Shown piece after piece: positions 1 through 43,842 of a stretch of DNA of 43,842 nucleotides; the first letter of the stretch is position 1, and the number at the start of each line of letters is the position of its first letter. A program made the position numbers and the translations under genes. The notes beneath the pieces are model-generated. The model had not been told where the DNA came from. It ran no database searches and saw only the letters and a list, made by a program, of their open reading frames with translations. This DNA comes from a virus, in the IMG/VR virus record IMGVR_UViG_3300037108_000055, positions 1 through 43,842 of that record; one strand, given 5' to 3'.

Positions 1-354
1 ATCATCCTCCACCAGCACAAGCCACACGGCACCTGGTACGCATATGTCCGCGGCTGCCGCTGTGTGGAGTGCCAGGCTGCGGCGCGCGAGTACCAGCGCC
101 ACATCCGAGTCGATGCGCAGCGCGCCACAGTGCCCTGGCAAACGAGAAGAGAGATGTACCTGCGAGCTAAGCGCCAACTGCGGAAACTAATTGACGATGG
201 CTGGCCGCGCCCTCTCCTCTCACGCGAGCTGGGGTTTGCCGGCGGGTGGCTGCCGATCTACAGCCAGGCGCGCAAGTTTGAGGCGCGTACCGCCTCGAAG
301 GTCGAAAGGCTCGCCAGGCGCATTGAGGGCGGCTACCTCCAGAGGCTCGCGTGA
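1..354 (+). CDS. Small helix-turn-helix DNA-binding protein, 5' end cut by window
   Basis: The frame is open from base 1, so the true start is probably outside the window; a GTG at 64 is the first in-window start. The N-terminal part has an HGTWYAYVRGCRCVEC stretch followed by AAREYQ. This resembles the His/Cys-rich head of small phage regulators that couple such a motif to a helix-turn-helix. The C-terminal half (LIDDGWPRPLLSRELGF, then a basic helix) fits a helix-turn-helix. It overlaps the next gene by 4 bp (GTGA), so the two are probably co-translated. The role as a regulator is inferred from the fold-like pattern only. Confidence 0.65.
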   Translation: MILHQHKPHGTWYAYVRGCRCVECQAAAREYQRHIRVDAQRATVPWQTRREMYLRAKRQLRKLIDDGWPRPLLSRELGFAGGWLPIYSQARKFEARTASKVERLARRIEGGYLQRLA

Positions 355-776
355 GCACCTGCGCGTTCTGCCCGGCCATCGGGGATCTGCAAATCTGCGG
401 CTTTCCGGTTCAGGGCTTCGTGCCGTCGACGTATGGCCGGTTGGCGGTGGGCGACCAGGTGCGGCGGATCTCAGACAAGGCCGAGCGGCCGCCGGCTACG
501 GTGGTAAGGCTCAAGGCGAGATGCAATGGTGTGGAAATTCCCTGGGGGAGTAAAGCGATTACACCCGGGACGATGCTCTACGCCTACGCTTCGGTTACGG
601 TGATTCTGCAGAAGGCCAACGGCAAGGAGATTACCCGTGAGGTCTACGCCCGTTCGCCGGTTCGGGTCCTTCGGCAGATGGTTTGCGGGGCGCTGGTCTG
701 CGAGTTGCACCGCTGCGAGCGCGGGCCAGGTGCGACGTGCTGCGCTGATCACTGGCGATCCCTATCATCTTCGTGA
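351..776 (+). CDS. Cys-rich small protein of unknown function
   Basis: 141 residues from a GTG that overlaps the upstream stop in a GTGA. Cys pairs lie at both ends: CAFC and a further Cys near the N-terminus, and a cluster C..H.C...CCADHW near the C-terminus. Together these could form one or two zinc sites. The middle is beta-rich and looks like a small barrel (VGDQVRRIS, ATVVRLKARCNG, SVTVILQK). It converges on the large minus-strand gene, with 15 bp between the two stop codons. I do not recognise the family. A nucleic-acid-binding role with the preceding helix-turn-helix gene is a guess. Confidence 0.6.
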   Translation: MSTCAFCPAIGDLQICGFPVQGFVPSTYGRLAVGDQVRRISDKAERPPATVVRLKARCNGVEIPWGSKAITPGTMLYAYASVTVILQKANGKEITREVYARSPVRVLRQMVCGALVCELHRCERGPGATCCADHWRSLSSS

Positions 777-785
777 CGTCACGAA
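770..785. repeat. 16-bp perfect palindrome between convergent genes
   Basis: TTCGTGACGTCACGAA is perfectly self-complementary. It contains the stop codon of the plus-strand gene (774-776) and lies 7 bp from the end of the giant minus-strand gene. It could form a short hairpin with ACGT as loop, or bind a dimeric protein. There is no good U-tract, so a terminator role is weak. Confidence 0.55.
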
Positions 786-791
786 AGAGAT

Positions 792-3700
792 CTACGGGTG
801 CAGCAGTTTTCTCTGTTCTCTCTTCATGTGCTCGATGACGGAGTCGGATTTTGAGGCTCGAGCTTTCGACTCGTTCACCCTGCCGGTTTTGATCTGATCC
901 CAGATGTCTCGGGCCGTTCCTGGGGGTTTCGAGGGCTTCACGTGCTGAGGCGGCGTGCCAGCGAACAGGGTTGTGAGAAGCTCTTTGTTCTGGTACTTGT
1001 CGGCGTCGGGACCGGCGAGCATTTCCCATGCGTTAGCGAAGCTCCAGGGGAAAGGCACGAGAGACTTTCCCATCTCGATTACTCCGCGCGCGGTGGAGGC
1101 CAGCGGGTTCATGCCCTTCGGTGCGATCTCGCGGCCGAGAAAGGTCTCGTTCTTCTGCGATTCATTCCAGGCGCGCAGTCCTGGGCCGGCGGACTGGCCG
1201 ATGGTGCGCAGGGGGCCTTCGATGCCACCGTACTCGATGATGTTCCCCAGCGTGTTCGCCAGTTGCCCTGCCGCGCCGCGAAGGAAGATGTTCTGGTAGA
1301 CGTCGTTCCCGTCCTTGTCAGTTCCCATGTAGACCTGGGTGGGACGCTTCGAAGGCTTCCCCGAGAACATGAGGCTGGCGAGCTGGGTGGCGATCATACC
1401 GCCCGTGAGCGTTCGCAGCCAGAACATCCGCGCCATCTTGCCAGCCGGCGTGCCGCCCTCAAACGTATATTTCGCGTTGAGGATGTTGCTCCACCACCAA
1501 TCCGGAGCGAGTTGGAGTACCCGCGCGAAGTTTAAGGTCATTTTGTTGACGCCAAGGTTTTCCCAGTGCAGCCCTCCGTAAACCGCGTTGACTTCCTTCG
1601 CCATGCTCCGGAGCGCGGTATCGAGCTCGTCGCGGGTTGCCCCCGGATGCCTGGCAATCCAGCCAGCCTCGTGGATGGCCATGTCGGTGACCTTGAAACG
1701 CCGCTGCTGGTTCTCAAACGTGAACGAAGTAATAGCGTGCGCGGTCTGGTCCACCTGGCGGATAACCGGCAGCGACCTGAAGGCCTCGCTCGGTGTGGGA
1801 AGCGAACTCACAGTGAGCGGCCCGGTCGCCGCTAGGCCTTCCTCCATCCCTGGCGCGCTCTTCTGAATCGCCGTGGTCAACCCGTGGCCAATGTACCAGG
1901 CCTCCTGCCGCTCGAATTCGCGGCTGAATCGATCCGCCTTGAGCGCCTTCCAGTATCCGGTCGGCCCCATGTTGCCGAGCGCCATAGCGGTTTCGGCTGT
2001 GGCGTGGAAGAACGACATGGAGAGCTGCGCGGCCTTGGTGAAGATCTGATAATTTCGAGCCAGCCTGAACGCCGTCACACGATTCAGGTAATCGGGATCC
2101 GTTATCGGCTGAAACGCCTTCTCGACCTTCGGCGCGACGAAGAATCTCTCCGCTCCGTTCTGGAAGAGTTGGGCATGGGGAGCCATCTCGACCCAGCCCT
2201 TGGGGATGTTCTCTCCGCCTTTGACGCCCCAGCGCCCGGTGTCCGCTTCCCCCATGTGCTGGAGCAGCATGTGCGTGGCGCGCGCGGTCGCGAATTTATC
2301 GCCGTAGACCTCGAACGCCTTGAAGGGATCGAGGGTCCTCGGGCGCTGGTTGTTCGCGATGGCCTCCAGGATGGTAGGGAATTCGCGCTCCTGGTTGTAG
2401 GGGAAGTTGCGCCCGATCTTGCCACCGAGGGCGCGGCCCATCTTGTCGAAGGCGCCCTCTTTCTCTTCCGCCGGCTGCAACAAGTGAGTCACGTACTCGT
2501 CGGGCGAGACGTGCTCCTCGATGAACCCGAGCTTCTGGCCTTCCCGTAAAGAGACCTCTGCGATCGCTGTCAGTTCCTTGTCGGCCTTCAGCATGGCCGG
2601 CGTGGGATTGAGCGCCCGCTCGATCGACGGCTTGAGCTTGCGGATGTTTTCCTGGCCGATTGTGACGTCGGGAACGGTCATGTAGCCCATGTGCGTTCCG
2701 GCGAGCCATTGCTCCATCTGTCCTGGGGCGATGCGCGAGTCGCGCATTAGGTAGAGGCCTTCGCGGTCCACCGCTGAGGGAATCTCTCTCCGTAGCCTTC
2801 CCGTGATCTGACGCACCCGCGCGCTCCACAAATCCCGCTGGCCGGTGTAGTGCCAGACCTCGTTTTTCCCGTAGCGCTTTTCGGCTTCGGCGTTTACCTG
2901 CTCGGGGGTCTTCTGGATTTGCTTCAGGCTGAAGGAGCCGCGCTCGGAGCCGAGTCGGGAGGCGTTGAAAAGCGCGCCCTGCTCCGGGCCGTCCTCATCG
3001 AAGAGGCTTCGGTTTTTGGCGGGTTTGAGTTTCGACGGGCCTTTTGCCAGACCGGAGTTTATCTGCGCCGTGAGTTGATCGTGCAGCAGCCGATTCTCGC
3101 CGTGCTGGTTGTCTACTTGGGATTGCCGCTCGGCTTCGGGGCCGAAGAGGGAACCTTCTGGGTTTTCGCCGGCGGCGTTCCCGGCGGGTAAAAGATCGCG
3201 TGGCTGGCGCTCATAATCGGCACCCGTCGCATTCCGGAAGGCGGATGTATCAGGTTTATTTCCCGCTCCAGTCCGGCCTCTCCCTCCTGGTCGTAGGCGT
3301 CCAGGCACCTCACCAGGTTTTCCTCCACTTCCTTCAGGTCCTCTTCGGAGAGCGGAGATAACCCGCTTCGCGATTTCCCTTGGTTTGACACTGCCGTGCT
3401 CCCTCCTCAACTCTCGCACATACCGCGCTCCGAGAGACCTGGCCTCCGAATGGGAGAGGTCAAGTTGCTGGTAGCGCTGTGGCTGCATTAGGCGCGCGCC
3501 CACTTCGGCGGCGGCTTCTCCGGCGGACTCGAACTGATACCTCGATAACGCTGCGGTGGCGCGATTGCCTTCCGCGCTTCCCGCGACGAATGAGGAGGCG
3601 TTTGCCTCCGAAAGATGCCTATTGGCGGAGCGACCGCCGGCAAGCCTCGACTGCGCCGCGTGATCCAATTCTTCCCGCAACGCAGCCGTCTTCGTCTCGT

Positions 3701-6700
3701 CCGTGGCACCCTCGTGGTCACCGACGACGATCAGAGATTTTCCGGAAACGGCCGCGCGGGTCGCGGCATCTATGAGGTTCAGAACGGATTGCGGCGGCGT
3801 CGTGTACTCGGCGGCAGAGGAACGCGCCAATGCGGCCACTTTCCCGGCGTCCCCTGGTGCCAGGTGCAGGGCTCCCGCACCGCTAAGCTGCCCCGCCAAC
3901 CGGCTGATATACTCGATGCCGCTCGGATTCGTTACGTAGGCTACCGCGTGCTTCGCATCCTCCGGGTCGAGGGGGTGCTCCTCGAACTGCATGTGCCGAG
4001 CGTGCCAGTCGGCGCTCAGGTTCGGGGAGTATATCGCGTTGCGCCCGGTTGAAAGGCGGGGGACGCGGGAAGCGTTGAAGGGCGCAGCGGGAGAGTGCTG
4101 CGCGGTGGGTTCACTCGTTTGCTCGGCCTTGCGAGTCCAGTGCCTTCGAGCGTTCAGCGGGTTGGCCCCTTCGACATGGTAGAGACTGCCATCGCGGAAT
4201 TCGTAGAGGCCCTCCACTTTGGCGCGCCTCACCAGAATCTCTCCTGGCTCGATGTAGCGCCCTCCGCTGGAGTGCGTGTTTTCTTCCGGTACGACCTCGC
4301 CACTCAGTACAGCGAAACGACGGTGCGCTTCCCAGTAACCAACGTGCCAGTCACGCGCCTGCTCGAATGCGCGATCCAAGTCCCCGCGCGCATCGAATGC
4401 GCTCGTCCCGGGGAGGAGGCCTGTTGGCTTATAATTCGCCCAGGCCTCGGACGGGCCGATGATTTCGCCTACTTTGGGTGTTTCGCGGGGGTCAAGCGCC
4501 CGCACCGCGATGACTTTCCCCTCGGGCGTTTGCGGCTGTTTCTCTAGGGGATTGTCGCCCGGGCCGCCCTGTTTGGGCACCGGATGCGATTGTAGCGCAG
4601 GTACGCGGGAAGCGTTGAAGGGCGCAGCGGGAGAGGCCTTCGGCAGGAGGTCGGGATATTCTGCCAGCACTTCGGGTGGAACGGGATTTCCCTCGCGGAT
4701 AGCCTGGATCGCCACAGCGCGCATCTCCCTCATGAGTTCGATGCGCCGTTTCATAACCGTGGCGGGATTCCAGTATTTCCCAGTTGGCGGCGGCAAGCCT
4801 GGAATCTTGCCGTACCCCTCTGGCATGTTCTTCGTTGCAGCTGCGAGCTTCGCGTCCTCGGCCTGAATTTCGGCGATCGAGCGGGGCGCAGTAGGTGTGG
4901 TGGAGGGTTTGGACTGAGAGGGGGGGCTGCCTACCTGCTGCTCTGGCTCGGCTGCTCTTGCGGGGCCGCGCGCTTCGCCTGGGCCTCTCTGAGGTCCTTC
5001 TGGCGCATTCTCTCGCGGAGCCACGCCACGTTCGCCGGGTTCGCCGGGAGGTTGAACGGCCGCTTTGTCTCCGAAGAGGTCTTTCTGCGGTTCCCAGCGC
5101 TGCTTGGCTCGCTCATAGGCCGTCTCCAGAATATCAGCTTTCGACAGCGGAGCGGGAGGTCCGAACATCGAATCCTGCTTCGGGCTGCCGGCCTCATGCG
5201 CTACCTCGCTGTACTCCTTCAGAACCTCGCCGATTTTCTTTGCCGATTTCCGATTGTCGGCGAAAATCTGCACCAGCTTCTCCGCTACCGGGTCGCGCTC
5301 CTGGCCGGCGAGATCGCCTTGCGCCATCCAGTCTTTAACCGGCGTTCCCTCGCGGTGCAGATTGTCGAGGACTGCTGCCGCATCCGAGATCTCCTGGCCG
5401 AGTCCGACATCGAAGCGATCCCCACGCGAGACGGCTTCCTGGAACTGCGCCACCTTCGGCGCGGCTTGCAGCATTCCGGCGGTGATGTTCTTCAGCGACG
5501 GATTCTCGCTTTCAGCCATGCGCTCCAAGGCGCGCGGATCGGGGTAGGCCTTCGCAAAGACGGTGTTTCTGACGATACGGGCCCCGGTTTGCGAGAGCTT
5601 CCCGCTCGCATCCATGAAGACGCCCTGCTCTTCTACCGGCAGGCCTTTGATGAGTTCCCGCACAAACTCGGGATTCGGCGTGCCGTCCTCCTTCGGCTCG
5701 AAGGAATCCATGAGCGGCCCGGTCATGCGCCGGGAAAGAACCGCGGCCACTTCCGCATCGGACATGCGCGCGGCAGAACTCATGTTCGCTTCCTCTGCGA
5801 ATTGGGCCACGTCCGCAGGCTTCATCGCATCGGTGATGACGCGGGTCAGCACGGGATTGGGAATCGCAGCCACCCGTTGCGGATCGTCGCCGTAGTCCGC
5901 CGCGTGGTCGATGAGGTCCTGCTTGTAGGCAGCCGCCCTGGGGCTGCCCTCCGCGTAAAGTTCCTTCAGGGCTTGCGTTCCATGATTTCGGGTAATCGTG
6001 GTTCCGTCCGGCAAGGTGATCGGCGCGCCATCCGAGGCCAAGCGCGAATCCGCCATCAGGGCAAAATTCATATCGCCCTTACGCTGGTCCACGCGCGCGC
6101 GACTCGCCACCCGATCCGTGTTTCTCGGCTGATACTCCTGCGGGTAGCCCGGTCGGAAGGAGTTGGTGAGCTCCGAGGCATCGCGAATGTCGTACTGGAC
6201 GCCCACCTTGCGCCCCGTGATGGTGTAGACCTCGGCGGCTTTGCCGCTGGCAGCTGTGGGAACGTCCGGGCCGGCGACCGGCTTCTGGCTTGGGGCAGGC
6301 AGAAACTCTTTCGGGATTTCGGGCTGCTGAGGCTCTGGAGGCTCAGGAGCCGCTTTCCAGCCCTTCCCCAGGTCTAACCCGCCCTCGGATGGCGATACAG
6401 TCTGTGGCTGTTGAGCCACAGGGGCGGGAAGGAACTCAGGGGGAACGTTGGGTTTCTCCTCAGCCAATGTCGCGGCCGCTGGCGGCTGATTCGCCGATGC
6501 TGCCGGCGGCTGGGGAGAGTTTGCCCTACGTTCCTGGATTGCTGCCGCCCTCTGCTCCGCTATGGCGTCTTCGATAGGATTGGAGGTCCAGCCCTCGCCA
6601 AGATCTGTAGGGGGTGGCGCTGGCGTGGGTTCGACGGGCTGGGCGGGGGATGGTGGCGGGGAAGGCGGTGGAGGGGCTGGGGCCGATTCTGGCGCAGGGG

Positions 6701-7850
6701 CGCCCGGTCTGAGGCCTTGAGCCGTGGCCATCCTGTCAGCCTCGTAGGCTCCCTGCCTGCGGATGCCCTCTTGGCCGAAGATTTCCATTTTCGGGCGGTC
6801 GCCGGCCTGGCGCGCCGCTTGGTAGCCGTACATCACCTGGTGGTCAGTCAGCGAGGTGGGGTCGATGCCCTGACCGAACATTCCGCCGGGGCCGAATAGG
6901 CCGGAGACTTTCGCCACCGCGCCGCCGACTCCCAGCCCGGCAAGGTTTCCGCCTAGTTCGGCGTAGTCGGGCTTGGCTCCTGCCGCTTCGAGGGCTCTCT
7001 TGGCCCCTTCGCTGGCCAGATCGTACCCTGCCAGCGTCGCCACCGTGCGGATCGGCGCCTGCATCGCGGCGTAGGGAATCAGCACGCTCCCGATCTCAAG
7101 GCCGCCCTTGACGACTTTCCCGGTCCCGCCTACCAGTTGATTGAGACCTTCCGGGAGATAGGTCTCACCTTTGAGCCGATTCGCCTTGGACTGTCGGGCG
7201 GCCTCCTCCGGAGAGGCTGCTTTCGCCATGTCCCCGATTTCAGAGAGACCTTGCGCCACGTTATCGAGCGCCTGGAATCCGAGGTCGAAGGGACCGAGGC
7301 CGAACTTCTGCCGCGCCTCGTCGACGACCTTCTGCGCGGGCGCGGGAAGGATCGACGGCTTCGGCCTTGAGAAATCGACCGGCTGCGTTCCCCGCGGCCC
7401 GGTGTAGGTTTGCGTGCCGGGCGTGCGGGTATAGACCGAGAGCGGCGCGCCGGGGCCCGGCGGTTTCGGAGGATTCGGCTCCTCGGCGAGAATCTGCGGA
7501 CCTGGTTGCGTCGGCGCTTTCGCCTTCCACGCGTCCAGTTGTCGGTTGTAGGCTTCGGCGGCTTGCCGCTGTTCGGCGGTATCCCAGAAGGGAGCTTCGT
7601 CCCCTTCGGCATCCTCGGGGAGGGACTGTCCTGGTCGAAAGCGGGGATAGTCGAGGCCCTTGGGAAGTGAAGGCGCTCCGGAAGTATCGGCGCGTCCACC
7701 GGCGGTGGATCCGCCGACCGGCGCCAGCGCCGCGGCGGAGGGCTGCGGCGCCACTTTCCAGCCTTTCCCCAAATCGACAGACGAATCCTCGGGCACAGGC
7801 GGGGGAGTTGCCTGGCCTGGCGGCCCGATGATCCAGCCCTGGGAACCCAT
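792..7850 (-). CDS. Giant polyvalent virion protein with DdrB/ParB-like and zincin-like domains (2352 aa)
   Basis: The last gene of the late operon and by far the largest. Residues 1-540 are mostly Pro/Ala-rich and disordered, with three DLGxGW motifs. Residues about 545-890 match the DdrB-like ParB domain of phage polyvalent proteins (YPQEYQPRNTDR, then DGAPITLPDGTTI and NHGTQAL). Around residue 1393, REELDHAAQ resembles the zincin-like domain of the same protein class. Residues about 1590-2320 are a helical, partly hydrophobic region (LSMSFFHATAETAMALG) typical of large injected phage proteins. Three FNASR motifs sit in linkers. The architecture suggests a protein carried in the head and ejected with DNA, acting in the host early in infection; that is inference. 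No lysozyme or RNA polymerase motif was recognised. Two linkers contain candidate nested genes. Confidence 0.85.
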   Translation of the reverse strand: MGSQGWIIGPPGQATPPPVPEDSSVDLGKGWKVAPQPSAAALAPVGGSTAGGRADTSGAPSLPKGLDYPRFRPGQSLPEDAEGDEAPFWDTAEQRQAAEAYNRQLDAWKAKAPTQPGPQILAEEPNPPKPPGPGAPLSVYTRTPGTQTYTGPRGTQPVDFSRPKPSILPAPAQKVVDEARQKFGLGPFDLGFQALDNVAQGLSEIGDMAKAASPEEAARQSKANRLKGETYLPEGLNQLVGGTGKVVKGGLEIGSVLIPYAAMQAPIRTVATLAGYDLASEGAKRALEAAGAKPDYAELGGNLAGLGVGGAVAKVSGLFGPGGMFGQGIDPTSLTDHQVMYGYQAARQAGDRPKMEIFGQEGIRRQGAYEADRMATAQGLRPGAPAPESAPAPPPPSPPPSPAQPVEPTPAPPPTDLGEGWTSNPIEDAIAEQRAAAIQERRANSPQPPAASANQPPAAATLAEEKPNVPPEFLPAPVAQQPQTVSPSEGGLDLGKGWKAAPEPPEPQQPEIPKEFLPAPSQKPVAGPDVPTAASGKAAEVYTITGRKVGVQYDIRDASELTNSFRPGYPQEYQPRNTDRVASRARVDQRKGDMNFALMADSRLASDGAPITLPDGTTITRNHGTQALKELYAEGSPRAAAYKQDLIDHAADYGDDPQRVAAIPNPVLTRVITDAMKPADVAQFAEEANMSSAARMSDAEVAAVLSRRMTGPLMDSFEPKEDGTPNPEFVRELIKGLPVEEQGVFMDASGKLSQTGARIVRNTVFAKAYPDPRALERMAESENPSLKNITAGMLQAAPKVAQFQEAVSRGDRFDVGLGQEISDAAAVLDNLHREGTPVKDWMAQGDLAGQERDPVAEKLVQIFADNRKSAKKIGEVLKEYSEVAHEAGSPKQDSMFGPPAPLSKADILETAYERAKQRWEPQKDLFGDKAAVQPPGEPGERGVAPRENAPEGPQRGPGEARGPARAAEPEQQVGSPPSQSKPSTTPTAPRSIAEIQAEDAKLAAATKNMPEGYGKIPGLPPPTGKYWNPATVMKRRIELMREMRAVAIQAIREGNPVPPEVLAEYPDLLPKASPAAPFNASRVPALQSHPVPKQGGPGDNPLEKQPQTPEGKVIAVRALDPRETPKVGEIIGPSEAWANYKPTGLLPGTSAFDARGDLDRAFEQARDWHVGYWEAHRRFAVLSGEVVPEENTHSSGGRYIEPGEILVRRAKVEGLYEFRDGSLYHVEGANPLNARRHWTRKAEQTSEPTAQHSPAAPFNASRVPRLSTGRNAIYSPNLSADWHARHMQFEEHPLDPEDAKHAVAYVTNPSGIEYISRLAGQLSGAGALHLAPGDAGKVAALARSSAAEYTTPPQSVLNLIDAATRAAVSGKSLIVVGDHEGATDETKTAALREELDHAAQSRLAGGRSANRHLSEANASSFVAGSAEGNRATAALSRYQFESAGEAAAEVGARLMQPQRYQQLDLSHSEARSLGARYVRELRREHGSVKPREIAKRVISALRRGPEGSGGKPGEVPGRLRPGGRGRTGAGNKPDTSAFRNATGADYERQPRDLLPAGNAAGENPEGSLFGPEAERQSQVDNQHGENRLLHDQLTAQINSGLAKGPSKLKPAKNRSLFDEDGPEQGALFNASRLGSERGSFSLKQIQKTPEQVNAEAEKRYGKNEVWHYTGQRDLWSARVRQITGRLRREIPSAVDREGLYLMRDSRIAPGQMEQWLAGTHMGYMTVPDVTIGQENIRKLKPSIERALNPTPAMLKADKELTAIAEVSLREGQKLGFIEEHVSPDEYVTHLLQPAEEKEGAFDKMGRALGGKIGRNFPYNQEREFPTILEAIANNQRPRTLDPFKAFEVYGDKFATARATHMLLQHMGEADTGRWGVKGGENIPKGWVEMAPHAQLFQNGAERFFVAPKVEKAFQPITDPDYLNRVTAFRLARNYQIFTKAAQLSMSFFHATAETAMALGNMGPTGYWKALKADRFSREFERQEAWYIGHGLTTAIQKSAPGMEEGLAATGPLTVSSLPTPSEAFRSLPVIRQVDQTAHAITSFTFENQQRRFKVTDMAIHEAGWIARHPGATRDELDTALRSMAKEVNAVYGGLHWENLGVNKMTLNFARVLQLAPDWWWSNILNAKYTFEGGTPAGKMARMFWLRTLTGGMIATQLASLMFSGKPSKRPTQVYMGTDKDGNDVYQNIFLRGAAGQLANTLGNIIEYGGIEGPLRTIGQSAGPGLRAWNESQKNETFLGREIAPKGMNPLASTARGVIEMGKSLVPFPWSFANAWEMLAGPDADKYQNKELLTTLFAGTPPQHVKPSKPPGTARDIWDQIKTGRVNESKARASKSDSVIEHMKREQRKLLHP
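3113..3391 (-). CDS. Candidate nested gene in the +1 frame of the polyvalent gene (92 aa)
   Basis: A GTG start with GAGGAGG about 10 nt upstream opens a 92-codon frame inside the giant gene. Its first half reads like a normal soluble protein (LSEEDLKEVEENLVRCLD), while the giant frame there is Gly/Arg/Pro-rich. By hand count over 35 codons in the middle of the segment, third positions are G or C in 28 of 35 nested codons but only 9 of 35 giant-frame codons. The tail after about residue 65 is Pro/Lys-rich and less convincing. It could be a true overlapping gene or the trace of paired frameshifts in the giant gene. Confidence 0.4.
   Translation of the reverse strand: MSNQGKSRSGLSPLSEEDLKEVEENLVRCLDAYDQEGEAGLEREINLIHPPSGMRRVPIMSASHAIFYPPGTPPAKTQKVPSSAPKPSGNPK
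4063..4095. repeat. 33-bp exact direct repeat, copy 1, coding the SPAAPFNASR motif
   Basis: Identical to 4603-4635, 540 bp away. On the minus strand it encodes SPAAPFNASRV in the giant protein. A looser third protein copy (GALFNASRLG) lies nearer the C-terminus, so this is a reused linker motif. The DNA identity indicates a recent duplication or gene conversion. Confidence 0.85.
4603..4635. repeat. 33-bp exact direct repeat, copy 2
   Basis: Second copy of the 33-bp repeat at 4063-4095, in the same coding frame of the giant protein. Recombination between the copies would delete 540 bp (180 codons) in frame. Confidence 0.85.
4931..5116 (-). CDS. Candidate nested gene in the +1 frame of the polyvalent gene (61 aa)
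   Basis: An ATG preceded by CTGGAGACGGCCT (GGAG, 8 nt spacing) opens a basic 61-codon frame with an amphipathic stretch (VAWLRERMRQKDLREAQAKR). By hand count, third positions are G or C in 53 of 61 nested codons, against 36 of 62 in the giant frame. The giant frame here is a low-complexity Pro/Gly/Glu linker between the ParB-like region and the next domain. It is in the same +1 register as the other nested candidate. Function unknown; an artefact of composition is possible. Confidence 0.35.
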   Translation of the reverse strand: MSEPSSAGNRRKTSSETKRPFNLPANPANVAWLRERMRQKDLREAQAKRAAPQEQPSQSSR

Positions 7851-7854
7851 GAGG

Positions 7855-9180
7855 TTAGTTCATGAAGTAGACGATGCCGTCCTTCTTGATCCAGGTGTGC
7901 CCGTCTGGAGCGGTGGCTTGCTGGCCCTCCTGGAGTTTGTCCACCACGTCCCGGGGAGGCTGCGCGGCCTTCAGAACCCTGCCCTTGCGGTACTGCACGT
8001 CCTGAAGGTTGTTTGTCGCCTTCGCATACTGAGCCTGGACCATCGGCCTCGCAATCGGCTTGCCGGCGTCGTCCGTCCCGCTCGCGAGTTGGGGCCCGAG
8101 CCGATTCCGAACGTCGTGATAGTCCTGCTCCTCTTTCGCCAGCGCGTTCAGCCGCGAGATCTCGAAGCGACTCTGTACGCCTTGCTGCCCCGGGGTTGGC
8201 GCGCCTGAGCCGCGCAGCGCCGCGCGAGCGTTCGCTCCAGCTTGGTTCCCCTGCGCTATCTTCTCTTTGGTCGCGTTGTTCTGCCCAGTGATGTCTTCCT
8301 GGGTGCCGAACTTCAGCCCGGCGATGTCGGAGAGCGTCTGGTTTCTTCCTGCCGCGATGGTCTCGCCGGATGTATTCTTCGCCGCGCTTCGATCGCCCGC
8401 TGCCTTGTTCGCCGCCGCCGCGGAAGCCGCGCGCAATGCGGAGCCGTAGAGTCTGCCCGGTACGGTCGGCGGCAAGAGCCCGCTGGCCTGTGCGTCGGTT
8501 GGGGTGGCGATCGGCGCATTCTGCCCGGTAGCGTTCTTGTACGCGGCCCAGTGCGCCGGGTCGATGTAGCTCCTGGTGCCGTCCGGTTCGTCTACCGAGA
8601 TGGCCGTCGCCATGAACTTCGACTTCGCCGCCGCCGCGGCGCGGTCGTTATCCCGCTGCGCCTGCTCTTCCGGCGTGTACACCTCTCCCGGAATCTTATT
8701 TCCCTGCCGATCCCGATAGAAGACCTGGCGAGACGCGTCGGCCTTGCGCATGTACGTTGTGGCTGGAACCGTGGCCTGCGTTCCGGGAAGACCGGATACC
8801 GGGGCCGATGGCTGAGGCGCGGTCGGGCCGCCTGGATCTTGATACGGATCCGCTGGCCCAACGGCAGGAGATTGCGGAGTCGGAAGAGCTGCAACCCGAT
8901 TCTGCGCCGTCGCCACCTGTGGGCTCGGCTGGTTGTAGGTTTGCGCCGGCAGGGTATCCTGCACCATCCCGTTGACCACGGGCCGTGTGTTTTGCTGGAA
9001 CGCCTGTCGGTTCATGATGTCCTGAATCGAGGCGTTCGATTCATCCAGCGCCGCTTTTCGGGTGTACGCTTCGTTCTGCTGCTTGTAGTTCAGAAGCTGC
9101 TGCCGAAGGCCGTAGCCGTTGACGATGCCGTGCAGCAATCCGCCGATCGCGCTCTCTACTCCGCCTGCTGTCGTTCCCAT
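7855..9180 (-). CDS. Putative internal virion protein (441 aa)
   Basis: ATG start with GGGGAG that overlaps the end of the upstream gene. The protein is Ala/Gln/Asn-rich with a helical N-terminus (GLRQQLLNYKQQNEAYTRKAALDE), a Pro/Gln-rich middle and a helical stretch near residues 330-400. The composition and its position between a small virion protein and the giant protein match ejection or internal core proteins of podoviruses. No catalytic motif is visible. The family is not recognised; the role is inferred from position. Confidence 0.65.
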   Translation of the reverse strand: MGTTAGGVESAIGGLLHGIVNGYGLRQQLLNYKQQNEAYTRKAALDESNASIQDIMNRQAFQQNTRPVVNGMVQDTLPAQTYNQPSPQVATAQNRVAALPTPQSPAVGPADPYQDPGGPTAPQPSAPVSGLPGTQATVPATTYMRKADASRQVFYRDRQGNKIPGEVYTPEEQAQRDNDRAAAAAKSKFMATAISVDEPDGTRSYIDPAHWAAYKNATGQNAPIATPTDAQASGLLPPTVPGRLYGSALRAASAAAANKAAGDRSAAKNTSGETIAAGRNQTLSDIAGLKFGTQEDITGQNNATKEKIAQGNQAGANARAALRGSGAPTPGQQGVQSRFEISRLNALAKEEQDYHDVRNRLGPQLASGTDDAGKPIARPMVQAQYAKATNNLQDVQYRKGRVLKAAQPPRDVVDKLQEGQQATAPDGHTWIKKDGIVYFMN

Positions 9181-9182
9181 GG

Positions 9183-9788
9183 TTAATCTCCCCAGCCCAT
9201 CATCGTGCTCGAGTCCGGCGCCTGGACCGGCATATTCATGACGGCCCCACCGGAGGAACCGCCGCCGCCGCCGGTCGGCACGGCCATTAGCAAGCTTGCC
9301 AGGCTGCCGAGAATATCGCCTAGCCCCGGCGTGCTCGTCTGCGTCGACGTCGAGTTGCTCGTGCCGGTGGTGGACGTGCCCTTTCCGGTGTTCAGGAGTT
9401 GCTCTCCCAGCGAAGCGCCGAAATTCTGCTGATTGATCGCATCCGTAGCGATTCCGCCTTCGAAGTTCGAAACCGCTCCAGCCCTTGCCAGACCGGTGTT
9501 AAACATCGCGTCGCCCATGGTGCCCGAAGATCCGTAGCCGCGGCTGGCCATGTTCTTTGCCACCGTGGCTGGCGCCGTGGCATACGTCTGGTTGATGGAG
9601 TTCAGCCCGGCGTTCTCGACGGGTTTCAGCGCCGCAGTCGGATTCGACATCGAAGTGCTCGAGTAGTTGAGGAGATTGGTCATCAACTGTTGGAGCTGGG
9701 GAGAGAACGTCGGCGTTGCGCTGGCGCTGGTCGATCCCGATGTGTTGGTGGTTTGGCTACCGCCGAGAAGGCCCGATAGAAACGACAT
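9183..9788 (-). CDS. Putative small virion/ejection protein (201 aa)
   Basis: ATG with AAGGA 8 nt upstream. Low-complexity Ser/Thr/Gly-rich ends flank a central helical region (LQQLMTNLLNYSS to NNFGASLGEQLL-like sequence). The C-terminus has a pentaglycine run, ending in MMGWGD. Glycine-rich, Ser/Thr-rich proteins at this place in podovirus genomes are often internal head proteins released with DNA. It forms one transcription unit with the 441-residue and giant proteins downstream. No enzymatic motif. Confidence 0.6.
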   Translation of the reverse strand: MSFLSGLLGGSQTTNTSGSTSASATPTFSPQLQQLMTNLLNYSSTSMSNPTAALKPVENAGLNSINQTYATAPATVAKNMASRGYGSSGTMGDAMFNTGLARAGAVSNFEGGIATDAINQQNFGASLGEQLLNTGKGTSTTGTSNSTSTQTSTPGLGDILGSLASLLMAVPTGGGGGSSGGAVMNMPVQAPDSSTMMGWGD

Positions 9789-9822
9789 GGTGATTATCCT
9801 TGAATCCCTGTAAGCTCGGAGC

Positions 9823-10038
9823 GTGCCGTCCTTGGCCCACTACAAAAGAGTGCTGCTCCAATCGGTCCAGGCCCAGGCGCGTCGCCAAGGATTAGAGGTC
9901 CCGGCAGGAGCTTTCCGCTTCGTCAGCTACGATTTCCACGGGGAGCCGGTGCTCGCCGTCAGATGCACTTCGCATCCGGATCTGCGCCTCGCGCTGTTCC
10001 ACCGGGTATGGAACGCCCATCGGCGTGGCGAGTACTGA
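9823..10038 (+). CDS. Small moron-like gene on the opposite strand (71 aa)
   Basis: GTG start 34 bp from the divergent 9183-9788 gene. The product looks globular (LAHYKRVLLQSVQAQARRQG, then FRFVSYDFHGEPVLAVRCT). Third-position GC stays high through the part overlapping the C-terminal codons of the GNAT gene (about 22 of 29 by hand count), which supports it being real. A TAAGCT hexamer lies 6 nt before the start and could be a -10 box. Function unknown. It is one of three plus-strand insertions in the late operon. Confidence 0.5.
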   Translation: MPSLAHYKRVLLQSVQAQARRQGLEVPAGAFRFVSYDFHGEPVLAVRCTSHPDLRLALFHRVWNAHRRGEY

Positions 10039-10534
10039 GGCCGGCCTCGAACCCTTCTTTGCTCAACCCGTAGAGCCACACGTCCCGCGGATGGCCGCCC
10101 GACATCGTGTGCCCGATGAGGGTTCCCTCGCGTCTGGCGCCGAGCGCGCACACGAGCGAGCTCGTGGCGCAGTACGGCGCCGCAAGGACCTGGAACTCCA
10201 GCTTCCCTAACCCAGGCTCCGCAAACATCTCTGCGACCGCCAGCCGCGACGCCTTCAGCGTGAAACCGTGCCCCTGGAAGTCCGGCTTCAATAGATAACG
10301 AACGCTGCCCAACCACGGCGACATGCGCTCGAACGTCACCAGGCCGCCCAGTTCGCCCCCGCCGTGCACCGCCCACGTCCTCAGCCGCCCCCATTGCGCC
10401 TGCATGCAGTCCAGAAAGGCCGTCAAATCCCGCGGGCTGAAATCGTCCGAGACTTTTTCGCGGAAAGGCTCGATCCACCGCCACACCCGCGGCAACGCTT
10501 CGAAGGGGAACGGGGTGACAACTCGAATCTGCAC
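9959..10534 (-). CDS. GNAT-family N-acetyltransferase-like protein
   Basis: About 191 residues. I prefer the GTG at 10534, which has GAGG 5 nt upstream, over the TTG 21 bp earlier. The middle has the GNAT pattern: a strand before LLKPDFQGHGFTLKASRLAV (acetyl-CoA loop and helix), then KLEFQVLAAPYCATSSLVCA, where neighbours of this fold have the N..S helix, and a final strand (VWLYGLSKEGFE). GNATs in phage tail-fibre regions probably modify virion or host components; the substrate is unknown. The last 25-27 residues overlap the plus-strand gene and have mixed third positions, so the ancestral stop may have been earlier. Confidence 0.7.
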   Translation of the reverse strand: MQIRVVTPFPFEALPRVWRWIEPFREKVSDDFSPRDLTAFLDCMQAQWGRLRTWAVHGGGELGGLVTFERMSPWLGSVRYLLKPDFQGHGFTLKASRLAVAEMFAEPGLGKLEFQVLAAPYCATSSLVCALGARREGTLIGHTMSGGHPRDVWLYGLSKEGFEAGLSTRHADGRSIPGGTARGADPDAKCI

Positions 10535-10541
10535 CTGAACC

Positions 10542-13500
10542 TCAGAACGTCGCAAAACTGAATCCCCCCGAAATGTAGAGGCATCCCGCTGCGTTGAACA
10601 CCGCGATGCTCCCGTTTGGAAGCACCTGGAATTGCGCTGCCACGCCCGCGGCTCCGGTCGAACCGGCCATCGGGAAGATCACGATTGCAGCCGGTCTGTA
10701 GCCCACTGGAAGCACTCCTACGACCGTGGTGTTCGCTGGCCCTGCCGACCCGCTCCTGGCATACCGCACGAAGACCTCACCCCGGCTGTTTTTTCGGTAG
10801 CTGGATGGCGCATCACCGCTGCCTAGATCCGTTCCCCAGGTGTCGCCAGCTATGGGCGTCCAAGGGCTGTATCCCGTGCCGGGAGCGCTCGATTCCACGA
10901 TGTTTCCGACTCCGGCGTCCGAGATGGAGCCATACTGCGCGTTGGTAACCAGGTTGTAGGCGTCCGTGGCGTTGAACACGATATCCGCGCCTCCGTTGCC
11001 GAATGCCTGCACGTTGTTCATCGTGTTGTACACGTTCTGCGATCCCTGGAAATGGACTCCGTTTGATGTGCAAGCGGTTGAAATCACGTTGTCAAACTGG
11101 TTGCGGTAGCATCCCAGTTGAATCGAGAGTCCGGTCTCGCCGTTCGCCGCGTCCGAACCGTCCACGTTTACGAAGTTGCTCCAACAGACGCCCATCAGCT
11201 TGATGGACCGCCCCGCCGAGCCACCGGAGATCAGGTTCGTCACCTGATGCCCGAGGCCCTCTATCCACAGCATTCCGAAGTTGCTATTCGTAATGTTGAT
11301 GTCAGAGTAAATACAGAACGACTCATGGTACGAGATGAACGAAGCCGCCGCGCCGTTTCCGCACCCGTCAAACGTCAAGCCGCTGAACCGTGTCCGGTAG
11401 CACAAATTCGAATAGATGCCCGTGCTCCCGTAAATCCCGGAAGTGGGTCCGAAGTTCTTAAAGTTCAAATTTTCCAGCCGCGAGTTCGCCAACCCGGTCG
11501 CATATATCCCGTTGTAGCCAATCGTCCCGGTTGCGCTGATCCCGTCGAACGTCAGGCCGGAAATGCAAACGTTCTGCGCCAATGTGGCTGGCGCCACACC
11601 GTACCCAGCCGCCGCCAGTGGTATTCTGATCGCCTCATAGGGCGTGATCGTCGTGCCCACAATGCTCTTGATCTTCACAATTTGGTACAACTCGTAAGTT
11701 TGCGTGCCGCCGTAATAGGCCTGCGCAGAGGAGTACCCCAGCATCCCGTACCCGCCCACTGAAAACCCGGAGGCGGAGGCTACTTGGAAGGAAGGCGTTA
11801 TGGTCGAATGCCGCGTGGCGAACGTGCCGTAGTCCGAAGAGAAATTGGTCGGCGCTCCCTGCCCGTAGCCCAGCACGCTCAGGCAGGATACAGGCCCTGA
11901 CCCGGGCCCCGAGGCGGAATAATTCAGCGAGATCGTCGGATTCCCGATACCAACCAGCGAAAAGTTTGAAACCCCGCCGATCGTGATTGTCGCGTAAACC
12001 GTGGTGTTCTGAGTCACCGCGACACAGAATGGAACGCCCGCCGTCTTGCCGTGTTGCAACGCCTCGTGGATGCCTCCGCTGGAACTGCTGATCGTCCAGG
12101 CACCGGTGTGCGTATGGGCGCAACTGAAGCTCAACGTGGCCCCCGCTGCGGCGCCTTCGACCGCGTTGCCCCCGGTGATGCACACCGCCTCCGGTGTGCC
12201 GCCGCCGCCGCTGATCAAAAAGTAATGCGCCACGTCCGATCCGTTCAGGCCTAGCGGAACCGACCCCGGCAGCGTGATAGTGTTCAGTCCCACGCCGAGG
12301 TTCCCGCTTGTCGGCGTCTGCGAGAACTGATAATCGGTCGCCCGCATCATCAGCGAACTGGCCGCCGCGCTCGGCGTCCAGGCCGACCCGTTCCACGCGA
12401 GCGCCTGGTTGATGGCTGGCGCGGTGGACGAGATGTTGTACCCTTGCAATTGGCTGGCGTTAGCACTGGCCCCGCCCGCTGCCGTGGGCTGCCAGCAGTT
12501 ATTGGCCGCGCTCCACGCGAGAACCTGCGTATCGACCGGCGCTGTGGCCGCCACGGCGTAGCCTTGCAGGGCCGTGATTGTCGGCGAGAGCCACGATCCG
12601 TTTTCGCACAGGAACCGCGCGCTTCCAGCCATCGCGCCAGGATCGGGCACGATTCCGGGCGAATGGCCCGGGCCGCTGGCCGCCATCCTCGGCAGATCTC
12701 CCGTGCCAATCGGGTTTCCCGGCATGTAGACGTCCGAGGTGGCCGCGACCCGCGTTACATTCAAGGCCGTACGGAGGACGAGGCCGTTGTTGCCTGGGTC
12801 CGCGAGCCCCCCGCCGCCGACGCTTCCCGCCGGCACAGCCCAGGTCGAATTTTCGCAGAGGAACCTCAGGGAGCCGGCAGCCGGCCCCGGGTCTGGGACC
12901 GCGCCCTCCGCGTGCGTCGCGCCCGAGGCCATGAACACCGGAAGATCCGCGGCAAGCAAGGCGTACCCGGGCGCGTAGTAATCGCCCGCGTTCCCCGGCG
13001 TGGCAACCGTCGTGGTGTTAAGGGACGTGCGCTTCAGTAGCCCGTTGGCCCCTGAGTCCTGTAGGCCTGCTGCCACCCATCCCGATCCGGAGTTGACCCA
13101 GAGTTTGAAACTCGCGTCCACTGCGAGTTTCCCGGCCGCGTTCGCCGGCAGAGTCCCCGGCGTCAGCGTGATCGAGGCGCAGGCCAGCAGGTTATGAGCC
13201 GCCGCGTTGATATCCTGTCCCCAAGGGGTCTGAGCGAGAGCGGAGATCGCCGACCACGCGCCCGAGAAGTAGATCTGCGGAACTCCGTACCCGTCGATGG
13301 CCATCATTCCGGACGCGAGCGTCCCGCCCACCGTTACCGTGCCACCGCTCGACCATCCGGCCAGGCTCGCCGCCACCGCGTAACTGATGGTGGTCGCTCC
13401 CGCGGATGTGACCTGGACCTTGACGACGTTGTAGCCGGAGGGTGTTGCCCCGGCAACCGTAACGAGCTGGCCGGCCACCATCTTGTGAGGCCCGACCGTC

Positions 13501-13721
13501 ACAGTGGCGATGCCGCCCGACCAGGAGCCGCCGGTTACCGTGAAGACGGTTCCTGGAAGACTGGCCGCCTGATACTGGACCGCCCCCGCCGTGCGGATGT
13601 AGTTCCCGGCGTAAACCACATCCCCGCCGGGGTACTGTATGTCGCTGGCGATGTTTCGGAAGTCGAGCGGAGCCAGCCCGCGCGTGGACTGCCAGCCGGA
13701 CGGATTAAAGAGCCAGGCCAT
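10542..13721 (-). CDS. Tail fibre/tailspike with right-handed beta-helix (1059 aa)
   Basis: The N-terminus (MAWLFNPSGWQSTRGLAPLDF) looks like a virion-attachment segment. It is followed by beta-rich repeats. Two copies of a VPDPGxxAGSxRFLCEN module lie near residues 275 and 355, and two LQGYxxxxTAP...LAW modules near 385 and 425. Residues about 700-925 have the short-strand pattern of a pectate-lyase-like beta-helix (LTFDGIS, NGIYATGLANSRLENLNF, NQFDNVISTACTSNGV). The C-terminal 130 residues look like a fibre tip (SYRKNSRGEVFVRYAR, VLPVGYRPAAIV). This would be the receptor-binding and possibly polysaccharide-degrading spike; no catalytic residues can be assigned by eye. Confidence 0.85.
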   Translation of the reverse strand: MAWLFNPSGWQSTRGLAPLDFRNIASDIQYPGGDVVYAGNYIRTAGAVQYQAASLPGTVFTVTGGSWSGGIATVTVGPHKMVAGQLVTVAGATPSGYNVVKVQVTSAGATTISYAVAASLAGWSSGGTVTVGGTLASGMMAIDGYGVPQIYFSGAWSAISALAQTPWGQDINAAAHNLLACASITLTPGTLPANAAGKLAVDASFKLWVNSGSGWVAAGLQDSGANGLLKRTSLNTTTVATPGNAGDYYAPGYALLAADLPVFMASGATHAEGAVPDPGPAAGSLRFLCENSTWAVPAGSVGGGGLADPGNNGLVLRTALNVTRVAATSDVYMPGNPIGTGDLPRMAASGPGHSPGIVPDPGAMAGSARFLCENGSWLSPTITALQGYAVAATAPVDTQVLAWSAANNCWQPTAAGGASANASQLQGYNISSTAPAINQALAWNGSAWTPSAAASSLMMRATDYQFSQTPTSGNLGVGLNTITLPGSVPLGLNGSDVAHYFLISGGGGTPEAVCITGGNAVEGAAAGATLSFSCAHTHTGAWTISSSSGGIHEALQHGKTAGVPFCVAVTQNTTVYATITIGGVSNFSLVGIGNPTISLNYSASGPGSGPVSCLSVLGYGQGAPTNFSSDYGTFATRHSTITPSFQVASASGFSVGGYGMLGYSSAQAYYGGTQTYELYQIVKIKSIVGTTITPYEAIRIPLAAAGYGVAPATLAQNVCISGLTFDGISATGTIGYNGIYATGLANSRLENLNFKNFGPTSGIYGSTGIYSNLCYRTRFSGLTFDGCGNGAAASFISYHESFCIYSDINITNSNFGMLWIEGLGHQVTNLISGGSAGRSIKLMGVCWSNFVNVDGSDAANGETGLSIQLGCYRNQFDNVISTACTSNGVHFQGSQNVYNTMNNVQAFGNGGADIVFNATDAYNLVTNAQYGSISDAGVGNIVESSAPGTGYSPWTPIAGDTWGTDLGSGDAPSSYRKNSRGEVFVRYARSGSAGPANTTVVGVLPVGYRPAAIVIFPMAGSTGAAGVAAQFQVLPNGSIAVFNAAGCLYISGGFSFATF

Positions 13722-13732
13722 AATGGGTCACC

Positions 13733-14035
13733 TCACACGTTCGGAGCTTCGGAAGGCGGTACGGATTCGGCGGATAATTCACGAGCTCGCAGAAACACCT
13801 TGCCCTCATCGGGGCCGTCGCCCTGCCAGAGGCCGCAGTTCTTGAACTCCTCGGGAGCGAATCCCCCGCCTTCGATCACGGCGAGCATGAAGGGCGAATG
13901 AACGTTCTGCACCGCCTGAAGCCGCTGCTGCAGATTGTCGATCTCCGACTGGAGATTGTTGATCTGAACCAGGGCTTGATTGATGGCCTTCGCCATCGCT
14001 TTCGTCAGTTCGATTTGTTTGGGCTGGTTGGTCAT
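13733..14035 (-). CDS. Small coiled-coil tail protein (100 aa)
   Basis: The ATG overlaps the upstream stop as ATGA. Residues 5-48 form a clear heptad-patterned coiled coil (MAKAINQALVQINNLQSEID). The C-terminal half is short and acidic and contains FKNCGLWQGDG. Its place between two large fibre genes suggests a fibre trimerisation, connector or chaperone role. That is positional inference. Confidence 0.7.
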   Translation of the reverse strand: MTNQPKQIELTKAMAKAINQALVQINNLQSEIDNLQQRLQAVQNVHSPFMLAVIEGGGFAPEEFKNCGLWQGDGPDEGKVFLRARELSAESVPPSEAPNV

Positions 14036-16071
14036 GTGATAAGTCCGTGCGTTCGAAGTGAGGCGAGAAGGAGATTGAAGCGCGTCGCCACATCGGTAGC
14101 GTCTGTCGTGTTTCCGGGCCCGGTCTGCCGCGTGGTCAGAACCTGCAGCGCGTTAACCCAAACACCCGGAGGGGCGCCCGCCAGCGTCGTAAGCATAACC
14201 GTGTTCGCGCCGGAGTAGTCCCAAAGGCCGAGTACCGAACCATTGGTACCGACGGCTGTGGAAAATCCCGCTCGCGCCGGGCCGCCGCCGCCGGACCCGC
14301 CGGGGCCGTACCCCATAGTCACGATGCCTGGGCAGATGGCGATTTGGTATCCATCTACCGAACTTGCAACGGTCACACCCGCAGTACGACTCAGGACGGA
14401 GATCGTCCCCGCCGTCAACTGGCTACACTGGATCGTCCCCGCGTAGTTCAGCGCAGTAGTCGCTGTCTCTGCACTGGTCGCCGTCCCTGAATTTCCCGCG
14501 TAACTCGCCTGGCTCACCTGCCCCACAATCAGCGATCCGGAAATCTGCACGTTATGGAAGAAGGCATTCCCGCTCGAGTCCGTGCCGAAGGCTGGTTGCC
14601 CTGGAGTCCCGCCTACTCCGAAAGGCCCTTTGAACCAGGCTCCATAGAAGCCCGATCCATTCGGATTCAACGGGCCTACCCGGTCGTCGCCGATCAGCCC
14701 GGTCAGCACTAGTCCCGTCAGCGCATCGAACTGCTTGATTAGCGACATCCGGCCGCCGCCGCCGACCTGCAATTCCCCCGTTACGATGAGGTCCGCCGCC
14801 AGATTCGTGATGGTCTGAAGGCCGCCCTTGATCGCGAACTGGCTGCTCAGGTTCGCGGCCTTCGTCATGTCGATGGAACTCATCGTCCACAGCCCCGTGG
14901 CCTGGTCGACACAAAACTCGCTGGAATAAGATCCCACCATGGCCGCCGCCATGTCCGCAACGCCCGTCGTGGTTCCCACGGTGATGTGCACTGCGGGCGT
15001 TACCCCCGGGACAATCGTGTTGCGCTGGATTCCCGCCGTCCCATGCGGCGCGCCGATGACAGTAGCGGCGTCCACGGCTTCGGCTTCGGCCTGCATCCCG
15101 ACTCCTCCTCCGCGGTTCGGGGGCGCGGAGAGAATCCGAACCGAGCGCGCGTAGAGTGTCATGCCCATGACTGCGGTTGGAGTATCGAGGAGAAACGAGT
15201 GCGGGGCTACAACCGCATCCGGGACCGAAAGCGGAACCAGGCCGCCTGGGCCGGTTGCGGTTACCTGGGTCGACAGCCCATTCTGGATAGCGTTCGGATC
15301 GTTGTCCCAAATGCCGACGATTTCGAACGCGAAACCACGCGGCAGCGTCCCCAAGTTGCTCAGATCGACGTACACCGCGACCGGCGTTGCCAGCTTGCCC
15401 GTGGAGTTGTCGTCGATGAGCGCCGAACCACTCTTTAGAGGATAATCCGCCGTGATGCCGCCGACCAGCGGTTCGTACTCGACGCCGCTCCCTGGCTTGG
15501 CGACGTAGGCAGGCACGGTAAAGGTCGCGCTGGGCGTAGGCTCGGCATCGCCATACTCCGCCGGCGCCGGATCGACGTACTCGCTGTAGGCCTGCACATA
15601 GACTCGGATCGAAGTGCCAGGGGTGGGGTCGGCGATGGTGAACTGCCAGGGTTGTGTTGAAACGTCGTAGGGAAACTGGCCGTAATCCTCCGGGTCCCAG
15701 TTCCCTTGTAGGGTCGTCGTGCCATCGAGCGCCGTCGAGCCGCTGAGATCCAGCCCCGTGCTCAACGATTGATCCGGATCCTCCACGTAAATGTGGCCGC
15801 CGGCCGCGGTGAATCCCGACACCTGGACCGATACATTCAGTTCCTGGCCGTCCCACCCGGCGGTAACCGATTGGATCTGGAAGTTTTGAGAGGGCGCGGG
15901 TGGCGCGCCTCCGTTGCCTCCCGTGCCGCCTGTGCCCGAACCGGTTACGAGCTTGGCCACTTCCGCGACCGCCTTCTCCGCGCCTTCCTGTAGCGAGCGA
16001 AAACGGTTATTCAGCGTCTGGATGAGCTGGTTGCCCGAGAGGTTCGGAGGGATCGGAAGAGGTTTATTCAT
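14032..16071 (-). CDS. Tail fibre/host-specificity protein (679 aa)
   Basis: A helical head (LIQTLNNRFRSLQEGAEKAV) and a Gly linker are followed by two Ig/FN3-like beta domains (about 60-190 and 190-320). A phage fibre domain of the central-tip type then follows (about 400-530; FWKGPFG-like GAWFKGPFGVGG and NAFFHNVQISGSLIVGQV). The Gly-rich C-terminus ends in a helix (VATRFNLLLASLRTHGLIT). This resembles the C-terminal part of host-specificity (J-like) fibres, but the protein is shorter. Its first codons overlap the 3' end of the repeat protein by 8 bp. Confidence 0.75.
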   Translation of the reverse strand: MNKPLPIPPNLSGNQLIQTLNNRFRSLQEGAEKAVAEVAKLVTGSGTGGTGGNGGAPPAPSQNFQIQSVTAGWDGQELNVSVQVSGFTAAGGHIYVEDPDQSLSTGLDLSGSTALDGTTTLQGNWDPEDYGQFPYDVSTQPWQFTIADPTPGTSIRVYVQAYSEYVDPAPAEYGDAEPTPSATFTVPAYVAKPGSGVEYEPLVGGITADYPLKSGSALIDDNSTGKLATPVAVYVDLSNLGTLPRGFAFEIVGIWDNDPNAIQNGLSTQVTATGPGGLVPLSVPDAVVAPHSFLLDTPTAVMGMTLYARSVRILSAPPNRGGGVGMQAEAEAVDAATVIGAPHGTAGIQRNTIVPGVTPAVHITVGTTTGVADMAAAMVGSYSSEFCVDQATGLWTMSSIDMTKAANLSSQFAIKGGLQTITNLAADLIVTGELQVGGGGRMSLIKQFDALTGLVLTGLIGDDRVGPLNPNGSGFYGAWFKGPFGVGGTPGQPAFGTDSSGNAFFHNVQISGSLIVGQVSQASYAGNSGTATSAETATTALNYAGTIQCSQLTAGTISVLSRTAGVTVASSVDGYQIAICPGIVTMGYGPGGSGGGGPARAGFSTAVGTNGSVLGLWDYSGANTVMLTTLAGAPPGVWVNALQVLTTRQTGPGNTTDATDVATRFNLLLASLRTHGLIT

Positions 16072-16792
16072 CGACGGGCACCTGGACCCACTGCGGAACC
16101 GGAGGCGTAGGTTTCACTGGAATCGACACCTCGGCAAAGCTCTCCGGCGTCGGCTCGACGGGTATTCTCAGCGGTGTGAAACTATCGGGAGTAGCCTCCA
16201 CGGGAATCTTTACCTCACTGAAGCCCTCCGGTGTCGGCTCGACCGGAATCGGCACAGCGGTGAATTCCGCCGGCGTAGCCTCGACAGGGACATTCACCGG
16301 GCTGAAGCCTCCCGGCGTAGCCTCCACGGGAATTCTCACCTCGCTGAAACCCTCCGGGGTGGTCTCCACGGGCACTGCTTCGGCAGTGTAGCCCTCCGGT
16401 GTCGGCTCGACCGGAATTGGCACAGCGGTGAATTCCGCCGGCGTAGCCTCGACAGGGATGCTCACCTGCTGGTATTCCTCCGGGGTAGCCACCACCGGCA
16501 GAGGAAACCAGCCCCACTGACCATCCGGAAGCTCCCGACACCACACGCGCAGGCCGTAGATCTCCGCCTGGCCGGTTCCCGGCGTGAACTTCGCAGAGAT
16601 CAAGTGGCCCTGCATGCTCCCAGGCAATCGCGAACTCACGGGGCGCCGGGTCGCACAGGTCGGAGTTGCCACCGTGGCGCGCAAGGCCATCGCATTGCCG
16701 GGAAGATCCGTATAGAGCGTGAGGCTGCCGATCGCGCTGGCGATCAGCTCAAACTCGACCTTCCCGAACAGATGCGATTTCTCGAAGCCCAT
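16064..16792 (-). CDS. Tail protein with a beta-sandwich head and ten 14-residue repeats (242 aa)
   Basis: Residues 1-99 are a beta domain related to the next two upstream genes (LTLYTDLPGNAMALR; WGWFPLPVV). Residues 100-239 are ten head-to-tail 14-mers of the form VExTPxxFxxVxIP, the last degenerate. The alternating Val/Thr-Pro/aromatic/Val-Pro pattern suggests an extended or beta-solenoid stalk. It is followed by the fibre gene, so it may be a spacer that holds the fibre. A function beyond a virion stalk is not visible. Confidence 0.75.
   Translation of the reverse strand: MGFEKSHLFGKVEFELIASAIGSLTLYTDLPGNAMALRATVATPTCATRRPVSSRLPGSMQGHLISAKFTPGTGQAEIYGLRVWCRELPDGQWGWFPLPVVATPEEYQQVSIPVEATPAEFTAVPIPVEPTPEGYTAEAVPVETTPEGFSEVRIPVEATPGGFSPVNVPVEATPAEFTAVPIPVEPTPEGFSEVKIPVEATPDSFTPLRIPVEPTPESFAEVSIPVKPTPPVPQWVQVPVDE
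16076..16495 (-). repeat. 42-bp coding tandem repeat, ten units
   Basis: Ten 42-bp units encode the 14-residue motif. Bases 16223-16290 and 16391-16458 (68 bp, exactly four units apart) differ at one base only. This indicates a recent duplication of a multi-unit block and a probable capacity for unit gain or loss. Confidence 0.9.
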
Positions 16793-16798
16793 GGAACC

Positions 16799-17179
16799 CT
16801 ACTGGCCCCCGCCCGCTCCCGGCGCGATCGGCACCGTCTGCCAAACTTCACCCTGCGGCAAAGCCGAGCCGTCGATGTAGACGCCCAGCGGTCTCACGTA
16901 GACCACCATGGAGTACAGCTCGAACTGAGCTGTGGAACTCGGGGTGATCTGCGGATAGAACTCCGTCCCGCGGATTCCGTCGAGCGGAACAGTCACTGTC
17001 TTGCGGCCCGTAGTGGCAGCCAGCGCCACGCCCGCGCCCAGGCGGGTCGCCAGCGTTCCCGGAGGACTCGCGGCCGGCATGTCGGTGTAGAATTGCAGCG
17101 TCGCGGTCGGCGTGCCCGTGCCGGTCAGCGCGTATTGCAACGTCACTTCCTTGAACTCGTGTACCTTCCTGAAAGCCAT
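16799..17179 (-). CDS. Tail protein with duplicated beta-sandwich module (126 aa)
   Basis: The whole protein is one beta domain (ATLQFYTDMPAASPPGTLATR; GRKTVTVPLDGIRG; VVYVRPLGVYIDGSALPQG; WQTVPIAPG). The same order of motifs occurs at the C-terminus of the nozzle protein upstream and, more diverged, at the N-terminus of the repeat protein downstream. It is probably a virion decoration or tail-assembly module. The start ATG sits 9 bp after the nozzle stop region, in the same operon. Confidence 0.7.
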   Translation of the reverse strand: MAFRKVHEFKEVTLQYALTGTGTPTATLQFYTDMPAASPPGTLATRLGAGVALAATTGRKTVTVPLDGIRGTEFYPQITPSSTAQFELYSMVVYVRPLGVYIDGSALPQGEVWQTVPIAPGAGGGQ

Positions 17180-17191
17180 CGAAACACCCCT

Positions 17192-19525
17192 CTATTGAGC
17201 GCCCTGCTCGCCTGGCGCAATTGGCAGCGTGTGCCAGTAATCGGCCTGCGAACCGTCCGCGTAGACTCCCAACGGCACGATGCGCACCTTGTAGCCGTAG
17301 ACCCCGAAGACTCCGCTCCCGCCGATCAACTGGTGGCGGAAGAGCCGCCCATAAATCGTCTTTCCGATCCCTACCACCGGATCTGTGAGGACAACTCGAA
17401 GAACCTGCCTGCCGCTGGTTGGCCCGACCAGTAGGCCCAAGTTACCGGTTCGCAGCGCCATGACACCGCCCGGAACGTCCGACGAGATGTTCAGCGTTGG
17501 CCCTCCCAGCGAGGCGTCGAAGTCAATCTCCACCTGGTCGATTACGCCGACTCCCTCCAGACCGTGGTTCGTGATGCCGCTGTCCCACGTCATGCCCTGC
17601 CGTGCCTCGATATAGTAGTGGAGCAACATCGGGCTCTCGACGACCGCCGGCTGTGTTCCGCTGGCCCCGGGCCCGGTGATTCGGATCGAGAGGTTAAAGC
17701 TCTTGATCGGTTTCCCTACCAGGGCCGAGACGTAGTAGCCCGTGGGGTACACCAGGGGAATGACCTGCTTCGTAAGAGCAGTCGAGGAGATTGTGGCCAG
17801 AGTGAACGAATCGACCGGATGAGCGGCTCCAGCGTCCGCGTTCTTGTCAATACGGCAGATGATGGTCAGCGTCGCCCCCTGGGTGTTGTGCGACAGCACC
17901 AGGTCACCCCAGGTTTTCAGCCTGTCGGGCAGTCCGCAATCGTGATATTGCGATTGAAACGCCAGACGGCCCGTTCCGAGGTAGCCACTCTCGACGTTGA
18001 ACACGCCCGCTGCCGCTCCCAGAAATGTCGTGCCGACATCCAGGAACGCGCCATAGCCGGTCGAGGCCGCGAACCAGCGCCCAGAGGGGATATGCAAAAC
18101 GAGACTCCCGACCGGCGTGCCGCTCGAGGTGGTCGAGGGATACGAGACCCATAGGCGGCCGTTGCGGTGCCCAATCGCGCAGGGCCCCATCGACGCAGTA
18201 GCAAACAAAGGAAAATTCTCGGTCGCCAACCCACGGAAAAGCGGATCGACCTTAAAGCTGGCCTTCCCCGGCACGTCGTTATTGAACGTGTAAACACCGT
18301 CGGTCGAGACGAAGTGGTCGTTTGCCGCAGTGCTCACCACCGCCCGCGGCCCCACAACGCCCATCTCCGGCACTGCGACCTGAATCACCGAAGCCGAGTC
18401 CCCGCAGTCGCCGATCAGCACCCAGATCGACTTTGCGCGGTAGATCGCCAGGAAGCCGGGCCGGGCGATAATCGCCCTAATTTCGTCCCCTGAGTCAGTC
18501 CCGATATCCGCCCAGTTGCCGTCGTAGTCGTCGCCTGAGCCGGGGAAGAAAGCCGGTTGAAGAGGTGGTGTCCACCAGATGCGGTTTGGATGGTCCGCGG
18601 AATTGCCCACCACGATGCGCCCGTTATAGACCTGGTTGCACATGATGCTCGCCTTTGGCGGCTTATCGTGATCGGCTTCCATGATGGTGCCGAGTAGCAG
18701 CAGTGAGGTGTCGTCGAAGCCATCCGAGGGGTTGCCGGTATCTACGAAGGTGGCCGTCGTGACGGGAATGGGGTTCGGGTTGACAAGGTACGGAGTGGCA
18801 GCCACGTCCGGATTGTCCGAGGTGTACGCCGGCACGTTGCGGTAGACATTCCAGCCCGTCGCCTCCGGCGGAGCGCCCGTTGGTTGCGTGATCGTATTGG
18901 CGTAGCTGTCCAGGTTGGTGCCGTGGCTGCCGCTGCCGCTGCCCGCGCTGGCCGAGGGCGATGGATTCGTCTCGCCGAGAGCGTCAGTCACCCAGGTGAC
19001 GTAGTAGGTGTCCCACCAGTCGACCTTCTTTGATCCCGTGGCTGGCAAGGTGGGAACCGCACTCGTCGGGGTGGCCAGGTTGGTAGGCGCCGAAACGGTC
19101 CAATCGCTCGACGCGATGCCGTTGTCCCTGCGCTGCTTCGCCTGGTTCATGATCCACAAGTACCCCTGGTAGGAAAGCATCCCGAGGGGATAGCCGTCGT
19201 AGTCTGTATTTATGGGCGCTTCCGAGGCGCGCCCGACCTGGCACAGCTTCGAGCCGTCGGAGAAATACAGGCGGTTGGCGCCTGCGGAGCTGACCTGGCA
19301 CAAGCTGTTCTGCCCCGTGGGGCTCGTCGAGCTCAGTAAGCCGGGCTGCGGAGCCTGCTCCAGCCTGCCATCGGACCCCGCGAACCAGTCCGTGAGGTCC
19401 AGGCATTCGCCTTGCGGAACATTCACCAGGTCTGTCAACGCTGCGCGCCGCGGGTTCTGGTCGGACGGCACAAGCAGGTCCAGACCTCCGGGGGTGATGC
19501 GCTGTTCGTTAAGCTTGTAGGACAT
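17192..19525 (-). CDS. Tail nozzle/stabilisation beta-propeller protein
   Basis: I prefer the ATG at 19525 (MSYKLNEQRITPGG) over a TTG 12 bp upstream. About 777 residues. The N-terminal two thirds repeat short W/Y-rich blades (GYLWIMNQAK; NGRIVVGNSADHPNRIWWT; FLAIYRAKSIWVLIGD; NGRLWVSYPST). This is the pattern of the beta-propeller nozzle or stabilisation proteins that close the portal-adaptor channel of podoviruses. Residues about 670-777 carry the duplicated beta-sandwich module (VRIVPLGVYADGSQADYWHT). Its start codon overlaps that of a divergent plus-strand gene. Confidence 0.8.
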   Translation of the reverse strand: MSYKLNEQRITPGGLDLLVPSDQNPRRAALTDLVNVPQGECLDLTDWFAGSDGRLEQAPQPGLLSSTSPTGQNSLCQVSSAGANRLYFSDGSKLCQVGRASEAPINTDYDGYPLGMLSYQGYLWIMNQAKQRRDNGIASSDWTVSAPTNLATPTSAVPTLPATGSKKVDWWDTYYVTWVTDALGETNPSPSASAGSGSGSHGTNLDSYANTITQPTGAPPEATGWNVYRNVPAYTSDNPDVAATPYLVNPNPIPVTTATFVDTGNPSDGFDDTSLLLLGTIMEADHDKPPKASIMCNQVYNGRIVVGNSADHPNRIWWTPPLQPAFFPGSGDDYDGNWADIGTDSGDEIRAIIARPGFLAIYRAKSIWVLIGDCGDSASVIQVAVPEMGVVGPRAVVSTAANDHFVSTDGVYTFNNDVPGKASFKVDPLFRGLATENFPLFATASMGPCAIGHRNGRLWVSYPSTTSSGTPVGSLVLHIPSGRWFAASTGYGAFLDVGTTFLGAAAGVFNVESGYLGTGRLAFQSQYHDCGLPDRLKTWGDLVLSHNTQGATLTIICRIDKNADAGAAHPVDSFTLATISSTALTKQVIPLVYPTGYYVSALVGKPIKSFNLSIRITGPGASGTQPAVVESPMLLHYYIEARQGMTWDSGITNHGLEGVGVIDQVEIDFDASLGGPTLNISSDVPGGVMALRTGNLGLLVGPTSGRQVLRVVLTDPVVGIGKTIYGRLFRHQLIGGSGVFGVYGYKVRIVPLGVYADGSQADYWHTLPIAPGEQGAQ

Positions 19526-19862
19526 GAGGCTGTACAACCGATCGGACTTCTTGCGGCTTCCCGAAGGCGTTATCTACTGCAAAGGCGAGCCGTACGCTTT
19601 TGGCGAACTCTCAGTGAAGGGAGAGAGTTGGACAAACGACTTTCTCTGCCTGGGCCTCCAATGGATCGAGGCCGACGACTCCGGCCAGGCAACCGACCAC
19701 TTGGACTCAATGCTCACGACAGGGGCCACTTTCCCCTTACAGAATTCCTACGGACGCGACGGCCTCTTCAATGAAAAGGACATCTTCCTCGTCTACGAAC
19801 CATCCGATTTGCGCGCCATGGTCGAGCACTTCACACATGCCCTCGGCCTTCCTGTGCCGTAG
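19524..19862 (+). CDS. Moron-like phage protein of unknown function (112 aa)
   Basis: The ATG at 19524-19526 shares two bases with the minus-strand nozzle ATG (CATG at 19523-19526). The sequence looks like a compact soluble protein (FLRLPEGVIYCKGEPYAFGE, then KGESWTNDFLCLGLQW, SYGRDGLFNEKDIFLVYEP). It matches my memory of a small phage hypothetical family with PEGTIYCKG and YGRDG motifs, but I cannot name a role. AGGA directly precedes the start. It is read against the late operon and followed by the Tat-signal gene. Confidence 0.75.
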   Translation: MRLYNRSDFLRLPEGVIYCKGEPYAFGELSVKGESWTNDFLCLGLQWIEADDSGQATDHLDSMLTTGATFPLQNSYGRDGLFNEKDIFLVYEPSDLRAMVEHFTHALGLPVP

Positions 19863-19886
19863 ACGCCATGGATTACAATTGAAGGC

Positions 19887-20180
19887 GTGAACCGCCGTGG
19901 TTTTTTCTCACTGATTGCCGCCCTGGCGAGTCCGACGCTACTTGGCGCTATTCCCCAGATGCCACCGCAGGTATCCTGCGTGCAGCGCCTGCGGTCCTTC
20001 CGGATCTGCTACATGCCAACCGACCAAAAATTACGCACGGCGCTCGTCACTCCTGAAGCTCTGGAGGGCGGCCGCATCGTCCACCTCTCCGGCGGAGTCG
20101 CCGTTCAGCTCCGCGCGGACGGCATCTTAATCAACGCCAGTTCTAGGCCCATCCGCATGGGTTACGCCCCCTTGCCGTAG
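19887..20180 (+). CDS. Moron with twin-arginine signal peptide, exported protein (97 aa)
   Basis: The GTG opens MNRRGFFSLIAALASPTLLG, a short twin-arginine (Tat) type signal. The mature part is about 75 residues with little similarity that I can place (SFRICYMPTDQKLRTALVT; GGVAVQLRADGILINASSRP). TACAAT ends 7 nt before the start, so it may have its own promoter and a leaderless message. Its 3' end overlaps the convergent adaptor gene by 19 bp. A prophage-expressed envelope protein, for example in superinfection exclusion, is a reasonable guess only. Confidence 0.65.
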   Translation: MNRRGFFSLIAALASPTLLGAIPQMPPQVSCVQRLRSFRICYMPTDQKLRTALVTPEALEGGRIVHLSGGVAVQLRADGILINASSRPIRMGYAPLP

Positions 20181-20785
20181 TACTTCTCAAAAATCTGCTC
20201 GTACATCTTGACCCGCGCCGCGCAGTGCTGCGCCAGGTCCGGAATCTCCGACTCGCCTTCTCTCCCGTAGGCCTTCGCGAGAACGAAGAAAGCGAGGTAG
20301 CCTGCCACCGGAGCGGGCGCTTGCAAAAGCACGTTCACCCCGGCCACGTCGATGTCCGGCGGGTACATACTACAAATCATGGGCAGCGAGACCGCCGTTG
20401 TGGGGACTGGCGCCAGGCCCACTGCCGTGATGCCGATATCGTCCTCATACCAATGGTCCGGAGCGCCAGCCGTGGCCTGAAAGCCTGGGTCTCTCGATTC
20501 CAACTCGATCACGGTTGCCGGCCGCAGGGGTGACGTGCCGAAGGAGATATGCAGCGTGGCGCTGTGGCGGGAGGGAAGAGAGTATGTGGCCGTACCGCCG
20601 GCAGTCGTGATCGAGGTGTCGCGCTCCACGAAGAGCATGGCAGAGCGTGAAAGCTGTTTTGCCGCTTCATCCACCCATTGGATGAGGTCGGTGGAGCCCC
20701 AGAAGGTCAGATGCGCCAGGCTGTCCGAATGCAAATCGGGCAGCAGGTTGGAGATTACCGTCGTCGTGTTGATCTCACCGGCCAT
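20162..20785 (-). CDS. Head-tail adaptor-like protein C (207 aa)
   Basis: The start ATG overlaps the upstream TAA (TAATG), so the longer upstream reading in this frame is discarded. The layout is an N-terminal helix (LIQWVDEAAKQLSRSAMLF), a beta-sandwich (LRPATVIELES, FQATAGAP, DDIGITAVGLAPVP) and a C-terminal helix (LAQHCAARVKMYEQIFEKYY). This matches gp4-like head-tail adaptors of podoviruses. It is clearly related to the upstream neighbour (RLRPSTIGELDG, WQATAGTAARYC), so the two arose by duplication. Probably docks below the portal. Confidence 0.7.
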   Translation of the reverse strand: MAGEINTTTVISNLLPDLHSDSLAHLTFWGSTDLIQWVDEAAKQLSRSAMLFVERDTSITTAGGTATYSLPSRHSATLHISFGTSPLRPATVIELESRDPGFQATAGAPDHWYEDDIGITAVGLAPVPTTAVSLPMICSMYPPDIDVAGVNVLLQAPAPVAGYLAFFVLAKAYGREGESEIPDLAQHCAARVKMYEQIFEKYYGKGA

Positions 20786-21507
20786 TACTTCTGCTCCCTT
20801 GCCGCCTGGCGCTTCAGAATCTCGTCGATCAAATCCGATCTGTCGAACAGCGCCAACTCGAAGGGCTGCACGTCGTACCGCGCTGCTTGGCTTCGCGCTC
20901 TCACGTAATCGCCGAGCCCCGTCATTGAGTCCAGAAACGTGTTCAGGCAGCCGAGGCCTCGCGCGAGTTGCTGCGCGCCTTCCTTCAGCCGGCATCTGTA
21001 TACGCCGTACTCCACCAGGTCCTGGTGATAGCTGGCTGGAATCACCGGCGTATCGTTCGCGCCGAGGGCCGCCGGCGAGTAGGCGTAGGTGAATTGGGCC
21101 GTGGCCGTCTGCTGCGGGGTCACCATCAGCAGGTTCGATCCCAGGGTGCAGTACCGCGCCGCCGTGCCTGCGGTGGCCTGCCATGCCGGGTTCCAGCCGT
21201 CGAGCTCGCCGATTGTCGACGGCCGCAGCCTCACGCCCGCCACCGTGATTCTCAGCGGAACAAGGAAATCGGTCAGCGTCGAGCGTTGGGTGTACCAGCA
21301 GCCGCTCAGAGAGAAGGCCACCGTCTTCTGTAGGCAGAGGGTCAAGAGCACCGCGAGTTGTTGCCCCTCGTTGATGGCCGCGAGAACCTCGTCCGCCACC
21401 ACCACGCCGCCCACGGTTGGCCCGCTTCCCACTACGACCGATACCGGCGCAGCCGGGCTGTCGTCGATCCGCGTGATGATCCTGCCGGCGATGTCCGCGA
21501 CGGTCAT
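20785..21507 (-). CDS. Head-tail adaptor-like protein B (240 aa)
   Basis: ATG start. N-terminal helix (DEVLAAINEGQQLAVLLTLC), central beta-sandwich (VRLRPSTIGELDG; WQATAGTAARYC; NLLMVTPQQTATAQFTYAYS) and a long C-terminal helix ending in charged residues. It is a paralogue of the next gene and structurally similar to the upstream 282-residue protein. A tail-connector or closure role is inferred from fold pattern and position. Confidence 0.7.
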   Translation of the reverse strand: MTVADIAGRIITRIDDSPAAPVSVVVGSGPTVGGVVVADEVLAAINEGQQLAVLLTLCLQKTVAFSLSGCWYTQRSTLTDFLVPLRITVAGVRLRPSTIGELDGWNPAWQATAGTAARYCTLGSNLLMVTPQQTATAQFTYAYSPAALGANDTPVIPASYHQDLVEYGVYRCRLKEGAQQLARGLGCLNTFLDSMTGLGDYVRARSQAARYDVQPFELALFDRSDLIDEILKRQAAREQK

Positions 21508-21523
21508 GCTTGACCTGAGTGCC

Positions 21524-21859
21524 TCATAGCCCGCACCTTTTCCAGATCTGCCACCAATGCTTCGCGCGCCGGCACGCGACGCACTGATTGATCCTGTCGA
21601 TGAGATCCCTCAGCCCTCGCGTCGCCTGTTCAACCGTGGTCGCGTTGGCTCGCAACTCATTGGAGATCGCCGTCTCCACTTCGTCGGATGCCAGCCAGTA
21701 GGCTTGGCGCTCGGTGTCGCACGCGTCGGTCGTTCTCAGGCACGCCAGCAGCGCCTGTTCCGCGGCGGCGCTCTTGGAGACGGCTGCCTGATACTCTGGG
21801 GAACCCTGCTGCGCCGTCGCGGCCATAGCCACGAGAATCACGCTAATTAAGAGCCTCAC
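21524..21859 (-). CDS. Small secreted or membrane protein (111 aa)
   Basis: I take the GTG at 21859, which overlaps the upstream stop (GTGA). It gives MRLLISVILVAMAATAQQ, a clear signal peptide, followed by a helical mature part with paired Cys (LLACLRTTDAC; INQCVACRRAKHW). The longer reading upstream is the shadow of the adaptor gene. A signal peptide plus helix between tail genes would suit a spanin-like or periplasmic lysis accessory protein, but no lipobox is present and the family is unknown. Confidence 0.6.
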   Translation of the reverse strand: MRLLISVILVAMAATAQQGSPEYQAAVSKSAAAEQALLACLRTTDACDTERQAYWLASDEVETAISNELRANATTVEQATRGLRDLIDRINQCVACRRAKHWWQIWKRCGL

Positions 21860-22704
21860 CGGTACCCCCTCCTCAGCCTGTGCCGCGTGTAGTAGCTGTC
21901 CAACTGCATGACCGCCGGCGCCATCCCCTGGGCTTCCGATGTCCGCATATTCTGAAGCGCAGCCTTGGCCAGGGTGGCGTGGAACGTCGCTCCCGTGTAG
22001 TCCTTCAGATGCGCCTTGATGCGCCCTGTCACCCCTTCCACCAACGCGGCCGGCTGCATCCACACCTGGAGGATTGTGCTCGTGGAACTGAGGTCCGCGG
22101 CCTCCGACACGTAGGTGTACGGAATGCCGATGGCCTGGTCGGGCACTGGATAGAGCTCGACCTCCATGTTCGGAGGCGTCGAGTTGTCGTCCATTCTCGA
22201 TGCCCAGGCCGTGGGAGTACCTGACTGCACCCTGCAGGGGTCGCTCTGGTTCAACTGCGCGATCGAGAAGCGCTGCAACTTGTCGAAGGCCGTGTCCTGG
22301 AGCGTCCGACAATTCGCCGGCAGGGCGTAGACGTTCTGAAAGATCGAATAGCTGGAGCCTGCCGCGCTGGGGCCTTCGTAGGGCCGATCCAGCGTGCCCG
22401 TGGTGGCTGTCAGCCAGGTGAACGTGTAGAACTCATCCCGCCCAGCCACGCGAAATTGTAGCCCCGACATGCCCGTGACCCAGGTTGTTCCGGTGCCGGC
22501 GATTGCCGTCGATCCCCGAAACACTGCCACCGGGCCCGTCGTGTAGGGCGCCGTGGTTTCCAGGACCGCATCGACGTTCAGCCGCGACCAGGGCAACTCG
22601 CCCAGGATCTCCGCGTAGCGGTCGCCGATCCAGCCCTCGATGAGATCGAGGGACACCCCTGGGAAGGCTTGGGTGAGACGTAACTTCAGATCGCCGTAGG
22701 TCAT
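21856..22704 (-). CDS. Head-tail adaptor-like protein A (282 aa)
   Basis: ATG start. The first 40 residues (LKLRLTQAFPGVSLDLIEGWIGDRYAEILGELPWSR) are the helix and W..L pattern typical of podovirus adaptor proteins. These are followed by a beta domain and a C-terminal helical region (LAKAALQNMRTSEAQ). This would be the first tail-side protein below the portal. Two more adaptor-like proteins follow in the same operon, separated by the small signal-peptide gene. Confidence 0.7.
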   Translation of the reverse strand: MTYGDLKLRLTQAFPGVSLDLIEGWIGDRYAEILGELPWSRLNVDAVLETTAPYTTGPVAVFRGSTAIAGTGTTWVTGMSGLQFRVAGRDEFYTFTWLTATTGTLDRPYEGPSAAGSSYSIFQNVYALPANCRTLQDTAFDKLQRFSIAQLNQSDPCRVQSGTPTAWASRMDDNSTPPNMEVELYPVPDQAIGIPYTYVSEAADLSSTSTILQVWMQPAALVEGVTGRIKAHLKDYTGATFHATLAKAALQNMRTSEAQGMAPAVMQLDSYYTRHRLRRGYR

Positions 22705-22718
22705 AGATTCTCAGTTCG

Positions 22719-22856
22719 CTACCACGCCATGCAAGGCCTGTAGGCTACATAACCACAGGTAGAAGTCGCTGGGTTGTAACTGTACCCCGCCGGGCACGTC
22801 TGCGCCCAGCAGGACATTGCGGCGACCATGGCCGCCAGAAAAACAGTCGGTTTCAT
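22719..22856 (-). CDS. Tiny secreted Cys-rich peptide (45 aa)
   Basis: The ATG overlaps the upstream stop as ATGA, and the 45 codons end at TAG. It reads as a signal peptide (MKPTVFLAAMVAAMSCWAQ) followed by a compact mature part TCPAGYSYNPATSTCGYVAY and PCMAW. The Cys spacing in CPAGY....TSTC resembles small carbohydrate-binding or EGF/chitin-binding-like motifs, but it is too short to assign. Easily missed by length cut-offs. It may be exported during infection or attached to the virion. Confidence 0.55.
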   Translation of the reverse strand: MKPTVFLAAMVAAMSCWAQTCPAGYSYNPATSTCGYVAYRPCMAW

Positions 22857-23179
22857 TGACTCATCCTCGGTCTACCCCTCCTCGCTTCTCCCACACCCGC
22901 CGCTATCAGCCGGTCCAGCTCCGCGAACCGCCGCTCGCGAATCGTGATGGTCGTCCGGATCTCCGGCTGAGGCTCAAAATCCCCTTGTTCTTCGCCGCGG
23001 CGCTTAGTGCGCAATGCGGGCCGCCGGAAGGTCCCATACACCATCCCGAGTCGGCGAAACGCCTGCTCCACCGCGAACCAGGAACTTTTCAGCCGGCCAT
23101 CCGGTCCGCCATATTCACGCACAAATCGGAAAGCTTGGTAATCCGATTCCGTGATTGGCGGGATGAAGCTCGGGCTCAT
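22853..23179 (-). CDS. Small virion-associated protein (108 aa)
   Basis: I use the ATG at 23179, which overlaps the upstream stop (ATGA). The N-terminal half (FIPPITESDYQAFRFVREYG, then SSWFAVEQAFRRLG) is helical and the C-terminal half is basic (FRRPALRTKRRGE; IRERRFAELDRLIAAG). It is coupled to both neighbours. Family not recognised. Confidence 0.65.
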   Translation of the reverse strand: MSPSFIPPITESDYQAFRFVREYGGPDGRLKSSWFAVEQAFRRLGMVYGTFRRPALRTKRRGEEQGDFEPQPEIRTTITIRERRFAELDRLIAAGVGEARRGRPRMSQ

Positions 23180-23697
23180 CGGCTCCCGTCCACCACCAGC
23201 CGCGCGCCCGGTGCAATCACCGTCGTATGCGTCGGGCGGATCACCCAGCCGTTGTCGCTCGATATGGTGCCGGATGTGATCGTGGTATCGTAGTTGCCCG
23301 CGTTCGTGCCGCTCAGCGCGAGCGGCCCAGCCATTCCCACCGGCCCCAGCATCCACACGCCCGTGAGTGAGCTCGTTGTCCCGCCCACCGTCACCGCTCC
23401 ACCATCGCTGTCGATGGTGCCCGTCCCGGCTACCGTTCCCTCGACCAGTAGCGAGCCGCCCTGAACGTCGATTGTGCCGCTGATCGTGCCGCCCTGCCAA
23501 TCCACAGCAGTTCCCGCGCCCGCGATGGCGTAGCCGCCGATCTCAGTCGCGCCAATAAAAGTCGCGGTGTACCCTACGTACATTGGCTCCGACGCGTCCG
23601 CTTCGTACCGCGGAGCCGATGCAGTGAGTACCCCCCATGCGGCCAAATACAAGCAGAGCACAGCCCCGCCGATTGCCAGAGGCCTTACGGTTCGCAT
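23176..23697 (-). CDS. Membrane-anchored beta-solenoid-like protein (173 aa)
   Basis: The ATG at 23697 lies 13 bp inside the preceding gene; the longer reading in this frame is a shadow. An N-terminal hydrophobic segment (PLAIGGAVLCLYLAAWGVL) is followed by Gly/Thr-rich short repeats (GGTISGTIDVQGGSLLVEGT, GAVTVGGTT). These look like a left- or right-handed beta-solenoid. It could be an exported surface protein or a virion protein whose leader is removed. No catalytic motif. Confidence 0.6.
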   Translation of the reverse strand: MRTVRPLAIGGAVLCLYLAAWGVLTASAPRYEADASEPMYVGYTATFIGATEIGGYAIAGAGTAVDWQGGTISGTIDVQGGSLLVEGTVAGTGTIDSDGGAVTVGGTTSSLTGVWMLGPVGMAGPLALSGTNAGNYDTTITSGTISSDNGWVIRPTHTTVIAPGARLVVDGSR

Positions 23698-24827
23698 ATG
23701 TAGGTCACCGTCCCCGTCGCCGGCGTCGAGATGGAAATCCCCCCGGTCCCGCCATCCACTCCAAACGCTCCCACATTCGTGATCGTGATACCGGTGCTCG
23801 CCACCGAATAAGTGAACAGCAGCCCGGTCGAGCTGCTCACTACACACTTCGCCGTCGAGTGCGTGGCGCTGAATGAGACCGTGCAGCCGGTGGCCGCCGC
23901 GCCTTCCACCACGGTGCCGATATGATCCGTACCTGTGATGGATGGCGAGGTCCCGCACGAACTCGTAGCGATGGTCGCGGTACCCATCCACGAAGCGGCG
24001 CCCATCACGTCGCCGATGTTGAGCGACACCGCTCCGGTGTAACCATTGACGCTCTGCACGGTGCCGGGTGGCCCCTGAATCTCCGTCCAGTCGGCCATCG
24101 TCCCAGACGTGCCGCCGTTCTGGATGAATGTCTGGCTGAGATCCGAGCGGATAACAACATCCCCCTGCTGTACGCTGAGAGCCAGTTGAGCCGCCTCCGA
24201 AGCGACTACGTACGTGTTGATGATCGCGAGCGCCGGCATCTGGGCGCTCGGAATCTTGCCGGCCCCGTCCAGCGTCGCCACACCCGATGCGACGCCCATC
24301 TCGGAACGCTTCACCTGCGCATCGTTGGTCACGCTCGCCAAACAACCGATTGTGAGGACGCTTCCCAGAACGCTTGTGCTGCAATTCGCGGATGGCTTGA
24401 TCCTCAGCACGCTCGGAAAAGTCCCGAGGACGTTGCCGCTCCCGTCCAGCCCTTGCACCAGGAAGCTGTTGTTCTGGCAGTGCGCCGTGGAGCAGGCGAT
24501 CCACGCCAGCAGCAGCAGCACCGCCCCGCGCCAGAGCCACTGGCCGATGCGCGCGGCGGCGCCGGTCGCCGATGTCGCCGAATCTACCTGCGCCGCCGGC
24601 TCCCGAATCGCGGCATCCGTCGAGAGCTCCGTCGCCGGGCGCCAACTGGGATGCGTAAGCGCCGCGAAAATCACCGCCGCTTCCCGCTCGGCTTCCTCCA
24701 AGTGCGCAAATCCGCGATCCCCGCGCAGCACCTCGAGCGCCGCGGCCGGCACCTCCACGCTCAGCTCGTGGCCCACCAAGCGGGCGAGTTCCGGGAAGCT
24801 TTCCACCTTCACGCGCTCACTGGGCAT
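23685..24827 (-). CDS. Fibre-like protein with an internal hydrophobic segment (380 aa)
   Basis: Residues 1-90 are soluble and helical (FPELARLVGHELSVEV; FAHLEEAEREAAVIFAAL). Residues about 94-117 are strongly hydrophobic (GAVLLLLAWIAC). The rest is fibre-like: a GVATLDGAGKIPSAQMP motif common in phage fibres near 200, a collagen-like break (IQGPPGTVQSVNGYTGAVSL), then Ser/Thr-rich strands. A membrane segment in mid-protein is odd for a tail fibre. It may be a fusion of a short gene and a signal-peptide-bearing fibre gene. It overlaps both neighbours slightly. Confidence 0.65.
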   Translation of the reverse strand: MPSERVKVESFPELARLVGHELSVEVPAAALEVLRGDRGFAHLEEAEREAAVIFAALTHPSWRPATELSTDAAIREPAAQVDSATSATGAAARIGQWLWRGAVLLLLAWIACSTAHCQNNSFLVQGLDGSGNVLGTFPSVLRIKPSANCSTSVLGSVLTIGCLASVTNDAQVKRSEMGVASGVATLDGAGKIPSAQMPALAIINTYVVASEAAQLALSVQQGDVVIRSDLSQTFIQNGGTSGTMADWTEIQGPPGTVQSVNGYTGAVSLNIGDVMGAASWMGTATIATSSCGTSPSITGTDHIGTVVEGAAATGCTVSFSATHSTAKCVVSSSTGLLFTYSVASTGITITNVGAFGVDGGTGGISISTPATGTVTYICEP

Positions 24828-25140
24828 AGCCTACCGGCCTCCCTACCGCGTGCTCGTCCTGGAAAAAAGTGCTGGTAGTAGTCGGCTGAATGTACCCGAC
24901 CACCTGCCCCTGCGCGAATGGCGCGCCGCGCGACTCGAAGGCGTACTCGCGCCCGAGGGCCACGCGGCGCGGCCCCACCGTCGCTCCCGACGCGGTCACT
25001 TTCCAGACGTCGTAATCGGTGGTCGGCCAGTTGGCGACGCTCGGGTTCTCGCCCACCACGATCAAGCTGGTGAAGGTCTGCGCGGTGATCGGCGTTGTCG
25101 CCGCCGGCGCCTGGGTTGCCGTGAAAGTTCCGGCGTACAT
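24817..25140 (-). CDS. Small virion protein (107 aa)
   Basis: ATG preceded by GAGGAG. A beta-rich product (FTSLIVVGENPSVANWPTT, YDVWKVTASGATVGPRRVAL) with no hydrophobic segment. It is followed by an 11-bp overlap into the fibre-like gene. The position downstream of capsid genes suggests a head-decoration or head-completion part. Family unknown. Confidence 0.65.
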   Translation of the reverse strand: MYAGTFTATQAPAATTPITAQTFTSLIVVGENPSVANWPTTDYDVWKVTASGATVGPRRVALGREYAFESRGAPFAQGQVVGYIQPTTTSTFFQDEHAVGRPVGYAQ

Positions 25141-25153
25141 TGGGTCTCCTCCT

Positions 25154-25573
25154 CTACGGCAAGTACTCGACGTCCACGGTGAGCGTGGCCGAGTTGTTCG
25201 CGCCCGTGATGAGCCTCACGGCAAAGGCAGCCGGTGGATCGATCCCCGCCGCTCCCACCAGACCGCCCGAGGCGTACAGCCCACTCGCCGGCAGCCAGGC
25301 GCCCGGATAGAAGTCGAAGAAGTAGGTGCCATTAACCGACAGTAGGCTTGCGGCGGTGAATCCAACGAGCGCGACGAGAGTTGTACCTCCGGGGACCGCG
25401 CCGCAGAGTACGAAGGAATCGTTGCCTCCGGTCGTAGAGGCGCCGGCCACCGTCACGGTGAAACGGAGGCCCCGCACCCACGCGGCCGGCTGGAGCGCCG
25501 AGTCGTAGGTATGCGAGGCCACCGCCGCGAAGGCCGGCAGGATATTGCGATGTGTGCCTTTGCGTTGAGCCAT
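25154..25573 (-). CDS. Putative head decoration or structural protein (139 aa)
   Basis: ATG start with AAAAGGAGT upstream. A Gly/Ala/Thr-rich beta protein (RGLRFTVTVAGAS; FVLCGAVPGGTTLVALVGFT; NSATLTVDVEYLP) with a final strand typical of jelly-roll-like virion proteins. It is encoded between the beta-helix protein and another small virion gene. The role is inferred from location and composition. Confidence 0.65.
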   Translation of the reverse strand: MAQRKGTHRNILPAFAAVASHTYDSALQPAAWVRGLRFTVTVAGASTTGGNDSFVLCGAVPGGTTLVALVGFTAASLLSVNGTYFFDFYPGAWLPASGLYASGGLVGAAGIDPPAAFAVRLITGANNSATLTVDVEYLP

Positions 25574-25584
25574 TGGTACTCCTT

Positions 25585-26562
25585 TTACGCGAGTGTCACA
25601 TTCACGCCGAGGCCGAAGGTGGCCGAGGCGGGAGTTCCGCTGACCGCCACCACGTTGGCCGTGTTCGCCGAGTTCCAGTGGCTGAAGCCCACACCCGCCG
25701 TTTTGCCGCCCGCCAGTACAACCGAACCGCCGGCTGCCGCGTCCACCACGAAAGCTGAGGTCAGGCTGGTCGATCCCGAGTTCACCGGGTTAATGAACTG
25801 GCAGTCCTCGAAGATGAGGAACCTGTCGATCGAGGCCGCCGGAATCCGCGCGAACACGTGGTTCGTCGCGTGGCTCGTGTTGCAGACAAAGAGGCAGCGG
25901 CGGAAGATATTCCGCGCCGCGCCGCCGCCCATCAGAAGCTGGGAGTTCAAGGCCGCGCCCAGGGTGATCGTGTCCACGCCAATGACGCAATCCTCGAAGA
26001 GGTTTTCCTGGCCCGAAATCCGGAGCGAGTAGGCGCCCGCGATGTCGTTCGCGCCCGCCGCGCCTCCCAGGCCCGCGATGTGGCAGTTGACGATGTGATT
26101 GCGCTCGCCGGTGACATTGAAGCAGCCGGTCGGCAGCACACTTGCTACGCCCGCGAAGAATTCCATGTTGGCAATCAGGCAGCCATTCGCCGAGAGAGTG
26201 AACAGATTGGAAGCCGTCGCATAAGTGCTGGCAAACGCCACGCGAGACCGCTGGCTCAGAGCTTGCCGCGCGTTCACGCCGACTAGGTGGACGCCGTCCT
26301 TGGCCCATGCCAGAGTGGCGCTTTGGTAATCCGTTGTCAAAGAGGCGGTGTCGCTTTCGGCAAACATATTCACCACGTCGTTCTGATTCGCCTTCGCCTG
26401 GCTCTGCGCCTGAAGAAGCGTCTTCAGAGCGCTCCGCGGACTCAATCCGTCCCGGTTATCCGAGCCGCTGTAGGCCTTCACAAACCAGGTCTTGCCCTGC
26501 GTCAGAAGCGGCGAGCCGATGAAGGCATTCGCCTGCACGATGTCAAAATTCGTCAGTCCCAT
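25585..26562 (-). CDS. Right-handed beta-helix virion protein (325 aa)
   Basis: ATG with GGAG upstream. The N-terminus has GKTWFVKAYSGSDNRDGLSP, the usual opening of phage pectate-lyase-fold proteins. It is followed by short parallel strands with N and C ladders (GCLIANMEFFAG; NHIVNCHIAGLGG; NLFEDCVIG; NIFRRCLFVCN; LIFEDCQFIN). It lies directly after the major capsid gene and its terminator, so it may decorate the head or form head spikes. It is shorter than the tailspike at 10542-13721 and has no fibre-tip domain. Confidence 0.8.
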   Translation of the reverse strand: MGLTNFDIVQANAFIGSPLLTQGKTWFVKAYSGSDNRDGLSPRSALKTLLQAQSQAKANQNDVVNMFAESDTASLTTDYQSATLAWAKDGVHLVGVNARQALSQRSRVAFASTYATASNLFTLSANGCLIANMEFFAGVASVLPTGCFNVTGERNHIVNCHIAGLGGAAGANDIAGAYSLRISGQENLFEDCVIGVDTITLGAALNSQLLMGGGAARNIFRRCLFVCNTSHATNHVFARIPAASIDRFLIFEDCQFINPVNSGSTSLTSAFVVDAAAGGSVVLAGGKTAGVGFSHWNSANTANVVAVSGTPASATFGLGVNVTLA

Positions 26563-26591
26563 CTTGAATCTCCGTATCTCCGTTCATGTTG

Positions 26592-26622
26592 CCGCGCGAT
26601 CGAGGGAGATACCTTCGCGCGG
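26592..26622 (-). repeat. Inverted repeat with 17-nt loop upstream of beta-helix gene
   Basis: CCGCGCG and CGCGCGG arms are separated by 17 nt, just upstream of the ribosome-binding site of the beta-helix gene. It could be an RNA hairpin that protects or isolates the downstream message after the capsid terminator. Confidence 0.4.
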
Positions 26623-26629
26623 GTGGTTT

Positions 26630-26664
26630 CAAAACTGGGGCCGTCTCCTCACGGCTACGGCCCC
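26630..26664 (-). terminator. Terminator-like hairpin after the major capsid gene
   Basis: On the minus strand GGGGCCGT and ACGGCCCC (8-bp stem, 12-nt loop) are followed by AGTTTT. It lies 24 nt after the capsid stop. The U-run is short, so partial termination is likely. That would raise capsid mRNA relative to downstream tail genes. Confidence 0.55.
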
Positions 26665-26687
26665 GAAGCAAATGCCAGGGAGAACGC

Positions 26688-27623
26688 TTACTGTCCGGGC
26701 GTGCCAAAGACGCCGCGCCATCCGTAGAAGCCCACCGTCGCCCGGTAGCTCATCTGGATGTAGCCGGTCTGGTTCTTCTCGACGAAGTACGACTCCGTGT
26801 TGGGGGCCTTGCGGTCCAGCCACAGGGTTTCGGTTTCGTCCGGAGGAGCGACCAAGAACCATGCCTTCGAATTCGTCAGGTAGGCCCAAACGATGCCCTG
26901 AATCGTGGCTCCGTCTTCGTTGCCTTCCTGCACGGCGTTGATCGACACACGGTTAGCCGTATCGGGCCGCGTCTGCGACTTCAGCAGCTCGGCCTGGTTC
27001 CAGCGATTGGCCGGCGCCACGAGCAGGCGCGGAGTGGGCAACCTCTGGAGAAAGCCTTCATGCGTGAGCAGTAGCTCGTAGTTGGTAAGAGCCAGTTCGA
27101 GAGAGCCGAAGTCGAGGTCCGCTCCCACGGAGAGGATGTTGGACTGGGTCCCGCCCGCCTTGATGAGGGGATGAGACGCGCTGCACAGCGGGTACCCGTC
27201 CGACCCGTAGTAACTGCCAGTGGAGTCGAAGGCGTTGTTGTACACCGAGGCGCCTTGGATCTCGCGCGCCTGGTAGATCGAGTTCGAGAGCGCCGTCGCG
27301 CGCTTGGAGATGACGCCGAATTTGTCGTCTTCGACGAGCTCCTGGCTGGCACCGATGGCCAGGCCGTACTTGGCCGGCTTGAAGTTCGTGTAGAATCCTT
27401 GCACCAGGCTGTCGGTCGGGATGTCTTCACCTTCGCCCACCAGTGTGGGCAACCCGACGCCCGCCATGTTCGCGTACTGCTCGATCGAGCGGTTGGTGGT
27501 ACTGGAACCGAGAACCAGCTTGGCCAGGAACTTCTTAGCCTTGAAGGTCTGCCAGATCTTGGCATTCAAGGCCGGGAGCATCGTCTCGTTGAAGAAGTAG
27601 GAAAATTGACCTCTGAATTCCAT
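26688..27623 (-). CDS. Major capsid protein (311 aa)
   Basis: The protein has the layout of an HK97-fold coat protein: an N-terminal arm (FNETMLPALNAKIWQTFKA), an E-loop-like stretch with GEGEDIPTDSLVQGFY, and an A/P domain with FDSTGSYYGSDGYPLCSASHP. That last stretch is frequent in phage coat proteins. A final strand region ends in GFYGWRGVFGTP. The ribosome site GGGGGTG overlaps the stop of the decoration-protein gene. It is followed by a hairpin terminator. Scaffold and decoration genes lie upstream, as expected. Confidence 0.85.
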   Translation of the reverse strand: MEFRGQFSYFFNETMLPALNAKIWQTFKAKKFLAKLVLGSSTTNRSIEQYANMAGVGLPTLVGEGEDIPTDSLVQGFYTNFKPAKYGLAIGASQELVEDDKFGVISKRATALSNSIYQAREIQGASVYNNAFDSTGSYYGSDGYPLCSASHPLIKAGGTQSNILSVGADLDFGSLELALTNYELLLTHEGFLQRLPTPRLLVAPANRWNQAELLKSQTRPDTANRVSINAVQEGNEDGATIQGIVWAYLTNSKAWFLVAPPDETETLWLDRKAPNTESYFVEKNQTGYIQMSYRATVGFYGWRGVFGTPGQ

Positions 27624-27626
27624 GGT

Positions 27627-28166
27627 TTACACCCCCGCCTTTTGGTCGGCATCGACCAGGTTGTTGAAGCTCATGTACACCTGGGCATACTGCCCGGCCG
27701 CGTTCGTCGGCGACTGGTAGATTCCGCGCATGTGCGCGTCCATGGTGTTTGTGGTGGCGATGGAGCTTTCCACCAGCGCATGCTTGCTGATCTTGGTACT
27801 CGTGTTGCCCGCACCAAAGGCCAGGTTCGCGTTGTACTGCGATTTCGCGACCGTGAAGTTGTTGCTCGATCCGTCGAGTTGCGCGACGAAGATAGCCTGC
27901 GCGGCCAGCACGAGGATGTGGTAGGTGAGCGTGGAGAGAGCGCCATAGATCAAGTTGACGCCGAGAACCACGGCAGACCCGGCGCTGGACGCCTGGGTGA
28001 TACAGCGCGAATTGTCCACGCCGCTGGCAGCCTGGTTCACGGCGTCATTAATGAAGAGCGCCGTGCCGTTGCCTACGAGTTTGTGAGCCGGGATGCAGCT
28101 TCCGCTGCCCCCGCTGAGGGTGCGCATCGTCGGCCGGAAGCCGAAGGGCGCGTTAACGTTTGCCAT
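27627..28166 (-). CDS. Head decoration/capsid-associated protein (179 aa)
   Basis: ATG with AAGGAG 9 nt upstream. It begins MANVNAPFGFRPTMRTLSGG, the characteristic start of a family of small head proteins found beside capsid genes. A beta-rich body follows (AVVLGVNLIYG; IFVAQLDGSSNNF) with an alpha/beta C-terminal part. It is probably a capsid-stabilising or decoration protein. A 126-bp leader separates it from the upstream gene and holds no other feature that I can see. Confidence 0.75.
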   Translation of the reverse strand: MANVNAPFGFRPTMRTLSGGSGSCIPAHKLVGNGTALFINDAVNQAASGVDNSRCITQASSAGSAVVLGVNLIYGALSTLTYHILVLAAQAIFVAQLDGSSNNFTVAKSQYNANLAFGAGNTSTKISKHALVESSIATTNTMDAHMRGIYQSPTNAAGQYAQVYMSFNNLVDADQKAGV

Positions 28167-28292
28167 ACACTTTCACTCCTTGAGTTGGAACTACTGCCTC
28201 ACTGGAGCGAAGACTGTGGCAAGGCTGAGGTATGCCGCGCTCGTGTGCCTGTTTCCAGGACTGGATTGAGCGCGCCTGCTTCGCGTTGCTTG

Positions 28293-28919
28293 TTACCGCT
28301 GCGACTGACCGGCGAGTACCGAGTCGGGACCGTTCTCCGCTCTGTGCTGCTCGCCGATCTGCTTCAAAAGCTGATTGCCCCGCTGTTGACAGTTGCGGAG
28401 GTTCGCTTCGACCAGTTCCGCCGGGGCGTGGCCCAAGACCATTCCTTTGACCATCACGGGATCGCCGTTGGCTTTCTTCACAATCTCGTAGTCGCCGGCG
28501 CCGCCGTCTTCCTTCATCAGCCGCTGAGAGAGAAACTTCGGCCTCATGCCCGCTACTGCGTATTTGTCCGCGACTTCCTTGAGCGGGTCGCGGGCGTCGG
28601 ACATGGGGATGCCGCGACTCAGCACGTCGTTCCTGCGCTGATCCAGGGCCTTTGTGAAAGGCTCCGCCGTAACTTCGATGCCGCTGGGCTCCCGGACGTC
28701 CGGCCGCGCGTTCTTCGCCGCGATGCCCTCATCGGTTGCGCCGTAGTCGAGCGCGCACAGCACCTGCGGATCGAGGTTCATCGCCGAGATTTCCACTCCA
28801 TTGATGTGGCACTTCAGAATGCGGTCGACGCCCGTCTCTCCCAGACTGCCCTCGGTTCCGATGAACGTCTTGGACGGCCCGAAGCCGCCCGCGCTTCTGA
28901 TGGTCTTCTTCGCTGGCAT
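28293..28919 (-). CDS. Phage head-region protein of unknown function (208 aa)
   Basis: Starts 1 bp from the upstream stop (TAG then ATG) with GGAGACGG as ribosome site. A soluble alpha/beta protein with DVREPSGIEVTAEPFTKALD, RPKFLSQRLMKEDGGAGDY and a C-terminal helix with Gln/Arg repeats (NLRNCQQRGNQLLKQIG). Its place between scaffold and coat genes suggests an assembly or head-minor role. No family name can be given. Confidence 0.65.
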   Translation of the reverse strand: MPAKKTIRSAGGFGPSKTFIGTEGSLGETGVDRILKCHINGVEISAMNLDPQVLCALDYGATDEGIAAKNARPDVREPSGIEVTAEPFTKALDQRRNDVLSRGIPMSDARDPLKEVADKYAVAGMRPKFLSQRLMKEDGGAGDYEIVKKANGDPVMVKGMVLGHAPAELVEANLRNCQQRGNQLLKQIGEQHRAENGPDSVLAGQSQR

Positions 28920-29765
28920 CTACCGTCTCCTTCCCAGCGTTTCGCGCCGGCTGGCCTTGTACTCGTCGGGGGTGATCCCCATGGCTCTGATGACCTGCTG
29001 CGCTTCCCTGCCCAGCATGTCGTCGAAGTCGTCGATCTCCTGGCGACCCTTGGGCCTGCTATCCTGCGAGGCTGCGCGCTGCCTGCGCTCGGGCTCCCGC
29101 TCGGGTCCGCTGCGGCCGCTGTCGTCGTCTTCGCCGTCGCGCGATCGCGGTGCCTTCCTCGCGTTCAGGCTTTCCCGCGCCGCATCCGCCGCCAGAAATA
29201 GCGCCGCTGGCGTCTTTTTCGCGTTCGGGTCCATAGCCACCGCGCGCTGATACCGCTTAGCGGTCTCGATGAAGAGCTCCGACTTCTGATCGCGCAACTC
29301 GGGGAACTCGCCGAGGATCTGCGTGTCCGTGGACATCTTGCGCTGCTCGCGCCCGATCAGCTCGCGCGAGACTCTCTCCGCAACCTGAACCGCGATGCGC
29401 TGGGCTTCCGCCTTGGAGACGAAGCCGCGATCCGCGATGGCCTTCGCCCCTTGCGCCGCGATGGCGTCGACGAATTGCTCGGGTGTGTCGCCCTTTACCG
29501 CCGGCTCGTCGAGTTCCGCGTCTACGAATCCCTCCGGGTCGAGCCCATCTTCGGTTTCGCCCGCGGGTTCAGCCGCTGGCGCCGCGCCGCCGCGGCGGAA
29601 GTGTGACGCCCAATCCTCGTTACTGCGCTGTAGCTCCTCGCGTTCCCTGCGCGTTGCTTCCCATTCCGATCTCGGAATCGTTACCGTGTCATCTTTACCC
29701 TGGCCCTTGTCGGGCACTGCGGGCTGTTGTGGCTCGTTTCCGAGCACGTCGTCCGGTTGTTCCAT
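28920..29765 (-). CDS. Scaffolding protein (281 aa)
   Basis: ATG with GGGGAG. Very acidic and helical, rich in E, Q, D and R: an N-terminal charged region (TIPRSEWEATRREREELQRS), a central long helix (AEAQRIAVQVAERVSRELIG), and a basic C-terminal end (DEYKASRRETLGRRR). In scaffolds of this type that end contacts coat protein. It precedes the coat gene by two genes. The sequence is not specific, but composition and position are typical. Confidence 0.75.
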   Translation of the reverse strand: MEQPDDVLGNEPQQPAVPDKGQGKDDTVTIPRSEWEATRREREELQRSNEDWASHFRRGGAAPAAEPAGETEDGLDPEGFVDAELDEPAVKGDTPEQFVDAIAAQGAKAIADRGFVSKAEAQRIAVQVAERVSRELIGREQRKMSTDTQILGEFPELRDQKSELFIETAKRYQRAVAMDPNAKKTPAALFLAADAARESLNARKAPRSRDGEDDDSGRSGPEREPERRQRAASQDSRPKGRQEIDDFDDMLGREAQQVIRAMGITPDEYKASRRETLGRRR

Positions 29766-29775
29766 ACTCCCCTTC

Positions 29776-30129
29776 TCAGAGCTTCAATGCCGCTCCGAAT
29801 TCCGTCTTGCCGTACAACTCGCGGCGCATCGGGACGTAAAGCTGGTCGCACACCAGGCACATGGCCCGGTACTTCCCGCTCTCGAAGTGCACCGCCATCT
29901 GGCCGAGAGGACCGCAGCGATGCTGAAGTTTCAACTCCTCGGCCTGCATCCCGCACTCGGAGCACTCACCGAGGAAGTTGCCGCTGGCGATGGCTTGGAG
30001 CGCTTCGATGTGCCGCTGCTCGCATTCCAGGCAGATCTTCACGCCGCCTGGCTGGTGCAGGATGTCCCGCGGGCTGCGAAACTTCGTGCAGTAGGGGCAC
30101 TGCTCGCCGATGATGATAGAGGGCGTCAC
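29776..30129 (-). CDS. Multi-zinc-ribbon protein (117 aa)
   Basis: I prefer the GTG at 30129, which overlaps the endolysin stop (GTGA) and has GGAAG upstream. Four CxxC or similar pairs lie along the chain: CPYC, CLEC, CSEC and CLVC, with His residues between (EQRHIEALQ, LQHRCG). This suggests two zinc ribbons that bind nucleic acid or a protein partner. It is encoded between endolysin and scaffold. Function unknown. Confidence 0.65.
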   Translation of the reverse strand: MTPSIIIGEQCPYCTKFRSPRDILHQPGGVKICLECEQRHIEALQAIASGNFLGECSECGMQAEELKLQHRCGPLGQMAVHFESGKYRAMCLVCDQLYVPMRRELYGKTEFGAALKL

Positions 30130-30479
30130 TGTCTTCCTTCGTAGGCCAGCGAAAAGTGGTTTCCATCTGCGCGCGTGAAACGTCCGCCCCACGCGCCGCC
30201 GAGGGATTCCCAATACTCGCCGAGCGGCCTGTAGTCCTCGGTTCGCTCCTGATAGAGACCGTCCACGAAAAGATTCAGGTCCACCGCGAGACGCTCCAAG
30301 TGCAAGCTGCGCGCGATGCCACTGCCCTTCTGAGCGTCGAGCGCGGCCTGCTCGGGCGTGCGGTAGGCCTCACCGAAGGTCAGGCTGAGCCTCGGTTGCG
30401 AGTAGGTCCAAGCGATCAAGTCCCCTACCAGGCGAACGAATCGGCGCTGGATCTCCGAAAGTATCTCAGCGTCCGCCAT
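30126..30479 (-). CDS. Endolysin, peptidase M15 (L-Ala-D-Glu or D-Ala-D-Ala type, 117 aa)
   Basis: A compact M15-type zinc peptidase. SLHLERLAVD (His60, Asp67) and DGNHFSL (His108) are the expected zinc ligands, with YWESLGGAWGGRF between them, as in phage VanY/L-alanyl-D-glutamate endopeptidases. It would cut peptidoglycan cross-links or stem peptides at the end of infection. No signal peptide is present, so export needs a holin. It overlaps the upstream small basic gene by 14 bp. Confidence 0.85.
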   Translation of the reverse strand: MADAEILSEIQRRFVRLVGDLIAWTYSQPRLSLTFGEAYRTPEQAALDAQKGSGIARSLHLERLAVDLNLFVDGLYQERTEDYRPLGEYWESLGGAWGGRFTRADGNHFSLAYEGRQ

Positions 30480-30723
30480 TGCCCGACTTCGGCCCTGTGA
30501 CGCCGCTGGCCAGCATCTGGTTGGCGATGCCGCTCCATTGCGAGGGCGCTTTCGTCTTCGCCGCCGGCTTGTTCGGCTTGCCCTTTACCTTCTTCAGGTT
30601 CGGGTTGGCCTTCTTTGCCGCGGGGGAGGCGTTGCGCGTTTTACTGGCGAGGATGGCGCCGGCCGCCTGTGGACCGACTCCCTCGCGTTGTGCGATCTGG
30701 TTCTGCACTGCTTGAAAACTCAT
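30466..30723 (-). CDS. Small basic phage protein (85 aa)
   Basis: ATG with GGAGT upstream. Starts MSFQAVQNQIAQREGVGPQA and carries a Lys/Pro-rich stretch (ASPAAKKANPNLKKVKGKP). I have seen this pattern in many small phage proteins next to head or lysis genes. The basic, flexible nature suits nucleic-acid binding. Function unknown. Confidence 0.65.
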   Translation of the reverse strand: MSFQAVQNQIAQREGVGPQAAGAILASKTRNASPAAKKANPNLKKVKGKPNKPAAKTKAPSQWSGIANQMLASGVTGPKSGNGGR

Positions 30724-30724
30724 A

Positions 30725-30964
30725 TCACTCCTTCAATGCGGCTTTGATCTCGGCCTTGAGAATCCCGGGGATCGCCAGCGCGGTACGCAGGCCGCTCACT
30801 TGGCCCTGGGCTCGTAGGAAGCCGTCGCCGGGGTCTGTCTCGAGGTGCGACCGCCGGCGGTCCAACTCCTCGCTCATCCGCTGCGAGACGAGCGCGTACC
30901 CTGGCGAGCGTTCCAGCTCCAGGATGGCGTCGAGATCGGCGGAGTCGTAGTCGGGTGCGCTCAT
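30725..30964 (-). CDS. Small acidic helical protein (79 aa)
   Basis: I use the ATG at 30964, overlapping the upstream stop (ATGA). The product starts MSAPDYDSADLDAILELERS and is mostly helical, with a central charged helix (SQRMSEELDRRRSHLE) and a C-terminal helix (ILKAEIKAALKE). Translationally coupled to the preceding small gene. Function unknown. Confidence 0.6.
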   Translation of the reverse strand: MSAPDYDSADLDAILELERSPGYALVSQRMSEELDRRRSHLETDPGDGFLRAQGQVSGLRTALAIPGILKAEIKAALKE

Positions 30965-31245
30965 GCGTTCGGAGGAACCCCGTGCTCTGAACAGTAATCC
31001 GGCAGATCGTCCGATCCACTTGCACGGCACCCGCAAGGGTAGATTTTGCCGCCGACCCTCTTCACCACCTGGCGTGTGTTGATCGCGCAGTAGCGGTCCT
31101 TCGCCCCGTCCCTGCACGGCATCGACAGATCGAATTCAAGGTCCACGTTGCAGGCATCGCTCTCCTGGTGGACCGCAATCACCGTGCACGGTATGTTGAC
31201 CAGGTCCCCTGGTCGAAGCACGTTTCCATTCGCGTCGTGTGGCAT
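30961..31245 (-). CDS. Small SH3-like/KOW-like protein with a Cys cluster (94 aa)
   Basis: ATG with AGGAG. The N-terminus (MPHDANGNVLRPGDLVNIPC) has the usual D.NG..L..GD.V start of small SH3-like beta barrels found in phages. The C-terminal third has Cys residues and a His (KIYPCGCRASG, DYCSEHG) that could bind zinc. It lies immediately downstream of the portal gene. The role is not known. Confidence 0.6.
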   Translation of the reverse strand: MPHDANGNVLRPGDLVNIPCTVIAVHQESDACNVDLEFDLSMPCRDGAKDRYCAINTRQVVKRVGGKIYPCGCRASGSDDLPDYCSEHGVPPNA

Positions 31246-31265
31246 CTACTCTCCTGAAACCTGGG

Positions 31266-33533
31266 TCACATCATCCCGTTCTGAGGCACTGGAGCCCCCT
31301 GGCTGCCCGCCTGCTGCGGCGGCTGCGGAATATCACCCGGCGCTCCTGACGGTCCCGCAGGAGGCGCTGTCGGTACGCCAGGAGGCGCGCCGGGTATCCC
31401 CGGAGGGGGACTTGTTGGCTGGCCACTCGTTGGGCCGCCGTATCCGAGAGTTTGAAGCTGCTGAATCATCTCGGGTGTCACGCCGGGATGCGGTTGCAGC
31501 CTGTCCATCAACTGAGAGGTCAACGAGGACATCATCTGCTTGATCCGAACCTGCTGGTTTGTTTCCAGGATGTGCTTGACCATGAGACCAATCGCCTGTA
31601 CGTTGCGATCCGGGTCCTTGCGCTCCTCTTCGACTTGCTTGTGGTGCTCGGTGAGGTGAAGTTGATCATGGTCTTGCGGATTGGGCGAGACGTAATCGCC
31701 CTCCAGCATATCCGTCCACTCTTCGTCTGGAGTCTTTGGACGGTCCAACTCCGGAGGCCGCGGAACCATGACGTTGAAATCCGTGATGCCGCACTCGCGC
31801 GCGAAGCGATTCGTAATCTCCCACAGCGCTGCGGGGTTCTGGGCAACGAGCGGATTCTGCATGGCGACCTGAACGAAGGCAAGGATATCCGCCTTCTTGG
31901 CCTGTCTCGACCAGACGCTGGTGGCAAACTTCAGCCGGAAGTCGTAGCGGCCGCCGAACTCCTTCGGCGTCATATAGGCGCCGCCCTGGCGCACATCGAA
32001 CAATCCGTTGGCCTGCTCTTCGGTGACGCGGAAGAAAAGCCCTGGTTCGTCCTGGGGGACGAGATCGCAGTCGAGGTTCCAGAAGTCGCCGATGATCTGC
32101 TCCATGTCCTCGCGTAGGACGGTAGAGTCGAGGTACGCGCGCACGTTGCCTTCCTCGATCAGCGCGAGCTGGCCCGTCGCGGTCTTCGGCGCGTTCGGCT
32201 GGCTCATGGCCCGACCCATGGACTGGTCGTTAATGTTTGTCACCCGCTCGGCCGTTGTGATCAGGTCTTGCTGCCGCGAGGCGGCGAACTCCAGGTTGGG
32301 CATCAGCTTCACCACGTTGACCGAAGTCGGGTCTTCGGTTGGCACGGCCATGCCGGGCTCGAGCCGGAAGCTTCCCGGCTTCATTCCGCCGCCTGGCTTG
32401 AAGAAGATGATCGGCCAGACGCTGAGCTCTCCCGCTGCCTGGAAGAGCCGCGAGTTCGCCGTCAGATCGTCCTCTATGTCCTCCAGCAGCGCTCCGAAGC
32501 CCTTGGGCCGGTACGTGCCGTCCTTGATGAGCGTCGATTCGACGAAGGGCCGGCGCCTGCGCATCTTCGGGTACAGTTGCAAGAGGTCCTGCACCCCGAC
32601 GATTTCCTTCAGTCCGGGGATGAACTTCACCACCCAATCGGCCTCGAATAGTTCGCGGCGCTGGAGATCGTTCTCGCCGGTGGCAGCTTTCAGCCGCGCC
32701 TTGAGCGGGCGCCATTTGCCGTACCACTCCCACATCCAGAGGGAACGTCTGCCGTACATGAAGGCGTCGTAGTCCACACCCTCGGATCTCTCGCGTTCTG
32801 TTCTTACCGGGTCCTGGCCTTCGAGCGTGTAATCGTTCGAGGGTCCCTGCTCGGCCCAGTCGAGCAGCTTCTTCGCCATCGCCGGATCGGACGTGCCCTG
32901 GTACAGCGTGCCATCGCCGCGGATCAGGTCGTCGATGGTGACTCGCACCCGTCGAATCACGAACGCGAAATCCTGAATGGAAGTGACCCCGCGCTCGGGC
33001 GGGACAACGATATCGTCAGGTTCCAGGGGGATGAAGCCAGGCCCCTCGTAATCGCAGACCCTCTTTGGCCTCCCGTCCTCCAACGTCGTGAACTCGCGCT
33101 TGAGCCAGGGCCGATAGGCGCAGGCCCAGCCGTTCAGTATCCGCCGAAACTCGAAGATGCAGAGCGGGTTTATCAGCTCCATCTGATCGAATACCCGCGA
33201 GGTCATGTAGCGCCCGATCTTCGCCACCTTGGCCGCATCGCTCGGCCCCGTGGCTCTGGCTGTGATCTCCGCGTCGTCGCCGAGGAGGGCTTGCATGTCC
33301 CGCGCCAGCTTGTTGAAGCACTGCCACTGAATCAGAGGCACCGTGTGGTTCGGCTTCAGTTCGTCGCCCACACGCGGCGGATCGACGCGCGCTTCCCACT
33401 TCTTCATCCAACCGGCGCAACGCTCGGCGTATCGGAGGTGCGAAGCCTTCGCCAGCAGCATGTCCTGCTCGATGCGGTTCACCAGCAGGGCCTTCTCGGA
33501 GTCGCTGATGTCGATCTGGAAGGATTTAGGCAT
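31266..33533 (-). CDS. Portal protein (755 aa)
   Basis: The size and pattern are those of large podovirus portals of the P22 type: an N-terminal helical wing (RYAERCAGWMKKWEARVDPP), a stem and clip region around residues 270-420, and a Pro/Gly/Gln-rich C-terminal tail (MIQQLQTLGYGGPTSG). Residues with FKPGGGMKPGSFRLEPGMAV and PNLEFAASRQQDLITTAERV resemble the portal core helix region. It forms the dodecameric DNA entry channel of the head. It follows TerL with two small Cys-rich genes between. Confidence 0.85.
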   Translation of the reverse strand: MPKSFQIDISDSEKALLVNRIEQDMLLAKASHLRYAERCAGWMKKWEARVDPPRVGDELKPNHTVPLIQWQCFNKLARDMQALLGDDAEITARATGPSDAAKVAKIGRYMTSRVFDQMELINPLCIFEFRRILNGWACAYRPWLKREFTTLEDGRPKRVCDYEGPGFIPLEPDDIVVPPERGVTSIQDFAFVIRRVRVTIDDLIRGDGTLYQGTSDPAMAKKLLDWAEQGPSNDYTLEGQDPVRTERERSEGVDYDAFMYGRRSLWMWEWYGKWRPLKARLKAATGENDLQRRELFEADWVVKFIPGLKEIVGVQDLLQLYPKMRRRRPFVESTLIKDGTYRPKGFGALLEDIEDDLTANSRLFQAAGELSVWPIIFFKPGGGMKPGSFRLEPGMAVPTEDPTSVNVVKLMPNLEFAASRQQDLITTAERVTNINDQSMGRAMSQPNAPKTATGQLALIEEGNVRAYLDSTVLREDMEQIIGDFWNLDCDLVPQDEPGLFFRVTEEQANGLFDVRQGGAYMTPKEFGGRYDFRLKFATSVWSRQAKKADILAFVQVAMQNPLVAQNPAALWEITNRFARECGITDFNVMVPRPPELDRPKTPDEEWTDMLEGDYVSPNPQDHDQLHLTEHHKQVEEERKDPDRNVQAIGLMVKHILETNQQVRIKQMMSSLTSQLMDRLQPHPGVTPEMIQQLQTLGYGGPTSGQPTSPPPGIPGAPPGVPTAPPAGPSGAPGDIPQPPQQAGSQGAPVPQNGMM

Positions 33534-33768
33534 TGGCTACCAATGCTGCTCGTCGCTGCTGAAGTTTTTGCCGCTCCGCCTCGTCAACCGGGCGATACGA
33601 GCAATTGCCCGGGACACAGCCCTCTCTCACAGAAACTGCCATCGGCCAGCCACAAATCGGGCAGCGTTTTTGCTCGCACCACTCCGCATGTTCTCCCCGT
33701 CCGAACACGCACGCTTCACAGCAGTACTCCGGGTTCGGATTGTAGGGTCGGCTGGTCAAATCGGCCAT
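33526..33768 (-). CDS. Small Cys-rich zinc-ribbon-like protein (80 aa)
   Basis: ATG directly after the stop of the upstream gene. Cys pairs CCEAC, CEQKRCPICG and CVPGNC, with a His, can form a zinc ribbon. The remainder is basic and helical (DEAERQKLQQRRAALVANA). It overlaps the portal start by 8 bp. A packaging-related nucleic-acid role is possible but unsupported. Confidence 0.6.
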   Translation of the reverse strand: MADLTSRPYNPNPEYCCEACVFGRGEHAEWCEQKRCPICGWPMAVSVREGCVPGNCSYRPVDEAERQKLQQRRAALVANA

Positions 33769-34098
33769 TTACACCCCGTGCGCCCACTTCAACTGCGCCG
33801 CGACGCGGCTTGCGCGGTCGAGACTCAGCAGGTCGGGATTCGTCCGCGCCAGCGTTCCGTTGAATTGCGAACAGGCGCGATTCAGACACTGGCCGTACCG
33901 GGCGGTCGTCGTGCGGCACGCCGGGCATTCCAACGCATTGCGCGTGTGACGGCGGCCCCCACGGAAGACGACGGGTATTCTGTGCTCCCGCAACGTCTCC
34001 GGCGCGATGTACGGCCGGCGTGGATCGCCAGCCTCCGGAGCGCTATTGTGCGTCGATGCGAGACCGAGCATCGCCAGAAATCCACTCCACAGCTTCAT
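33769..34098 (-). CDS. Small protein with zinc-ribbon motif (109 aa)
   Basis: ATG with AAGGAGA upstream. The N-terminus MKLWSGFLAMLGLASTHNS is hydrophobic and could be a weak signal or membrane anchor. The body carries LECPACRTTTARYGQCLNRAC, a CPAC...C....C zinc ribbon. It lies between TerL and the next small Cys-rich gene. Function unknown. Confidence 0.6.
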   Translation of the reverse strand: MKLWSGFLAMLGLASTHNSAPEAGDPRRPYIAPETLREHRIPVVFRGGRRHTRNALECPACRTTTARYGQCLNRACSQFNGTLARTNPDLLSLDRASRVAAQLKWAHGV

Positions 34099-34107
34099 GT
34101 GTCTCCT

Positions 34108-35826
34108 TCAGTCGTCATCTCTCACCGCCGCTTTCCGCCGGTAGCTTTGCGGACGCGAACTACTCGCTTCTTTGGCAGCTTCTTCGCGAAAGGCGAAGGC
34201 TCGTCTGGCATACGCAAGTCCCTCAACGGCGAGCGCAACTCCGAATACGTCGTCATCGTGAACGATTCCTTCCTCGCGTCCATTGGCCTTTCTGACAAAC
34301 TGCCGTAGCTGCATGAGCGTCTCGGGATCGTGCAGTTTGATGGCGCCCTGCCTCACCGCCTGGTCGAGGCCTGAAATCAGCACGGGTCGAAAAACCGTGT
34401 TGGTGTCAAAGCCCAACTCCTGAAGCATTGGCGAGCGCCGGTCGCTCGGATCCCGCTGCTTGCTGTAGATCAGTTCCAGCGGGTATTGCAGGGTCAAAAG
34501 CTGACCAATGACTGCTTTTCCTACAGCTTTTTGCTCGGGTGTGATGAAGGCCCAGTTGTAGAACTTGCCGAGCCAGTAGAGCCTCTCCGCCCAAGGGGCC
34601 GGCTCGTAGCGCTCCTTGATCTTGGCGACCTCTTCGCCGGTGTCCGCGTCGAGGACCGTGGCGCTGGAGTAGTCCGGGTCGCTGCTGCCTGTCTTGGCCG
34701 AAGGGTCGATTCCCTCCGCGTGGTCGGCGCCGATGCAGTAGCGCCCGCCGGCGCGCGGCATCCGGTAGATCACCAACTCGCCGCGGCCATCGTCCGACTG
34801 CATGAACTGGACGCGCTTCTCCAGGCCGACCTCGACCACCTCCAGCCGTCCTCGCGGCGCGCCTTGAACCTCCGGCATCCGTGCCACCGCCTGCATGTCG
34901 AAGATCGTCCGCCCCGAGCTTTGAAACGCTTCCTGCGGGTTGCCAGGGAACTCCTGGCGGAATCTCTCGATCTTACCTTCGCAGGCCGTCTCGATCTGCC
35001 GGCGGCGCCAGGCGATCTGATCCACATGCAGGTTGTACTTCTGCAGCTCGGCCAGCTCTTCCCGCGTGAGCTTGAATCCCGGCTCGGGTGTGATTCGGTA
35101 TTCCGGATGCTCCCAGTAGCCGAAAAAAACGAACTCCCAACCGCTCGCTCGCCTCGGGTCCATGGCGCGCTGGCACAAATCGTAGAAGTCGCCGCCCATG
35201 CCGTTCGCCGTGGATTCGACAATCACGCCTGAATCGGGCGAGTTCGGGACCCGCTGCATCAGTCCCGTCATGACGCCGCCGAGGCTCGGGTAGAACGCCG
35301 CCTCGCTCAGAACTGTCCAGTTGTAGGGCGCCGACCGCCCGATCTCCTGGTTCTTCCCGGTACCGACGAGCACGCTGGAATCGTTGTTCCACCGAATCCA
35401 GCGTTCAGTGTCTTTGACCAACTCCGGCAGTTTGATCGCCGCATGCCACTCGACGCCCCACGGATTCTCCATGTAGGACAGGATGTACTGCCGAAAGTAC
35501 TCGAAGATCAGATCCGCATGGTCCTCGCTGTCCGCCAGGACCAGCCCGCGGCGGCCCGGGAAGAATGGCACGCGATGGAACACTTCCGTGAGAGCCGAGC
35601 TCGTCATCCACACCTGGGAGGCCTTCAGGCAAGCGACTCTGATCGGTTGCCCCGCCTCTTCCTGCTTGCGGATCGCCTTGTGCAGCTTCTGGCCGGCGGG
35701 AGAGTTCCGGTAGGGGACTGAGATCCCCTCCTTGTTGCGGATGCTCAGGCACTGGCAGAATTTCCCGTGATCGGCGAAACCTCGGATCATCGCGCGCGTC
35801 TCGCGCGCGCTTAGGGTTTCGGTCAA
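34108..35826 (-). CDS. Terminase large subunit, TerL (572 aa)
   Basis: The motor-nuclease that packages DNA through the portal. The N-terminal ATPase has a Walker A-like segment CLKASQVWMTSS (Lys68) in the place of the usual KxRQxGxS, a Walker B-like strand (NWTVLSEAAFYP; Ser before Glu), and coupling motif GVIVESTANGMGGDF. The C-terminal RNase-H-like nuclease has GADHAEGIDPSAK, DPDYSSATVLD and HDDDVFGVAL, supplying the acidic metal ligands. The likely start is a TTG overlapping the upstream stop (TTGA) with GAGGG before it; a later start is possible. Downstream of TerS, as usual. Confidence 0.9.
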   Translation of the reverse strand: MTETLSARETRAMIRGFADHGKFCQCLSIRNKEGISVPYRNSPAGQKLHKAIRKQEEAGQPIRVACLKASQVWMTSSALTEVFHRVPFFPGRRGLVLADSEDHADLIFEYFRQYILSYMENPWGVEWHAAIKLPELVKDTERWIRWNNDSSVLVGTGKNQEIGRSAPYNWTVLSEAAFYPSLGGVMTGLMQRVPNSPDSGVIVESTANGMGGDFYDLCQRAMDPRRASGWEFVFFGYWEHPEYRITPEPGFKLTREELAELQKYNLHVDQIAWRRRQIETACEGKIERFRQEFPGNPQEAFQSSGRTIFDMQAVARMPEVQGAPRGRLEVVEVGLEKRVQFMQSDDGRGELVIYRMPRAGGRYCIGADHAEGIDPSAKTGSSDPDYSSATVLDADTGEEVAKIKERYEPAPWAERLYWLGKFYNWAFITPEQKAVGKAVIGQLLTLQYPLELIYSKQRDPSDRRSPMLQELGFDTNTVFRPVLISGLDQAVRQGAIKLHDPETLMQLRQFVRKANGREEGIVHDDDVFGVALAVEGLAYARRAFAFREEAAKEASSSRPQSYRRKAAVRDDD

Positions 35827-36398
35827 GCTGCTGCCCTCAGCGAAGTTTCGATTCCATCCGAGCGTTCCTGCCAGACTTGTGCGCCGTATTCCTCGGGAGC
35901 CATTCGCCGCGCGAACTGCAACCGCTCGAGTGCCTGCGCAACGCGGGGCTTACATGGGATCGTCGGTTGATGTCCCCAGTTGAAGTAGGTAAAGAGCGGG
36001 AAAATCCCCCGCGCGAGGAGCGCACGGCCCGTCGTTTCCTCAACGCGGTACACCGCGTGGAAGAAGTCTCCGCGATCAAGATGCAGAGCCTTACAGCACG
36101 AGCGCCAATCCCCGCCGGCGACGAAGTGCAGCTTGAAGATGCTCAAGTCGGAGGCTTTGAGCGACCGCGCCGCGGCTAACTCGAAGTCGCACCGCAATAA
36201 AATAGCGCGAAACGAAGGCTTGCTTTGGCAGCCTGCCCGCTGCCAGCGGCGAAACACAGTCCGGAAAATCGCCCGCAACACGCAATTGCAGATGCCGCCG
36301 CGGGAGTGCTTCGTGCCCGACGTACGCCGCCCGTATCCACCGCAGGACTTGCAAGCCGCGTTGGCCAGGCCGATCTCGCCATCCCAGGTAGGGTTCAT
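35823..36398 (-). CDS. Cys-rich phage protein between the terminase subunits (191 aa)
   Basis: ATG overlapping the TerS stop (ATGA). The N-terminus has CKSCGGYGRR and GICNCVLRAIFRTVFRRW, a DnaJ-like zinc-finger beginning joined to a conserved helix. I recall the CxCVxRAIFR stretch from other phages' small proteins near terminase. The C-terminal half is helical and basic with a CCKALHLDRGDFFHAVYR segment that looks like a DNA-binding helix pair. A role in packaging or late control is inferred. Confidence 0.65.
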   Translation of the reverse strand: MNPTWDGEIGLANAACKSCGGYGRRTSGTKHSRGGICNCVLRAIFRTVFRRWQRAGCQSKPSFRAILLRCDFELAAARSLKASDLSIFKLHFVAGGDWRSCCKALHLDRGDFFHAVYRVEETTGRALLARGIFPLFTYFNWGHQPTIPCKPRVAQALERLQFARRMAPEEYGAQVWQERSDGIETSLRAAA

Positions 36399-36892
36399 CC
36401 CGCCGCCACCAGTCTCCGGTACAACTCGAGAGCCTCCTGCATGGTGCCTGTGAACTTATTCGCCGAACCTTGCGCCGCGTCGTCCAGCCCGTGCTCGACT
36501 CGATCTCTGTATTCGCGCGGCTTCTTCGCCTTCAGGAGCGCGAGGAGTAGTTGATCCGACTGCTCGCGTTCCACTAGCGCCACCGTTCCGCTGTCCGGGT
36601 TGGCCGGGTCCCTGAGCGTCAGAACCGGTAACCCGTGGTAGGTGACCGGCCGCTCCTGCCCTTCCACTGCCCTGCGCACCGCCTCGTCCTCCAAGGTGTC
36701 GGCGGCAATGATCGTGGCAGCCGCGAATTCCCGCCGGTACTGCTCCGATCTCTCCAACAGCCGGTAGTGCGCCTCGCGTCGAATGCCGGCAGCCTGGGCC
36801 GACTTGGTGATGCTGGCGGTCAGGCGGTACGCAGCGAGGAATGCTCTTACTCGCGCGCTGGGCTTCCAGACCTTTGGCCTATCCTGGCGCAA
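36395..36892 (-). CDS. Terminase small subunit, TerS (165 aa)
   Basis: The DNA-recognition subunit of the packaging enzyme. The N-terminal helix-turn-helix is VRAFLAAYRLTASITKSAQA and AGIRREAHYRLLERSEQYR. The C-terminal part has SDQLLLALLKAKKPREYRDR, a signature of this TerS family. The start is TTG with GGAG about 10 nt before it; no better start is present. It lies directly before the Cys-rich gene and TerL. Confidence 0.8.
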   Translation of the reverse strand: MRQDRPKVWKPSARVRAFLAAYRLTASITKSAQAAGIRREAHYRLLERSEQYRREFAAATIIAADTLEDEAVRRAVEGQERPVTYHGLPVLTLRDPANPDSGTVALVEREQSDQLLLALLKAKKPREYRDRVEHGLDDAAQGSANKFTGTMQEALELYRRLVAAG

Positions 36893-37102
36893 TCAGCGCG
36901 TCTCCAGCGCGTCCAACCGCCGGCAGGCCTCGGCGTGGTGCGCGTCGCAGATCTCGTGATGTAGAGCGCACTCCGTCCGGGTCGGGAACTCCTTGCGGAT
37001 CTGCTCGATCATCCCCGACTGGGTACGCGCGTTCAGTGCTGTCCAGAGGAGATTTACAAGCATCAGGATGAGCGGCCAGTACCCTTTTTCGAAAATCTCC
37101 AT
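36893..37102 (-). CDS. Small membrane protein (69 aa), DUF2730/holin-like
   Basis: An N-terminal transmembrane segment (YWPLILMLVNLLWTALNA) followed by a short soluble part with FPTRTECALHHEICDAHHAE, containing Cys and His. The layout resembles DUF2730-type phage proteins and small holin candidates. It precedes TerS by 0-1 bp. This is the best candidate for an export or holin component in the late operon, but function is not shown. Confidence 0.55.
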   Translation of the reverse strand: MEIFEKGYWPLILMLVNLLWTALNARTQSGMIEQIRKEFPTRTECALHHEICDAHHAEACRRLDALETR

Positions 37103-37111
37103 GTCGATAAC

Positions 37112-37435
37112 TCAGGCTGCGCGCCGGCGTGTGGTCGTCTGGTCGCGCTGAGGGTAATGCAGGAAACCGAGAGGTGTCAGAACCCTGGGGCCGTGATTCA
37201 CTAGACGCGGGACGATTCGCAACGCTGGGCCGTGTGACCTAGTCGCATCGGCGACTCCGCCGCTCTCGGCCGAGGCGACCGCCGCCTGGTGGCGCCGATC
37301 TTCCCAGATCATCTCGATGGTGTGCTCATCGATGTAGCGCGCCCGTCCGCCGGCGACGTAGCGCAACGCCTTGCGTCGGCTCGTAAACGCCTTACCCGCC
37401 GAGTTCAGAATCCGCACTGCGTTGCCCTTGGACAC
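37112..37435 (-). CDS. Small basic phage protein (107 aa)
   Basis: GTG start without a good ribosome site. The N-terminal half (RILNSAGKAFTSRRKALRYV, GRARYIDEHTIEMIW) matches a small phage family that begins VLNxxGxxFTSRRRA. The C-terminal half is Arg-rich and disordered. It may bind nucleic acid. It follows the KTSC gene in the operon. Confidence 0.55.
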   Translation of the reverse strand: MSKGNAVRILNSAGKAFTSRRKALRYVAGGRARYIDEHTIEMIWEDRRHQAAVASAESGGVADATRSHGPALRIVPRLVNHGPRVLTPLGFLHYPQRDQTTTRRRAA

Positions 37436-37484
37436 ATTTCGGCTATCTTGCCCCGCGGGGATCGCCGAGAGTTCGGCGAGGGTA

Positions 37485-37697
37485 CTACTTCACTTTCCGG
37501 CTTGGGAAGTACCCACGGATGTTCTCGTGGAAATGCCGCCCCTTCGACCCCGAGTCCATCAGCGCCTGGTGCGCCTCCGCCGGCACCCCGTCATACTCGT
37601 GCGCTCCGCCGTGCTTGAACTCCACCCGCAGCGTACTGGTCGCCGGATCGTGCCCGATGGCCGCGATGTTCGACGACTCGACCGGTTCCATAGTCAC
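37485..37697 (-). CDS. KTSC-domain protein (70 aa)
   Basis: Nearly the entire protein is a KTSC domain: PVESSNIAAIGHDPATSTL, VEFKHGGAHEYDGVP, GSKGRHFHENIRGYFP. The family is small, found in phages and in lysyl-tRNA synthetase fusions, with unknown exact role. I give the GTG at 37697, which overlaps the upstream stop (GTGA); an in-frame ATG lies 6 bp later. Confidence 0.85.
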   Translation of the reverse strand: MTMEPVESSNIAAIGHDPATSTLRVEFKHGGAHEYDGVPAEAHQALMDSGSKGRHFHENIRGYFPSRKVK

Positions 37698-38149
37698 GCT
37701 GCAGCCCTCTGTTCGACGGCTTCTCTCGCGACTGGCTCGCCAATCTGACGCGGACCGGTTTCCGAGCCGGCGATATATAGCCCGATCTTTTCCTTGGGGA
37801 CTTCTTTTTCGATTGCGCCCAGGGTCGGCTTGCAGATTTCCAGGTATTTCTCGCGCCCGATCTTTTTGAAGAACCCCGCCAGGTCGATGATTTTGCGCTC
37901 CAGGCGCCGCGCGGTGATGGGCAGTCTGTACCGCAGCCCTTCCGCGACGACGGGTTCCGACGCTGGATAAGCCTCGTAGCACTTCAGGATCAGGGCGCCC
38001 ACCTCCGCGTAGCGAGCCGCGTGCGGATTGACGTTGGGCCGCCAGGCCTTCATCTTCTCGCGGAGCTCGGCGTATTCGTCAATCAGCCCTGGATCGGGCT
38101 TTGGAAGCGATATGACCTCGACCTGTACCTTTGCCTTGCCCTTTGCCAC
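37694..38149 (-). CDS. Early protein of unknown function (151 aa)
   Basis: First gene of the long minus-strand operon, with a GTG start (MAKGKAKVQVEVIS). Mixed helices and charged segments (LIDEYAELREKMKAWRPNVN; LERKIIDLAGFFKKIGREKY) and no motif I recognise. It sits directly against the divergent control region, so it is probably expressed first when the late operon is switched on. Could be a regulator or anti-host factor; both are guesses. Confidence 0.6.
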   Translation of the reverse strand: MAKGKAKVQVEVISLPKPDPGLIDEYAELREKMKAWRPNVNPHAARYAEVGALILKCYEAYPASEPVVAEGLRYRLPITARRLERKIIDLAGFFKKIGREKYLEICKPTLGAIEKEVPKEKIGLYIAGSETGPRQIGEPVAREAVEQRAAA

Positions 38150-38168
38150 TGGATTCAGCTTGTACCCC

Positions 38169-38184
38169 TTCCCTCAAAAGGGAA
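38169..38184. repeat. Inverted repeat in the divergent control region
   Basis: TTCCCT and AGGGAA arms with a 4-nt centre (CAAA). It lies 20 bp before the start of the minus-strand operon. It is not followed by a T-run, so an operator or mRNA hairpin is more likely than a terminator. Confidence 0.45.
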
Positions 38185-38193
38185 ATAGGTAAA

Positions 38194-38222
38194 TTGCTTG
38201 TTTCCGGGTAAAATAGTATGAA
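38194..38222 (+). promoter_or_regulatory. Candidate promoter of the LuxR-type regulator
   Basis: TTGCTT at 38194-38199 and TATGAA at 38217-38222 are separated by 17 bp. A second -10-like TAAAAT (38209-38214) lies 8 nt before the leader ATG at 38223 and has no clear -35 box. GTAAAATA occurs twice, at 38208 and 38227, 19 bp apart. The inverted repeat at 38221-38241 overlaps the expected start, so repression by a dimeric protein is plausible. Which -10 is used is uncertain. Confidence 0.35.
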
Positions 38223-38241
38223 ATGAGTAAAATACTCATTT
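38221..38241. repeat. Inverted repeat, probable operator
   Basis: AAATGAGTA-AAA-TACTCATTT: two perfect 9-bp arms with 3 bp between, over the candidate transcription start of the regulator. The symmetry and position suit binding by a dimer, perhaps autoregulation or control by the phage repressor. It also contains the ATG of the leader ORF. Confidence 0.6.
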
Positions 38242-38276
38242 TCGAACCAGTCCGGCAGAGGCAGCCGGCCGCGTGA
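38223..38276 (+). CDS. 17-codon leader ORF coupled to the LuxR regulator
   Basis: ATG at 38223 opens 17 codons (MSKILIFEPVRQRQPAA). The TGA (38274-38276) overlaps the regulator's GTG (38273-38275) as GTGA, the same junction used elsewhere in this element. Translation would run through the left arm of the GC hairpin at 38265-38284, which could free the GTG for re-initiation. Short ORFs occur by chance, so confidence is limited. Confidence 0.4.
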   Translation: MSKILIFEPVRQRQPAA

Positions 38277-38284
38277 GCGGCCGG
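38265..38284 (+). promoter_or_regulatory. GC hairpin with the GTG start codon in its loop
   Basis: CCGGCCGC and GCGGCCGG form a perfect 8-bp stem with the loop GTGA, which holds the start codon of the LuxR gene and the stop of the leader ORF. In mRNA this hairpin would be stable. The AGAGG ribosome site (38257-38261) lies just before it. It may restrict direct initiation and make the regulator depend on leader translation; this is inference. Confidence 0.55.
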
Positions 38285-38635
38285 GAACGCTCCGAGCAGG
38301 CCATCGCGGCCTGCCACCGCGCCCAGCAGCGAGCTACCCTAGCCCTGAACCAAACCGCAGTACTCTTTTCTCGCCGTGACCGCGAGATACTGTCCCACGT
38401 CGCCCGCGGAGCCAGCCTCAAGCAGATCGCAGATCAGATGGAAATAGCAGAGCGCACTGCTGGTGCCCACGTGCGCAACCTCTGCCACAAGGCCGGCGTT
38501 GAGGGCCGGGAGCAACTGTTCATCTACACCATGCAGCAGCCGGCCCTGCGGCCTGGCGCCGAGTGCAAGCGCGGAATACACCTGGTCGATCCAGCCTGCC
38601 CGTGTCCGCACTGCCGGGCGATCCTGGCGGCGTGA
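38273..38635 (+). CDS. LuxR/GerE-type helix-turn-helix regulator with C-terminal Cys cluster (120 aa)
   Basis: Residues 31-80 form a LuxR-type DNA-binding domain: LFSRRDREILSHVARGASLK, QIADQMEIAERTAGAHVRNL. No receiver or ligand domain is present. The C-terminal tail has C...GIHLVDPACPCPHCRAIL, a Cys group that could bind zinc or serve as a redox or dimer contact. It is read divergently from the late operon, next to inverted repeats, so it is the best candidate for control of that operon and of itself. Confidence 0.75.
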   Translation: MSGRERSEQAIAACHRAQQRATLALNQTAVLFSRRDREILSHVARGASLKQIADQMEIAERTAGAHVRNLCHKAGVEGREQLFIYTMQQPALRPGAECKRGIHLVDPACPCPHCRAILAA

Positions 38636-38646
38636 ACGCTTTTTTT
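38630..38646 (+). terminator. Weak terminator after the regulator
   Basis: GCGT-GA-ACGC is a minimal hairpin followed by seven T residues (38640-38646). The stem is only 4 bp, so termination would rely on the T-run. The convergent recombinase gene ends about 140 bp away; no other feature is seen in between. Confidence 0.35.
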
Positions 38647-38783
38647 GTTTCCGGCCGCGCGTGTGCACATCCGTGACAGCGTGCGCCAGCGCCGCCGGCC
38701 AAGCGCGCGGCATAGGCGCGCAAGGCAACGGAAACAGCGCCGCCAAGCGCAAAAATCGACCGTAAACCAACAAAACAATGGGG

Positions 38784-39518
38784 TTATTTGCGGGGTTTGG
38801 TTTGCTTCACTTGCGAGCCTCGCTTCGGAGGGGTTTGTTGCGCACCCTTCGGAACGTGCTTCAGGGCCATTCTCAGCGTTGATTCTCCGACGCCCAATTT
38901 GCGCGAGATCGCACGCCAACTGTAGCCGTCCTTCTTCATCTGCGCCGCCTTCCCGCGGTCGAAGACTTTAAACGGGCGCCCCAGGCGCACGCCTTTGTGG
39001 CGCGCCACCTCGAGGCCGGCCTTGGTGCGCTCGCTGATGCGCAAGCGCTCTTGCTGAGCCACCCACGCGAAGATAGGCAGGATCAACTCGCCCGCCGGGC
39101 CCGAGGTGCGGAAGAATGGCTCGGTATACGACTCGAGCTGCACGCCATGCTCCGTCAGGCGCCGCACATACAGCAGCGTCTGGAGCGGGCCTTCGCGCGT
39201 CAACCGGTCCAGAGCCCACACCAGCAGCACTTCGAACTTCCGCCGACTGGCGTCCTCGAACATCCTTTGCAATGCGTCCCTCTCCCCGCTCTTGCCGCTT
39301 GCCCGGTCCGTGTACTCCACCGTCTCCCAGGCTCTGGCCGCCGCGTAGCGCCGCAGCTCGACAAGCTGGTTCTCCGGGTCCTGGCCCTCGTACGCCGCGC
39401 ACTTGCACCTGGCGTGGGTGCAGGTCTTGCGCTTACCCGTGTGCTCATCGTGTAGATGGCCGCAGCCGTCGCGCGTGCAACGCTCCTTCGAGACTCGTGC
39501 GTAGATGGCGGCTTTCAT
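38784..39518 (-). CDS. Serine recombinase with an unusual Cys/His insertion (244 aa)
   Basis: A resolvase/invertase-type site-specific recombinase. IYARVSKE holds the nucleophile Ser10, and QDPENQLVELRRYAAAR, LLVWALDRLTRE and LILPIFAWVAQQERLRISER are the expected catalytic-domain motifs. A C-terminal helix-turn-helix (GYSWRAISRKLGVGESTLRM) binds DNA. Between Ser10 and QDPENQ lies an extra segment, residues 13-45, with C14, C19, H21, H23, H26, C33, H35, C38 and C40, where family members have only a few residues. It may bind zinc. The protein lies apart from the integrase at 42860, so it may act in inversion, resolution or transposition rather than phage integration. Confidence 0.85.
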   Translation of the reverse strand: MKAAIYARVSKERCTRDGCGHLHDEHTGKRKTCTHARCKCAAYEGQDPENQLVELRRYAAARAWETVEYTDRASGKSGERDALQRMFEDASRRKFEVLLVWALDRLTREGPLQTLLYVRRLTEHGVQLESYTEPFFRTSGPAGELILPIFAWVAQQERLRISERTKAGLEVARHKGVRLGRPFKVFDRGKAAQMKKDGYSWRAISRKLGVGESTLRMALKHVPKGAQQTPPKRGSQVKQTKPRK

Positions 39519-39554
39519 CTTGGCGCTATGCTGAAGGCGTGGACGTCGCCTGCC

Positions 39555-39806
39555 TCATTGAACGGGTCCTTCAAAGTTTCGAAGCATCTGAAGCAAGGCG
39601 TCGGCGCCTTGATGAGAGATGTCGCGAACTACGTCGAGAGCGGCCTGACGCGCTTGAACGCGAGCTTTTTCATATTGCTCTCGAGGAAGAACGCCAGCGT
39701 CCACGAGAAGATCTACCAGCGCCTCTTTCTCCCCGTGTTCAATAAGCAGCATCGTCAGCAGCTTCGGAAGCAACTCGAATAGCCACGGGTCTTTCGGGGG
39801 CGTCAC
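39555..39806 (-). CDS. Small helical protein (83 aa)
   Basis: I use the GTG at 39806, which overlaps the upstream stop (GTGA). The product starts MTPPKDPWLFELLPKLLTML and is nearly all helix, with acidic and hydrophobic repeats and a C-terminal LLQMLRNFEGPVQ. It may be membrane-associated through the first helix. It lies between a two-span membrane protein and the recombinase in the same minus-strand unit. Confidence 0.55.
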   Translation of the reverse strand: MTPPKDPWLFELLPKLLTMLLIEHGEKEALVDLLVDAGVLPREQYEKARVQARQAALDVVRDISHQGADALLQMLRNFEGPVQ

Positions 39807-40210
39807 TTCGTTGCCTTCTTTCCTGACACCTGCCAAACCAGCAAGAGCCCAATGAGAACCACCACTAGCGTGGCTCGCTGCTCATGGACTGCAACGGGTG
39901 CCAGATAGGCGCCAACACCCCACGAGGACTCCCGCCACAGCACTCTACGCTGCCTCGACGGCACTGCTTCGCTGGCCGGATTCGTAATCCTCATACGGCC
40001 AATCACAGGAGCCACAGGAGCGCTTGTCCAACCTTTCCCCAGGTCTTGAGTGCCCTCGTACAGCGTACGCTCCGCTTGGGCTGGCTTGCCTCGGACCGCC
40101 GGCCGCACCGCCGGTAGCCAGGCCACGAGGTTCAACTCCAACCAAACGTGACCACCCACCAGAACGGTGAGCCAGATGATGCACCATTGCAGCCGGGTCG
40201 GGCGCCTCAC
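39803..40210 (-). CDS. Two-span membrane protein with a DLGKGW motif (135 aa)
   Basis: GTG start overlapping the upstream stop (GTGA). Hydrophobic segments lie near the N-terminus (WCIIWLTVLVGGHVWLELNL) and C-terminus (ATLVVVLIGLLLVWQV). The loop between carries DLGKGWTSAPVAPVIG, the same motif found three times in the N-terminal region of the giant virion protein. This links a small membrane protein made from a different operon to the virion protein. A docking site or shared partner is a hypothesis. Confidence 0.6.
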   Translation of the reverse strand: MRRPTRLQWCIIWLTVLVGGHVWLELNLVAWLPAVRPAVRGKPAQAERTLYEGTQDLGKGWTSAPVAPVIGRMRITNPASEAVPSRQRRVLWRESSWGVGAYLAPVAVHEQRATLVVVLIGLLLVWQVSGKKATK

Positions 40211-40404
40211 CTAGTCGCCTTCCTTCCCTTCGCCAGCTTTGCCTTCAGCTTCTCGGGATGAAGCCGGTAGTACGCTTCCCAGCGTGCCTTTGCCGCTTTG
40301 CTGCCGGCGGCGCTTAACTCTTCGGTCGAGAGTGCCTCTGCGCGAGCCTTCCCGCCCATGCTCGGCAGGCCCCCGATATCGATCATGATTTTTCTTCTCG
40401 CCAT
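40207..40404 (-). CDS. Small basic protein of the GGKARA/LT-E-ARW family (65 aa)
   Basis: ATG at 40404, exactly 7 nt from the -10 box of a good promoter, so the message is probably leaderless. MGGKARAEALSTEELSAAGS and KAAKARWEAYYRLHPEKL match the small basic phage and plasmid proteins with GGxARAxxLTxEERxExARxxAxARW. Probably DNA-binding. It is the first gene of a four-gene minus-strand unit (small protein, membrane protein, helical protein, recombinase). Confidence 0.65.
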   Translation of the reverse strand: MARRKIMIDIGGLPSMGGKARAEALSTEELSAAGSKAAKARWEAYYRLHPEKLKAKLAKGRKATR

Positions 40405-40411
40405 CGTCCGA

Positions 40412-40440
40412 ATCATACTCTTTCTTGCGTGCGGCTGCAA
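40412..40440 (-). promoter_or_regulatory. Sigma70-type promoter, leaderless, reading leftwards
   Basis: On the minus strand TTGCAG (40440-40435), 17 bp, TATGAT (40417-40412), then 7 nt to the ATG at 40404. The transcript would begin at or beside the start codon. Confidence 0.7.
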
Positions 40441-40468
40441 GTATTCCCTTGACTATGCGTGCAACTGC
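40426..40468. repeat. Pair of 13-bp direct repeats between divergent promoters
   Basis: TGCGTGCGGCTGC (40426-40438) and TGCGTGCAACTGC (40456-40468), 11 of 13 identical and 30 bp apart, about three helical turns. Each lies between a -35 and -10 box: the first in the leftward promoter, the second in the rightward one. A single regulator could therefore control both. TGCGCGCA at 40466-40473 is also a palindrome. Confidence 0.55.
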
Positions 40469-40477
40469 GCGCATAAT
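40449..40477 (+). promoter_or_regulatory. Sigma70-type promoter, leaderless, reading rightwards
   Basis: TTGACT (40449-40454), 17 bp, CATAAT (40472-40477), then 7 nt to the ATG at 40485. Same geometry as the divergent promoter, and no ribosome-binding site before the ATG. Confidence 0.75.
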
Positions 40478-40484
40478 TAGAACC

Positions 40485-40739
40485 ATGAGCGCTTACGAGC
40501 AACACCTGAAAGCCCCGCCGACCGAGTCCGAATGGATCGCGCGGGAAGAGGAAATCGAAAGATCCGAGGCGCGCCGTCGCCTGGCTCTCGACCTGGCCTG
40601 GGAATACCGCTTCGAGATTGAGTACGAAGAGCCGCGAGAGCCGCGGTTCTATCCCGACGAGCTCCGCGAGTTCGCCGGCAACCGCGCCGCCCTGATGGCT
40701 GAAACCGGCTGCACATTAGAGGAGGTCTGCAATGCGTGA
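40485..40739 (+). CDS. Small acidic protein, first gene of the rightward unit (84 aa)
   Basis: I use the ATG at 40485, beside the promoter, rather than an earlier in-frame start. The product starts MSAYEQHLKAPPTESEWIAR and is very acidic and helical (EEEIERSEARRRLALDLAWE), with EPRFYPDELREFAGN and a C-terminal CTLEEVCNA. Its end overlaps the next gene by 8 bp. No recognised family. Confidence 0.65.
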   Translation: MSAYEQHLKAPPTESEWIAREEEIERSEARRRLALDLAWEYRFEIEYEEPREPRFYPDELREFAGNRAALMAETGCTLEEVCNA

Positions 40740-41364
40740 GGTCCTGGAGCTCGCTCCCAACGTGCCCGTCGAGATCGCCCTGGCCTATGGCGCCGGCAAG
40801 ATCATCGACACCGCCGGCGGCGCGCAGCGCGTCATGTTCAGCCTGGTCAACGGCAAGGTCATGTTCCTGGATCTCGACGTTGCGCAGCGCGTGAACGAGT
40901 TGGGCGTGAAGCCCCGCCAGCCGTTCTACATCGTGAAGAATAAGGGCGGCAAACGAACCGATCCGGTCGAGTGGCGGGTTTGGATGTCTCCGGAGGCCTC
41001 TATCGGCGAACAGCCCGATGGAACCTTCGTCGTCCCGGTTCAGCCCGCGGCGAGTGTGCGACCACCCGCCGCAGGCGTGGCGCCCTCTCAGGAACGCTCA
41101 CTAACGCAATCCGATGTTACCAAACCCTCCGGCTCGAACGGCAACGGCCACGGAAACGGTAACGGCCTCGGCGCCGGCGATCCGCGCGTGGTGGTAACCG
41201 ACGGCCGGCCCAGAACCAGGCTCACAGACGCACTCTGCGCCGTAGTGGGCGCCATCTTCGAAGCCAACCGCTTTGCCAAGGAGATCGGCTATCAGATGCC
41301 TCCGTTCACTTCGGAGGACATCCGAACGATGGCCAACACCATCATGATCGGCGGTGCCAAGTGA
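40732..41364 (+). CDS. Conserved-looking protein of unknown function (210 aa)
   Basis: ATG with GGAGG 7 nt upstream. The N-terminal beta-rich domain (residues 1-95: VPVEIALAYGAGKIIDTAGG, RVMFSLVNGKVMFLDLD, PRQPFYIVKNKGGKRTDP) looks like a nucleic-acid-binding barrel. A Pro/Ser/Gly-rich linker with NGNGHGNGNG is followed by a C-terminal helical domain (LTDALCAVVGAIFEANRFAK, MPPFTSEDIRTMANTIMIG). I recall similar two-domain proteins from acidobacterial mobile elements but cannot name a function. Confidence 0.65.
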   Translation: MREVLELAPNVPVEIALAYGAGKIIDTAGGAQRVMFSLVNGKVMFLDLDVAQRVNELGVKPRQPFYIVKNKGGKRTDPVEWRVWMSPEASIGEQPDGTFVVPVQPAASVRPPAAGVAPSQERSLTQSDVTKPSGSNGNGHGNGNGLGAGDPRVVVTDGRPRTRLTDALCAVVGAIFEANRFAKEIGYQMPPFTSEDIRTMANTIMIGGAK

Positions 41365-41621
41365 CGCGGACACAATATGCCATCGTCGCCAGCCTGTTGC
41401 CTCGACTCAGCGACGAGGAGCTTGCCAGCCTGCTCGCGGTGAGCGAACACATCGAAGCGCAGCGCCACACGCCCCTAGGCACCATCGTCGCGGTGCTGCC
41501 CCGCCTGAGCGACGTAGACCTGGGGCGCCTGCGCGAGCTGGTCGAGTTAGTCGCCGGCGAGCGCAAAGCGTGCCAGCCGGCAGCTCCGAAACTCGTCCGA
41601 GGAGGGCCAGATGCCGCGTAA
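41361..41621 (+). CDS. Protein with two tandem LPRLSD repeats (86 aa)
   Basis: GTG overlapping the upstream stop (GTGA). Two related units, LLPRLSDEELASLLAVSEHI and VLPRLSDVDLGRLRELVELV, each a pair of helices, make most of the protein. The remaining 15 residues are disordered. Possibly a small helical-bundle adaptor. Function unknown. Confidence 0.65.
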   Translation: MTRTQYAIVASLLPRLSDEELASLLAVSEHIEAQRHTPLGTIVAVLPRLSDVDLGRLRELVELVAGERKACQPAAPKLVRGGPDAA

Positions 41622-41832
41622 AGGCTTCACTAAGCTGATCGACATTCACGACCAGGCCGATCGGCTCAATAAAACCCTGGAGCGCTTCCTCCAGGCCCAT
41701 GGCTTCGAATTCCAAAAGGCTCATCACAATGGCTTCTACCGCTGGAACGTCGCGGAGGCCGATTACAGCAGCGCGTCGGCGGTTGTGCCCGCGCTTCGGC
41801 AGATGGCAGATGGAGGCCCCGATGTCCCATAG
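41611..41832 (+). CDS. Small protein of unknown function (73 aa)
   Basis: ATG with GGAGG upstream, overlapping the preceding gene by 11 bp. Sequence features: a basic start MPRKGFTKLIDIHDQADRLN, a helix LNKTLERFLQAHGFEFQKAH, and a short conserved-looking segment NGFYRWNVAEADYSSASAVV. Part of the rightward unit. Confidence 0.6.
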   Translation: MPRKGFTKLIDIHDQADRLNKTLERFLQAHGFEFQKAHHNGFYRWNVAEADYSSASAVVPALRQMADGGPDVP

Positions 41833-42187
41833 CGCCCTCACTCGCTGGCTCCAATTCGCCGTCAATGGCCAGACCGTTGCCCGCCGGCATCATCGGAGAG
41901 TTCGCCGAGCGGCGCCGGCGCGGAACTGGAAGTACCGCGCCTGGGTGCGTTCCCTCGCCTCGGCCGTAAGCGGCGTTTCCCCCTGCGAGGCCGCGCACAC
42001 AGGAACCGATGGAGGCACGTCGCAGAAGTCGTCCGACTATTCCTGCATCCCGCTGACCTGGTTCGAGCACAAGGAGTATCACCGCCTGGGCCGAAAGGAC
42101 TTCGAGCGGGTATACTCAGTCAGTTGCCGCGAGATCGTCACAACTCTGAATCACGCGTGGTTCGCCCATGCTCGGGAGGTCAAATGA
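41822..42187 (+). CDS. HNH-like phage nuclease-family protein (121 aa)
   Basis: ATG at 41822, overlapping the preceding stop. WKYRAWVRSLASAVSG, EAAHTGTDGGTSQKSSDYSC, IPLTWFEHKEYHRLGRKDFE follow the pattern of small phage nucleases of the DUF968/HNH kind (AHTGxxGxxQKxSDYxxIPL..H..YHxxGR). The N-terminal Cys pair that normally starts the zinc knuckle (CxxCG) is replaced by ASAVSG, so activity is uncertain. A role in recombination or DNA processing is expected from the family. Confidence 0.65.
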   Translation: MSHSALTRWLQFAVNGQTVARRHHRRVRRAAPARNWKYRAWVRSLASAVSGVSPCEAAHTGTDGGTSQKSSDYSCIPLTWFEHKEYHRLGRKDFERVYSVSCREIVTTLNHAWFAHAREVK

Positions 42188-42408
42188 CCAAGCTACAGCC
42201 CGGCCAGTCAGTCACGCACGAGACGGCGGAACTGGCGCGTGCCCTGAAGCCGAAAGGCAAGCCTCTCGCCAAGTGCGCGAAGTGCGGATCAACCGACATC
42301 GGTTGGTGCTCGCTCCACGGCGGATGGTGGTGTGACAAAGGCCACAACGCGGAGGACCTTGCCGCCTTCGTTCATCGGGTCCACACGCCCAGGAAGAGGA
42401 ACCCCTGA
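42184..42408 (+). CDS. Small zinc-ribbon protein (74 aa)
   Basis: ATG overlapping the nuclease-like stop (ATGA); an earlier in-frame start is discarded. KCAKCGSTDIGWCSLHGGWW and CDKGH provide four Cys and two His for a zinc site. N- and C-terminal ends are basic. Probably DNA- or RNA-binding. It is in the rightward unit. Confidence 0.6.
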   Translation: MTKLQPGQSVTHETAELARALKPKGKPLAKCAKCGSTDIGWCSLHGGWWCDKGHNAEDLAAFVHRVHTPRKRNP

Positions 42409-42584
42409 TGCTTCAATCCTGGGATGAGCACCGCGAGAACCATAACTCGCTGATGCGCCTGCTCGACCGCGAAAGGGAGCCTACGCCATGGGTCGAGGCG
42501 CGGCGATGGCGCCGGCGCTTCTGGTGGCTGCTGGCGCTGATCGTGGTCCTGTTCCTGTGGCTCTTTCACTTGGCGAACGCGTAG
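42408..42584 (+). CDS. Tiny tail-anchored membrane protein (58 aa)
   Basis: The ATG overlaps the previous TGA by one base (TGATG), and the gene ends at TAG before the terminator. The first 38 residues are charged and soluble (MLQSWDEHRENHNSLMRLLD; REPTPWVEARRWRRR). The rest is a single transmembrane helix (WLLALIVVLFLWLFHLANA). Last gene of the rightward unit. It may be a holin-like or membrane-targeting peptide; the evidence is only topology. Confidence 0.55.
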   Translation: MLQSWDEHRENHNSLMRLLDREREPTPWVEARRWRRRFWWLLALIVVLFLWLFHLANA

Positions 42585-42616
42585 ACTGAGGGCTGAGTGA
42601 GCCTCTTTTCTGCGAA

Positions 42617-42650
42617 CCCCGCGGCCGCCGCGCCGCGGGGCTTTTTATTG
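42617..42650 (+). terminator. Strong intrinsic terminator of the rightward unit
   Basis: CCCCGCGGC and GCCGCGGGG form a 9-bp GC stem with a 6-nt loop (42617-42640), followed by CTTTTTATTG. It ends the seven-gene operon that begins at 40485. Confidence 0.85.
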
Positions 42651-42651
42651 T

Positions 42652-42680
42652 TTGACATTACTGAAGCGCAGCCTTACTAT
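42652..42680 (+). promoter_or_regulatory. Consensus sigma70 promoter, leaderless
   Basis: TTGACA (42652-42657), 17 bp, TACTAT (42675-42680), then 6 nt to the ATG at 42687. It begins 2 bp after the terminator tail, so the small gene downstream is an independent unit with a leaderless message. Confidence 0.75.
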
Positions 42681-42686
42681 TACCAT

Positions 42687-42854
42687 ATGCCCCAAAAACG
42701 TCGAAAGCATCCGGGCGCGGTAGCTCTCGGAAAGCTCAGGGCCCTCAGCCTGACGCCCGAGCAGCGCCGGGAAATCTCCCGGATCGGGGGCCTGGCGAGT
42801 GCCGGCGTGCCTCGTCCCAATCGACGACGCAAGACGTCGACATCGGCCGCGTAG
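42687..42854 (+). CDS. Small basic protein of the LTPEQR-E-ARxGG family (55 aa)
   Basis: I use the ATG at 42687, 6 nt from a consensus promoter; the longer reading would start before the terminator. MPQKRRKHPGAVALGKLRAL and SLTPEQRREISRIGGLASAG resemble the 40207-40404 protein and the broader small basic LTxEER family. It converges on the integrase with 5 bp between stops. It may be a DNA-binding regulator or directionality factor; neither is shown. Confidence 0.65.
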   Translation: MPQKRRKHPGAVALGKLRALSLTPEQRREISRIGGLASAGVPRPNRRRKTSTSAA

Positions 42855-42859
42855 CCATG

Positions 42860-43801
42860 TCACAGCCCCACAAACCCGCAGGCGTTCCCCGCGAACGGGT
42901 CGACGGGCCTGTAATACATGCGCAGCGAACTGAGCGAGCGATGCCCCGTCTGGGCCGCGACGCGCAACTCCCCGGCGCCGCCATCCAGAGCCTCGGTAAC
43001 GAATCCAGCGCGCAACGAGTGCGCGCCGTACTCCCGCGGATCTCCACCGGTCCGTTCCACGGCGTGCTTGACGACGATGGCGATGCGATGCGGATGCAGC
43101 CGACACAGCCCTGGCCGTCCGTGGGGCACTGCGGTGAACAACGGACCAGGGGCCCCGCCCCGCTCTCGAATCCACTCCTCCAGGGCTTGGACCGGGCACA
43201 TGTCCGATCCGGCCCGGGGAATCGCGATTGTCCGGCCTTTGCCTATCCGGTCCTGCTTCTCGTGTTTGACCGCGATCAGCAGCCCGCGCTCATCGATGAG
43301 CACGTCGCACAGGTCCAACCCCGCGAGGTTCGAGCGCCGCAGCGCGCTCCCGAAGCCCACCAGCAGCAGAGCCTTGTCCCGGACGCCAATAGCCGTGGCG
43401 ACATCCAGGGCCGCCACCATGGCGCGCAGATCCCGCTGCATCGCCGGCCGCTTCTGGATCGGCTTCTCGCACCGCTCGCGTCGGGCGCCGGAGATTACGG
43501 CCGCGGCGCCGCGTTCACAGGGACGGTCGAGGCCGGCCGCGCGGTGATAGTGATTGATGGCGCTCGCGCGTCTCGAGCAGGTCGTTACCCTGTAGCCTTG
43601 CGCCAGCATTTCGGCCAGGTACAAGACCGCCTCCGGACGCGATGCCGGCATAGGGCATGCCCCGTGCCTCTCGCACCATGCTGTGAAGTGGCGCCAATCG
43701 TCCGCGTAGGCTCGACGGGTTCGAGGAGCGAGATTTCCTCGGGCCCACTCGTTGGCAAGGGTTTGGATGGTTTCGGGGGAGAGTGTCGATTGTGGAAGCA
43801 C
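42860..43801 (-). CDS. Tyrosine recombinase/integrase (313 aa)
   Basis: A phage-type integrase. The N-terminal SAM-like core-binding domain (residues 1-110: APRTRRAYADDWRHFTAWCE) precedes the catalytic domain. Catalytic residues are visible as Arg in GFGSALRRSNLAGL, Lys in VKHEKQDRIGKG, His-x-x-Arg in AHSLRAGF, His in QTGHRSLSSL and Tyr in MYYRPVD. The start is a GTG at 43801, located in the spacer of a perfect inverted repeat; the frame is closed upstream by a TAG at 43825-43823, and no other start lies between. It would insert the phage at an attachment site that I cannot identify. Confidence 0.9.
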   Translation of the reverse strand: MLPQSTLSPETIQTLANEWARGNLAPRTRRAYADDWRHFTAWCERHGACPMPASRPEAVLYLAEMLAQGYRVTTCSRRASAINHYHRAAGLDRPCERGAAAVISGARRERCEKPIQKRPAMQRDLRAMVAALDVATAIGVRDKALLLVGFGSALRRSNLAGLDLCDVLIDERGLLIAVKHEKQDRIGKGRTIAIPRAGSDMCPVQALEEWIRERGGAPGPLFTAVPHGRPGLCRLHPHRIAIVVKHAVERTGGDPREYGAHSLRAGFVTEALDGGAGELRVAAQTGHRSLSSLRMYYRPVDPFAGNACGFVGL

Positions 43802-43810
43802 TCCACAATC
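43788..43810. repeat. Perfect inverted repeat around the integrase start codon
   Basis: GATTGTGGA and TCCACAATC, 9-bp arms with a 5-bp centre, flank the integrase GTG (43801-43799). It may be an operator, an RNA hairpin, or part of the recombination site. The regulator gene at 38273 has the same arrangement with a different sequence. Confidence 0.65.
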
Positions 43811-43823
43811 ATCGGGGGTTCGC

Positions 43824-43838
43824 TAAAATTGAATTATG
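43824..43838 (+). promoter_or_regulatory. Possible -10 box and start codon at the window edge
   Basis: TAAAAT (43824-43829) lies 6 nt before an ATG (43836-43838), the same spacing as the other leaderless promoters. No clear -35 box is visible. A divergent gene, as often found next to an integrase, could start here, but only two codons are inside the window. Confidence 0.2.
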
Positions 43839-43842
43839 TCAC

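Follow-up and report, generated by a model that had tools for sequence, protein, structure and literature searches.

The giant gene and the reading frame nested in it

The window analysed here, 43,842 nucleotides of an uncultured virus (IMGVR_UViG_3300037108_000055), carries on its minus strand a giant gene for a polyvalent-type protein and, in the +1 frame of that gene, a short open reading frame with its own start signals (Table 1). The sole Pfam domain of the giant protein is ddrB-ParB (PF18763, aa 546-672, E=7e-21), and PHROG 5143 matches aa 531-919 (E=6e-61); the two matches place the protein among the large multidomain polyvalent proteins of phages (PMC5512222). It is large and multidomain, bears known domains and is encoded in a virion gene cluster: in relatives, too, the giant gene keeps its synteny with the genes for portal, terminase, and structural proteins. 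In an epsilon15-like phage, the DdrB domain sits in the ejection-gene cluster. A second contig is identical to positions 1-13000 of the window, which offers no variation and makes a sequence error unlikely.

Table 1. Features of the giant gene and nested +1 reading frames (window positions unless another locus is named)
Feature	Position	Strand	Description
Giant gene	792..7850	-	2352 aa (2352 codons), polyvalent-type protein
DdrB-ParB module of giant protein	5088..6245	-	aa 536-921
Second nested +1 ORF (candidate)	4931..5116	-	ATG, 61 aa, GGAG 7 nt upstream, after DdrB module
EExxH domain of giant protein	3351..4091	-	just upstream of nested gene; EExxH..Q, E1393-E1394-H1397
+1-frame TGA stop	3407..3409	-	just upstream of nested start; TAA at same place in L115
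Shine-Dalgarno GAGGAGG	3402..3408	-	10 nt before GTG; less common giant codons TTG AGG AGG
Nested gene, family A (putative)	3113..3391	-	+1 frame of giant gene, 92 aa, GTG start, TAG stop
Conserved core of nested protein	3242..3349	-	codons 15-50, predicted helical hairpin; overlaps giant Gly/Arg linker
C-terminal module of giant protein	795..3158	-	aa 1565-2352, common to L143-L150
Family B	L144, L145, L147		+1 nested
Family C	L115:5432-5650, L143:8274-8498, L144:8547-8708, L149, L150		+1 nested
Family D	L144, L145, L146, L147, L149		+1 nested
Tandem D + B inside one giant-gene linker	L145:6993-7370, L147:7761-8114, L144:6486-6935		+1

The initial annotation, made from the sequence alone, proposed that the coding signal moves to the +1 frame within the giant gene. 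Between 3356 and 3252, G or C occupies the third position of 9 of 35 giant-frame codons (0.26) and the first position (third in the +1 frame) of 27 of 35 (0.77), matching the earlier hand count. A codon log-odds model built from the genes of this virus scores the 40 codons at 3350..3231 at -7.5 in the giant frame versus +5.7 in the +1 frame, and the lowest giant-frame score of the whole gene (-9.1) falls in the nested stretch. The codon usage of the nested frame is thereby virus-like. An open +1 frame alone is unremarkable, surviving in 21% of synonymous recodings of this stretch. The +1-minus-giant score, which peaks at aa 1499-1533, exceeds all 300 whole-gene synonymous permutations, and the same test gave no signal in the +2 frame of the giant gene. 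As the null of this test is gene-wide codon usage, locally odd codons in the linker could mimic part of the codon signal; they could not mimic conservation of the +1 frame across species.

AlphaFold, run on a two-sequence alignment, predicts helices at residues 16-36 and 38-48 of the nested protein (pLDDT ∼90 or more) and is confident in this hairpin only. The sequence is hydrophilic and without a hydrophobic stretch on inspection, and the predicted soluble hairpin has neither the lipobox-bearing signal peptide nor the transmembrane segment expected of an Rz1-type lysis protein. Searches of both reading frames, recommended by the initial annotation, were productive for the giant frame through the ddrB-ParB and PHROG 5143 matches, whereas the +1 protein had no relative in Pfam, PHROG, or the PDB; Foldseek returned no significant match to its model. 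Direct searches of phages, plasmids, and genome contigs with the nested protein or the C-terminal part of the giant protein gave no useful relative, and the sole match in single-protein scans of viral contigs was this virus again, identical in sequence and thus with no polymorphism.

Conservation of the nested frame in diverged viruses

Twenty close relatives were recovered through the terminase (64-78% identity), those on long contigs having giant genes too divergent to compare. In alignment, the Walker-A-like region of the large terminase subunit of the window (34108-35826, minus strand) is unusual, reading LKASQVWMTS against LKARQxGxST in relatives. A conserved gene that lies upstream of the giant one (9962-10555) led to a comparable giant gene, in record IMGVR_UViG_3300025941_000005 (L115). 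This upstream gene, also on the minus strand, is positioned as are the acetyltransferase genes beside ejection proteins in related podoviruses.

The giant protein of L115 (2631 aa) is 47% identical to that of the window from aa 1254 to the end. At the same place it contains a +1 ORF with a TAA stop, AAGGAAGGAG, an ATG, and an in-register GTG, and the counterpart of the GAGGAGG Shine-Dalgarno sequence is TTAAGGAAGGAG. The nested protein of L115 begins MEVSHQEKS...EAEDNLTRCLEAYDQKGEEGLQAELSRIHP... and terminates at a TAG in the equivalent position. From the shared GTG the two +1 proteins align without gaps for 53 codons, and they are 43% identical.

This conserved start region bears on whether the nested sequence is reached by initiation or by programmed +1 frameshifting, which would produce a truncated giant protein with a C-terminal tail of nested sequence that ends at 3113. 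Upstream Shine-Dalgarno-like sequences can stimulate +1 shifts, as in prfB, which counts towards frameshifting, as does the TAG conserved in register in L115. However, the +1 stop lies right at the Shine-Dalgarno sequence in both the window and L115, so that any +1 shift must occur downstream of it, and the start codon is conserved together with proper Shine-Dalgarno spacing. Family B, moreover, has an operon-like stop, Shine-Dalgarno sequence, and ATG, and there is neither a giant-frame stop nor an obvious slippery site. Frameshifting is accordingly improbable, although it fares best among the alternatives to a nested gene.

Selection since the divergence of the two viruses was compared frame by frame, a check that the initial annotation had called for. 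Over 1061 aligned codons, substitutions occur at giant positions 1, 2, and 3 at 0.39, 0.31, and 0.58, respectively; in the nested stretch alone they shift from giant position 3 to position 1, the wobble position of the nested frame. The excess of position 1 over position 3 reaches its maximum among 1031 windows at starts of ∼3377-3386, and +1 similarity has its maximum among 1031 windows at starts 3338-3323. None of 20,000 synonymous recodings of both giant genes attains the observed +1 similarity (146 versus a mean of 45 and a maximum of 127). In the 36-codon core, which overlaps the Gly/Arg linker of the giant protein, pN/pS is 0.59 in the +1 frame and 1.74 in the giant frame. The rest of the giant gene gives 0.54 in the giant frame and 1.10 in the +1 frame. 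The first 14 nested codons resemble this remainder (giant 0.48 versus +1 1.17), that is, the giant frame is constrained there. Bootstrap support for the core difference is 97%, a modest value owing to the short length of the stretch, and a single homologue is close enough for such a frame-specific comparison.

The same data address the view that +1 conservation is a by-product of giant-frame selection, shared ancestry, and composition. The giant frame is indeed open and partly similar here, and the pN/pS bootstraps are individually modest, but synonymous recoding of both giant genes never yields the +1 similarity observed, the shift in substitution position is the largest of the 1031 windows in the same gene pair, and other +1 families, including a tandem pair, exist. 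Such a by-product is very improbable.

A more distant copy occurs in G021, a virus whose terminase is ∼41% identical to that of the window virus and whose giant frame (2805 aa) is likewise open. Its +1 ORF lies behind AGGAGGT, reads MSTQQ...AADNFTDLFEAYRRGGQKTFRAKFDQIFPP, and is found in the linker before an LFG motif that also follows the nested core in the giant protein of the window. By the two-sequence profile alone the match is weak (9 bits); of 4851 recodings of the G021 giant gene, however, a single one scores as well (p about 2e-4). A family A candidate in L149, AYLAWEKGGDAGLLKHLL, with 29% identity over 34 residues, is suggestive only.

By substitution windows, recoding, pN/pS, and the recoding of G021, the +1 protein is conserved beyond what the giant frame demands. 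The GTG and AGGAGG of the nested ORF provide a start and ribosome-binding site of its own, and the GAGGAGG site that the initial annotation had assigned to the +1 frame indeed lies at 3408..3402, with the start region and Shine-Dalgarno region also present in L115 and G021. The impression that the 92-residue ORF reads as a real protein holds up, as it is conserved in L115, recognisable in G021, and positive in codon score. Of the two explanations offered at the time, a small gene nested in the linker is borne out by the +1 protein conserved in L115 and G021 within giant frames that both stay open (2631 and 2805 codons). The homologues do not keep giant-frame residues while stops appear in the +1 frame, a pattern that would have spoken against it.

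The nested ORF directly follows the EExxH domain of the giant protein. Beyond the window virus and L115, a profile of this domain finds only L148 (E 7e-6), L149 (0.002), and G021 (0.026) better than chance, and the EExxH..Q motif is common to all five members; the HExxH motif of zincins is found in none of them. A model of the domain (pLDDT 69) had no significant Foldseek match in the PDB. Family A occurs directly after the domain in four of the five giants that have it and in none of nine that lack it (Fisher p=0.005), an association to be read with caution because the L149 member is only suggestive. In L148 the domain is present, but a different-looking +1 ORF follows. The C-terminal module of the giant protein recurs at 41-58% identity in eight further giants (L143-L150), in which the upstream modules are mostly different, and the homology of L143 begins inside the tail of the nested gene. 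The pattern suggests that, as modules are exchanged between giant genes, the small nested gene moves along with the EExxH one.

Nested families across giant genes

The nested ORF at 3391..3113 is one case of a general pattern in the giant genes of this group. When the permutation test was applied to 14 giants, 12 had a +1 segment at p<0.01. Hits at this threshold in the +2 frame were confined to two N-terminal stretches near the beginning of the stop-to-stop ORF, where the true start is uncertain. The five +1 hits among 23 non-giant control genes map to the extreme start of the stop-to-stop ORF, apart from a borderline one close to the end, and the P7 and epsilon15-type DdrB proteins had no +1 segment. 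The giant genes of two isolated phages, Aeromonas phage phiARM81mr (L156) and Pseudoalteromonas phage Y7 (L157), were +1 positive. Their significant nested ORFs, at giant aa 434-497 and aa 1448-1544, respectively, can be tested at the bench. The systematic list contains 32 +1 segments versus 2 +2 segments, and some of those listed, which lack a Shine-Dalgarno sequence or lie in low-complexity regions, probably represent noise.

At least four nested families (A-D) recur, and all members identified occupy the +1 frame. In families B and C, pN/pS contrasts between the frames as it does in family A. Family C proteins share the pattern SPEFRxEMLDELK...GxxKLxPGNxI, and their tail overlaps a conserved giant-frame helix, KQxAYRxxRxxL. 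Where D and B stand in tandem, the last codons of D (CGG AGG TAA in L144 and L145, CGG AGG TAG in L147) contain the Shine-Dalgarno sequence for the ATG of B, which follows a few bases on. Read from its sequence, this pair, wholly within the giant gene, looks like a translationally coupled pair or hidden operon. No free-standing homologue of families A-D was found in the loci examined, nor of B and C in phage records.

The giant gene of the window has a second nested candidate, at 4931..5116, that reads MSEPSSAGNRRKTSSETKRPFNLPANPANVAWLRERMRQKDLREAQ... and has a +1 codon score of 11.0 in the codon-model scan and of 10.3 in the systematic list, the latter above every permutation. L115 is not alignable there, and in L148 a +1 ORF occupies the corresponding position (aa 957), after its own DdrB module.

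Patchy distribution and out-of-frame nesting in an in-frame spacer are also features of an HNH endonuclease gene hidden in the insert of a phage methylase (PMC11855218), and the nested ORF could by analogy be a hidden mobile gene that spreads by homing. The nested products, however, are of ∼45-110 residues compared with 195 aa for that enzyme, they match no HNH or other endonuclease family in Pfam and have no HNH signature on inspection, the nested ORFs have Shine-Dalgarno sites, and the occurrence of family A follows that of one domain in its host protein. Homing thus has little to recommend it, on a par with the by-product explanation.

Interpretation and relation to known systems

The other explanation in the initial annotation, a pair of compensating frameshifts or assembly errors that scrambled ∼45 giant codons and left the +1 frame as a fossil of the old frame, draws on the very poor giant-frame codon usage and would look alike in a single genome, but it is rejected here as the least probable of all, since frameshift scrambling predicts neither a start site nor conservation of an untranslated frame and a fossil would not retain a start codon and Shine-Dalgarno sequence in register, whereas the arrangement recurs in three viruses that have diverged, selection having acted on the +1 amino acids ever since, and the second contig is identical in sequence.

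The stretch 3391..3113 of the minus strand is very probably a genuine gene for a protein, nested in the giant gene at +1 and translated from its mRNA. Ribosomes would start at the GTG behind AGGAGG on that mRNA, as the conserved start region and Shine-Dalgarno sequence suggest. The product would be a 92-residue cytosolic protein, predicted to consist of a helical hairpin between two disordered tails, a Ser/Lys one before it and a Pro-rich one after it. The burden of the overlap would be staggered, with the free N-terminal tail of the nested protein lying over the constrained end of the giant EExxH domain and the hairpin over the giant Gly/Arg linker, in which no constraint of its own is detectable. 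On these predictions, the structured part of each protein is overlapped by the loose part of the other.

As for function, the nested protein may be a partner that shares its transcript with the giant ejection-type protein, either an assembly factor or an inhibitor of the adjacent module until injection, a proposal that is advanced tentatively. Polyvalent proteins are thought to be packaged and injected (PMC5512222). Membership of the giant protein in this class, the related genes in the ejection-protein cluster of an epsilon15-like phage, and the linkage to one module favour a partner that loads, protects, or silences. Homology lends this function no support, given the lack of relatives in Pfam, PHROG, and the PDB, of Foldseek matches, and of free-standing homologues. 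It is conceivable, and about as likely as the partner role itself, that the giant genes of this group were built up around small genes which remained functional in another frame. The linkers would then be overprinted older mini-genes (families A-D, including a two-gene operon), and each mini-protein would serve a neighbouring effector module as its dedicated partner (inhibitor, chaperone, or packaging factor) and be exchanged along with it.

Standard gene callers discard ORFs that lie within longer ORFs, so nested genes of this kind are likely absent from annotations, which have probably overlooked a layer of phage genes. They occur in giant injected proteins, which are among the least understood classes of phage proteins, and because they adjoin identifiable modules they offer a direct handle on function. 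Should the mini-proteins prove to be partners or inhibitors of the modules, they would reveal what stops a loaded effector from doing harm before a phage injects it. The origin of overlapping genes is a further question touched by the module-linked tandem arrangement, since by codon signature the short gene and not the long one is the better-adapted frame.

Nested overlapping genes are familiar from phages, as with E within D of phiX174 and Rz1 within Rz. Like these and viral +1 overprinted genes, the gene described here is short, lies wholly inside a longer one with a shift of one nucleotide, and has its own start, and one partner is loose where the frames overlap. Unlike them, several unrelated mini-gene families recur here in the linkers of giant modular proteins, one family is tied to a particular module and two stand in tandem, and the codon signature favours the nested over the giant frame. 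In one viral data set, 75% of overlapping genes are in the +1 frame (reviewed in PMC8227390).

The giant protein itself resembles polyvalent proteins in its very large size, DdrB-ParB domain, interchangeable modules, and virion gene cluster (Iyer et al., 2017; PMC5512222). The survey of that class describes no nested genes, using 'nested' only for a hairpin structure and 'overlapping' not at all, and its metallopeptidases have HExxH in contrast to the EExxH of the domain beside the nested gene (PMC5512222). The ShiLan domain is similar in its out-of-frame ORF, GTG start, and insert that stays open in the frame of the host gene (PMC11855218). It differs in encoding a 195-aa HNH nuclease in the third frame of a methylase with no detectable ribosome-binding site, whereas the nested protein here has 92 aa, lies in the +1 frame behind a strong Shine-Dalgarno sequence, and has no nuclease match. 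No report of a pattern of nested families in giant phage genes was found in the open-access literature searched. Nested +1 genes are already known; what appears to be new is the recurrence of mini-gene families in the linkers of giant genes.
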